Origin: Phlegmacium glaucopus
Taxonomy: Eukaryota > Basidiomycota > Agaricomycetes > Agaricales > Cortinariaceae
DNA: 64,000 nt
Direction: 5' to 3'
Assembly (NCBI GenBank): GCA_015039465.1
Contig: MU130012.1
Location: 43,689-107,688 of the forward strand
Positions 1 to 64,000 of this stretch are shown here, piece after piece. The position numbers and the translations under genes are program-made. The notes under the pieces were generated by a model. It searched no databases, was not told the origin of the DNA, and worked only from the letters and a program-made list of their open reading frames with translations. Numbering within the stretch: position 1 is the first letter of the stretch; each line of letters starts with the position of its first letter.

Positions 1-840
1 AAAAGTAAAATTCAAAATAAAAGATTTTAATGTGGAATAAATATTTATATAGGATTTTCAACTCCGGTCTTCAAACATCATAACCACAATATTGGTACTG
101 TAGTGATTATCGTTTGTACTTTTCTTTTTTATGATAACAATCCATTGTGAGTCAAAAGGTAGGTTAGTCAGGTTGAGGACTGAAAGTCAGAAAGTGTACT
201 TGTGGGTCTGGGTTACTCGAAGTATGGGTTCGGGTTTGGATTAAGGTTTTGACATTTAAGGTGGAGTGGTTGTTTGAATCAAGGGGAGAGTAAAGATGAG
301 AAGTAAAAGTAAACCGGGGTTGAAAGTGGGCTCATGGACTTGTACTGGTCAAGTCGGGTTTGAGATTTAGTAAAAAATATTTTCCAGATTTAACCAATGG
401 AGAATAAGGTCTATTTAGTCACTTTCCATTTTGATTATTATAATTATTACTTTATGTTTGAACAGTAAAAAGTAAATAAGACCATAACATGGTGAATAGT
501 AAAATAATAAAAGTGTACTGTGATAAACTAATAAATAAAAGGTATTGAGGTAATAGAGATATAATCATAAATTTAGGGGGGAGTGAAATCGTCCCTAGGA
601 ATAGGAAAGGAGAAACCTAGGAGACGATCCACTGTTGATATTTAACCTAAGAACGTTATACTCATATAATTATTGTTCCATTTGGACTTCAATATTTCAT
701 TTACTCTGTACAATAACTAATACATGATACGGTCTGGTTTCTTACTACATGAAGACTAACCTTTATATATCACAACCACTGAACTTATTTATAAAAGTAA
801 TATCTATGTCCATGTCACACAGTAAATTGTACATTTTATT

Positions 841-1168
841 CCATATCCGTTAGGTGTGAGTAGGTGACAGTGTACTGGTTTGCACTATTTTTCACTGTTA
901 TCAGTTCTATAACTCTATCTTTAACAACCTGATGGAAATTATTTTTATACCGACGCGGTTATTTAAAACTTAAACTAAAGTCTAAAAAACCGCCTTTCTC
1001 TAAAAAATAAAAACTCGACACCATCAAAGATAGAGTTATATTTCCAAGTTTCTGGTTTTTTTTGGTAGTACCTGTGCACTAAGTTAATTATGACGGTCAC
1101 GAGATGTTGAATTTACAGTGTAGTAACAGTGCAGTCGACTGTCACCTACTCACACCTAACGGATATGG
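841..1168. repeat. Foldback/MITE-like element with 31-bp inverted repeats
   Basis: Positions 841-871 (beginning CCATATCCGTTAGGTGTGAG) and 1138-1168 are perfect inverted repeats. A second inner pair, 909-922 and 1026-1039, is also perfectly inverted, so the 328-bp unit can fold into a long interrupted hairpin. No transposase fits inside. The flanks do not give a clean target-site duplication. The element lies inside the complement-only block; inverted symmetry survives complementing, so the structure can be seen either way. Confidence 0.7.
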
Positions 1169-1421
1169 AATTCATCTATAGAATGAATTCATAAACGGAA
1201 CCCTATTTCACCAAGTCTTGGTCAAGCTTGACCAAGTCTTGACCAAGAGTCTAAAGACCGGTTAGGTCTTGGTCTTGGTCTTGGTCTACCGACCCCCACT
1301 TGGTCTTGGTCTTGGCTTGGTCTTGGCGCCAAGCCAAGTCTTGACTTGAAGCCGTAGAGATCTTCATAGTTCGTAAGTAGTCGCTCCCGGTCTCCTAATA
1401 GGTAACAGCACGTAACGTTTT

Positions 1422-2318
1422 AGATATATCTTACCCTACAGGCAGATATATCTTACCCTGTAGCGCGGACCCTTACAGCCCCCATAGTTACTACGGCCTA
1501 AATAAAAATTCGTAAACATTATAAAAACTATTAACCAGTCGACGAGGGTGGGTAGCAGGGTAATATGACAATCGGGTCACAGTGCTTACAGTGTAACTAC
1601 TGTTTCGAGACGGAAAAAGCCAGTTGAGACGGTTAGACGACTACGACTATACTATTGTCGAGAAGGAAAGAAAGGAGGTGAGGAGTGTCAACAAGACCCC
1701 GAGACAAGTTTTCGGGGAGAAGGAGATATGAGAATTCTCTGGGTCTAGGGTCCCAATTCCCTCACACACTCCCACTAATAGGGATCGGGAACGTGTAACT
1801 TGTCTCGGAAATGTCCCTGGATTTGTGACAACTTCACAATCGACATCATATCAAAAAGACATAGGGGACCGTAACCCACCGGGTGAACCCACTTATGGCG
1901 ACCCTTCCAACTGACAATCATCAGAAGTGGACCCTGTTGGCAAGCCTGGGACCCAATCACATCAAACCATCAATCATTTTTTTGTTTTTTTTCATCTTAT
2001 CATCGTCACAGTTCACCGACAACTGAACTTGACGAAGTAGTAAGGGTCGAGAAGGAGAAAAGTCCAATGAGTCGACGAACCTTTCTGTCTCGTAAGACAT
2101 CCTTTAAGGAGGTAAAGTTAAAAAAAGACAAAAAAAAAAAATTTTTTTTATTTTAGTTTTACATTCAAAAAATTAACTAACTTAAAAAAAGAAAAAATTT
2201 TTTTTGGAAATTTTTTTACATACAAAAAACAACTAACTTATAATTAACTTATAATTAATAATAGTAATATGTCCCTAGTTTGTGTAGGTAGATGAGGTTT
2301 TCTGTAGTCTTACCGACT
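1422..2318. repeat. Helitron 5' end with a doubled terminus, visible only in the plain complement
   Basis: In the plain complement this stretch carries the same 5' end as the Helitron at 28510. The terminal motif TCTATATAGAATGGGA occurs twice in tandem, starting at 1422 and 1444, followed by the shared non-coding leader. Similarity stops at 2318, just inside the first coding exon of the element (after the codons for Met-Ala), so this is a 5' fragment. The doubled terminus suggests insertion of one copy beside another, or terminal duplication. Because the polarity is wrong as deposited, strand is left undefined. Confidence 0.75.
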
Positions 2319-2540
2319 ATTCTTGTCTAATTGGTGATATCCTAACAAAAGTCTATTTTTAACTGGTTCTTATGGTTCAAACTGGTTCTGAACCAGAACC
2401 GAACCAAGAGAACCGGTTCTGTTGGTTCGGTTCTGGTTCTGGTTCTGGTTCTAGTTTTCCTAAGTGGTTCTGGTTCTGGTTCTGAGAAAATGGGTCCCGA
2501 ACCGAACCGAACTGAACTTCGGCATCCCTAGATACTTCTT
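2319..2540. repeat. GGTTC/GAACC-rich degenerate repeat and polarity switch
   Basis: This stretch is built from variants of GGTTCTGGTTC and GAACCAGAACC. It contains, in normal polarity, the phrase GAACTGAACTTCGGCATC (about 2511-2528), which is also obtained from 1330-1350 but only after plain complementing. The change in polarity therefore falls between 2318, the last complement-only match, and about 2355. No coding sequence is credible; the short ORFs are low-complexity artefacts. Confidence 0.6.
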
Positions 2541-2699
2541 CCTCACATCTTCCCCCCTAGATGCAGCTGACCCACTAGCTCGGTATCTCGTCGGCGCTCT
2601 TGGGCCTGGTCTGGTTGGGCAGTCTCTTGCTTGGCTTTGTGCTCGAGGTAGATGATTTGGAGGTATTTTTAAAAAACTCAAATTAATTCTAATTCTAAT

Positions 2700-2830
2700 G
2701 TAAACTACAACAGATGAATGACGACAATGAACAAACAAATGGACAACAAATGGACAGACAACAAATGAATGGACAACAAATGATCAGACAACAAATGGAT
2801 GATGAATGGATGACAAACAAACAGATGATG
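2700..2830 (+). repeat. Degenerate ACAAATGGACAG tandem repeat
   Basis: A run of imperfect units such as ACAAATGGACA and ACAAATGAATGGAC repeats for about 130 bp. It is a microsatellite/minisatellite tract in spacer DNA, with no ORF or promoter seen. Confidence 0.7.
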
Positions 2831-3640
2831 ACTTAAGAGTGTCATAAGCGACATCATGGGCCAAGGTATGCCAGCTATGGCTCATAAAATACTTTATGAT
2901 TCATTACAAGTTGACAGTCTGACCCGTGTTTTTGGAACCATCAGAGTAATCCCTGACAACGACCCACCCATTTAGACACCAACCAGTTTGGACCCACTTA
3001 GTAGTTTAGTTTATTAAGCTACCAGCAATAATGAATAAATAAATATGAATTACCATTGGCAATGGTTTTTTCATCGGTTTGACAGTTCGAACCGGTTCCG
3101 GTTCTGGTTCAGTTCAGCCAGGAACCTTTCGGTTCGGTTCTCGGTTCTCCAAAAATTGTTGAAGAACCGAACTGAACCGAACTTTGGTAACACACAAGTA
3201 GTCTATTCGGAGTAGCGAAAGTCCGTTACCGAAAAGAGCTTGTGCTAGTAAAATCAGAAGCTCGAAACAACACCTTAGCTTGAACACAAGAAAAGACAGA
3301 GTCTTTTCTCTCCTCGCATATTTACTATTTCTATCGTGGTACCTAATACAACATCACAAGCCCCTAGCTAGGAGTCCAGTTAGACTACTCCACCGGCACC
3401 CATATTTCATTTATTATTTATCTTACATAACTGGCTGTACCTACAGTAGTTAGAGATAAAATCATTTAGACTGTTCCTTGCCAGCCAGGTCTCCCACGCC
3501 CGGTCGACATTGGCAGACGAACTCCTCTTAACCCAGATGCCGCGACCCAAGAAAAGGCGAAACATATTGCACTGACTTATCCAACCTGTCGTATTACTCT
3601 ATTTAGTTGGGAGAAAACAAATCTATTTTTATATATCAAT
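2831..3640. other. Spacer downstream of the P450 gene, no gene seen
   Basis: Apart from another GGTTC/GAACC-rich patch at about 3085-3190, this interval shows no ORF with recognisable protein features and no clear repeat partner in the window. It lies downstream of the minus-strand P450 gene, whose stop codon is at 3690-3692. Confidence 0.5.
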
Positions 3641-3689
3641 CAACTTTATGTTACTGACTGACATCTTTGTCTGTTTTTCTAAAACTTAC

Positions 3690-5933
3690 TCATTGAAACG
3701 CAGAAAACGAAGACCCGATCATCGCAGCCCGCCTGTCATCCCGAACTTTCACATCACAAACAAAGCGCTTAGGCACCAGCTGTATTCCAAGCTACAAAGC
3801 CAAGTTACTAAAAAAAAGATGCCGACGTGGTATGGAACGCAATTACCTCGTTATACCGGTCCATCCCCAAGGTAAAGGGCTCCGTTGCCTTCAAAGGACT
3901 GAAATCAAATGCCCATACGAGATTGATAGCATTCAAGGCCTGCAAAATTCGATTAGTCACCTGAAGAGTCCAACTATCGGATACTTACGGTTGTGCGGCG
4001 ACCCATCCTTTCACCAGGACAAATCCGCTAAGTGGATAGACATCAGTCAACTACATATCTATTGAAACAATGGAAGTTCACCCTGCCCGCTCCAAATCCA
4101 AAGTTGGCTCGGAAATTCTTGATATCTGCTCTAGGCTTAGTCCCAAACCTATTCTCGAGGAAACGCTCCGGTCGGAAGGTCTCTGGCTCTTCAAAAAGAT
4201 CTAGGGCAACCACATCAGCTAACACACCAAGTTAAAATTCCCATTGATCTTAACTGACCAGGGTCATGCATGATACCCCCTGCCATGTGAGCTAAATCAC
4301 TGTTAACGGACCAGCAAGGACTGTTCACATACACGTATTCATAAAGAGCAAAGTGCCCTTTGGGATGACATGGCCCTTGTACTACGACGAAGGATCAATG
4401 CCGCACCTTCTAATAAAAAGGGCCAGCTAACGCACAGTTATATCTTCAGTCGCCATATGTGGCACAGCGAGAGGCGCGAGAGGTCTGAAACGATGAATCT
4501 ATTTCGCAGATTGTTTCCAAATGATCATTGATTAAAGATTACCAAACTTACCTCGTTGATGAAAGCTTGCAAATATGGTAATTGCTCATAGTCTGCCAAA
4601 TTTGGCATACGGGCAGAACCTATAACTGTATCGATCTCGGTTTGGATGCGTTGTTGGCATTCCGGGTATGACAAGAGAGCAAGCACAAATGCCTGTAGGA
4701 AAGAAGCTGATGTTTCTGCCCCTCCATCCATAAGCGCTGCACCAAGGAACCTACAAGTTGAATGATCCCGTATTAGTCTCCGCAGGATGTAGGACGTCAG
4801 TAGACAGACGAGATATCTTTTCGCGAAAAACCCAGCTCTTCCTGGCGGTCCAGTACTTTCTCCATGTAACATCCTGTACCACGTCCCATTTTGGCCGCTT
4901 GATCGCACTCATCCAAAAGTGAATCGAAGAGGGGATTTCGCACCTGCTTCAGAAGGTCCAAATGATTCGTCCACTGAAGGATTGTATCATCAGCTACTCT
5001 GATGGTGCGTCCATGAAAAATATTACCGGCGCCAACCAGCGGGGGATGTATTTTATCCATGGCATGATCTCAACAGGAGGAAACCTGGCTGTGTCGCTGA
5101 TCTCATTCACCAACTTAACTGCCTTGAAATATACTTCTGCTTCGCTATTTTTGAATTCTGGGAAGCGCTTTCCATATACAAGGGACGTGACCATAGACAC
5201 CGTGGTTCGCATGATATGGGTGCATAGTTCCTGCCAAAGCAAAGAGTTAAACAATGAATAAGTTAAGATGATTAAAACACGCCTCGGGGGATGTGAGGAG
5301 ATCGTAAAGCAGTTGAATAGATTCGGCTTCTTGAGTAGGCAAATAGCTATCAACTGCCTCGACTGTGAGGAACATCTGAAAAGCCTTGCGGGTACGGCGC
5401 CAGACACCCGTGTCTACGGATAGACTTAGACCGCATCGCTTATAAGGGAATGGCACGGGTTAACTCACTTGCACTTTCCATAACCATGTAATGACCGTCG
5501 GTAGTGAGTTGCAAAAGTGAACGAGGGCGACCTGCGGTCAAGGAACCAGTTGTATCCAGTATGTCTTTGACTGCAGAGGAGCTCGAGATTACAATCATGG
5601 TGCTGTTGAAGACCTTGATCTACACCATAATAGAGTCAATAAAGGGTGTAGACCTCCTGAGGAATAAAAATCACCGAAAAGATGGCCCCATATTCTCTCG
5701 CCCATGCTGTGAATCTAGGCGAGGTATGTGAGAATGCTTACGATTTCAACTGCAAACTGGTGCAACTTTACTGACTGTAGCTGTGGAAATAACTTAGGAA
5801 GTAGGTGGATGTTTCCGATAATTGGTTTGGTTGGTGGTCCAGGTGGTAAGTGACGCTCTCGCCGGCCAAGCCCCCACAGCCAGTACCCTAGAAGAGTCAG
5901 AGATAAGCAAAGGATATACCTGATGGGATCCAT
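3690..5933 (-). CDS. Cytochrome P450 monooxygenase, 14 inferred exons
   Basis: Membrane-bound heme monooxygenase, probably for secondary or xenobiotic metabolism. Splicing short introns gives about 515 residues, a normal length. The protein starts with a hydrophobic anchor and the proline hinge PPGPP. It continues with the I-helix GGAETS motif (exon near 4640-4740), the ExxR motif EIHR formed across an intron near 4490-4550, FRPERF near 4165-4175, and the heme-binding loop FGAGRRICPG. In the heme loop, FGFGAGR ends at an intron near 4094 and RICPG resumes near 4038. The last exon is 3690-3791. All diagnostic motifs are intact, so the gene is probably functional. One intron near 5230-5286 fits only as GC-AG. 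The first intron is placed by protein logic (LHQ|FTAWAREYG) with donor GTTTGC. A TATATA-like box lies about 30 bp upstream of the ATG. Subfamily not determined. Confidence 0.9.
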
Positions 5934-6435
5934 GACATGAAATACTGGCCGAATTTTAGCACACTATATAAGTGGCTCAATCTTCATCCAGCCATCCTTC
6001 TCGAAATGCATCGCCAGCAGGAATTTGATAAAAATTTCAACGTGAAGAGGACGGCGAGGCGATTTATTGTGTAGTTGTTGGACTTCTTCCATCCTACTGT
6101 GTGCGATCCTGCGGAAAGAAGCCATTTCAGATTGCAGATGAGAATCAAATTACAGAGTCCATGACTTTCATTCGTCGAACAATACTACTAACCCAAGTGA
6201 AGGTGAAGGTTCAAAATCAAATCTCCGTCTATGGCGCACTTGGCTTACGGCCGTTTTCTTTAGTCTCGTTCCCATGCGTTGCGGGTGTGAAGTTTACCCC
6301 AGGACGACCGACCATCGGAAAATCAAAATTCTGCGCAGGATTACACAGAACTGATTAACAATAGTAAAGAATGTGCGGATGAAGCAAGGGGAGCTACAAA
6401 AAAAAAGAAAGGAAAGATATCAACGGGAATCGTCA
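5934..6435. other. Intergenic: P450 promoter and 3' flank of the next gene
   Basis: Both neighbours are on the minus strand, so this interval holds the P450 promoter (TATATA near 5965) and the 3' flank of the gene starting at 10006. The short plus-strand ORFs show no family resemblance and are treated as chance. Confidence 0.5.
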
Positions 6436-9400
6436 TTACTCAGATGTGCACACCTTATAACGACTTTCAAAGTCAATATTGAATTTCTCCTAAAATTAAT
6501 GAAGTAAGTAAAAAAACACTCGATGTTGATTCCAGATCCACGCACCACAGCATCCGCGCCTATAACCCCCGAAATGGGCAATCCTATCTTCCGGCTCGAT
6601 ATTCAGAAACTCCTGGAGCGAAATCTGACAAAGAATAATCGAGGAGACAAGTTCGCCCCTTCATCCTACAAAGAAAACAAAAGGGAAGATTGATCCATCA
6701 GATCGTCAGCGCCGTTATCGAAGGAAGAATTGAAACCTCTAAGAAATCTCCATCCAACCATTTCCTATCACCCCAAATAACACCTCCAGTTTCATCTTTC
6801 TCCTCCACAGGCCGCAGAAATTTCCAGGTCTCGTCTGAACCTTTTGATTGCCTTTAATATCGGAGTATAGGCATACAACCCAAGATTCAAGGTCGAAGCA
6901 GCTTCGCCACCTTTCTTGGCATAGGACTGTGGATACGCCTCAAAAATAACTAGTATCCGACGGAACTTCCAGGACTGCTCCGCCACTCTCTCAACGTCTT
7001 TGGCACACTGCGATGCCAGGGTGAACAGAGATAGAAAGATGACAGCAGAGTGAATATCGATAATGAGGTCAACGCCGTCCAATGATTGTCTTTCGACAAG
7101 ATCGACTAGACATTCTTGAAATCGCAACGAGCGGACGAGAGCTGGTTTTTGAATGATATCAGAGGGAAGCCATGTATTTGTGGATCGACTGAGGCATAGT
7201 GATGTTCTCTGGAAGACAAATGGTGCTAGAGTCGTAAATATCGGCGGGGCTTCTCTTGGTTCACGATCCTGATCGGCGGGCAAAAGAATAAATGCAGATA
7301 TTGAGAGCTGAGTTTCTTTATTTGAAGAGACGATGCCTAGATTATGAACGGCCATCTCAGGCTTAGTAGACAGCTCCAGTAAAGAACGAGATTCCAAGGC
7401 CCTTGGGGCAGGAGAATCAGAGATAGTATCCATCGAAAGTTGTTGCATTTCGTTGGAGTCCAAGCCAGACCGAGCAGGACCGTTCCGAGCCTGAGAGGGA
7501 AGCCTAGATACAGGAAGACGAGATTCAAAAGAAAGTGGCTGGAAGCTCCCTTCATCTGCCAGTTCAGGATCGTCATTGTCCGGCTCTTGCAGATATTCAG
7601 TATTCGGTTGAGATTCGTAGTAACGATGATAGTCGGAGCCCGCATCAATCGATTGAGAGAAAGAAGAGGAGAATAGAGGCCAGTTTTCTGTCTCTTCTTG
7701 GTCTTCACAGTGTCGTAAAGCATTAGAATCAGAACCAGCCTCAGTGACATCATAGTAGTAAGCATCTGTAGAAGCAGAATTAGGAGAGGTGTTCCTCGTA
7801 CGCATGGAAACATAGTATTATCGTCAGTAGCAATGTCAAGTCTTGGTCGCTTAGTAGTTCTCGGAACAGCATCATCGAATTCGTCTGAACCCACTTCTCA
7901 TACTCGTCCCATACGGATGCTGGAGTCATTCAAACCAAGATCGTCAAACAGATCGGTAACACCGACAACGCCAGTGATTGTTGGTAGCTTTTTGTCGACC
8001 GTAAAGATCCTACAAAGAATGGTCAGATCTGAAGCATTACTTCTTATCGAGAAAATAAATAAATAAGCTAACACCCAAGATAACGCGAGAGTAAGTAATT
8101 GGTCTTCCTTTCGTCTTCTTCAAGAACTGATGTTGAAGGCGTTCCCCGCGATTCAAAACCGGAGGAATAAGAAACTCCGGGAACTTGGTTGGAAAGATGA
8201 TTTCGTTGCGAGCATGAACGTTGGGCTCCGGTAAATCTGGAACTGTTCGAGGCGTTGAAAACAAACTTAACGGCAACGGAGCAGAGAGCTAAGCTTCTGA
8301 CCTTCCATTAAGAAATTCTGTTTCTCATTGATGACCTCGTCCATGATAGATTTTGCCTTTGTACAAATTCTCTATCTCGACGTCGAGATCGTCTTCAACG
8401 TTATGTGAAGATGCTTCGTCCATATCAGGATATTTCCAGAAGGGGGTTGTCCGAAGAGAGAAGACGGTTCCGAAGAGGAAGGTGGTTCAACAACAGGTTC
8501 TTGGTCGATTTCCATAGTGGTCTTCATCAGGAGTGGTTGAAGGAATGTCCCCAGTCTAAGAAAATGGTTGAGCAAGAAAACTCTTATAGGCTTCAGCTGA
8601 GGTGATGCGAACGTCTTTCCTGCCAATATATGCGGCTTGATCCCGCCATTTCCTCCAACCTTTCGCGAACGCGGAAATTGAGGAACCTCTGTTATAAATA
8701 TTAAGTTGACTACAGAGCAAAAAAGAGAGGGGGAGCGACCCATCCATCTGGACCTTGAATAGTTCTTCAATGAGGGCAGGTTCTGTGTCAGGTGTTGAAC
8801 GAAGGAGAATCTCATCAATTTGATCATCGCTTTCCATGCTGGCTGAGGATGGGGTGGAAGGAGGCGAAGACCTTATTGTTTCTGAAGTAGATCAGAACGA
8901 TATCATGACACTTAGTATTGGGGGGGATCTTACCTCATCCATCAACAACCATTGAGTTCTGCATAGATATGTCATCGTCTGAATGGTCTACCGCCACTTT
9001 GGCTAGGATCTTTGAGGGAAGATCAACGAATCCTTCTAATCCAGCTGAGAATGGAGCAGTTGGTGCCATGCCAGATCTCGGCATCCGCGCCTTTGGGAAT
9101 ATAGGAACGAAAGGAATCTCGGGGTGTGTATACTCACGAGTCGAAGACTCGTCGCGGAGAAAGGTGTCAAGATATTTGTTTTTGTATTCAGTCTGCTCAC
9201 GTAGCATGTTAGAGGTTGATTTCAGTAGCGACCTTACGGCTGGTAGGTCTTCATCGTCGATCTTTAATCCCAGCTCTCTAAAAATCTTGAGGTCAGCGCA
9301 TATATGCTATAAAATTTCAAACCAGTCGTACAAGATATCGTCAGTGGACAATGACGGATTTTTGATGTCTTCAACTTGAATAGGTTCGATCTTATGAGCT

Positions 9401-10006
9401 TTTAGCGGGTCACGATAATCGTTGGGAGAATGCGTTTGTTTCTTCGAGCCTAGTTTGGGTGTACTCTGCCGTGACTTTCAAGAAAGGGCTACAAACATCG
9501 GTTCATAGGAAGGAAGATCTCTCCCATCTAAAACGTAAGATAGATAAGTTTGAAGTCCTCAACGTCTCCAATTGACAGTCAGGGCTTGCAAGTATCGTCC
9601 CAGATGACCCTGTCTGATTTTGGAATCCCAAGTGTGGAACCAATAACTTTCTTCAGATATAAACGTGCTTCCGAGGTCGTGGGTTTAAGAAATTCATCGT
9701 ATGGCGCCAGAGGAGATAGCCCATGCATCTGACAAAATACATCGTATGGGTCGGGTTCGATGACCAGTGAGTGTGGATCAGTAAGTGAAACGGGTTGCAA
9801 CCCTTCGAGAAACTTAAAAGCAAGAAAAAGTCAATAAAACAGGTAACGAAAGCTGTGATAACAAGTAGAAGCCATACCTCAGAAACAAGGTTTTCTGTAA
9901 ATTCCACATAATTAGTTGTATAGTGGGTCCTGGAATAATCGTGAAGAAGACGATGGATATGGAGACGAAGTTCTTCTGGGTCAGTGTCATCGTTGTCTAC
10001 GTTCAT
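6436..10006 (-). CDS. Large multi-exon protein with XPF-like and (HhH)2-like C-terminus; possible SHOC1/ZIP2-like meiotic factor
   Basis: The ATG at 10006 opens an acidic N-terminal exon that ends at a clear donor near 9877. Further exons lie near 9579-9810, 8935-9207, 8556-8837 and 8070-8276. A long exon at 6792-7805 ends in an alpha/beta segment (near 6830-7110) resembling an inactive XPF/ERCC4 nuclease fold: GVDLIIDIHSA, then SWKFRRILVIFEAYP, without the ERKxxxD active site. Downstream fragments in shifted frames (SSIILCQISLQEFL, EPEDRIAHFGG, GADAV; 6436-6680) look like the second hairpin of an (HhH)2 domain. That order is known for SHOC1/ZIP2, FAAP24 and XPF relatives; the meiotic assignment is inference. 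The 3' part needs several frame changes, at least two at G or A runs, so the gene is either damaged there or misread. Total length perhaps 900-1000 residues. Confidence 0.5.
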
Positions 10007-10738
10007 GATGTTTGGACAGTGCTTTAGCGGTTAATGAAGGACAAGTGACTGGGAGTTACAAGAGCTCCCGTGTTTACTTGCGTGTATTTGGTCACATAAT
10101 AAAATTTGCTGTTCTCAACCTTTTTCTTCTTCCTACCAGTACCGTCTCTCAAAATTCATACCTGTCTACATGAACGGACGCAAGTTTTCTTCCTCGAGCT
10201 TTTTTCAAGATATCATCAATTTGAATGAACCACCAAATGCCCCCCATGGACATAGTCAAGGCCTCAGCACCATCTCACCATGCTTGGGGCCTGTTACGTT
10301 CATGGAAGAGAAACAAGCTTCGGATTTGTTTTCGCTACTTAATCTCGTTTTGAGTTTGGGTAGAATCACGGGAACCCAAGTCTTTTCAAGTTCCTTACAA
10401 AGAGTTGAGCATCGCACCTTTCCTTCGCGGCGTTCGTAGTTTTGGAACATACATTTTTTTCGTAACTATTACTTTCGTTGTAGAAATGAATATACAATAT
10501 TTTTACTTCTTGAACGTACGAGGACCAGTCCAACCTGGAATACGCGGCCAATTTGTATAGTATCAATACACTGACGAATTTTTTTTTATCCGCAATCAAA
10601 TGACGGTTCCTGCTATGAAATGAGCAGCTTCACATCATTCAATGCCGTTATACAACCATAAATATATTTACTACGTGGTATATAGGTTCTAGCTACATAT
10701 GTAGCATCGTGGGCTGTACCAGCTAATGACAACACCAA
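10007..10738. other. Intergenic; only short uncertain ORFs
   Basis: This is the presumed promoter of the minus-strand gene starting at 10006 and the 3' flank of the gene ending at 10739. Two overlapping minus-strand ORFs (10256-10450 and 10366-10599) and one plus-strand ORF (10170-10439) occur. None shows a recognisable motif or convincing exon borders. Confidence 0.4.
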
Positions 10739-11797
10739 CTAGAACCCTCCAAGGCAGCCGTCTGACTCGAATTCACGGGAAGTATCATGACTATCCGAAT
10801 CTTTAGACCTTAACATAGTCCATTGAGTCCCGACCTTATCTCCCTCTGCTCGATTATGAGTATATTCTCTACTCTTCCGCCTCCTCTTTCCATCAGAGTC
10901 CACCGAACTCTTTTTCTTATCGTGATGTTTATAGTGAGGCTTCATAGGAGATCCAGATGTTGAGATTGACGAGGAAGGGGGTATAAAAAGGGGTATAGCC
11001 ACATTTAAGTGGTCAAATTGTTTCGATGTCGTGAACTGATTAGGGTATGAATCGTTATTATCGAAACTTCCAGCCATATTATTGGCAGGGGAGCTTGGGG
11101 ATGGAGGGGCAGTAGAAGTGTTATACACGTTCCGTGTTGATAAATTTATAGGTAAGTTGAATAAAGATGAAGGAGATGACGAACATGTCGACGATAATGA
11201 TGATGATGATGGTACATATGGTGATGGCGGCGAACAAAATACACCTAGATCCGACGAATCAGATGAGCAGTCGAGGATGAGAGGTGAGATCTGTGAGATA
11301 ACATGTTGGGCATGCAGGTCATGACTTGACGGTCGATCGTAATCGTATTCGTACAAGGTTCCCGACCGTTTCTTCATAAATTGTCCCACAGACCCACAGT
11401 CGTTAACATTACCAACGGCAACACTTGTACTAAGAATGGTGGGAGGAGCCATCTCTGAGGAATCACGTTCGATGCGGACAGCATCAACCTGGAATTTGGC
11501 ATGAGGGTGAAAGTAGCCGAGTCCTCCTTTGCTGTGATTACTCCCAATGAACTTCCTGCCACCACGCTCAGGAAGGGCACAAGTATTGGGAGCAACTACA
11601 ATGGGAGCGCGGTCGTAACTGAACGACGAGTGTGTGATCTCCGTCGATGTGAGCGATGGGGTAGGGGGGAAATGGACGTGTGGTGAGTCTAATATCGTCG
11701 AGCAGGAAGAAAATGGGAGAGGATTAGATGCCGCCTCTGACGAGGCAAAGGGGGGGTTGGATGTTGGTAGGCCTTTCAAGATAGGTCGAGGTGGCAT
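10739..11797 (-). CDS. Conserved-looking Ser/Pro-rich protein of unknown function
   Basis: A single uninterrupted ORF of 352 residues. It opens with MPPRPILKG and contains a cluster of short motifs (VHFPPTPSLTST near residues 41-52, then SYDRAPIVVAPN and ALPERGGR) that look like linear binding motifs rather than a folded domain. The rest is Ser/Pro-rich and probably disordered, with a basic tract (GKRRRKSREYTHNR) near residues 306-319 that could serve nuclear import. No signal peptide or membrane segment is seen. The clean 1-kb reading frame argues for a real gene. Similar proteins exist in mushroom genomes as uncharacterised entries, to my recollection; no function is assigned. Confidence 0.75.
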   Translation of the reverse strand: MPPRPILKGLPTSNPPFASSEAASNPLPFSSCSTILDSPHVHFPPTPSLTSTEITHSSFSYDRAPIVVAPNTCALPERGGRKFIGSNHSKGGLGYFHPHAKFQVDAVRIERDSSEMAPPTILSTSVAVGNVNDCGSVGQFMKKRSGTLYEYDYDRPSSHDLHAQHVISQISPLILDCSSDSSDLGVFCSPPSPYVPSSSSLSSTCSSSPSSLFNLPINLSTRNVYNTSTAPPSPSSPANNMAGSFDNNDSYPNQFTTSKQFDHLNVAIPLFIPPSSSISTSGSPMKPHYKHHDKKKSSVDSDGKRRRKSREYTHNRAEGDKVGTQWTMLRSKDSDSHDTSREFESDGCLGGF

Positions 11798-13415
11798 TAT
11801 TCAGATCGATGGATAAATGATTAGAGTGAAGAGCAGGATCTTTTTACTGGTAGTACAGGCTGAGCAATTCAAGGACGCCTGTCCAGAAAGCCTACGAGAG
11901 GCCTCGCAGCTTGCAGACCTGACCCAGCAAGCTTTGTGGTGGTGTAAGGTCCACGCACAAGTGATAGCGTAACAATTGAAATATTGAAACGGCGCATGGC
12001 TAACATTGAACGCCGATTGCAACACGCGACCGAATGGGGGTGGCGCCTGATGGACAGAAAGTTATAGAAGTCTTCAAAATCAAGCGACAAATCCAAAGTG
12101 TCAGTTTAAAAAATAAATAGGTGGAGCAAGGTGGAGCATCTTAAATAAAAACAAACCACTAGCCAAACCGCATGGATAGGGAGATGGTACCAAATCCGGA
12201 CTCAATGCCTTACAGTGCCTTACCCTCCGTAGTTGGTCCGTAATGTGTTGTCCCTGGGGCCGGTGCTGACATGCGCTGACAGACCACATGTACGGTGGAG
12301 TCTGGTCCCTGGACACCTGAAAGCGAGGCGGAAATGAACCTCAAGTTCAGCTCTCGTATCAATCAACACATCGCAGCACGTAGAAGGAGTTTGTAAGCCT
12401 TTGTATGTAGTCGCAATAATACATTACAGTGTCTTTCTGAAAGCTATTTGGTTGTGTATCACCGTGACATCTTCAACTCTCCGCTTCGGATCTTCTGACT
12501 GTGACGAAAATGTCACGGTGATACACAACCAAATAACTTTCAGTTCGGTGTGAGATGGGCAGTGCAGCCGCACAACCATTAGATAGTCTCTGATGAAAAC
12601 GATTTAGTTGCCGGTGATCAAACAATTCAAAGACTACAAAATGAGATGTCGTTTTGCTTCGCAGCCTGCCTCACCTGGGCAACATGTTAAAATACAAAAA
12701 AATCATATTTAGGTATTTAGGAAGATGAAGTTGGCCTCAGAAGTCGTCTCAACCGACGGTATAAATCATTTAGCCAAAAGTCGACACTGCCCTGATGAAA
12801 CACGAACCTTGTTATAAGCCCCTCTCACGTTCTGCGAGGGGATTTGATTGAGCCTATTGTCGCTCGCTCCTCTAATCCTCATTTTCTTTGTGCTTTTCTT
12901 TTTTTGCTATCCGGAACATATATTATTCCACTGTAGCCCAGTTTATGCGAGCTCGCCGTCTTCTAGCACTGGTATATATCATCTCAAGTCCGCCATCCAC
13001 ACGGACCACGTCCAGAACCCAACACTGCATGTCTAACCCATGGCTCCAAATATTCGTCATTATCTATTTCAAACCTTCAGGTGGCCGTTACTCATATCAA
13101 GAAAACCTCAACAGGGCGCCTTTGACCTTGGTGGTTTCGCTCGAATACTTACAATTCAAAGCAAAATGACGATCAAGTCAAAATTATGGGCACGAATAGT
13201 GATGAATGTGGTTCATATCCCTAATATCCCCAGTGATAACAATACAGGTAGTAATTGTAAGTTGTTGCGAAAATGCGGAGAAGCATGACGACGAGCCATT
13301 AGATAATGGATGGAAAGGAAGCCTAACCAACCTTGGGCGAAAATCGGATTGTAAAATACACTGCGGGCAGAGTGCTAAAACTGTCGTGGGGAAATACGCT
13401 GCACGGTGGACTGAA
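11798..13415. other. Intergenic with a hairpin element
   Basis: Upstream of the minus-strand gene that starts at 11797 and downstream of the gene that ends at 13416. A 107-bp inverted-repeat element (12437-12543) sits in the middle. The ORFs here are short, overlap on both strands and have no recognisable features. Confidence 0.45.
12437..12543. repeat. 107-bp hairpin element (foldback MITE)
   Basis: Positions 12437-12470 (starting CTGAAAGCTATTTGGTTGTG) and 12510-12543 are inverted repeats matching at 33 of 34 positions, separated by 39 bp. The unit would form a long stem-loop in RNA or single-stranded DNA. It could be a very small MITE or a hairpin RNA locus. No transposase or clear target duplication is present. 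Confidence 0.8.
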
Positions 13416-16400
13416 TCACGACCATGGACTACTATAAGCGTCACTATCGAGCGTCGTCTTCTTCTTCGTACTCGAAGGGATACTCCAAGGATCTGCCTGG
13501 AAGCCCATCGCTCCATGCACCGGTCCATCCAAAGAACCGAACGCTAATCCGGAACTAGAAGAGGCAAAAGGATTTAGCATGACTGGTGGCGAAGGAAGAC
13601 TTGTATTATATAGATTGTGCTCTGTGGGCGGTGTATTGACATAGAGAGAGGTAGAGGATGTGCCCCAAGGCGGAATAATATCATCCGAAGGGATGATAGA
13701 ATCGTGCGGCCGAGGTCGTGGAGTATGTGATGTATACGAAAGGTCATCTTCGAAATTGTTGAACGACGATGTTGCCAATGATATCGATGCCTTGCGATCC
13801 GTATTTGTCGATGGGTCATATGTTTCTTCATATTCCTGGTCTCTCTCTTTAGGAATATTGACAGATATTGAGCGGGAAAAGGAAGGTGTGGTCGGATCCT
13901 CACGTGAGGTAGATCTAGTAATGGTTCGTGGTGCCGTGTCTTCGATAGGCTGGTTGTTCGGAGGTGTTGATTGAGGTCGTTTGAATTGGACAGCAGTAGG
14001 AGGCGATGCGAATCTAGAGAGAAATTTCTTAGATGATGGTGGTGGTGGCGCTTGAGATTTGCTACGATCTTGTTCGACTTCCTGCAGAACATCTTTGATT
14101 GCGTTTAGATCAAAACCAGCATGTATGGGCAGATGAGAGGAAGGAATGTTTTCCTTGGGTGATGTGGATGGTCTGGATATAGCGGCGGGTTCTCCTTCGG
14201 AATTTGTAATTGTAGTTGATGGAATCTGTGGAGCAGGCGAAGACGTTTGTATTCTCGGCGGCAGGTCTTCGTCGCCCTCTGCCACGGCGGCTTTATTGGG
14301 TGGGTCATTGGCGTTTTTCTTCAGGTTGGCAAAAGTCGCAGTTGACGGTGGTCTTACTACAGTATTCTGTAGCGACGTGCTAGTATTCTTCCGCGAAAAC
14401 CATCCCGACTTTTTTTGATTGTCTTCTTCTCGAACAACAATACGATCTTCGGTAAAGTCAGGTTCCTATAACGTCGATAAGTACGTTAAATAAAACATAA
14501 AGATCGCAAACACTGACCTCTGGCTCGTCAAAGTAATCTGAGAACACTGGAAAACCAAGCTGGTCAAGAATTAAAGGCATGAAAGTCCTGTAACTCATAT
14601 GGCCTGCAATCTTATCTGTCACGTCGACATTCTCCAACCCTGGCACGTTTTGTACCGGCCTCAACCCAGCCACAGTACCAACGCCTCCGCTTGTAGCTCT
14701 GAATAAGTAATTCAACACCCAGTCGTTCTTCGCAAACGCATTTACATATCGCCCAGAAACAACAGAACGAGTTTCACACCACAAACTCTGTGACACTGTA
14801 AGGGTTGCTCCGAGTAAAAACACGTCTTGCACAATGCCGAACTGTTTTTGTTTGGCTAACTCGACGAGAGCGTAGAAGATCACGCGAGCACCCAAGGAGA
14901 ATCCAATGAGGGTGATGGGACGCACACCTAGATGACGGCGGATCAAGACATCGGCGAGAACGCGTCCTGCACCTCTGGCACGATCCAAAGCGTTACTCCA
15001 CGGATTGTCGATCAGGTATCCAAGTTTCGTCAGAACTGTCAAAATTTCAGAGAGATTTTAGGAAGGGCTGAAACAAGGCACACACTGATTGGCCATTGGA
15101 GGGCAGACATCAAACCCGTCATAACCGTGGCCTGCAGAACCGTCATCCCAATTTGTGACAAAACTTCCCCCGTCAGAATCTTTAACGCACTACCCGTCTC
15201 CCTGATCATTTCAGGTTCCCATAAAACACTGAATACGTCGCCTACGATCGGATCAAGAACACTGAACGGTAGTCGTACGTCGTCATTCAGCCCATTCATG
15301 AACCTACAAAAATATAGATAAGTTTGTGACTTGATAGGAAAGCAAAGACTATACCCAGGAACGGTAAGGATACAGTTGACACGTTTGTTGTTGTGTAACG
15401 GGAGGATTTCAAACGTCCGGACTTGCTGTGTTCGGTTGTTCATTCCACGAACAGCGATGGTTGAGCCTGTGAGGACACCTCCTGTAGTAATCACTGCCGC
15501 TCCTGCCGTTCCTCCTAGAAATGCACTTGTTCCTGTGATACCGACTGTTGTGAGAGCACCAGCCAGTCCGAGTCCGATAACGGGGGCTAAAAGACCTGCT
15601 GAGAGACCTATAACAAGTCCACCACCTGAAACAGAATGAGTAATAATTACAACAATGAAAACGATTTGACGCTACCTATAGTTGCAAGACCAAGCATCAC
15701 GTATCGTCGCTTGTTCCCAGCTTTGCGGGCATCTTCTACGAGAGTTTGCTGTTCCAATGTTTCTATATCCTCCTGTATCTCGAGTGCTTGAGTGACTCGG
15801 CTCTCGAACTTGACGACATCTAACCAGCCCAGGCCGAGCTTGAGCGCAACCTGTTCCAACAAAACTCGAGAACGTGCATCATAAACGCTGTCCGCAATGA
15901 GAATGAGAAAGAGATCACAAAGAACCGTCCAACGGATATCCAAAGTGACGTTCTCGTCCGTTGTTGATAAAGAGGTAGAAACGCCGGGGATGGCAGCCGT
16001 TGAGCTACTTTGCAGGACTTTGGTGGTGACTGGGACTTGTTTGAGGGCAGAAGGGTTGGTTGAACCACAGGTCTCGGGAACAGTGACAACTTGGCCCGTG
16101 TCTGTCAGATCTGTCTCTGTCTCTTCCTCTTCCTTCCTCTTATCGTGAGATGGTTCGTTTACAAGTGTTTGGTTAGATATTGATGTATCGTCGTCGTCGT
16201 CGTCGCCGTCGGACTCAGGTGTTCTGTTTTCGGCGTCTTCTGCTTTTCTACGTGCTTCTTCCGGATCATACTCGGGGTTGGCAACAGTGTGTGTGGTCAT
16301 TAACGGAGGGACAAGATCCAAGGCCAGCACCCCATGTGTCTCGAGGCTTTCAATCATCTTCTGCTCTGAGAAAGAGTTAATTAGTTTCGATGGAGTTGAG

Positions 16401-16960
16401 ACAATCAATTCACCTTGCGTTTCGAGCTCCATATGATAATACAACCGACCCATTATCTTGAGAGCCCAGAGCTCCATATTCGCGATGGAAGCTTTCATTT
16501 CCTTCCGGCGAACGAGCTTCAGATTCCGCACCATCTCACGACTAGTAAGCGCACACAAGCCGACATATGCTATTCGCTGTGCTTCTGTAAGTAGGTTCTT
16601 GGTAGCTTGCATTTGGCTGAGCGGGGTCATGGCTTTATCTTCATCGAACAGATATTTCGTCCTCAAATGCACTTCATCGGCCTCATCTTCCTCATTTACC
16701 CTCAATCGTGTATATTCGCTCTCATTCTGGTCAATCTTTGACCGCCACTCGTTCCCTAGGTCGTCGATATCTATGAGGTTTCCGGTGGCGTTTGCAGCAG
16801 TTTTGCCTTTGGCAGAGGGCTGATAGTGATACTTTTTCTGATCCTCCTCATCAAGACCGCTAGCGAATGTGTCTTCACGGACGATAGGCATATCCTGCCA
16901 CCCATCATCATCATCGTCGAAGGCATTCTTTTGGGGTGCAAAGGGTGAGGACTGGGTCAT
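13416..16960 (-). CDS. DUF726-family alpha/beta hydrolase (TMCO4/Mil1-like)
   Basis: Membrane-associated protein of the DUF726 family, which includes human TMCO4 and yeast Mil1. The N-terminal part (16960 to about 15670) is acidic with a DDDDGW stretch. A glycine-rich membrane region follows across an intron near 15616-15671 (GLVIGLSAGLLAPVIGLGLA, about 15560-15620). A catalytic-type exon at 14520-15030 has the nucleophile elbow GFSLGAR (14884-14904). The C-terminal exon (13416-14285) is Ser/Thr/Pro-rich and probably disordered. Introns of about 50 bp separate the exons. The first true ATG is at 16958-16960; the longer frame to 16981 relies on a TTG. The yeast member is linked to clathrin adaptor traffic; the same role here is inference. 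The gene seems intact. Confidence 0.85.
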
Positions 16961-17011
16961 GACTAGTCTCCTGTAAGCCAACTCGGATATTCCGTATTGA
17001 TGATACGTCGA

Positions 17012-17203
17012 TCACTTCATAGTCTGCTGCGAGTCGCGCCCTCGAACCTTTTTCCCACCTATTTGATTTATTCTCACGGCTGTGAGTTTCAATATCATGT
17101 GACTGCCGTCGAACTTTAGGACATTGAATCCATGGGTAAGGTTTCTTCGTGGATTCTGGACAATAGGCGCTTCCTGACGAGCTATCTCTTGTGACGTAGG
17201 CAT
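17012..17203 (-). CDS. Short ORF upstream of the DUF726 gene, uncertain
   Basis: A 63-residue ORF on the same strand, ending about 50 bp before the DUF726 start codon. It is mixed in composition with a basic C-terminus (GGKKVRGRDSQQ). It may be an upstream ORF in the 5' leader, a separate micro-gene or chance. Nothing in it is recognised. Confidence 0.25.
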   Translation of the reverse strand: MPTSQEIARQEAPIVQNPRRNLTHGFNVLKFDGSHMILKLTAVRINQIGGKKVRGRDSQQTMK

Positions 17204-17346
17204 TTTACTGGGAAAGCTCAGTTGAGTGCTCGTGAGATGGAGGTACCCTTTAATTTTTCATCTCTTATGCCAGTGTTACACACCTGACAATTCTATATCG
17301 TAGACGTTGCTACGAAGCTCAATTTGATCGCTCCCATTGCTGAGCA

Positions 17347-17499
17347 ATGCAAACACCAGTAAGCTTTTTACGCTTTGTCCTGTAACACATCCTCATAAAC
17401 ATTGATGTACAGTCGACTATCGAAAGTTTGAAATCCCTTGAAGGTCAGGACCAGATTCGCAAAGTTGAAGAGCTAACAAAGTTGACTGAGGAAGGTTAG
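17347..17499 (+). CDS. Possible two-exon micro-ORF (32 residues), helix-rich
   Basis: The ATG at 17347 gives four codons, then a canonical GTAAGC donor at 17359. After an acceptor ending at 17412 the frame runs to TAG at 17497-17499. The second exon encodes a charged, helix-prone peptide (STIESLKSLEGQDQ, then KVEELTKLTEE). The splice signals are good, but the product is tiny and unrecognised. It could be the 5' end of a longer plus-strand gene with other splicing. Confidence 0.2.
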
Positions 17500-17720
17500 A
17501 TCACAGACCCTTTTATTCTTCGGTATTGACGTATATCTCTAAACCGTATTTTATAGAACTCCAAACCCCAGTCTCAGCACTTGCTTTGGCATGAGTTGCG
17601 AAAAAGCCTAACAGGTCCACCGTCATTCTTGCCGCGTCTATACCTGAGCAGGTTATCGAACACTTGACAGGTCCTCCTCTCGGTTGAGTTAATGGTTGAA
17701 TAATATTATTTCTTGGGAAC

Positions 17721-18184
17721 TTCAACGTACAACACCCGGGAATAGGAGGATGTATGACACAAATAAAATCACGAGGAAACCCAAGCACATAAAAGCAATG
17801 GTGACCGACAGTTCAGCCTGGGAGAGAGAAGTAATAATATAAGATAAGATATAAACAAAAGGAAGAGAGCATTTACTTGTCGATGTTCATGTCGAAGTCT
17901 AAGTTCTAGGACCTTCAGCCAATTTTCGAAGGGCTCGAGCACTTCCAAAAACACGGGATGGGCATCCTGATCTTGGACGTTGACCCTGCAGTTGGGGCAT
18001 TTCACCCGCGTTGATTGCAGGAACATACGTTCCTTGCAATCAACACACACACCATGGCCTGTCATTTCAGTGAGTGAGTGAGAATTTATGAGTTTGTTGG
18101 TTGGAAAAACTTACCGCAAGGAAAAACTAGAAATTTGTCCAAGGGGCGATGAGAAATACAAATCCCACAATAAACTGCAGGCAT
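17721..18184 (-). CDS. Small tail-anchored RING-finger protein (putative E3 ubiquitin ligase)
   Basis: Three exons give about 115-120 residues. The ATG at 18182-18184 starts MPAVYCGICISHRPLDKFL. The RING is completed across an intron near 18060-18113: CGIC, then FPCGHGVCVDC, then CPNC, with C3HC4-like spacing. A helical stretch rich in Leu/Glu/Arg follows. After an intron near 17824-17877 the last exon encodes a hydrophobic segment (TIAFMCLGFLVILFVSYILL) and a few residues before TGA at 17721-17723. This fits a RING ligase anchored by its C-terminus in an intracellular membrane; the targets are unknown. The protein is near the short limit for the family, but all metal ligands appear present. 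Confidence 0.75.
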
Positions 18185-21100
18185 AATTGGGTAAGAGATA
18201 CCCCGGGGAGGAAGCCTTAAAGTTGCCTTAAAGGCTTAATAAACGTTCCTGCCAGTGGGCATGAGGACGCGATGCGTTCAACACGCAACTTGAAAGTTTA
18301 CCGTCAAGACGACACGCAGTGCAATCTGGCAGCGATTAGATAGAGTTACATAGATAATTAGATAGATTAGATTAGATTAGATAGTGGTGAGATACAAGAA
18401 ACTAGCCTGCTACGCTATCCAGCAGCGCTGCTCGACGCGATTACGAGCCCTTAGTTTAACCTACAGGCAATCTGGACCACTCCAGCATGACTGTCAACAA
18501 TGTCGTCAGTTGTAAGATACTCCTTACTATTAGTTGACTATGACTATAGTACTAGTACTAGTCACCTTGCTGTGAAGCAAGGTCTCTCCTGGGTTACGGT
18601 CTAAAGTCAAAATTTGTTGTTTGACGTTGCCATGAATCAATGCAAATAAACTCGATACTACTCTAACTACTACTTTCTCCAAGTTTCTCGTCCACCGAAA
18701 TGTTGAACCATTGTCGGCCCTGTAGCTATAATGTGTTGGCAGCGATATGGCCCCAAGCAAATGATTGATTATTACTAAATTTGGGATCCCTGGCAAAAAT
18801 GCCGCAAGCGCGGAGCTTTTGCCGAAGCCGAATCTCCTTGGAAACCGCCATCAAACCGTCAAGGATCCCTTTTTTAGTAAATTGCAACACACGTGCCGTC
18901 ATCGTCACGAGAGTCAGATGGTTTGCGACGCCATCTCGCGACCTCAACATACTCTAAGTCTTGACCCGTTCAATGGTAACTCGCACTCATCGTGCTATAA
19001 CTTCGCCAAGTAATCTGAACTGGTACGTAGTCTGCCATTTCTCCCTTCTTCCACGCAGCTCATCTAGCTCGCACCCATTAGATTTGACGGCCCCCCTTTG
19101 ACGGTTGGCACCATACATTCACCCCGCTTTTCGTGGTTTTGAAAACAACGTTTTCAGTATTGATTTCATCAATAGGTGTTTACCACTAACGCTTGCAACG
19201 TTTGGACTGCTTCAACGGTTGCCATGGCCCCCCACGTTTTCAAGGTCCTCCCTCTAACTTCGACATTCCTTGAACTGTTTAATGGTTTGGACCCCAAGTT
19301 CGGTAGCAACATAGAGGCCACATCTCTGCTTTCTATCCTGTTTGCCGTTAGCTTCTATCGTTTGGGCTGTTCCAACAATTCACTGTGGCCTCTTCGTGAC
19401 GATCGAAACCGTTTCGTTGGTATGTTGCTCGAACTATATATTTCTAAATATAATTATTGACTCTTTACGACGTATCAGTAAATCATCTAATGCTGCTCCC
19501 GTTCACAAACCGACTTGGTCTTATTGTTAGGGCGGTCCAATCTTCTCATGGTCGGTCTCAGGTCCTTTGTCTTCAAACTGAGTTTGGTTTCGAGCTCAAC
19601 AGCCACCTCAGCTGTATCCAATGTAACATCGCCGGTTGCGACAATGCCGAAACGAGTCGTTCAAGCGCCACCTTCGCTCATGATCCAACTCAGAAAGACA
19701 CCGCTTATATGATTCAGTCTGATTATGATAGGTACATGAGCTTCTGTAATAACAATTAAATTAACATCAAACTGCTTATTAGTTCAACGAGATCTCAGGA
19801 GTCGACTGCGAACCGTTTAATGTCAGCCAAGGTCGTGACTCATTGTTCAAGCCCGACGAATGGTTTAATATCACTCAAGGTTTCAACTGATTATCGATAG
19901 TTTACGAAGTCTACCTACGGGTGACTAGTCAGAACTGGAAGCCCAAGAAATACATCCCATTTCAAAACGAAATCTGCGATAATCAGGGCTGGCCATTCTT
20001 GAACTACCATGGGATCAAAGAAAGATTCCGATCGTAGAGGGATGAAACACGACGATCTAGAGAGTCCGTCTTCCGCAGTGATTGACGTGCGTCTCTTATC
20101 TACCTGGCAGCTGAATAACATCTCATATCAGATCCAATTAGCGCCGAGGATACTTACGCTCGAAGTCAAATGCAGTGATCAGCGTAGCATGATTCCGAAG
20201 ATCCTGTTCATACGTTCGAGCGGATCTTGCCAGTGGTTTCAGGATTACTTGGCTTCAAGTTATCAATGTATACCCTGGAGATCACGACAGCTTAGCGCTT
20301 AGCCTCTACACCCTCCTCGGATCTTTTGTGATATTCCTTACCGGGTTGACTAGTAGGAGTCTACCAGCTCACATATTTGCACGAAGTCTTCTATTTCTTT
20401 TGATTTTCGAGCTCAATATCATTGTTGATATCTTACTTCGCTCTATTCCAAACTCCCAAAAAGTGTCAACCAGATCTGTGGCACCACTACTTATACCTCT
20501 GCCGTTTAGCGCCCCCAAGTACAACCCTCTTTGGGTTTAGGTCTGGGCTTGGCGCCCATAGTGCATCTGCACCAAGCACTTGCCAAACACACGTTGCCCA
20601 GTTATAATTACAACTTGAATAAAGTCGATCACCTCCCTTCATTCATAATCCGAGTCCAATCATAATGCAAGGCTCAATGCATTCGATAAACGTATACATT
20701 GATAGTATCTACAAAATTGATATTATACAGAATTGAAGGTCATGAGCGCCTTTATGAGATGAATGATGACAATTTTTCCAATTGATACAATATAAACAGT
20801 ATCTCAAACGAGCAGGTTGTGTACACGTGGAATTAAACAGATGAAAGTTTGAAGTCCTGCGGTTCTAAAGGTATATTGGCTCCGTAGGTTGATCCAGGTA
20901 CGAAGAACATAATCGGAGGCATTGGGTATATGTGGAAGTTGAAACCAGTCGTAATAAGTTTAGTCAATGTGCGTAAGAAACATCGAGAGCCAAGAAGAAT
21001 ATTGGACAGCAGGTCAAGATGATCATGTGTAGTGTGGTTGTAAATCTAATCGGCAAATTTAAGTATCCTGCACGTCGACAAAAAATAAAGAGAGTTGAAA

Positions 21101-21223
21101 AACCTGGAAGAGATTAGCGGCACACCTATGAGGAGTCACTGAGGAACTCACAATCAGGTGCAGAGCAGAATAACAAGACCAGAGTTGTGGCATGGGACCC
21201 TGGTAACTATGGTCCTTGAGGTT
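18185..21223. other. Long interval without a recognised gene
   Basis: Short ORFs occur on both strands (for example 19176-19460, 19457-19759 and 20009-20302 on the plus strand), but none shows a known motif, signal peptide or convincing splice-joined frame. The interval 19180-19400 has two loosely similar blocks around GTTTGGACTGCTTCAACG and GTTTGGGCTGTTCCAAC, suggesting an old duplication. A decayed gene is possible at 19140-20320 but not supported. The end nearest 21223 is the 3' flank of the bZIP gene. Confidence 0.35.
18340..18392 (+). repeat. TAGAT microsatellite
   Basis: Several TAGAT units occur in short succession (TAGATTAGATTAGATTAGAT and variants). Simple repeat in spacer DNA. Confidence 0.7.
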
Positions 21224-21787
21224 TCAGCGTTCAACGAAGTTGGGGGCAGGGAGACCGTGGCTCATGAGAAGTTGTTTCATCATAAGAGCCCTCTCTCTCC
21301 AGACGTCCTTTTCCTTGCTAAGTCGTTGCACGTCATCTTGGAGTTGTTGCATTTGCTCCAATTTGCGTTTTCGACTCTTGCGCGCAGCAAGGGTGTTTTG
21401 ACGTCGACGCCAATCAATCTTTTCCTGTTCTGTTGCATCTTCGGGTAGAGGACCCTCTGGACCCTCTTCGCCATCGGAGTATGCATGAGAACGTGGACGC
21501 GCTTTGGAGGTCGGAATAGCAGACGATCTCTGAGTCCTCGGTGGGCCGGGTGGGGTTCTACTCCCTCGTTGGGTATGCTCCTCGGATTGTTGAAAATGCC
21601 CTACAATATGGTTTGTTTTGTATAGATCGAGTGATGGATGTTCTCGAGGGAGGAATCCCAGCATGGACTCAGAAGAAATTGATCTAGAATGAGATCCAGA
21701 AAACGCAGTGGCCATCTCGGTGGTATCAAATGACGAAGAAAGGTGGTAAAAATCGCTGTCGGAATGGTCGACTCTAGGTTGCTGCAT
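21224..21787 (-). CDS. bZIP transcription factor, GCN4-like
   Basis: Nuclear DNA-binding protein of 187 residues. The basic region lies at about residues 126-142 with the signature NTLAARKSR (131-139), followed by a leucine zipper of about five heptads. The d positions are L149, L156, W163 and M170, so the zipper has two classical leucines followed by Trp and Met. In GCN4-type factors this region binds TGACTCA as a dimer and controls amino-acid starvation or stress genes. The N-terminal 120 residues are Ser/Pro-rich and probably regulatory. The start at 21787 is the first ATG of the open frame; an upstream exon cannot be excluded. Confidence 0.85.
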   Translation of the reverse strand: MQQPRVDHSDSDFYHLSSSFDTTEMATAFSGSHSRSISSESMLGFLPREHPSLDLYKTNHIVGHFQQSEEHTQRGSRTPPGPPRTQRSSAIPTSKARPRSHAYSDGEEGPEGPLPEDATEQEKIDWRRRQNTLAARKSRKRKLEQMQQLQDDVQRLSKEKDVWRERALMMKQLLMSHGLPAPNFVER

Positions 21788-22094
21788 AAAGTGTTGGGGG
21801 AATCTGGATGGTTGGACGAAATAGTCTGTTTAAGTACCATCCCATATTCCCAAAATTGACCCGGCTCAGGGCATGGGCGATGCTCTCTAGAGTTTTCCGA
21901 ATGCTGTGAGTCATAGTTTGCGTCTGGATATAAACGGCAATGGCAATATAATGGCACCATCGATTCGGTTCGGTTCTCACAGTTCGGTTCGCTTGCAAGT
22001 GCTCAAATCGGCTGAAATAATAATTTGGTAGCTGGTTTTGAGTACGATGGACTGTAAGATATTGTTTACTGGCTCTGTGTAAAGCGTTGCGAAA

Positions 22095-22672
22095 ATGCCT
22101 CCAAAAGACCCTAAAATTGGGGAAGCTGCGGCACCCGATAGGGTTGCTGTTCTAGCATCTCTATGACTCCAAACACGTCAGCAGCCACTGGCAATCCCAC
22201 AAAACCATTTTTTAAGGTTTTTGACCTATAATCACCAGCCTGGGCAGGGATATTTCACTCTCCCAAATAAGTTAATCTTTAATCAGTCTTGACTCAACTT
22301 TCAAAAGTCTGTTTTGAGAATCAAGTTCACATGTAAACAGAAACTGCCCGGACAGAAACATATTTGAGAGAGCGCAATTCGTTGTTACAAATAGGGCCAG
22401 TGCGGTCAAAATGAACTGCACCACACCATGATATCCTTCATCGAACTTTGTCCTGGTAACTGAGTTCGTTGTTGGACACGGGTTCTCAACAGCCTTTTCA
22501 TGTTTCAGCAAAAGTATGGAGTACACTTTGAGATCCCTCAGAGATTGATCACAGCAAGATAATTGTGAAACTTAAAAGGCTGCGGTCAGAGCTCGAGACA
22601 TTGCGCAGTGCTAGTCGAAGAGAGACTCTCGAAATGGATGCTACGGCTCATCTAAGGGCGCGTCTCGAGTAA
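22095..22672 (+). CDS. Possible small multi-exon gene with coiled-coil C-terminus
   Basis: An ATG at 22095 opens MPPKDPKIGEAAAPDR, which runs into a stop unless spliced. A distal exon bounded by a plausible acceptor near 22540 runs in one frame to TAA at 22670-22672. It encodes a charged heptad-like segment (IIVKLKRLRSELETLRSAS, then RRETLEMDATAHLRARLE). The C-terminal piece looks like a real coiled coil. The joining exons between 22160 and 22540 are not resolved. Family unknown. Confidence 0.25.
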
Positions 22673-23926
22673 CATAACAAATTCGTTAGCCATGTCACCT
22701 ATTCAGCCCGTTTTTGGAGAGCGGAGGACACTGCGGGGCCTTTCGTTACGTGATCCGTTGAGCCACGTACATTGTACACCGTTCGAGTCATTTTGATTCA
22801 CTCTTGACAAGGTCTCATCATTGATAAACTCGATTGTGGAGACCGAGGAGATTTATCGCCACAAAACAAAGTGGGAGGTGGGACCAACTGATAATAGATA
22901 TGTACCGGTACATTTCAGATCCCAGTAGAATTTTCTGTATTGCAGAATTAATATCAAAGTCATCCCTGACTCTCGGTAAAGTCAATAGTGGCCTCCACAG
23001 GTGTCCGGTCGACAAAAGAGCTAGAATTCATTTTCTCTTTTGGCAGAACTTCACGGGAACATATCATTTGCGCCCACAACGCAAACCAAGCAACACGGGT
23101 TAGTCGAGACACCACCGTACCCAAGCCAAACTTCTCAGGGTACATTTTGTGCAGGGGCAGCCAATTGGTTCGAAAAGCTACCCCAAAATTTGGACGCAGG
23201 AAATTCCGTATTCTTGTGGGGGCAGTAAAAGCGGCAGTGCGTTGTTGTTCTATATGTCAGGCGATGAATCTGAGGGCAGTTTCAATTTCAAAAATGAATT
23301 TAAAGAAGGACGGAAATCCGAAAGGCTGATGGTGGGGCGGGGCGTGCACTGCCACACTTATGCTGTGCAAGTTCCGCCCACAGCCGATTGTTGATCCAGG
23401 GGCGGGATTGTACCTGGTTGGCATACACAAAGCACAGACATGGTAGTAAGGAGAAGGGGGTCAAACCGGGGTAATCGAGGCCTGACCCCAAGAATGTGCT
23501 GTCTAGCCAACAAAACGCGGCTCTGACCAGTGGCTTAGCAGTCACGATTTGCCTTCGTAATAGTTCCAATTATTTATTATTTATTATTCATATTTAAGTG
23601 ATTAGCAAGTGATTAGTTAATTAATTACAATGAATTAATGTTAAAACTGCCGTAGCCTGCTATGGTGTAACATATTCGAGTCTTGGATGGCCAATACAAC
23701 CTTAATTTATCGACCCAACCATTGAGATTGTTACCATTTCTAGGTTTAAGTATGTACGGGTATATACGCAGAGCCATGGCGCCCAGCGGCAGAGGCTGCT
23801 CGGGGCACAGTTAAAGCTATGCTTTGTTATCCTCTAGCCGAGAACGAATAACGCAGCGGAACGCAGATTTGGTCGAGAATTCGATTGAACAACCTGAAGT
23901 ACTTATTTGATTTTCGTTCTGCTCAT
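22673..23926. other. Spacer before the direct repeat, no recognised gene
   Basis: Overlapping plus-strand ORFs at 22834-23394 in all three frames and a minus-strand ORF at 23300-23569 show no recognisable motif; they may be remnants of one frameshifted gene. AT-rich sequence follows at 23560-23640. Confidence 0.35.
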
Positions 23927-26900
23927 ATTGTAGACTCAATCTCACTCGTCGCCTGATCACGTGCCTTGCCTGGCTGCCAGTCGGAGACTCGGAGTAGTAA
24001 ATATCTCAGGCACCACAAAATCTCCGCTCAGTAACTCGGCGACGTTTCTGCTAAGGCTTCCATAAAAAGGTCCCTAATATTGCCAGTGAACGAGTATGAA
24101 TTGTCCCTTAGGAACATTTCGACTTACATTTCCGTCGGAGTGTACTACTTGGGCTGCGGCCATTATCACCTGCATTGCCCTAATTTAATATGAACCTAGA
24201 AATGAGCTGATAAACCTCCCACTCCTCTTGCGGACGAAGCCATCAACTTGTACTTGGACTGGTCAAATAATGTTTAGATCTCATGTGCAGGTACAAGGTC
24301 CAGTCCAGTCCAGTCCAGTCCAATTGCACCTGGCTCCCCGTGGATCCGATACTCTCCAAATGTCACGGGCTTAGAATACTCTCAAAAGTATGCAGGATCC
24401 CTTATAGGACTCGGGAGCCTCACATGTCCAGGTTGTTCCGTACTTGGGTTGCAATTGATTTATACCTGGAGATGTACTGACATTTTTATACACAGGGGCG
24501 CCGGTTTTAAATTACTACAGCGCCTAACAGGCGCTTGTCAACCTTTCCTACCTTTGCGGTACCTACAGTGAACATCAACTTCTGTACTAGGCATCTGCCG
24601 CGCGGATCATGGGTTGTTACCCCATATCTAATATGCATACAGAACTGACCGCTACTTGTATCTAGTTTCCCCACGATCTAGGATCCCAAGTATGTATCAT
24701 GATGCAGTGGTTTCAACCATATGGATCCATATCACCTGTTACTCCACCGTCCAGGCCAGTACCAGGCCAAGACAATATTAAGTTCAAATCCCGAAACTGA
24801 TAAACAGATTTACAATCTCCTTCCAGTCGCTAGAGGTGATATACGGCCCTAATGAAAGCGCGACCCTTAATATGGATCCTTGTCAACAGAGATTAACAGT
24901 TACACGACATAATTACATTGAGTCCAACGCTTTGAGAAGACACCCCATATTCCAGAAGAACAAGAAAGTTCCATCTCCGTATTCCTCGCACTATAAACCA
25001 ACTTCGTTGGGGGAAGCAGGGATGTAGTCGTCAACAGGAAATCGTTCAAGCGTATCACAGAAACCGATTGCCCACCTAGACGATAAGGGTAATATATATA
25101 TAAGCTACCGTTTCGAGAGAATCATGATACGCAATGCAGATAAGAGAACGCGATATACATTCATAGTTGATAATTTCAAATTAGAAATTACGACAACCTC
25201 CCTCATTTGAAAGGTTAGGCGGACCGTAGGGATGAGCTGATTTTACGAGATATGATAAGCTAGTGGACCCTAAATCCAACGGTTTTCAAGGACAAGTTTC
25301 ATTATTATACACACGTCGCTGGAGTCTCAGATAACCCCTGACATAAGTGAGAGGATGTTGTCAGCGTATTGACATCGGGATTAGAACCCGGTCCGGACTC
25401 CCTTGGAAAAAGCCATGTCGGGCATACATGCAGCAGGCTGGAAATTATTGGCGACCATCAAGATAATGTACTTGTACGCGGATTCGGGCGCTCATCGCTC
25501 AGCGGCCGATTTTGGCGGTTGAGGTCATAATATTTCAATGTAATGTGCGGATTTTCGAGAATAGGGTAAGCACGGAGGGATCGGTTATTTGGTCATGTGT
25601 CAGGGGCTTTGATAGTGATTCCGATATTTTTAGCGTCATTGCCATCAGCAATATTGACAGATTGACGTACAGGTAACGGACTTGGAACAAATCCCTTGTT
25701 GAAGAAGGTTGGAGTAGGTGGATTTCAACTTGAGGGTCGATGGTGTTATGATCACTTACGTGTATGGACATGAGATGTTGAGGCTCTCCGGTTCACCCCA
25801 TTCACTGTGAAATCGAGTTTATAGTTCTGCTGTACAGCCGTGCACTACACCTGTGCTTTTCAGAAGGAAAGTCGAAGTAACTCTAGCCGTGGTATGAAGA
25901 TTCCGGCGGATTCGAAGCGATGTTAACACCAAGTTTACTGAATCTATGAGACATAGAATCATTATGGTCCACGGAATAGATATGAGGCTATTCGTTCGTA
26001 CTCAGTCCGGACTGGAGTTCGTGTGAGATAAATTTGAGGACATCGGTCTTGAAAAGAATAGGACAGTTGTTGTACTATGATGGATGGATTTTTTCAAATT
26101 CAGCGAGCTCTGTCACCAACGTCAGATGTAAGCTTCAATGAAGGGTCCAGGAAGGCCCCTAAGTGTCCACATCCTAGTACTCGGTACTCCCAAGTCAGTT
26201 CCGAGTCGTCGACATCCGCCGAGTCAGATATCAACCATGTTCCGTGACTTGAGTCACATAATGACTCACATTGCCCCATTACTTAAGTACCAGCGACGCT
26301 CTCACCATTTGTGTGCAACACCCTCCAAGGTCGCTGCTCCTCCATATCGATATCGTCTTTGATTGAACACAGCGTTAATCCGCACACAAACCCTGGATAA
26401 CCCCTCTCATCCTGTACTACCAATGATTGATGATTGTCTTGGATGACAGAAGCCTCTCTCCACTCCAATACAGAACAAAAGGAAGGACTTTTCGAAATGG
26501 AAATTCTCCCTGGAATGAACAATGGATGAAACAGCCACCTTATCTTAACGTTCTTTTCGAAAATTTCAGTGGTTCTATTCCTTACCCCTGTATGCAATCC
26601 ATATTGTTGTCTTTAAAAGTAAATGGCGCAATTGACGCTGTGTAATGGAACCAGAAAATTTCCTCCCGGGACCGAACCCCATTTTTCCTGTGCATCCATT
26701 TCAATATCCTTACTTTGTGGATAATCGAACATCAGCGGACATAGGGAGGAAGGAACTTGGGATTGGGGGTTAATGGCCTAATATGGTGAGATCCAACCGT
26801 TGTTAACGTATGTTGTTCATAGGTAGTATTGTTCTATCAATGATTTTGTTTGTCCTTGAGCAACATCATCAATTGCGTATCCATTCGTGATTACAATGAA

Positions 26901-27348
26901 AAATTGACAACGAAAACTTATGGTGTCCGACTGATCCGGGATTATACTAAAGTGTGGCGCTTTTCTATTTCAAGCTTCTGGATTTAGAAACTTCCTTCAG
27001 TGGCGGTACCACACGAATGGATTCAATGAAAGCTGTGATATAGGGCGGTACGATAATGCCGGTGGTACAAAACGTCCAGCTCAGCTCAGTCCAGTCTTGC
27101 CGTTCAGTGTGATAGCAAATCTAGAAGTGTGGGATCCACTTCTAAAGCCGGATGTTCCGTCGCATGATAGGGAGTTGCCACCGCCACGAGCTGCCAACAG
27201 CTTGCCAACAGCACTGCTGATATTTATTAGTAATAATATTAGTAATATTAGTAATAATCGGACCAAATCCATCCCCGAAAAAAGTATAAATATATATTGC
27301 ACTGCCACCAAAGTGGCAGAGTACTGAGTACTGAGTGTTTTCCAGAGC
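23927..27348 (+). repeat. Long direct repeat, copy A (3.4 kb)
   Basis: This block is highly similar along its length, in the same orientation, to 57453-61620. Both copies begin ATTGTAGACTCAATCTCA; similarity ends soon after GTACTGA(C)TGAGTGTTTTC, near 27348 and 61620. Shared landmarks include a CAGTC microsatellite (24299-24322), GGCGCCGGTTTTAAAT, and an ATTAGTAATAAT tract near 27225-27260. The copy holds only short, broken ORFs (for example 25535-25771 on the minus strand). It may be a non-autonomous transposon or a segmental duplication carrying a degraded host gene. No coding function can be assigned. Confidence 0.8.
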
Positions 27349-27442
27349 TGGTTGCACTACAGGCAGAAAGATGTTTCAGACAGCAGATACAGGGCTGAAA
27401 TATCTTCAGAATTAAATATTTTAAGTCAGCAGAAGCTGTAAT

Positions 27443-27780
27443 GACTTTGTCACATAATTTAAATTTTGTATAAAATGTTTATTTCTAAGTACCTTCAGAA
27501 ATGGTATATTTCTGCCCTCCAGTGCCTGCCCTTCAATAAGGCATCTGAAAGAGGGAAAATTCAGAATGTCTGATAGACCATCTGAATTACAGTACAAGTT
27601 TTGCTTTTCTTTGCAGACTTCAGTCACACAGCTGAAAGTATGGTTTACAACATCTGAAATGGTGCCAAAATAGCACAAGAACTAATTATTTCAGATGGTA
27701 GATGTTACATGTAGGGCTGAAATATGCTATAATGAAAGTTGCAGAAGTAACATGTTTTTACCATGTTTCTGATCTATATG
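27443..27780 (-). repeat. Dispersed repeat, inverse partner at 51880-52205
   Basis: About 330 bp match the reverse complement of 51880-52205 with few differences. Shared phrases include CTGCCCTCCAGTGCCTGCCC and GATGGTAGATGTTACATGTA. No coding potential is recognised. The pair flanks most of the transposon domain in opposite orientation. Confidence 0.75.
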
Positions 27781-27939
27781 TAAAATATGCAGGGTGACCA
27801 GAATGTTATACAACTAATGATTAATGAACCTCAGTGATGTTCAAGCACTAAGATATATTGTAGGATATACCTAATGATTAATAACTAAAAGACAGTACAT
27901 AATATAGGGACTAGCATGGTAATGACCAGTAAAAAAACC

Positions 27940-28509
27940 ATGGTTTAACCAAATATGGTATGGTATGGTGTTAAGTTTGAGAACTCTATTCCAGAGTATT
28001 GGATGGAGTTTGATTGGAACGGAACCACAGCATGGATAAGGACTTCAGCCTCAGCGTATATGCTGTGCTACCCTAAACCTTCATGTCCTAATTTCGGAGT
28101 AAGAATAGAACAGAGTGGAACCGGAAGTTGCAGGAACTTAGAGGAAGAATAGGAGGAGGAAACTAAGTTGATATTCAAACTAAGGAAAACATACAAGTTT
28201 CAAGTACTTAAATAATAAAAGGAATAGCAACCAAAATATAAAGGATAAATATAAAGTGCTGTGTTCTGCTCCTGGAAGGTCCTGCATTCTTGGGTGAATA
28301 ATCCATAGCAAGTGTGCTGACTGATAGTGGGAAAGTGATGACAAAGAAATAGTGGTTGTGGTGAAGATGTGGTACTGGGTTTGGAGTAATGTTGGAAGAG
28401 CTGGAATGATACAGAGAAGTCTCAGAGTTGGATGTAGGAGGAGTAGATCCAGAAACAAGGGAAAGTACTGGAATGGAGCACAGACTACTGGAGCTGGATC
28501 AAAGTAACA
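27940..28509 (-). repeat. Left part of a repeat interrupted by the Helitron
   Basis: Similar to the reverse complement of the 48104-48660 region. The similarity stops at 28509, exactly where the Helitron begins, and resumes at 34919 with TATAATGGAATGTAAC. The repeat may itself be an LTR-like or non-autonomous element; its own borders are not clear. Confidence 0.7.
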
Positions 28510-29324
28510 TCTATCTATATAGAATGGGATGTCGCGCCTGGGAACGTCGGGGGTATCAATGATGCCGGATTTATTTCTAAGGATTTGTAATAATTTTGAT
28601 AATTGGTCAGCCGCTCCCACACCTTCGTCCCATTATACTGTTAGCCCAGTGTCACGAACGTCACATTGATGACAAAGCTCTGCCTTTTTCGGTCAACTCT
28701 GCCAATCTGCTGATGCTGATATGATAACAGCTCTTCCTTTCTTTCCTCCACTCCTCACAGTTGTTCTGGGGCTCTGTTCAAAAGCCCCTCTTCCTCTATA
28801 CTCTTGAGAGACCCAGATCCCAGGGTTAAGGGAGTGTGTGAGGGTGATTATCCCTAGCCCTTGCACATTAAACAGAGCCTTTACAGGGACCTAAACACTG
28901 TTGAAGTGTTAGCTGTAGTATAGTTTTTCTGTATCCCCTGGCATTGGGTGGCCCACTTGGGTGAATACCGCTGGGAAGGTTGACTGTTAGTAGTCTTCAC
29001 CTGGGACAACCGTTCGGACCCTGGGTTAGTGTAGTTTGGTAGTTAGTAAAAAAACAAAAAAAAGTAGAATAGTAGCAGTGTCAAGTGGCTGTTGACTTGA
29101 ACTGCTTCATCATTCCCAGCTCTTCCTCTTTTCAGGTTACTCAGCTGCTTGGAAAGACAGAGCAATCTGTAGGAAATTCCTCCATTTCAACTTTTTTCTT
29201 TTTTTAAAAAAAAAAACCTTTAAAAAAATGTATGTTTTTTGTTGATTGAATATTAATAATTGAATATTAATTATTATTATTATACAGGGATCAAACACAT
29301 CCATCTACTCCAGAAGACATCAGA

Positions 29325-32300
29325 ATGGCTGAGTCAGATGCTATGTATGTGTTTTATTTCAATCTTTAACTTTTTTAAAATTTTAATTAATATTAATTTT
29401 TATAGGGATAGAGACCAAACACCTCAAACTACCCCAGAACGAGTTGCAAAAAACATGCTTATGCAAATCGAAATCATATCAGCGTGATCAAAGGTTTCTT
29501 GAGAGTCCTGAATATCAAAGAATTCCTACTGCACCTGCACCTGCACCTATCCCTCCTCCCTTTATTGTTCCTGCTGCTCCTTCTACACATTATTCCCATC
29601 TTCCTCCTGCTTTAGCTGCAGCATATGATGCATTGCCTCCTTTTCCCCAGCGTGGTAGAGGTAGAGGTAGAGGTAGAGGTAGAGGTCATGCTCCTGATTT
29701 GGCTCCAGCATTTGCTCCATTGCCTGCCAGAGGTAGAGCCAGAGGTAGAGGTAGACGTCATGCCCCTGCTCCTGCTCCTGCTCCTGTTCCTGCTCCTGTT
29801 CCTGCCCCTGTTCCATTGCCATTTCATGAACTTGCAGTTCAANNNNNNNNNNNNNNNNNNNNNNNNNNNNNNNNNNNNNNNNNNNNNNNNNNNNNNNNNN
29901 NNNNNNNNNNNNNNNNNNNNNNNNNNNNNNNNNNNNNNNNNNNNNNNNNNNNNNNNNNNNNNNNNNNNNNNNNNNNNNNNNNNNNNNNNNNNNNNNNNNN
30001 NNNNNNNNNNNNNNNNNNNNNNNNNNNNNNNNNNNNNNNNNNNNNNNNNNNNNNNNNNNNNNNNNNNNNNNNNNNNNNNNNNNNNNNNNNNNNNNNNNNN
30101 NNNNNNNNNNNNNNNNNNNNNNNNNNNNNNNNNNNNATTTATGGGAAAGACAGATCAGATCAGAAAATGTTACCAATAATACATCTAAAAATGTAACCAA
30201 TAATACATCTAGACACGATATTCAAATATATCAGAGTCAGATGGTTAATGATAATCTTCTGCACATCTCCCATATCTACCCCCTCCTCCATCACCTCCAT
30301 CGCATCCTCCATCTCCATCTCCACCTTCATCACAATCTCCATCACCTCCTCCTGTATCCAGAGGAGGCTGGTGCTATAAATAGAAATAGGAATAGAGATC
30401 CGTCGCCATGCCAGAAATAGAAATAGAATCAGGAATAGAGATGCCAGGACTCCCTATCATGAACCTGTTGCTGGAAGACATTCTTTGGGACCTATGACTG
30501 TGGAGTGTCCTCACTGCCATGCACTCCATTTTGATGCTGAAAAACTCTCAACTTCTAGAGTCAATCAACCAAAATTTGGATTGTGTTGTCTTAGTGGCCA
30601 GGTCCAACTTCCTCCATTTCCTCCTGCTCCTAGACAACTCAGAGAACTCTTCGATGGTACAAACTTGCACAGTCAGGAATTTAAAACAAATATTCGCCAG
30701 TACAAACTCTTGCATTCGCATTCACTTCCCTGGGTGTTAAGGTTGATCATGCTGTTACTGCAGGGTCAGGTCCTTATTCATTTAGGATCAGTGGTGAACT
30801 TCATCACCTTTCAGGTGCACTCCTTCCCACCGATGGAAATGCTCCAGTCTTTGCCCAGATTTATATTCATGATCCACAAGAACAGTTGGCTCAGAGGGAA
30901 CACAATAATAGGAATTTAAATCGGACTATTATGACCATCATCCAAGGAGTCCTCAATAATTCTCATCCCTATGTCAACCTTTATAAACAGGCATTTCAGA
31001 TAATGAGAGAGAAGCCTGCAGAGGAGCATCATACTGTAGCTATTCGTCTTCGTGCAGAACGCAATCAGGATCTTAGACGTTATAACTTGCCTACTGCTAA
31101 TGATGAGGTTGCTGCTATTATTCCTGGAGATGGTTCAGAGGACCGTGCAGATCACCGTGATATTGTTCTCAGACTCAAGGCTGGAGGTCTTCGAAGGATA
31201 AGTCATCTACATCCTTCTTATTCTACCCTTCATTATGTCTTGCTCTTTCCTAATGGTGAAGATGGCTGGCATCCCAATATTCCTGCTCACATTGGAGCTT
31301 CTGGGAGGCGTCGAGCACAAAATGTTACACAGCGCTGTTATCATGCATACAGATTGCATTCCAGACTTCGAGAGATACCATTATTGCAATGGGGAGGAAA
31401 TCTCTTTCAGCAATATGTGGTGGATGCATGGGCTGCTGTGGAACAAAGTACATTAAACTGGATAAAGCATCATCAAAAGGACCTACGAGCAGAGGTGTAC
31501 TCTGGACTTCGAGATGCTGTGCTGGGTGATAGAGATAACAATATAAATCTGGCAGAACATGGAAGACGTATTATTCTTCCTTCCAGCTTTATAGGCAGTG
31601 AACGTCATATGATGCAGCTATTTCAAGATTCTATGGCCATTTGCCGTACTTTTCGCAAGCCTGACATCTTCCTCACTATGACTGCCAATCCCAACTGGCC
31701 AGAAATACAAAATCAGCTATTGGAGGAAGTCCCTCCACGTGCAGGTGCTAACCATCGGAGAAGAAAACAGAAGGCTTCAGATCGTCCTGACATTGTAGCA
31801 CGTGTTTTTGAGGAGAAAAAGAAAGCTTTGTTGAAGGACATAGATGATGGAGCATTTGGAAAAGTTCTTGCAATGGTTTACACTATCGAATTCCAGAAAC
31901 GTGGCCTTCCCCACATGCACCTCCTCCTTTTCCTTCATCCAGATGACAAAATTCATGATGCAGCCCAAGTCGACTCTATTGTCTCTGCTCAGATTCCAGA
32001 TCCTGAGCTCCATCCTCTTCTATATGAGACTGTCACCACCTGCATGCTTCATGGACCCTGTGGAGTTGAGAAACCCGGTGCACCTTGCATGGTTGCTTAC
32101 AAATGCAGCAAGCATTACCCTAAGGAGTTTAGTGATCATACTATAATGGGTGAAAATGGTTATCCAAAGTATGCCAGGCCTGATAATGGACGTGTGGTTG
32201 TGAAAAATGGTCACACATATGACAACAGAGATGTCATTCCATACAATCCTTATTTTTCTGCCAAGTAAGTATTATTCTCTTGATTTTTTTTAAAATTTAT

Positions 32301-34730
32301 TAATTGATTGCCAGACATAATTGTCATATCAATGTTGAAATCTGTGCTACTGTTGAAGCTGTCAGGTACATTCACAAGTACATCTACAAAGGCCACGACC
32401 GCACAACCCTGGAGTTTCGTGATGACCAGAATCGTGATGAAGTCAAGGAGTACTTGGATGCACGCTACATTGGATCAGTTGAAAGCTGCTATCATATCTT
32501 TGAATTTGTCATGCATGCTGAAAAACCCACTGTTTACCGACTTCCCGTTCATTTGGAAGATCAGCAATTGGTGTACTTTGGTCCAGATGACAATGCTGAT
32601 CAGGTTGTGGAGAGGGGTGAAACCAGGGACACTGCTCTTACTGCTTGATTTAAAATCAATGAATCCAATCCTGACGCCAGAAACACCACTTATCAGAACT
32701 TTCCTCAGACTTGGGTATATGAGACAAAGACAAAGAAGTGGAAGCCTAGAGAGAGAGGATATGCAATTGGTCGGCTGTATTTTGCTTCACCATCTTCAGG
32801 GGAGCGGATTTATCTTAGAACCCTTCTTACTGTGGTTCCAGGTGCCACTTCCTTTGCTCATTTACACACAGTCAATGGTATCCAATATGTCACTTTCAAA
32901 GAGGCATGCAATGCTCTTGGTTTGCTGGAGAATGATCAGGAGTGGAGACTGTGTTTACAAGAGGCAGGAGAGATGCAGACAGGTTATACCCTTAGGATGC
33001 TCTTTGCTACCATTCTCTTCCACTGCAACCCTACTTCACCAGGAGTTCTCTGGAATGACTTTAAACATGATATTTGTATTGATCTCTTGGCGAGACTCAC
33101 ACATATCTATGGATATGAGAATCGACAATTTACTGAGGATGAAGTGTATGACTATGGCCTTCATCTGATTGATCATATTCTTCAGACTTGGGGAAAGCAG
33201 CTCAGAGATTTTGCAGATATGCCACAAGTTACTGGCAATTGGGGTGCAGTGGGTGGAAACAGACTTCTTAATGAGCAGCTTGATTATAACATTGAAGAGA
33301 TGACTGCCAGGATCACAGCCAATACTGCTCTGTTCAACAACAGACAGAGGGCAGTATATGATGCAGTGATGGAGTCTGTTGGCAACAATAATAGCAAAAT
33401 GTTCTTTTTGCACAGTGCAGGTGGTTGTGGAAAAACATTTGTCTGTAATACGATTGCTGCTGCTGTGCGTGCTCAAGAAAAAATAGCTCTTTGTGTTGCA
33501 TCATCAGGCATAGCATCACTTCTTCTTGAAGGTGGCAGAACTGCTCACTCCAGTTTCAAAATTCCTATTCAAATCAACAACACCTCATTCTGCAGTATTG
33601 GCCGGAATTCACATATGTTCCAAGTTATCCAGCAAACATCAATTATTACCCGGGATGAAGTGCCAATGCAACACAAGCATGTGATTGATGCTGTGGATAG
33701 AACACTTCGGGATGTTCTTGGTATCGATGCTCCATTTGGTGGAATCACTGTTTTGTTTGGTGGTGACTTTAGACAAACACTTCCAGTGATCCCTCATGGC
33801 AGTAGACAGCAGGTTGTGGCAGCATCTATCAGACGAAGCCCACTTTGGCAGAATGTTGAAATTCATTACCTTCAAGAGAATATGTGTCTCGAACAATCTC
33901 CAGAGATGCAGGAGTTTGCAAATTGGCTGCTAAATGTTGGTGGAGGTACTGGACTGGATGAGTCTGACACGATTGAGATTCCACAGGGCATCATCTGCCC
34001 TGACTATTCGATTAACTCCTTGGTGGAAGAAGTTTATCCTGGAATTGAGGATGGTGAGAAATCAGACCAGTACTTCTTGGACAGATGCATTCTTGCTTGC
34101 AAAAATGATAGTGTTCAGGATTTGAATGAAGAGATATTGAATCGTTTCCCTGGAGAAGAACATGTGCTATTGAGTGCAGACTCTGTGGAGTTGTCGGATG
34201 AAGGGATGAATGAGTTGCAGCCATATTCACCAGAGTATCTGAATTTATTGGTCTCAAGTTCACTTCCACTTGCACATCTTAAACTGAAAGTTGGATGTCC
34301 AGTTATGCTGCTTCGAAATTTGGATGCTTCAAAAGGACTTTGCAATGGGACAAGGTTAAGGGTACTGGAAATCAGAGGAAGAGTGCTAAAATGTAGAATC
34401 ATGAGTGGAGATGAATGATTTGCTGGAAAAGTAGTGTTTATCCCACGGATTACATTGTCACCATCTGCAGAGGATTTGGCGATTCCACTTCGACGACGAC
34501 AATTTCCAATTCGACTTGCATTTGCTATGACAGTGAACAAGAGTCAAGGGCAGTCATTGAAGCATGTAGGATTAGATTTACGGTCTCCAGTTTTTTCACA
34601 TGGGCAATTGTATGTAGGACTATCTAGATGTACATCAGGAAACCGATTAAAGGTACTACTAAAAGAAGAGTCAGGAGGAAGAACAGCGAATGTAGTATAC
34701 AAAGAAATACTTACTGGATTGCAATTGTAA
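29325..34730 (+). pseudogene. Helitron Rep/helicase, broken by two stops and two frameshifts
   Basis: Encodes the Helitron initiator-helicase. Exon 1 is 29325-29344, with a 61-bp intron to 29405. Low-complexity RG-rich and AP-rich tracts (29640-29830) precede the gap. After the gap come a CPHC zinc-finger-like segment (about 30506), the Rep domain with the HUH-type motif GLPHMHLLLFL (about 31903) and the catalytic tyrosine motif KYIYKG (about 32376-32393), reached across a 50-bp intron (32265-32314). The Pif1-like helicase follows, with Walker A AGGCGKT (about 33418) and Walker B GGDFRQTLPVI (about 33759), and a C-terminal [13 protein letters not shown] motif. Breaks: an extra A in an A run near 29450, a one-base shift near 30705, and in-frame TGA at 32646-32648 and 34416-34418. 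The core motifs survive, so the damage is recent or partly sequencing error. Confidence 0.85.
29843..30136. other. Assembly gap (294 N)
   Basis: A run of unknown bases within the N-terminal coding part of the Helitron protein, directly after a repetitive Ala/Pro/Arg/Gly-coding tract that probably caused the assembly break. Any ORF drawn through it is unreliable. Confidence 0.99.
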
Positions 34731-34889
34731 TGATAAGATTTGTTGATTCTGTTTTTTGAGAGTGATATAAGAGTGTTCACTGTTAGGATCTAAGACTGAG
34801 TACACTGTTGTGATGCAGCCAGGGGTCCAGGGGGCGGAGCCTCCGGCAAGCCCTGAATCCGTGCTGGAGGTCAGCAAAGCGGAGCGGCA

Positions 34890-34906
34890 CCGTGCCGAAG
34901 GCACGG
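34890..34906 (+). other. Helitron 3' terminal hairpin
   Basis: CCGTGCC, loop GAA, GGCACGG: a perfect 7-bp stem 12 bp before the predicted 3' end of the element. Such hairpins mark the end of rolling-circle transfer in Helitrons. Confidence 0.75.
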
Positions 34907-34918
34907 GTTCATGGCTTG

Positions 34919-35445
34919 TATAATGGAATGTAACATATGGTATGGTTATGGCAGTTACCGGTATACCGAGCCTTTTTGGGCCTTTCCAATTCCACAGCTC
35001 AAATATTGTAGTGTCTCTGCGTATTTTACTCATTTTTATTTTCTGGAGAAATGATAGACTACTACTTGTCATTTATACATGCTTTCCTCTTTTTTAATGC
35101 TTCAACTTAGGCCTATCCCCTGAGCATTGTGCAAGCCTGGCTGATGGGGGTTTTGGAGGGTCAGGTAGGGTTCCTTATTTTTACCCCAGACAACAATGAC
35201 AATGAATAACAACAATGGATAACAACAGTAACAATGAACAACAATTACTAACAACAACAACAATGAATAACAATGATAACAACAACAAATGATAACAACA
35301 GCTATCATGAGGGTTTGTAGTTTGTTTTATTTATTTTTAATTTCACTTTACAAATTACCCCCAACAGATCCCCACTACCACCATCCCTCTACCTCAACAC
35401 ACTAGGGTTACCCCTGACAATCACTAGTTGAGAGTAATATGGACC
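34919..35445. other. Right flank of the Helitron insertion; AAC-rich microsatellite
   Basis: Begins with the continuation of the interrupted repeat (TATAATGGAATGTAAC). A degenerate ACAACAATGA/ATAACAAC tract runs at about 35190-35310. No gene is recognised. Confidence 0.6.
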
Positions 35446-35986
35446 TTAGTGATGGAAAAGTTTGGTTCAGTTTGGGGTGTATTGCTGAACCATGAACCTG
35501 GTTTGAACCAGTTTGAACCTCTATGGCCTGGGAAATTTTTTGAAAGCCTTATTTTGACCTTAAAACTTTTGGAAACAGTAACATCTATCTCATCTATATA
35601 ATAAACATATAAGGAGTTCTTATTCAAGGTAGTATCTGTGCCACAAAGTCTCTTCTCCAGTGTAAGACATTGTGTGAACTTTGGATTGATGCTATTTGGC
35701 ACATCAGAATTACTGTTTTTGGTCAAATCAAAGCCAGGCATGGCTGTAGATAGAGGTATACCAAATTTAGAATAAGATTTTTGATTTTTTTTTTGTCAGT
35801 AGCTCAATTTTATCTATTTTTCTCTGGGACTTGGTCTTCTGAAATATTGTGGTTCAAACTGGTTCAAACCAGCATCTCAACAGCCAAACCCTGAACTGAA
35901 CCTGTAGGTTTGGTTCAGCTATTTTACAGAACCATGAACTGAACTCTAGGTTCAGTTTGGGATGAACCAAAGTTTTCCATCACTAA
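35446..35986. mobile_element. Small element with inverted termini and GGTTC-type interior
   Basis: The ends are inverted: 35446 starts TTAGTGATGGAAAAGTTTGG and 35986 ends with its near reverse complement (AAAGTTTTCCATCACTAA). The 541-bp interior is rich in GGTTCA/TGAACC, like the tracts at 1200-1360 and 2350-2530. No transposase. A target duplication is not clear. Confidence 0.55.
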
Positions 35987-36489
35987 ATATGGTTGTGGTG
36001 GGTTGAAGATTACAAGCTTGAGTAGAACTTGTGATCATTGACAGGAAAGGCTGGGTATTGATAATCATATGTTAAATGAGCAAGGGACTCAGTGTAATTG
36101 TATCTCAGGCTTGTACTGAAGCTATGGTTGTGGGATTTGTGGCCACTTATCCACAAGAGAAGCTTCCATTGTTCAGATGCTTTTGTGGTAACTGATCAGT
36201 GTTTGAGTCTGACACTTGATTTAAAGTCTATGAGCTCATGGTCTTACATGAACCATCTATGTCCCCTCTCACTGCCCAATTAAGCTGGTTATTTGGGGTC
36301 TTGGGCAGAAGCCAGCTTTCCTTGAGCCCAACAAGTGGCAAGCCCATACTAGTAGGACATCTTGAACTCATTGACATGTACCATTCATTTACTTAAACTC
36401 TGGTTCAGAAAAAGTGGCTGAGTGTGACATTTGTCAGCATATTTCCTTACTTGGGTAAAAACAGAGATTATACAAGATCGCGCCATTCC

Positions 36490-37735
36490 TTGCAGTCTAT
36501 GTATAAAGTAATATTTTTACATGTATTTGAGCAAATATGTACAGTCATTGTTGGTTTAGTAATGAAATGTGCTATTGTGCACCAATATTGATTGGTAGCA
36601 TGGGTAAAAAGCTCAAAAGTTGCCATCATGAAAATTGTTAAGGGATGTAGCCTAGTGCAATGGTCAAACCATGACACTTGCTAACTTAGAGAGAAGGATG
36701 TTGCTGGGAACCAAGTTTATATCAAGGTGTCATTCTAGGACGACACCTGCTACATTATATACATTTACATAGATGGACCCAGGTAACTACCCTAGGCCCA
36801 GGTAACAACATGACATGAGAAAATAGAAGTAGGGCCCACACATTCCTAAGAATGTGTGTGATAAGTATCTACTCAGTCACACAATGTGTACAGTACTAAG
36901 TAAGGGATGGTGAGTGGTAATCTCATTAGTCCATGTGTGATATGGTATACAACTAAGAGAGGGTGGGATGGAGTATGTAGTGAATAGGTATAGGTGTATG
37001 TAGTGTCCTCTTACAAAAATAAAGTGGACTTGGAAATCACTTGCCTGTTTTGGAAGTAGCCCTGAATTGCATCCCTGGTCAATACAATGATTCATTCAAT
37101 GTTATCATCCTCATCACTCATCCTATTCTCAATGTCTTTCACTATGATCTCTATCATTTACACTATCAACATGATCCTAAACATTTACTATCCTTTTATT
37201 CCTTGGCCAGCAATACAACAAAACCATCAATCTACTATTTGCATTGGTCATTGGCTTGAATTCAAAGATATTTATGCCCCATAATTTCAAGAATGGCCTG
37301 TCTATGGACACAACAGCTATATTTCACTATGTAAAAGGCTTTGTCATTGTTGTTGTGGCTATGGACCCACATGCCTTCCCCTCAGCTATCTACCTTGCCA
37401 TAACTCACTCCTGGATCTCACTCATCCCCCTATCCTCACTTATCTACCATTTATCTTATCATTCACTGCCAGAACCAACATTCACGTGGTACCTAGATCC
37501 TTCCCACCCTCTTTATCACACTTTAGGAAGTGCAGGATGATCATGACTAGGCAGGAGTTGCAGATGAATCAGCTGCAGAGGATTATTCTCGCAGTATGTC
37601 AAGTGTTATCAAGCTGTGTGACATGGGATCATGGGCAAGTGGTATTTTCTCAGGAACAGGGCTGCACCTTTCAAGTGTTGACTCAGGACCTTTCACATTT
37701 TGACATGACCACACAGCTATAGAGTTAATATATTT
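36490..37735. repeat. Repeat similar to the inverse of 43700-44390
   Basis: Two stretches (about 36530-36640 and 37020-37735) match the reverse complement of about 43700-44390, which lies inside the second PIF/Harbinger-like element. This block is probably a fragment of a related element. The short ORFs in it carry no known motif. Confidence 0.6.
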
Positions 37736-37920
37736 TTGCTATTGGACTGTGCACACTTGTAAGGGTGACTAAGAGTCTGTTCGGTATCCATATTCGGTTT
37801 GAATATGAATAATGAATATGAGTTTGATGGCATCCGGCTGGTTCCAGTGATTGCCAAATTGAGCAGGACTGTCACGCATGCCTTATCAGTAAATCTCTCA
37901 GGATCTTATCGGTGCATGTT

Positions 37921-39245
37921 ATGCCCCCTCCTCCTCGAGAAACTTGACAGCGGCAGTTATTACTAGCCGCTGCATATGTAATAAATGTTATTGGTATTGC
38001 TACTACCCTCTATACATCCCCGCTTTACTGGAAACAAGACTACCACACCTCAAAACTATCTGGTGCAGAATGGGTTGAAGAACTGATCTATGGTCATCCA
38101 GATTGTATTTGGACAGAGCTTGGGATGAGTGTACACATTTTCCTGGCTCTAGTTGAAGAACTCCGTTCCATCTGCTACCTTGAAGACAGCAAGCATGTCT
38201 CTCTCAAGGAGCAGGTTGCCATCTTTCTCTACATCTGTGTAACTGGCCTTTCAATTTGGCACGTTGGTGAGCGCTTTCAGCGTTCAAATGAAACAATTTC
38301 AATGTGAATATTTTCTGATCAACAAGACATTTGAGCTGAGCAATGTGATAGATACTTTTGCAGAATTCTTGATGTGCTTTCGTCAGGACCTTTCTACAAA
38401 AAATATGTCCAGCTTCCAAGTGTGCATGACCCCATACCTGATTATCTCAAGAATGCGAAATTCAGTCCATGGTTCGACAATGCAATTGGAGCAATGGATG
38501 GGATGCATATCAATTGCTGTCCATCTGCAGAGGAACAGCATGCAGCAAGGAATAGTAAAGGCACAGTTTCCCAAAATTGCCTCGCTTGTGTTTCATTCAC
38601 AATGAAGTTTGTCTACTTTGTTAGTGGATGGGAAGGGTCAGCTGCCGATGCCACTATGTATGCCCACTCCTGTCTCAGCAATCTCACAATTCCCCCAGGA
38701 AAATCCTATCTTGCAGATGCAGGATTTGGTATCTGTGATTCCCTATTGGTCCTATACTGTGGTGTTCGCTACCATCTTGCTGAGTGGGGACGTGCTAATA
38801 CTAGGTATTCAATTTATTGAGAATTTTTTAATAATGTACTGAGTACAAAATATATAGGCCCAAGAATCGTGAGGAGCTCTTCAACCTGCGTCATGCTTCA
38901 GCTCGAAATATTGTTGAACACATTTTTGGTGTAATAAAAAAACGATGGGGAATCCTTACTCGTCCACCACAGTTTCCAATGACAATTCAAGCAAAGGTTC
39001 CTCCTGCCCTTGCTGCGTCTCACAACTTTATCATGGACCATGATCCTGGGGATATTGACAGATACCTTGAAGACAATGAAAATGACTTTGATCCAAATCC
39101 TGGTCAGCCTATTGAGAATGAATTTGGGACATTGGCAAATTCTGCAGTCACTCGTGCAGAGAAGGATAGGTCAACAGTAGAGAGGGATCGTATTTCACAA
39201 GAAATGTGGGAGGATTATGAGCAGGTAGTATGGATGAGGGAATGA
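37921..39245 (+). CDS. PIF/Harbinger DDE transposase (HARBI1-like nuclease)
   Basis: Three inferred exons with introns near 38304-38362 and 38804-38859. The nuclease core has GAMDGMHI (first Asp, about 38490), GWEGSAADATMY (second Asp, about 38628), LADAGFG (about 38713) and the Glu-bearing NIVEHIFGVIKKRW after the second intron (about 38909). The N-terminal half (KHVSLKEQVAIFLY, GERFQRSNETIS) matches the helix-turn-helix part typical of fungal members. The likely ATG at 37921 is followed by an in-frame TGA at 37945-37947, so either the start lies further downstream or this copy has one nonsense change. The C-terminus is acidic and ends at 39245. Confidence 0.85.
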
Positions 39246-39366
39246 AGGAATTTCAAGGAAAATTGTAATGAATGTAGTGTATATGAAAGAATGAATTATT
39301 GAATGGAGCTATAGATGGTGAAAGAGAAGTATGACATTGGAAAGAGGGGTAGTGTTACCACAAATA

Positions 39367-40373
39367 TTAAAATACCATGACGCCAAGTTGCTCCAGTTGG
39401 ATACGGACCCACTCCTTGCAAACATCAGTTTCAGTCAAGGCAGTGTATATATCAGCCGCGGTACGATCATTCCTGAGGAAGTCTATGAATGCTACCTGCT
39501 GACCTAGGGTGAGCCAGTCTGCCTCAAGGCGGATGACAGCAGAGACAGCATTTGTGCGGCGGACAGGCGATGGCTGCATGACAGGAGCCGGTGGTGCAAG
39601 TGCAGCTGAGATATCATTGCCAAAGCCTACAAGTGATGCAGACATGCTCTGCAGGGCAGTGGTGCCATGTGATGCTCAAATGCGCTTGGGAGCAGGTTGG
39701 GAAGGGGTTGCTGGCTCTGTGGCGGCTGAGGCTATCAATACTACTTTTAGATGAAGAGTTTTAAAAGGAAGGGTTAACAAATGACATACCTCTTCGTTGT
39801 CTGAATTGTCAAGATCTTGGGAGTCGGATGATGAAGCTGGAGGGGGAGTGGGCTCAGGAGAGGACAAGCGGTCGCTGTCATCAATTGGGGTGGGAGCTCC
39901 AGCGATTGGATAGAAGACATGGGCACCGGCAGGAGTGAAGGGCATGATTGAAGCGACCTTGCTTCCACCCCTTGTTCCTAAACGGCTTTGCCTCAGGATG
40001 CTTCTTGACATAGTCATCCCAAGATGAGGCAGAATTGGCAGTGATGCTGGCACCAGTGTCGTCATCCCATACCCAGCCAGAGACTAATTGGATCGCCCGA
40101 ATGATGCGGTAAATCTTCCAGAACTACATCCATTCAAATGAGGATCAGAAAAAAGAAAGAAAACAGTGGTAAACCTACTGAGATCCACTTGGTGTGAGTA
40201 CTTTTGACAGTTTTAACGAGGCCACGCTCATGAAGAGGGGCAATTTGGCTGACAGCCCACTGGAAGGTGGTTGTTTTGAAGTTCCCGCCATCCCCAGCTT
40301 CTGCTTTGTTGTCCTCGAGAAAGTTGACTAAAGCAGTCTCTTCAGCAGCGGTCCAAACAGCTCCAGCGGGCAT
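39367..40373 (-). CDS. Myb/SANT-like DNA-binding partner of the Harbinger element
   Basis: Starts MPAGAVWTAAEETALVNFL at 40373 and shows a trihelix/Myb-like segment ending KSTHTKWIS before an intron near 40080-40180. A second exon encodes a Trp-rich stretch (SGWVWDDDTGASI) and KPFRNKGW. Ser/Pro-rich and helical regions follow to the stop near 39367. In this superfamily the Myb-like protein brings the transposase to the termini. The frame changes near 39975, so either one more small intron or a frameshift is present. Confidence 0.7.
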
Positions 40374-40623
40374 TGTGGATAGAAGTGAGTGAGGGGTTGG
40401 TGGGGTGTTAAAGATCAATATGACGAGCATATTTTGAGGTTATAATGTAGAGACCACGGTGCAAAAATGCGTAAACGGTGCATACAAGGCGTGCGGATGT
40501 ATCTAATCAGGTGTGACAATCTGTGACGCGATTTTATTCAGAGCGCTGGAACCAGCCGGATGCCATCAAACTCATATTCATTATTCATATTCAAACCGAA
40601 TATGGATACCGAACAGACTCTAA

Positions 40624-41040
40624 ATGTTGGTTGGTCCAGATCAGGATTGGGAGTTTATCCAAAATTTGGGAGTTTGGTCAGGGCCAAACATAACCAATAA
40701 TTGGGTCAAATCCAGGCATACTAGCAGAAGATCCAAAGTTAATAAAATTATAAGTATTGACTACAAATAACTCACCTAGCAGGAGATCCAAGGAGGAAAG
40801 GATGGGGATCTCTGCTAGGATGGGAAAGTATTTAAATATGAATATGGACATAATGGACATATGAAAATAAATAAATAATGGTGTGATAATAAAATAATTA
40901 AAATGTCATATGAGAATAAATAAAATAACAAGTCAAAGTTCCATTTGGGTTTGGGTCTGAATGAAAGTTGGAAGTAAAGAGAGTCAGGACCAGGCCTGAA
41001 TGAAGGTTGGGAGAGGAGATGTTAAGGTTGACAGTGGGGT
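40624..41040. repeat. Repeat whose minus strand matches the plain complement of part of 1-650
   Basis: The reverse complement of about 40690-40980 contains ATCCTTTCCTCCTTGGATC and TGCTAGGTGA, which are found with small differences when 1-650 is complemented without reversal. Spacer sequence next to the Harbinger right border; no gene. Confidence 0.65.
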
Positions 41041-41213
41041 GGGATGTACAGGTTGCCAACTGGTTGGTCCACTTGCTGATTCAGTTGAGCCAACAGCCAG
41101 TTGAGATATTTTTCCTGAGCCGATATAGGAGACTTGAGTCCTCACACTCAATCAGTTCTGGATGGGTGTTGGTCAAGAAGTAAATCCTGATCAGGTGGTG
41201 TAGGTAGAACAGA

Positions 41214-41690
41214 GTGTCCCCTTACAACACTGCCTTTTCTTCTTTTCTCTCACACTTTGACATCTTACTTCCATTGTTCTTTTCTTCTCACAGCTGCTGT
41301 CTCTTCATCTTTCTTCCTTTTGACAGTGCATATTTCTTTCTTTTTATTGTTCTACATAGCCTTATCCTTAGGGTATAAATACTGCTCTTTTGTACCAGGA
41401 TAGGTAGTTCACCTCAATTCAGTTCTTAGTCCTTAACTATCATCATCTCAGTGGAATTCCAGTGAATCCCTCCCTCAAGTTCACTTTTTCAGCCTTTCAT
41501 CTGTTACTGTCCCCTACTGTCAATTGGTATAGTCTTACTGAAGATGCTCTCTTATTCATCCTCATCCTCATCCTCTACTCTCACCTCAGTCACCTTTCAA
41601 GTGTGTTATAAGTCAAGGTTATACCTTCCCTAAGTGGACAGCAGGGAGGTTTTTGACTTAAAGACTGGCCCATTGCTCTCTGGTTGGTGT
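41214..41690 (+). mobile_element. Solo-LTR-like sequence
   Basis: About 480 bp with a TATA box (GGGTATAAATACTGCTC, about 41370). It recurs in inverted orientation at 43186-43690. It starts near a TGT, but the exact ends are degraded. No internal retrotransposon genes lie beside it, so it reads as a solo LTR. Confidence 0.6.
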
Positions 41691-42047
41691 TTATAGTAAC
41701 ACAAACAATGATTTATAGTGCTCTCAACAGGCTGTCCAGATAACCTGCCAAAATGCTAAGGGAGTGGCTGTGTTGGACCCCTGAGCCTCAATATCAACAG
41801 TTTCCAGGTTGGCTGAATAGCTATGTCTTCCCACTAGTAGGCCAATCTTGCCACACACTCATTCTACATCTGTTCTTTCTCCTTCTCCTCTTGTTGCAAG
41901 TATCTTCTAAGCTCTTCCATCCATATCAAATTGTCACACACCAGCATGATGAGCTTGTCTCACATGGTAGCATTGGTATACTCTGCATCCTCATCAACCT
42001 TTGAGAACCAGGAGACTGTGGGACAACTTGACAGAAAATTGCTCACT
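41691..42047. other. Spacer between LTR-like sequence and the second DNA transposon
   Basis: One 83-residue ORF (41753-42004) without recognisable motifs. It ends at the ACT target site of the next element. Confidence 0.4.
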
Positions 42048-43006
42048 AGGTGCCATCAAAGTTGAGCTGCAGATTTGCAGTTTCTGCAGTTTCCAGCTGC
42101 AGCTGTAGATGTGACTTTACATAATATTCTCATGTGCATGTGCTATAAATTGTTGTTTGTGTTGTTATATAACACTAACATCAGGAAAAACACTTTTGCC
42201 CTAAGACAGTCTAAGGACACTCTAAAATACTCTTAGACACCCCCAGAGCTCTTAGAGCCTTAGAGCTCCAAGAGTGCTCTAAGAAGGTACTATTCCAATG
42301 TCTTTTTTTTGAAAACTCAGAGGGTGTCCTAGGTATGTCCTGGGTATGTCCTGGGGCAACCTAAGAGTGTCCTGAGGCAACCTGAGAGCATCCCTGAGGC
42401 AGCCTTAGTCCCTTTATATCTGATGCTAGAACCAGATATTTGAATAGTCTCACACAACAGAATAATAATAATATAATAAAATAATATTCAATTATTTTAA
42501 ACATCATATATACTAGTAATAAAATAATAATAAAATAGTGATACAAAGTTATATACTAGTACTATAATACTGGGGGAAGTAGGAAATAAGAAAACAAAAT
42601 TGTGGGTGGTTTATATATCTTTTGGATGGCGCACAGACCATTGGTCACATGATCAAAAATAAGCATGATTTCGAGCATATGGTGCTGGGTCAGGGTAGAT
42701 TACATAAAATTCCAAAAAAGGAAATTTTTAAAGGTGGTAGAGAATTGTTTTAGGACCCTGAATATGTTTAAATTATATTAATAGCAGCTCTCCTTATTGA
42801 GAAAATTGCAAAATACTTTTCTGGACATGGCGGTTGAATATTGTCTAGCAAAATTCATAAATTCTAAGGGACTCCCAGGGCCTCTTGATGTGATTTAATC
42901 CAGATGGTCAATACACCAGGATACACTAAAGGTGTCCTGAGCAAATGTATGACACTCAAATTTTTATCTATGCTGTCCTAGGTTGTCCTGAGGTGTCCTT
43001 GGATAG

Positions 43007-43174
43007 CATCAGGAAAAACACTTTAGCTCTAAGACACTCTAGCTACTCTGGGAGTCTCTCAGACCAACCTCAAAAAAATAAATATGTTTCAAATGCATTT
43101 TTTTAGTGATTTGTACACTTAAATTTTTGAGGTCGCTCTGAGAGACTCTTAGAGCCAAAGTGTTTTTCCTGATG
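43007..43174. mobile_element. 168-bp MITE nested in the second transposon
   Basis: The 28-bp ends (43007-43034 and 43147-43174, starting CATCAGGAAAAACACTTT) are inverted with one mismatch. A related end occurs at 42179, suggesting a family. No target duplication is evident. Confidence 0.75.
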
Positions 43175-43185
43175 AACCAGAGGGT

Positions 43186-43690
43186 AGTGGACCAGTCTTT
43201 AGGTCAAGAGACTCCCTGTTATTCGTTTAGGGAAGGCTTAGCCTTAGACTTGTAACACACAGAGGTAGGGGGAAAGAATAGAGAAGAGAAGGATGAGGAT
43301 GAATGAGAAAGAGTCTTCAGTAAGACTATAGCAGTTGACAGTAGGTTGACAGTAAAGGACTGAAAAAGCGAACTTAGAGGGAGGAATTCACTGGAATTCC
43401 ACTGAGAAGATGACTGTTGGGGAGTAAGAATGAATTGATATGAACTGAGGGGAACTACCTATCCTGGTACAAAAGAGCAGTATTTATACCCTAAGGATGA
43501 GGCTATGTAGAACAATAAAAGAAAGAAGTACACGCTGTCAAAGCAAGAAAGATAAAGAGAGGACAGCTGCTAGAAGAAAAGAACAATGGAATAGAAGAAG
43601 GAACAATAAAAAAATATCTGTAAAGTGTCAAAGTGCGAGAGAAAAGAAGAGAAGGCAGTGTACATAGTCCAATAGCAAAAATATATCAAC
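43186..43690 (-). mobile_element. Solo-LTR-like sequence, inverted relative to 41214-41690
   Basis: The reverse complement follows 41214-41690 closely, including the TATA region and the phrase CTGCTCTTTTGTACCAGGAT. It is inserted inside the 5.4-kb transposon. Confidence 0.65.
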
Positions 43691-44371
43691 TCTATAGGCA
43701 TGTGGTCATGTCAAAAATGTGAAAGGTCCTGAGTCAACACTTGAAAAGCACAGCCTTGTTCCCAAGAAAACACTACTTGCCCATGATCCCATGTCGCGCA
43801 GCCTTGATAACACTTGATACACTGTGAGAATAATCCTCTGCTGCTGATTCATCTGCAATTCCTGCTTAGTCGTGATCCTCCTGGACTTCCTAAGTTGTCA
43901 TAAAGGGGGTGGGAAGGCTTCATGTACTGCGTGAATGATGGTTTTGGCAGTGAATGATAAGATAAGAGGTAGATAATCGAGGATAGGGGACTGAGTGCGA
44001 TCCAAGAGCGAGGGATGGCAAGATAGATGGCTGAAGCAAAAACTTGTGGGTCCATAGCCACAACAACAATGACAAAGCCTCTGACATAATGGGAGATGTG
44101 GCTGGTGTGTCCATAAAGAGGCTGTTCTTGAAATGATGGACCAAAGATATGATCAAACACGAGCTGATGACCAATGTGAATAGTAGATTGATCGCTTTGT
44201 TGGATCACTAGCCAATGATAATGTTGAACGAATGATTTTATTGACCAGGAACGCAATTCAGGGCCACTTCCAAAATAGGTAAGTGAATTCAAAGTCCGCT
44301 TATTTTCATGATGGCAACTTTTAAGCTTTATTCTCATGCTACCAATCAGTATTGGTGCACGATAGCGCAAT

Positions 44372-45742
44372 GTGCAGTCACAGATTGATTACCAACACCA
44401 CCGTGATACAATGGGCCGTGAAACCTTGCATAACCAAGCACTTGAGGGCTACATCAAACATATCACCCTCAGGGACAACATGACACCTCCTACTCAGCTT
44501 GATATCGTACATGCATGCATCCAGCTTCTAAATGACATTGACATGTATCAAAAAATTTAAGACACCTGTTATCTGAATCCTCGAACACACATTCCAATGG
44601 CTGGCTCTCTTCATATGGCTTGGGAATATGCAAATGATCCAGCTCACCATTACCTCTTTGTCCAAATGCTTTGCGTCTCTCCATATGTCTTTGCTGTGAT
44701 TCTTGGGTTGATTAAAGATCATCAAGTATTCCGCAATGACTCCAAATCCCAATGTACCCCAATCACCAGTTGATTTCCAGTTGGCAGTAACACTGTTCTG
44801 CTTGGGGCATTTTGGAAACACTGCATCCTTGATTGATGTAGCTCAAGAGGCTGGATGCTCAACAGGATCTGTTGAGGAGTTCACTGACCATTGCTTCAAA
44901 GCAATTGAATCCCTTCATGATATCTTTGTCCACCCTTTGATAGCAGAGGAGAAAGAGACTGAGAAGAGATGGATGGATGAGCATATGGGATTTTGGGGAT
45001 CATGGCGTGATGGATGGGTAATGTATGATGGCACCATTGTGGTTCTTTATGCATGTCCTGGTCATGATGGGGATGCATATTATACACGGAAGTCAAATTA
45101 TGGCCTAAATTTACAGGTATGCCTTGTTGTTTTAATCCTATCTAAATTTAATTCTGTAAGGTTGGCAATGTACCTTCCAATCTTTTCATTGTTGATTATT
45201 CATCACATGGATTTACGGGCTCTGCTCATGATGCAACCACATTTGAGCATACAGGTGCTCACCAGCATGCTGACTGGTTTTTTGAAGGAGAAGAATTTGT
45301 GTGGGCAGATTCTGCCTACACACTTAACAAATGGACCATAGCTGTACATCGCAAGCCAGCTTCCCTGCATCTAGAAAACACAATTTTTGACAAGGCGGTA
45401 GCTCATGTTCGGGTACATTCAGAGCACTGTATGGGAGCCCTTAAAGGCCATTTTCAATGCCTTCGTGCATTACGTGTCAACATAAACTCTCCAGACGACC
45501 ATATTCGTGCCTGCCGCTGGATTACAATCACAATTATCCTTCATAATCTCATCATAGATGTCAAGGAAACTGTCAGTGGTCAACAATTTCAACCCACACA
45601 TACTCATGTTGAGGAGCAGGAGGATGCTGGAGTTAACAATGAAGAAAATGAGGATGAGGACCTAGATGAGGGCGAAGCAAAGCGACACCAACTTATAGCA
45701 GAACTCCTTGCTTTCCGTCAAACCCAGAGTATCACATTTTAA
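44372..45742 (+). pseudogene. DDE transposase of the second PIF/Harbinger-like element
   Basis: The N-terminal part (44372-44740) has an in-frame TAA at 44558-44560, and its reading frame changes near 44745. From 44750 the frame is open. It encodes helix-turn-helix-like sequence (SLIDVAQEAGCSTGSVEEF), MYDGTIVVLY with the first catalytic Asp (about 45024), and NYGLNLQ before an intron near 45117-45164. After the intron come GFTGSAHDATTFEH with the second Asp, WADSAYTL, and the Glu-bearing VRVHSEHCMGALKGHF (about 45412). The acidic tail ends at 45742. The core is readable but the gene is broken. Confidence 0.75.
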
Positions 45743-45798
45743 TTAATAAATCTATCTATGATCTACATTGATCCAAATTAAGCCCATAATGAGAGTGC

Positions 45799-47234
45799 TT
45801 ACTCGCTGTTAATGATTTCAATATCACTACTACTTTCCATCTCCTCATCAAGCTTATTGTAGTCCCAGTCAGGTGAGCTCTGAGGTTTTGGGGATGGTGG
45901 GGGTGTTGTGGAGGCACGACGTGCCTTGTTACGAGTAATCAGCTTTCTTTTACGGTCATAGGTATCTTGCAAAATTGTCCCAGCTTCCTTCTCCCAAAGA
46001 GGAAGCATCTGGTCTTCAATATCAAGTTTTTGATGCTTGTATGTGACCTCTTCAACATGCCAAGCTTGAGTAAGCTCAAAGGTCTTTCTGGAGATTTAGG
46101 TCTTGCATTGGCGCGATGGTAAGATAAGAAATGAAACACACACCTGCTCATCTCGGTGAATACATCTTCAAGTCCAGATTGATGTTTGGTGCTGAGGGGT
46201 TTAATACCCAAGTGAGCCTTTTTAACTGCATCTTCAAGCTTGATGGAGCCAAATGATGAAGCCTTCAGGGCTCTTGAAGGGGTCTTGGATGCAACCTTGG
46301 GGTTTTCCTTGTTTTGGGCACCATGAGGTGCGACAGGGGTGGGAGTAGCAGGTACAACTGTGGCTGCAATGACAGGAGCAGTAGGTTCAACAACCTCATG
46401 CTCAACTGCAAGATTTAGAGCATTGGAAGCTCCCAGTGGAACCTGAGGATGAGGAGGGTAGGAAAGGTCCACGAGAGCGGGATCAATGATAGGGGTGACT
46501 ACCCATTGAGCCTGGGTCTGTGCTGGAGCCTGGTAATGGACCGTTCTACGACCTTAGGGACCAACACCAGTAGTCACCACAGGTGGGTTGAAATTCAGGC
46601 GGGTGCATAGCAAACAGTGGAGTTCCGCAAAGTAAGGGAACTCGCCAATGATTTCCTCTAGAGACAATGTTTCAGATCTTGAGAACTTTTATAATTAAAT
46701 GATTTAGGCTTACCCCAAATGTTCTTTTCCCTCTCCATAGTACCACCATCAGGACCAGTGGCAGGGATGTAGCAGTCAGCATACTTGTGATGAGCATCCT
46801 CATTATCTGCTTCATTTTCTGGATGGAGACCACCACCAGTTTGGATCAAGCGGGCAGCATGGTTCCGATATGCCTTCTTCAAGCTATAGAATAGATTATA
46901 TAGGGTCATAAACATATTAAAAGTGGACTTACATGTCCCATTTCGATTGGGTTTGTTTCCCAGCTGTATCACCATCAATTATGAAGGTGGCAGGGATGAC
47001 TACCTGTGCAACACGTTTGAAGACTGCAACCTTGCTGTCGGCACTGGTATTCTGAATTTGTTCACATCAGACCACATTTCCAGGCATAAAAATAGAACCT
47101 ACATCTTCCTTTGCCTTCCCAATCATAGCATTTTTATTTTCATCGGCTTGGGCCAAGTCAATAAGTCTCCAGACGAGGGTGGGGCTCCAGTGGATGCTGG
47201 GAACCTTTGGCTTTTTTTTGGATTTCAGGGGCAT
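45799..47234 (-). pseudogene. Accessory DNA-binding-type ORF of the second element
   Basis: Starts MPLKSKKKPKVPSIHWSPTL near 47234 and has an in-frame TGA at 47067-47069. It continues through exons around 46658-46978 (KAYRNHAARLIQTGGGL, HHKYADCYIPATGPDGGT) and 45939-46472, and ends near 45799 with an acidic tail. Fungal Harbinger-like elements often carry such a second, Myb-like or coiled-coil gene convergent to the transposase. At least one stop and uncertain splicing mark it as decayed. Confidence 0.55.
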
Positions 47235-47445
47235 GACAAGTGAGTGTATTGACAGTTAATGATGTTAAATGAATGTGGGGGGTCAGTATTAAGGAGTGGG
47301 GCTGAAGAGAGATGGTTGAGAGGAGATGCAGCTAGCCTGAGACAAAGCAACGTGTGTCATGACCAATTGTGACCAATGACCAATCTGCAGCTGCAGCTTG
47401 AAACTGCAGAAACTGCAAATCTGCAGCTCAACTTTGACGGCACCT

Positions 47446-47850
47446 ACTGTGAGACTCAGACTGTGGTAATTTACCATGAAAAATATAGAAATATAGAAAT
47501 GAAGGAAATAGGAACAACAAATGTGGTGATTCTGAAAGGTAGAAAATTACAACATTAATTGTAGGAATCAATTCCTATGATTACTGTGGATATTTGCAAT
47601 AGAAATCAATGTAGTTTTCAAGAAAAAAATTACAACAGTTAAGGTAGGAACTACTGGGGTAAAACACAACAAAAAAAACAATGTTATTTGTAGGAATCAA
47701 TTCCAGTAGTTACTGTAGATATTTACAATAAAAAAGTAATGACATGGGGAGGAAAAATTTACAATGCTTAAAGTAGGAATTTAGTAGGGTAAAATACAAC
47801 TAAAAAGATAAAAAATTATATCATTGCTTCAACTTAGTTTTTTGATTGTA
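47446..47850. other. AT-rich spacer, no gene
   Basis: Contains two similar phrases around AGGAATCAATTCC (47566 and 47692), an old tandem duplication of about 125 bp. Nothing coding is seen. Confidence 0.45.
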
Positions 47851-49077
47851 ATATATACTCTGCCCTCCTGACTAAATAATATATTCTGGCACTTCCTGAA
47901 GGGCTACTACCATGTATTTTATACCAAAATGTTCAGAAAAATGAGGGTAATCCATTGGTAATAAAATAGTGGTGTGACACACCCATCTGATGTGTGCTTT
48001 ATGCACTTTATGTGTATTAATGTTTCAAAAATACTCATATTCCCATGCCCATAATATGGTTAGATTCCCCCCAATGTGTAGCTTTCTGTTACATTCCATT
48101 ATACATGACTCTGGTCCAGCTCCATTGGAGTTGTCTCCAGTACTCCATATTCCATTCCAGTACCTTCCCTTGTATCCTGATCTACTCTTCCTTCATCCAA
48201 CTCCGAGACTTCTCCATATCATTCCAGCTCTTCCAATGATACTCCAAACCCATTGCCACATCTTTGCCATAACAACTACTTCTTTGTCATCACTTTCCCA
48301 TTATCAGTCAGCACACCCGCTATGGATTATTCACCCAAGAATGCAGCACTTTCCGGGAGCAGAATGCAGCACTTTATAATTATCCTTTATATTTCGGTTG
48401 CTATTCCTTTTACTATTTAAGTACTTGAAACTTGTATGTTTTCCTCAGTTCAAATATCATCTTAGTTTCCTCTCCTTGTTCATCCTCTAAGTCACTGAGG
48501 TCTTCCGTCTTTCTGTTCTCTTCCAGTTCTGAAATCAGGACATTGTAGGAGCTGGGCAGCACAGCACATACGCTGAGGCCAAAGTCCTTTCTGTTACTTG
48601 TTCTGGTTCTGTTCTGTCCGATCCAGAGTTACTCCGATGTTACCCCTTTGTCTAAACTTAACACTAAGTCACTGAGGTCTTCCATCTTTCCATTCTCTTC
48701 CGGTTCCGAAATCAGGACATTATAGGAGCTGGGCAGCACAGCACATACGCTGAGGCCAAAGTCCTTTCTGTTACTTGTTCCAGTTCTGTTCCATCTGTTC
48801 CAGAGTTACTCCGATGTTACCCCTTTGTCTAAACTTAACACTTTCTAACAATATACAATATGTCATGGTAGGCATATTTATAAGCATAGATCACATCATT
48901 TTACTGGATATTTTGCACTATTTCACATATAACACATATAAGAGTGCGTTTAACATCACTATTTTATTACCAATGGATTCTTCTCATTTTTCTTCTCATT
49001 TTGGTATAAAATACATGGTAGTAGCCCTTCAGGAAGTGCCAGAATATATTATTTAGTCAGGAGAGAAGGGTATATAT
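47851..49077. mobile_element. 1.2-kb element with inverted ends of about 110-125 bp
   Basis: The left end (47851 to about 47976) and right end (about 48952-49077) are inverted copies of each other. They share TGACTAAATAATATATTCTGG and CCTGAAGGGCTACTACCATG in opposite orientation. The interior holds the paralogue of the repeat that hosts the Helitron, including the empty Helitron site at 48103/48104. No transposase is present; it could be a non-autonomous long-TIR element. Confidence 0.7.
48488..48842 (+). repeat. Tandem duplication, two units of about 177 bp
   Basis: AAGTCACTGAGGTCTTCC begins both units (about 48489 and 48666) and both finish with CCCCTTTGTCTAAACTTAAC. They differ at scattered positions, so the duplication is not very recent. 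The single-copy relative is at about 27970-28150 in inverse orientation. Confidence 0.8.
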
Positions 49078-49266
49078 TGCTGTTAGTTTCCTTATGTGTA
49101 CATGGAATAATGGTATAATGGTCTTTAGTGCTGCAACTTGTCACAATGAGTCACACATTTGATTCCCAGTAGATGTTAGAATCTTTCCCTTTTGCCTAAC
49201 TCACAATACTAATACTACTAACAATTAATAAGTAACTAGCTAAGTGGTCATAAATACTACTATTAA

Positions 49267-49298
49267 TAATAAGTAAGTAAGTAAGTAAGTAAGTAAGG
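49267..49298 (+). repeat. AAGT microsatellite
   Basis: Seven or so consecutive AAGT units. Confidence 0.85.
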
Positions 49299-51879
49299 CT
49301 GGAAATTCTGGTAAAAAAAACTTGACAGTAAGTGTAGTATTTTTCACCTGTTCCTTTAATATATTGACATGAATTACTACCCTTTACAACCTTAAAGGGG
49401 GTCCTAGTTAATTTGTTAATCTACCTTAATCATTGTAATAACATACTCTAAACATAGAAAATTACATAATTTGCTGAGTTGTAAATTACGATGGCCTGGG
49501 TCTCTCAGTGGCTCTAGCCCTGCCCCAGCTGCCTTCTCTCCCCTCCTATCACTGGTGGTGGTTGGGGAGCTGGTTACCAACATTACTCTGGAAGCTGCCT
49601 GCCCTCCCCCATCTCCAGTTTATCCATGTGGAGGGTTAGAGCTTCCTTGTTCATCTCTGCTCCTGCCATTGGGATGGGGATGGAATTGATCATCATGATT
49701 CTGGGTGCTTGTGGTTGAGAGCAAGTATTCTCAGTAACTATTGATGTGGAACAACACTAAGAAAGACATGATAAGGGAGGGTCCATTCATTTAAACTGGA
49801 TTCAATTCAATAGAAATTGTCAGAGGACACTACATAGGTACATACACAATGCTTACTAACTCCATCATGACCTCTCACTAGTATGGTATACAAATGGTTA
49901 CTAGTTGTATATATGAACATTCCTTAGTACTGTACCCATGTGCATCTCTGAGTAGATCCTTATCACATGTTCTTACAAATGTGTCTTCTATATTTACTTT
50001 ACTTACATACAATCATTATCAGGGCCAAGGGTAGTTACTCTGGTCCTTCTGTATATTAGGTAGCAGGTGTCGTCTGTAAATGGTCAACCACCTAGGAAAG
50101 ACATGAAGGGATGAATCTTTATAGGTTGACCAGTTTCTAGTGTTTGAAGGTCTGGTTATGAGACCAGAAAAAGGCCATAACCAGACTGGACTGGACCAGA
50201 AAAAGACCGGACCAGTGGTCCAGTCTTTTGATTTTTGAGAATCAAGGACTGGAAAAATACTGGTCTCAATTATCCAGTATTTTGTGGTTTAGACTGGTCT
50301 GAATCAACCAAAGGGTAGCCCTAATTTACCCCCTTCCAATGAGCCCAAGATCATAAAAATATGATAAAAAATGGTTGAGAAATAAATAGATCTGTAAAAT
50401 AGTCTACAATATTTTCTAAAATAAGACATTTTACTAATATTACTGTAGAGAATCCAAATCTTAATGACAGTTAATGTTCTTGGGCTTGTTTGGAAGTTAT
50501 TATTTAACTGAACAACTGTTGTTGATACAGAAATATATATTTGTGAGCAGAAGACCGGTCACAGACTGGTTAAAACCAGTTAGGACCAGGACCAAAAAAA
50601 ACCAATGTAAACCAGTCCGAAGCAGTCCAATCTGGTCTTTTGAGGTCCTAGGACCAAGGTGGATGGGTCAAAAAACTGGACCAGACTGGACTTTTAAACA
50701 CTACCAGTTTCCAAAATCAAGTGGTTCTCCAAAAGCATCAGGTATGGGGTCACTGGGGTGTCAGGATGACAGGTGGGAGTGGGAGAAATACTGCTTTGGT
50801 GGCAGCATCACTCATTCTATTGTATGTGGGAAGTGTTTTGAATGTCTGGTACACTTGTTGAACCCCTATTCATTTTCCCTTACTATTTCCCTTTGCCCTT
50901 ATCATTCCCCCTACTCCCCCTTTCCCCTGCCTCATTTCTAACCCCTTTACTTGATCAATGTACTATACTTAGCTTACCCTTGACCCTATGACTCTTGATG
51001 ACCCATTATCCAGACTGTGGGTGATATTATCATGACTCATACTCGTACTATATTAGAGCCATACCAATAGCTACCTTTCCTTAGTTTAGACCTTCTGTAT
51101 AATACTGTCTTAATCTACTAGCTTGCTCAGAACTTGCCCACAGTCTTAGTTGTGGGATAATGACTCTTGTGTATAAGGATCTTAGTTATCTGGATTATTT
51201 GCCCAGTACTGAATGTGAGTACAAGCTTATAGTCACCATAACAGGAAAAGCTCTGCTGGTACTGGTGAAGGAAAGTACAGGGTAGACCTCAAGCATAAAA
51301 GACCTATCCTGGCTGGAGGTGCACCTCATGGATAAGTGTGAAGTGCTGAGGGTCTGATCCAGTTGAGGCAGGTGGGAGATCCATTCAAACAGCAGTCACT
51401 TCAACATACCCTTCTATCCAAATCTCTTCCAGAATCCTGATAAGAATGCACTTGCTGATGGCAAAGAAAAGAGCCACAAGATCCAGTGAAAGAGATGGTC
51501 CCAGACAGTATGCTGCTTATGTAGGTTGGCTCAGGGCATTGCTTGCCATCAAGATTGAAAGAAAGAGAAACTGTGATGTAATTACTAACAGCAGTTGGAT
51601 AACACATGACTTCCTGCTCTGACTGTGACAGGCCCTTGGTCATAATGCACCATCAACCCCTAATCCATTCCTTCCAGATGCCCTGCAAGAATTTTGTTAG
51701 GAATGCTCAGACCTGCTAGCCTGCAACTTCCTCCTGAGTCCTTAGTTTCCCTTGCACTGAAGCTTGTAATTTATAGCAGAGGAAAAATGAAAGAAATGTC
51801 ATGATGACATGACAATTCCCCCTTGCTAATATCTGTACAAAATGCAGCCCCTAAATTGCATATTGAGTCACTGTGAATA
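49299..51879. other. Repeat-derived spacer without recognised gene
   Basis: Contains two patches of degenerate GGACCAGTCTGGACC-type repeats (about 50140-50310 and 50555-50700), similar in style to the GGTTC tracts elsewhere. ORFs at 50474-50941 and 51401-51643 are unrecognised and partly low-complexity. Confidence 0.4.
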
Positions 51880-52205
51880 TAGATCAGAAACATGGTAAAA
51901 ACATGTTACTCCTGCAACTTCCATTATAGCATATTTCAACCCTACATGTAACATCTACCATCTGAAATAATTAGTTCCTGTGCTATTTTGGCACCATTTC
52001 AGATGTTGTAAATCATACTTTCAGCAATAGAGCTTTGTGACTGAAGTCTGCAAAGAAAAGCAAAACTTCTACTGCAATTCAGATGATCTATCAGACATTC
52101 TAAATTTTCCCTCTTTCAGATGCCTTATTGAAGGGCAGGCACTGGAGGGCAGAAATATACCATTTCTGGAGGTACTTAGAAATAAACATTTTATACAAAA
52201 TTTAA
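51880..52205 (+). repeat. Dispersed repeat, inverse partner of 27443-27780
   Basis: Nearly the reverse complement of 27443-27780, including a shared TTTGCAGACTTCAGTCAC region with a small insertion here. No coding function is recognised. Confidence 0.75.
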
Positions 52206-52557
52206 GTTATTACAAATCTTAATTAGTAAGTCTTGTTCTTATAGAGGACCTCTTTCCTGACAGTTTCAAGGGTGCTTTTATGGTAATTTTTATGGGGTGG
52301 GAATGTTGTCATCACAACATCTTCCATTTTGATGCTAACCATTTTAATACACCCTAACATTTTTGATTTCAAACCACCACCTTCTTTTGATGGCCAGATC
52401 TTAGTTTTCTGGCAAGCAACTCCTGCAGTTACCAACTATTTTTCTTTTTCTTTCTTAACCCCACCAAACACATTGTTGTTTCACTTACACATGCTTTACA
52501 CCTTTTCTTCATTACCATTTACATGCTTTTTTCTCTACCTTTTCATTGTTTCATCTA

Positions 52558-52633
52558 TGACTCATTGCATGAGTCACCCTTACTTTTACCTATGACTCAT
52601 GTTCTACATGTGACTCACTTTGTCTGTATAAAT
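52558..52633 (+). promoter_or_regulatory. LTR-like promoter with four GCN4/AP-1-type sites and a TATA box
   Basis: TGACTCA (52558-52564), TGAGTCA (52570-52576), TGACTCA (52593-52599) and TGACTCA (52611-52617) precede TATAAAT (52627-52633). The first and third are the full palindrome ATGACTCAT. Such sites are bound by GCN4-type bZIP dimers. The segment is AT-rich and LTR-like and lies directly against the truncated end of the gypsy-type element. Its own retrotransposon family is not identified. Confidence 0.6.
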
Positions 52634-52690
52634 ACCTTATTTACTACTTTGTACTTTCTTTAGCTAGTTCTTGAGAATAGTACCCACTTT

Positions 52691-53926
52691 TTATTCAATC
52701 TCTCTCAAACTCTTAAGACAATACCAAGAGATGACCACTGTCGGTTCAAAAAGTCCTCTGTTCATTTTGAATGCTGCTTTCCACTCGTCACCTTTCTTGA
52801 TCCGGACATTGTTGTAACCTCTGAGGACATCGAACTTGGTGAAACAAGTTGCGCCTTTCAGTTTGTCCATAATTTCGGAGATCAAAGGTAGAGGGTAAGC
52901 ATTTTTGACTGTGTGTTCATTCAGGTATCGGTAATCTTGGCAAGGTCGTAACTTTCCATCTTTCTTGGAGACGAAGAAGAAAGGAGATGCCATCAGTGAT
53001 TTCGATTTTCGAATGTATCGTCGTTCGAGGTTTTCTTTGAGGAATTTGTCCAGTTCAATTTGTTCTTCCGGGGTGAGATTGTAATTCTTAAAGGATTTTG
53101 GTTCAAATCCAGGTTTCATCTCGATTTTGTGATCCCAGGGCTGTTTGTCAGGAAATCTGTCTGCTTTCTTTTCGTTGAATACATCAAGGAATTCGTGATA
53201 TTCTTCTGGAGCCAGTTTTTCAACCGGAATATCTTCCTTTTTGTCGTATTTCTGCGCAAGTGTTTGAGATGCAGAGGTTTTTGCATTGATCCATATGTCG
53301 TCATCCATTTCGCCAGTAATAAAAGCAACGAGTAATGATAGTTCATCATTGTCGAGGGGGTTCAGTGTAGAATTCATGTATTCTTCTTCGTCATCTTCAT
53401 CTGTAACTGAAGATTTTGGGTACTTCAGGAATTCTTGTTTCGGGGTGTCCATATTCATTTTTCGCTTAAAGAAGCGCCGTTTGCCAGTGTCCATTTCTTC
53501 GTTTCTCCAGGAGAATGCTCCGGTTTTCCAATTGATTTCCGGGTTGGTTTCTTGTAACCAAGGGAATCCAAGGATAATCTTCTGCTTTCCAAGTCCTGTG
53601 ACTAAGAGTCGTTCCATTTTCCATTGTCCGTTTACAATAAGATCAAGATCAATGAATGTCTTGATAGTTCCGCGTTTGTTTGGTGTTCCATCTACGTTAA
53701 AGACCTTCAGTGGTTCATCCAGTTTTTCGATTTTGAATCCAGTTTTTCTTGCGTAATTCTGGTCAATAAACTTTCCTCCAGCTCCAGTGTCTATGAGTCC
53801 TTGGGTTTCGATGTCTTCCTTACTCGATGTCTGGTCTACAATAATGATTGGAACAGAGATTGAATTGTTCGTTATTGTAGCACTACAGACAGAGTAAATA
53901 TCTAGACTGGGAGAGACTTGCATCAA
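52691..53926 (-). pseudogene. Truncated pol (protease and partial reverse transcriptase) of the gypsy-type element
   Basis: 411 residues in the -1 frame relative to gag. The protease motif LIDTGAGGKF has its active-site DTG at residues 46-48. Reverse transcriptase begins around residue 270, with MASPFFFVSKKDGKLRPCQ and the motif-A region KFDVLRGYNN carrying the first catalytic Asp. It ends right after RGLFEPTVV; the remaining residues belong to foreign sequence. Without YxDD it cannot be an active polymerase. Confidence 0.85.
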
Positions 53927-55560
53927 TAAAGCTCTCTGTTTTAAAAACCCTCGTCATCCGCCTGTTTGAAGAACTCCTCTTTGTCGTCTTCATCCATCTT
54001 TGCCATCAAGGCTCGGATGTGGGAGTGCAATTCTTTTCCCTTCATCTTCTTGATTTCGGGGACTTCTGGCTTCTTCTGCCAGGTCTTCATCGTGTTCTGG
54101 TTTGAATAAGAGGCTGTCTTCGTGCAGTCTCTGAATAAATGTCCGGGTTGTTTACATTTGAAACAGAGCCCTTTCCTCATCGCGTCGTTTTGTTCATCCA
54201 TGGACATTGCATCCACATCCATTGCATTCAGATCTTTTTTCTGGAAGTTCCACTTCCTTCCCTGTGGGTTCGAGTTTTTATTTGTTTGACCAGTTTTGTT
54301 CTGGTTTGCGTTTCCTCAGGAAAAGGAGTTCATCATTCTCTTCCACTGATGGTCAAGGCGTGAAGCCCATTTGTACCATCCAGCAATCGTGTTGGGGGGT
54401 TTTTCCAACGTCATAATTCTTCGTTTCAAAGAGGGGAGGATCGAGTCCTCAAATCGTTCAATGATTGCAATCTCGTCTTTGAGACCGCTCTTCTGGACCA
54501 AGATTTTGAATTGAGCGATATGCTCGTCGATCAAGGTCTTCTCCTGTCGGAGATATTTTAAATCATTTAGGGCATCGCCCTTCGTGTCATATTGTGCGAA
54601 CGATTCTTCTAGGAGCTTGAAGAAGTTGATAATCATTCCGAAGTCTGGTCTGACTCTGAGGATTGTGTTATCGAACACATTCGCAACATATTCTTCCTTC
54701 CATGAGGCCACTTCGCCATCGTTGAGTAGAGAAAGTACAAAAGCGATCTTTTTCAAATTGTCATTGTAGATCCTGTCGTTTATTGTCAAGTAAAGTTTTG
54801 TTTCTAGGAGAAACTTCCTTAGTTCTTCTCTTTTCCCAGTAAAGGGCTTTGGCATATTGAGCTTGATTTCTTTTGCTTCATCGTGAGCATTCGGTGGGTT
54901 CATTGGTTGATCAACCATGTCTTCTGATTTTGGTGTCGGGGATCATGTCGGGGTTCAGTTTAGAAGTTCAGCAACTTCTTCTTCTGAATTCGTTTCGGGT
55001 GGAAAAGTCCACGCGTCGGGTTCTGTTCGGGTTTTGGTGGGATTGAAGAATGATTGGAATGGGTTAGATTCTTGTTGTGTAAAGTCGATCGGGTTTCTAG
55101 ATGTGCTGAGTCTAGCAAGTGCCTCTTCTAGCGCTTCTTCTGTTGGTTCGTTTGTGGGTTCGGGAGGAGTAGAAAAGTCTCCTTCAGTATCGTTTGTAGA
55201 ATGGGAAGACTGTGATAGTCTGTATGTCCCTCTTTTTCTGTTTCTTGAACTTGACGCCGTTGCTCAGAGGTTCGGGTGTTGATCGGGTCTTTCACCAAGT
55301 TTCGACGTTCGGTTTCAGGTTCGTTTCATTTCGGGTATTCGCAAGTGTAGAAACTATGCGAGGTCGTGTAGACACCTAGTCTTTTGTTATGACTTCGAAC
55401 AATTCAGGGTTACTGATCGTTAACAGTCGTCACTATGTCGGTTTCAAGTATCAATCTGTAGACTTGTGCTTTGTAGACTTATAAAGGCCTAGAGCAGCGG
55501 TTGTCTTTGAGAGAGATGTAGAGTATAAGATCGTCTATTAAAGACTAGGTATAGAACAAT
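52731..55560 (-). mobile_element. 5' half of a Ty3/gypsy-type LTR retrotransposon
   Basis: Read on the minus strand: an LTR-like leader (about 55350-55560, with TTTATAAG near 55480), gag, a zinc knuckle, an aspartic protease and the first part of reverse transcriptase. Coding stops abruptly near 52731, where unrelated sequence with its own TATA box begins. The catalytic YxDD motif, RNase H, integrase and 3' LTR are missing. Confidence 0.8.
53941..54918 (-). pseudogene. gag of the gypsy-type element, one nonsense codon
   Basis: The capsid part (54316-54918) is helical, with KEIKLNMPKPFTGKREELRK near its start and a typical retrotransposon-gag profile. A TGA at 54316-54318 interrupts it. The same frame then continues to the zinc knuckle CFKCKQPGHLFRDC (CCHC, about 54123-54164) and ends at 53941-53943. 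One point change would account for the break. Possible upstream in-frame N-terminal sequence lies at 54919-55280. Confidence 0.75.
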
Positions 55561-55868
55561 GTACAAAGTACGTAGGTTTATATACAAAATGGGAAATGAA
55601 AGGCATGTGGTAAATGTATGTACAACATGTGTTCAACACATGTATGAAAAGTGAACCGTAACAGCATGTAGGTGAAACAATAGACATCGCATGGAGTATG
55701 CATGTGTGATAATAGAAAATAAAATGAAAAGAGTGCGTACGCAGTGTGTATACAATCGTAACACATGTGCACAAGAGGAATGGAATGTGTCTCTCAGATA
55801 CAAGCACTCTAAACATGTTTTACCAACTGCACCAATGTCCAAATTCTTAACACTAACACAACCTATCT
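55561..55868. other. Spacer between the gypsy-type element and the LINE fragment
   Basis: Three overlapping minus-strand ORFs without motifs. Contains the short inverted pair ACATGTGTT/AACACATGT. No gene is recognised. Confidence 0.4.
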
Positions 55869-56249
55869 CACAAACATGCCTCCATTCTTACACAACTTAG
55901 AACTGCACACACACCACTAGCCAAATACCTGTATTGTATTGGCAAAGCAGATTCACCTCTATGTCCCAACTGCCACCAACACAACAAAACAGTCTTGCAT
56001 TTCCTGATACAATGTCCAGCATACTTGGAACTACACATAGCATTACAAGCTAGGCTGGGACCTCTAGCACACAACATCTCAAAACTGCTCAAACTCCAGC
56101 AGCACTTAAACCACTCCTTCAATACACCAAAACCACACAGAGATTTGTCCAACCAACAGCATAACAGCCAGCCCTCCAAATCATCATCTGTCACAACTGC
56201 GTTCAAACTTCAGCATCTGTTAAGGGATACTCATTGTATCTGCCCCTAG
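55869..56249 (+). pseudogene. C-terminal fragment of a LINE reverse transcriptase ORF
   Basis: One open frame encodes ILTQLRTAHTPLAKYLY, then the zinc-binding C-terminal motif CPNCHQHNKTVLHFLIQC (Cys-x2-Cys-x8-His-x4-Cys), typical of the end of Tad/I-type non-LTR polyproteins. It ends with TAG at 56247-56249. All upstream domains are absent, as expected for a 5'-truncated LINE copy. Confidence 0.75.
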
Positions 56250-56730
56250 GTACACTTAGCATTCATTATTACTTTCACTTTACTCTATGATCATATTACA
56301 TGCCACATTCCTGACCTACCCTTTATGGACACCTTCTTATTGTAGTAGTAGTTGACCCTTTGCCAATGACATTGTAACCGATGTCAGTTCTATTCTTGGT
56401 ATCTACCTCACCCTACCTTCTATTATGTACTAGCCATATGTAGTTGTATTAGCTCCCATGCATGTAGTATAAAGGTGTAAGGTGCTTATCAAAGATAGGC
56501 ACCTTAGAATTCAACTTGATTCCCAGGTTCTACTCTCCTCTAACAGCATCCCATTCTCACCTTCACCCCATCCTTTACAGATCCTTCAAGCAGTTGCCAT
56601 AGTCCATTTACAGATTCATTATTATTATTATGGTAGATCACACTAGTGTATGTACTCTCTGACATATGGTTGTTGGCCACAATGGAGAATAAATAGGATT
56701 TAAAAAAATAAAAATAAAAATAAAAACAAA
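55869..56730 (+). mobile_element. 5'-truncated LINE with A-rich tail
   Basis: The ORF fragment is followed by about 450 bp of 3' untranslated sequence ending in a TAAAAA repeat tract (56701-56730), which would be its tail. The 5' border is placed at the first recognisable codon and may be earlier. Confidence 0.65.
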
Positions 56731-57452
56731 ACATAACATGAGATAGTTGCTGAAGATTAGTATTAGTGATCTATACATTGAATATTTGGATTTTAAATTA
56801 TAGTAAATCATCTAGTGTCATTCAAGAGAGGGTTACATATTTTTTGGTAGGATTTCACTGTTTGCTTGGATTTGGCTTGGATGAGGTTCTCCTTGCAAGC
56901 AGCCTGCATTTTCTGAGAGTTTTTTGGACTTTTTGTTGAAAATAATTTGTGTCAGCAAGTACAAACTTGTATGGCACTTAGGAAACTTCTTAGGTGGCTA
57001 TACGAGGGCAGGGACAAGCAATTGTATTGGTTCACACCAATGAGGAGTCCCCTCCTCACATTGGAGGATAGGACATTTTGGACATATTGACATGTCTAGA
57101 CATGTCTTACATAATCATTTAGATGGGGTTTTTGGCACAAGGAAACACAGACCTATTTTTCTCCACCACAACACATTTTTTACATGTCAAACAAGTTGAG
57201 TTGCATTCAGTGAGCTGTACTTTAGGGAAGTGCTGCAGTGATTTTTTTTTGTTTGGGCTTGCAAGTTGTAGTTCTTGGGTGCTTCCTTCTTGAATCTATG
57301 CCCAGATAAATATAAACAATTTTGATTGGCAGCTTAATTTTACTGATATAGGTGCAAATGCATTCAAAAAATTGATTTGCCATGAGTTGTGGTCAAGTCA
57401 GAGAGGACAAACAATGACAAACAGCCGGCTTCTTTGCATGCACTTCTCCAAT
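56731..57452. other. Spacer before repeat copy B, no gene
   Basis: AT-rich sequence without credible ORFs or repeat partners noticed in this window. Confidence 0.45.
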
Positions 57453-57674
57453 TGTAGACTCAATCTCACGCGTCGCTTGATCACGTGCCTTGCTTGGCAA
57501 TCATTGAATCAATTGGAGTAGTAAATATCTCAGGCACCAGGCTACAAAATCGCCGCTCAGTAACTCGGCAACGTTTCTGCTAAGGCTACCATAACAAGTA
57601 TGTCAGATCACATAGTATTCCCGGTGAATGAGTATGAATTGCCTCTGCCTTAAAATTAAATTACTAGGAAAATA

Positions 57675-58321
57675 CAAGGGGGCACCGGGATCAAAAAAAA
57701 ATACCCGGGGTCGATTTATTTTTTAAGCCAACTTTGGGTGGACTAACTAACTTATGTAATCAGGCACACATCTATATATGGCAATATGACGTCATCCTAT
57801 CCTCACCTCCATGCTCGCTTGCCTCCCCTTGCCTCAGAAGACACCTCACAAGCAGTGCAAACCTAATTTTGGGGCTCCAACTCTAGGTATTAGAGGTGAT
57901 ACTAACATCTCAGGTAAGTAATGCAGCACAATCCTACAGTTACTTGATAATGTGGTACTTACCCACTGAGTTTCACAGCCAGACTGATTACATTTGATTG
58001 TGCCACCTGATCAACCATCAAGTACCTGGGTGAAGGGATATTCAGTGCATTTCAAATTGCCTATAGATAGTAGATACTGGTTGTAAATAGTGTGATCACC
58101 CATAAAATATGATGAATATTACAGTCTTATCTACCTACACCAGACCTATGCTACTAGAGAAACTCATTTCTGCACATCTTATGCATGTAGTAAGGCCTTA
58201 ATAGCTTCAAATTGATGTTTTAAACCCTTGTTCTGGTGAAGTCCTTTTTTTTTTTTCAGGGCCTCCAGCTGGACTAACTAACCAGGTACCGGTCCGGCAT
58301 TTCGATCCCGGTGCCCCCTTG
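57675..58321. mobile_element. hAT-type MITE, 647 bp, intact 8-bp target duplication
   Basis: The 18-bp inverted ends CAAGGGGGCACCGGGATC (57675-57692) and their exact reverse complement (58304-58321) are flanked by GGAAAATA on both sides (57667-57674, 58322-58329). Subterminal GGACTAACTAAC occurs near both ends in direct orientation (57740 and 58271). There is no transposase ORF. The corresponding place in copy A (about 24110-24125, TTAGGAACATTTCGAC) is unoccupied. Confidence 0.93.
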
Positions 58322-59363
58322 GGAAAATATCGACGTACTTAAGCTGCGGCCACTATCACCTACATTGTTCTCATTTAACATGGACTAGAAATGAGCTGAT
58401 CACGCCCCCACTCCTCTTGCGGAAGAAGCCATGGACTTGTACTTGGGCTGGTCAAATAACATTTATATCTCATGTGTACAAGGTCCAGTCCAGTCCAGTC
58501 CAGTCCAATTGCGCCTGGCTCCCCGTGGATCTGACACTCTCCAAATGTCACGGACTTAGAATCCTCTCAAACGTATGCAGGATCTTTTATAGCACTCGGA
58601 AGCTTCACATGCCCAGGTTGTTCCGTACTTGCAATTGATTTACACCTGCAGATGTACTGACATTTTTATACATTGGGGCGCCGGTTTTAAATTTACTACA
58701 GCGCCTAACAAGCGCTTGTCAATCTCCTCTACCTTTGCGGTACCCTACATTTAATATCAAATTCTGTACTAGGCATCTGTTGCGCGGATCATGGGTTATT
58801 ACCCCATATCTAATATGCATACAGAACTGACCGCTACTTGTATCTCGTTTCCCCATGATCTAAGATCCCAAGTATGTATCATGATGCAGTGGTTTCAACC
58901 ATGTGGATCCATATCACCTGTTACTCCACCGTCCAGGTCAGTACCAGGCCAAGGCAATATTAAGTTCAAATCCCGAAACTGATAAAACAGATTTACAATC
59001 TCCTTCGAGTTGCTAGAGGTGATATACGGCCCTAATGAAAGCGCGACCCTTAATATGGATCCTTGTCAACAGAGATTAACAGTTACACGACATAGTTACA
59101 TTGAGTCCAACACTTTGAGAAGACACCCCATATTCCAGAAGAACAAGAAAGTTCCATCTCCGTATTCCTCGCACTATAACCAACTTCGTCGGCGGAAGCA
59201 GGGATGTAGTCGTCAACAGGAAAGTGTTCAAGCGTATCACAGAAACCTATTGCCCACCTAGACGATAAGGGTAATATATATATAAGCTACCGTTTCGAGA
59301 GAATCATGATACGCAATGCAGATAAGAAGAACGCGATATATATTCATAGTTGATAATTTCAAA

Positions 59364-59957
59364 TTAGAAATTACGACAACCTCCCTCATTTGAAAGGTTA
59401 GGCGAACCGTAGGATGAGCTGATTTTACGAGATATGATAAGCAAATCCAACGGTTCCCAAGGACGAGTTTCATTATTATACACACGTCGCTGGAGACTCA
59501 GATAACCCCTGACATAAGTGAGAGGACGGCGAAATTGGGCAACTTTTGTCAACGTATTGACATCGGGATTAGAGCCCAGTCCGGACAAATTGAGACTTCC
59601 TTCGAAAAAGGTCGGGACCATGTTCAGACATACATGCATCTGGGCAGGAAATTTTTGGCGACCATCAAGACAATGTACTTGTACGCGGATTCGAGCGCTC
59701 ATCGCTCAGCGGGTGAGGGTCGTAATATTTTGCAGATTTTTGAGAGTCGGGTAAACACGGAAAATTGGTTGTTTGGTCATGTGTGAGGGACTTTTGATAG
59801 TCATTTCGATATTTTTAGCGTCATTGCCATCAGACAGATTGACACACAGGTAATGGACTTGGAACAAATCCCTGTTCTTCGTTGAGGAAGAAGGTTGGTG
59901 TAGGCGGATTTCAACTTGAGGGTCGATGGTGCTATGATCACTTACGTGTATCGACAT
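59364..59957 (-). pseudogene. Broken ORF remnant carried by repeat copy B
   Basis: Two adjoining minus-strand frames (59706-59957 and 59364-59702). The second encodes 112 residues with GRQKFPAQMHVCLNMVPTFF and TRPWEPLDLLIISRK, and looks protein-like. A stop between them, and poorer preservation in copy A (25535-25771), indicate a decayed gene. Family not recognised; possibly a captured host gene. Confidence 0.4.
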
Positions 59958-61723
59958 GAGGTCTTGAGGCTCTCCGGTTCACCCCATTCACTGTGAAATC
60001 GAGTTTATAGTTCTGCTGTGCAGCCGTGCACCACACCTGCGCTTTTCAGAAGGAAAGTTGAAGTAACTCTAGCCGTGGTATGAAGATTCCGGCGAATTCG
60101 AAGCGATGTTGACACCGAGTTTACTGAAGCTATGAGACGTAGAAGAATCCTGGTCCACGGAATAGATGAGGCGATTCGTTCGTACTCAGTCCGGACTGGG
60201 TTTCGTGTGAGATAAATTTGAGGGCATCGGTCTTGAAAAGAATAGGACAGTTGTTGTACTATGATGGATGGATTTAAATTCAGCAAGCTCTGTCACCAAA
60301 GTCAGATGTAAGCTTCAATGAAAGGTCCGGTAATGCATACCGCACTTATATATGGCCCCTAAGTGTCCACATCCTAGTACTCGGTACTCTCAAGTCAGTT
60401 CCGAGTCGTCGACTGCCGAGTCAGATATCAACCAATGTTCCGTGACTTCAGTCACATTGCCCCATTACTTAAGTACCAGCGACGCTCTCACCATTTGTGT
60501 GCAACACCAACCCTCCAAGGTCGCTGCTCCTCCATATCGATATCGTCTTTGATTGAACACGGCGTTAATCCGCACAGAAACCCCGGATAACCCCTCTCAT
60601 CCTGTACTACCAATGATTGATGATCGTCTTGGATGACAGAACTCCACTCCAATAGAGAACAAAAGGAAGGACTTTTCGAAATGGAAATTCTCCCTGGAAT
60701 GAATGGATGAAACAGCCACCTTATCTTGACGTTCTTTTCGAAAATTTCAGTGGTTCTTTACCTTACCCGAGTTACCCCTGTATGCAATCCATATTGTTGT
60801 CTTTAAAAGTACATGGCGCAATTGACGCTGTGTAATGGAACCAGAAAATTTCCTCCCGGGACCGAACCCCATTTTTCCTGTGCATCCATTTCAAAATCCT
60901 TACTTTGTGGATAATCGAACATCAGCGGACATAGGGAGGAGGGAACTTGGGATTGGGGGTTAATGGCCTAATATGGTGAGATCCAACCGTTGTTAACGTA
61001 TATTGTCCTATCAATGATACGTATTGTTCTATCAATGATACATAGTGTTGTTCTATCAATGATTTTGTTGTCCTTGAGCAACATTATCAATTGCGTATCC
61101 ATTCGTGATTACAATGAAAAATTGACAACGAAAACTTTATGGTGTCCGACTGATTCGGGATACAAAAAGTGTGGCGGTTTTTCCATTTCAAGTTTCTGGA
61201 TTTAGAAACTTCCTTCAATGGCGGTACCACACCAATGGAAGCTGTGATATAGGGCGGTACGATAATGCCAGTGGTTACAAAACATCCAGCTCAGTTCAAT
61301 CCAGTCTTACCCTTCAGTGTGATAGCAAATCTAAGAGTGTGGGATCCCGGGTGTTCCGCCGCATGATAGGCAGTTGCCACTGCCACGAGCTGCCACCTAC
61401 CACAGCTTGCCACACGCAGTGCCAGTGCTCCGATCTCGGTGAAATGTTTATTAGTAATAGTAATATTACTAATAATACTACTAATATTACCAATAAATTA
61501 CTAATAAATCGGGCCAAATCCATCCCGGAAAAATATAAATATATATTGCACTGCCACCGCACCCAAAGTCTCCTCCGCGGCAAGGACAGAGTACTGACTG
61601 AGTGTTTTCAAGAGCCGGTTGGGTGAAGCACAGGCTGATCTTCAGAACAAAATGCTTGTAAGATAATTGCGCTGTTGCGACGATTATCATAATTTTCCTC
61701 TTGCTTTATTACATATATATATA

Positions 61724-62171
61724 TACAGTTGACTCCGTCCGAGTCGTAACCCATGCTCCTCCGTGGACATTAAAAACCATGGGTTTCCACAGAGTATGGA
61801 AGTTATGTGGTACTTCTGGTAGCTTGTGGATGCTCAGAACCATGGTTTAGCACCGGTTATAGGTTATGACAAGTATGGGTAACGGGTTGTGGCAGAGTAT
61901 ACATAAAGTTACAAGGAACTGTCGAAGTAAGATATCGATAATATCGGATGTTGGAAGGGTCGATGGGGACGGATACAAATTGCCCAGCCATCCTTAAATT
62001 TCCAAGTATACAGTTGACTCTGTCATAATCCATACTACTTGTCAAAGTTGTCATAACCAATAACCGGATAACCCATGGTTTTTTGAGCGTCCACCGGCTA
62101 CCAGAAGTACCCTCATACTCTGTGAAAATCGATGGTTTTTGATGTTCACAGAGGAGTATGGAGTCAACTAT
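61724..62171. mobile_element. Tc1/mariner-like MITE with diverged inverted ends
   Basis: The left end starts TACAGTTGACTCCGTCC and the right end is its imperfect reverse complement (GAGTCAACTATA). Similarity continues inward for over 100 bp. TA dinucleotides at both ends fit a TA target. An extra internal copy of the end (TATACAGTTGACTCTGTC, about 62010) suggests one MITE inserted beside or into another. Confidence 0.65.
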
Positions 62172-63369
62172 ACATTGAAGCACTGTCAAAAAAAAAACTA
62201 ACCTTGTGTTCGTCAAAATTTTAGAGCCTCCTCAGTGTCCTTTGAAATTTTACCTTTCGTTCTATGCAAATAGATCATAGCGCCACCGATCCCCACCAGT
62301 AATGTGTCAGTAAAAGATTTTCTTTATAAATACCATTTATGTATGTATCCCCTAAAAACTTTTGATCGCCAAAAACCTTGTTACGGTATTCATAATTCAT
62401 CGGTCAATTTCAAATGAAGGCTGAGCAATCGTAACCGCTCGAAACCGTACCTGTCGGGGGTTTAAACAACAGCCAAAAGCTGTCAAAAGACCTACACTGT
62501 CGACGGCACGGCATACGACGGTTTATATTCGACGGGTAGGCGCCCTCATATCTCTCTCTACTGAGATTTGAGGGGCGCCCACGGCGAAACGAATATATTT
62601 TGATTATTTAGGTGCCTCAAAATGATTTCAAGCGCTTTAAAGATTTCCCTTGAGTAAGGACAGGCGGAGTTTTAAATACTACGCCACCTCCGCCACCTCC
62701 ACCATCACCACTAGTCGTACGCTACTAGTACTAAGACTCGCGCTGGTGCACAGTTGGTGCACTCCATCCACTATTAATACTCCCCATCTTTGATTTCCCT
62801 ATTGTTGTAAACATGAATCCTACGCCACCTTAGAAAGTTGATTTTCCCTCGAGATCAAAAGCTTCGTCGTTCGTAACAGTCCTGGTTTCTACTTTCTGTT
62901 GACATCATTACACATATATCTTTCCTTTTGTGCCTAAACCTACATATCGACGAACGTCGTTTCTTCACTGATCATGTGACGACTGGCTGACGGCAAATAC
63001 ATGCCGTCGAAGTTAACAGCTCCATGTACGGTAATAAATAACTCCGTTTTCAATGGATTGCACCCGTAAACTATAAGGCCTTGAATGGTCTGAAACCCTT
63101 CAAGTCAGTCATCCATCGGTCATCCATCCACCGGTCGGTCCTTCGTAGGCCGAAATTGACTTTCATCTATCATTCTCGACAATCACTAACCTTCACTAAC
63201 TTACTGTAAACTTTTGAGTAGACATTGTAATGTAACCTGGACATGTTATATTCCATAATAAGTACTTTTGTAAACAATGGAGATTTGAGGTTGAGTTGAC
63301 AAAGTTGGGATTAGCCAAATTTGGAAATCCAGTTTTCCCACCCCTTGTGAGAATGCAACGACCTACATC
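62172..63369. other. Spacer, no recognised gene
   Basis: Contains a short imperfect hairpin (GGCGCCCTCA at 62539, TGAGGGGCGCC at 62569). No ORF of convincing length or motif. Confidence 0.45.
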
Positions 63370-63970
63370 AGGACCCCTGAATATACCCTCAGATCCCGTA
63401 TCCGAAAAGTCAAAATTTTTCCAATTTTTATCCGGACAGTTTTGGCCAATTTCTAACTATGGCTATTTCTATTTGTTTTCGCTCGGGGGGGCCCTGCGGG
63501 GCCTCAAGAGCACCTGTATAAGTAAAAAGAAGTAACTTAAATGAAAAGAATATAAAATCCATTATATATGCTAATTTTCTATAAATTTAAGCTACTCCTC
63601 GTCTTCTTCAGGGGTCTTCTTCTCTCCTGCAAGAGCTTTCAAGGCTTCGAAGACCTAGAGTAAGGCCTGAGTAAGGCCTATAGTAAGGTATAAGGAACAA
63701 CATAAATGTTTCACAAATGTCTTTGGATTAGTCTTGCTGTAGAAAAATTTGATCATCAAGTCTGGTGTTCGAATCCTCATGCACACATTTTTTATCCGGA
63801 ATCGGCCCTGGGTTAATTCGGTCAGCCCAATTTCTATCCGGAATATTACCCCCGGGTTTCCCCAAAATTTTTGAAAAATCTATCCGGACAGCGCTAAGGC
63901 ATGGCAACTTTTTTGGCCAATTTCTATCCGGATCTGGGAACAGGGATCTGAGGGTATATTCAGGGGTCCT
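63370..63970. mobile_element. hAT-type MITE, 601 bp, with intact 8-bp target duplication
   Basis: The 28-bp ends (63370-63397, starting AGGACCCCTGAATATACC, and 63943-63970) are perfectly inverted. CCTACATC flanks both sides (63362-63369, 63971-63978). Subterminal ATCCGGA/TCCGGAT motifs recur inside (about 63430, 63795, 63835, 63883, 63925), as expected for transposase-binding sites of hAT relatives. No ORF of its own. Confidence 0.93.
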
Positions 63971-64000
63971 CCTACATCTCGGACAGACATGCTTATGGTC

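Follow-up and report, generated by a model that had tools for sequence, protein, structure and literature searches.

A block of mushroom repeat DNA in reversed letter order at a scaffold gap edge, almost certainly an assembly artefact

The window, by which we mean the whole stretch of 64,000 bases analysed here, corresponds to C14:43689-107688, a part of contig C14 in a 60.5 Mb assembly of 259 contigs. Its proteins match those of agaric mushrooms, with Hebeloma cylindrosporum giving the best named match (75%), and a search of the window against Rfam returned zero families at the gathering score. An N run of 7,197 bases occupies C14:36492-43688, and the window begins directly after this gap. 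Further downstream, Helitron genes at 30886-34418 carry the domains Helitron_like_N and PIF1 helicase with a 2B domain; they belong to a locus at ~27.6-35 kb that contains the partner of the block described below, and a gap within the window itself, 294 Ns at 29843-30136, sits upstream of them. The genes are embedded in CpG-depleted sequence at ~27.6-52.9 kb. The window also holds a bZIP frame (21224-21787), which also occurs, 100% identical, on a 389,274-base contig, two tandem repeats of two copies each (47555-47806, 129 bases, 75%; 48487-48842, 177 bases, 93%), and part of a retroelement (52691-53926; domains RVP_2 and RVT_1), whose CpG value of 0.88 is near normal, unlike that of the adjacent CpG-poor repeats. 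The features on which the argument depends are as follows.

1..2318, no strand: the whole block, reading as a string reversed in place; its left side adjoins the N gap C14:36492-43688
1..841, no strand: piece of a ~1.27-kb high-copy repeat, reversed; 98.9% match of its plain complement to C14:6147-6984
838..1171, no strand: putative MITE-like insert, 334 bases, with 40-base inverted ends (838-877 and 1132-1171) that are 95% identical
1170..1340, no strand: continuation of the ~1.27-kb repeat, reversed; plain complement matches C14:6981-7151 at 97.7%
1444..2318, no strand: reversed copy of the repeat that lies upstream of the Helitron genes in the window; its plain complement is 90.5% identical to 28514-29332
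2319..2531, plus strand: continuation of the ~1.27-kb repeat in normal polarity; as written, it matches the minus strand of C14:5934-6146 at 97.2%
28514..29332, plus strand: complement partner of 1444-2318 cited by the earlier note, in normal polarity
29843..30136, no strand: N gap, 294 bases
31829..34731, plus strand: Helitron helicase region in normal polarity, with reversed partial copies elsewhere

The intact reference copy of the ~1.27-kb repeat lies outside the window, at C14:5934-7200. The segment 838-1171 is missing from this copy and from that on C105, and its anatomy suggests a MITE-like insert. Reversed copies of parts of the helicase region 31829-34731 border gaps on C132, C171 and C145; others, on C206 and C129, have no N gap in the sampled flank.

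When the block was compared by BLAST with the window in four readings, a long match appeared under plain complement only. The pairing of complemented 1444-2318 with 28514-29332 that the earlier note had reported is real (90.525% over 876 columns, E=0), and a global alignment gives 15 mismatches in 879 columns, the remaining differences being indels. A second pairing, of 300-650 with the minus strand of 40690-40980, held up in part: 499-633 aligns with 40905-40772 (77.9% over 136 columns, BLAST), while the rest remains unaligned, and a better partner for 1-841 is found outside the window at C14:6147-6984. Against the sampled sequence, with the already recognised reversed blocks masked, the block gives nine plain-complement matches and none as written (E<=1e-10), in keeping with the earlier claim that it relates to other repeats as plain complement only. 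Neither strand of the block matched this masked set, so the reverse-complement relation that marks a genomic inversion was not seen. As a control on the same set, plain-complement matches were found for 5 of 104 C14 tiles and ordinary repeat matches for 77 of 104. Each of the five complement-matching tiles has one partner within ~1.7 kb of a C14 gap, and these partners adjoin the left and right edges of gap 140765 and the left edge of gap 228277, where reversal is itself shown or suggested.

Copies in the block's own polarity, which the earlier note had named as a sign against its reading, do occur elsewhere, for example on C105, C132, C224 and C241, and they do not refute an artefact; the three of these that were examined (C105:794251-795255, C132:267869-268617 and C224:17895-18209) are themselves reversed blocks. 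The idea that 1-1443 is normal-polarity DNA, based on own-polarity copies elsewhere, was rejected, as the C105 copy (L036) is itself reversed. A mirror-like self-similarity of 530-631 was also considered and discarded (self score 204 versus 24 against its own reverse).

The right end of the block reveals the operation involved. The complement of 1-841 corresponds to C14:6147-6984, while 2319-2531 corresponds to the minus strand of C14:5934-6146, and therefore bases 1 and 2319 are adjacent in the real repeat (6147|6146). Reversing the string 1-2318 in place yields exactly this neighbourhood. We compared the 100 bases brought up by the reversal, joined to 2319-2418, with the intact C14 copy: 195 of 200 bases agree, without indels, for a score of 375. 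The other readings at 2318/2319 score 112 (as written), 114 (complement in place) and 107 (reverse complement in place), all four readings having been scored at the window junction only. The alignments to the intact copy and this junction test bear out the block end at 2318/2319 that had been proposed earlier. Judged from these alignments, the operation is an in-place string reversal, and the plain complement is how such a reversal would look against an oppositely oriented copy.

Composition shows the same mirror relation. In the first 2,300 bases the observed/expected ratio is 0.32 for GpC and 0.77 for CpG, and in the repeat-rich region at 27.6-52.9 kb it is 0.09-0.41 for CpG; the GpC depletion of the former is the mirror image of the CpG depletion of the latter. 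We also trained a 4-mer polarity score, symmetric between strands, on C132 and C224; the value of the block, -75.6, lies under that of every other C14 tile (n=455, same size, gap-free and overlapping; mean 60.5, SD 40.1, minimum -56.1). This score is noisy on short or gene-rich stretches, and the alignments were given the weight. The simpler GpC-minus-CpG count, -35 for the block, is equalled or passed by 6 of the 455 overlapping tiles and is hence unexceptional; five tiles pass it, four of them from two regions.

Coding sequence and mutations also make sense once polarity is restored. As written, the reversed stretches L030 and L031 gave no tblastn match (E<=1e-3) to the Helitron helicase of the window, a protein of PIF1 type; once reversed, they are 97.3% and 96.0% identical to it over 528 amino acids. 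In restored polarity there are 45 changes between CpG and TpG/CpA at 159 CpG sites and 21 changes between GpC and GpT/ApC at 412 GpC sites, counted over seven aligned pairs from among the 14 blocks (10,321 columns), some of which have a reference copy in common. Because CpG decay is visible in restored polarity, the copies would have diverged before their letters were reversed. From the sequence, then, ordinary CpG decay in ordinary polarity seems to have preceded the reversal.

The block is not alone. When the block and a reversed piece of Helitron served as queries against the same genome, more copies of this polarity came to light. In all, there are 13 further junctions, spread over C14 and seven more contigs, at which, by alignment coordinates, in-place reversal joins the stretch to its normal flank:

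C132, both edges (left and right) of one gap: reversed arms, adjoining Ns
C224: reversed arm, adjoining Ns
C171, L030 (2,903 bases) and L035: reversed arms, adjoining Ns
C145, L031 (2,552 bases; junction 34696|34697 exact) and L032: reversed arms, adjoining Ns
C14, 200336-201158, 143653-144871 and 139228-140764: reversed arms, adjoining Ns
C206 (L033), C129 (L034) and C105 (L036): reversed stretches with no N gap in the sampled flank

Thus the window block and 10 of the 13 others adjoin Ns, and three of the 13 (L033, L034 and L036) do not. For twelve of the 13 junctions, a normal copy fixes the position to within ~5 bases; at the 200336 junction the two alignments have an overlap of 15, inside which an exact solution lies. 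The junction at 139228 was located from the opposite arm, once restored, rather than from a normal copy: the two arms of gap C14:140765-143652 have a 216-base stretch in common, which is 100% identical once restored. One arm of L033 (917-3241) meets its own flank with single-base precision, at 32656|32655. Across the junction, alignments of the reversed form agree at 197 of 201 columns (C132 right), 193 of 204 (C224) and 180 of 205 (C132 left, where the flank exits the repeat after 63 bases); for these three the reversed reading alone was scored.

Four more loci (L037-L040), with no N gap in the sampled flank, carry a repeat whose polarity is opposite to that of C14:214769-215182. They are putative reversed members, so assigned on account of their minority polarity (39 versus 709 candidates), and whole-locus polarity scores are slightly positive for L038 (0.7) and L039 (1.4). 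On C120, a single Helitron segment lies in two normal-polarity pieces ~17 kb apart (C120:40753-41131 and C120:57930-58847), which share nine query bases (910-918); a later insertion or an oversized gap may perhaps account for this split.

How far the phenomenon extends can be gauged on C14, which was sampled over 273,689 of its 374,945 bases, Ns counted in. Five gaps offer ten edges, of which five are reversed, three are normal by alignment and two are normal by polarity score alone. The reversed edges are the right edge of gap 36492, both edges of 140765, the right edge of 196632 and the left edge of 228277, the last of these calls resting on weak matches of 70-79%. A stretch that is filler in our scripts (C14:30001-33999) produced two edge-like rows, which were left out of the count. 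No reversed material was found at the edges of the window's own gap 29843-30136, by alignment and polarity on the left and by polarity only on the right. For one repeat family, first-look searches gave 709 candidates of one polarity and 39 of the opposite one, with 40 and 39 scored respectively, placing the minority at ~5% of the candidates. The 1.27-kb repeat gave 914, of which 40 were scored, and window 1-1443 gave 37; these counts are loose, and the queries compared differ in length and content.

The block is thus reversed in polarity, adjacent to a gap, contiguous with its flank after reversal and one of several such cases. We consider it almost certain that it consists of ordinary mushroom repeat DNA whose letters were written backwards at a gap edge, as an assembly artefact. 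A processing artefact was also the cause preferred by the earlier note, and gap adjacency, the junction and recurrence support it; deliberate insertion, named there as the alternative, is disfavoured by the recurrence at other gap edges. We propose that scaffold gaps were extended at their edges, probably in a gap-filling or contig-extension step, and that the new sequence was written in reversed letter order, with the left and right extension arms each reversed separately. Where a gap stayed open, a reversed arm would adjoin Ns, as 1-2318 does on the right side of the 7.2-kb gap before the window; where a gap was closed, reversed arms would be left within contiguous sequence. The N-free stretches L033, L034 and L036, and the opposite-polarity loci L037-L040, may represent such closed gaps.

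A variant of this explanation keeps the artefact and places the reversal in later handling, such as conversion, the merging of gap patches or preparation of a copy, rather than in the gap filler. The placed reversed stretches are gap-edge material, as would be expected of a separate patch file that was misapplied, and a second version of the assembly seems to exist, given that the bZIP frame of the window is recorded on a contig 389,274 bases long, versus 374,945 for C14. However, partial extensions at open gaps and separately reversed arms would resemble the output of a gap filler, and we regard later handling as improbable, with a small share of the overall likelihood. Far less plausible is a true cellular rearrangement, by parallel-strand copying or ligation. 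The relation is indeed present in the sequence and at several loci, but it sits at N gaps, becomes contiguous upon string reversal, affects arms separately and shows CpG decay in restored polarity, and we know of no polymerase or recombinase that makes sequence of reversed polarity; a biological mechanism is unneeded, and there is no sign of DNA laid down in parallel orientation. An alteration confined to the window, made as a decoy or through a cutting error, would fit a block that begins at window base 1, but is contradicted by the 13 junctions outside the window and deserves virtually no credence.

Reversal at gap edges matters as a problem of assembly quality and not as biology. Ordinary BLAST fails to pair reversed stretches with their true relatives, and a gene spanning an affected gap edge would end there. 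Plain-complement BLAST combined with a strand-symmetric k-mer polarity score provides a cheap means of finding the larger blocks. It is unlikely, though a possibility worth bearing in mind, that the reversing step is common to other public assemblies and that many draft genomes have backwards gap edges; if so, similarity searches would be blind to these edges, and statistics of repeats, k-mers and motifs would silently count them.

A narrow search of the literature found no report of a reversed-letter artefact at gap edges. In the known errors of gap filling, a wrong copy is inserted or repeats are collapsed, but the polarity is correct. Among the closest known relatives of our proposed artefact is the misassembly of filled gaps of the GapFiller or IMAGE type: GapFiller extends contigs from both gap edges and, according to its authors, leaves gaps open mainly in repeated areas, and the two cases have in common extension from each edge and trouble mostly in repeats (PMC3446322). 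They differ in that here the letter order is reversed, an error that is not described in those parts of the GapFiller paper on which we draw (PMC3446322); GapFiller is cited as an analogy, and we make no claim of its use or fault in this assembly. A genomic inversion likewise turns a segment in place, but it gives the reverse complement, whereas the segment here is turned without complementing (107 versus 375 for plain reversal at the window junction). Finally, the Helitron with its Helitron_like_N and PIF1 helicase domains supplies the sequence of several reversed blocks; however, this element was probably merely present at those gap edges, and the reversal would owe nothing to its biology.
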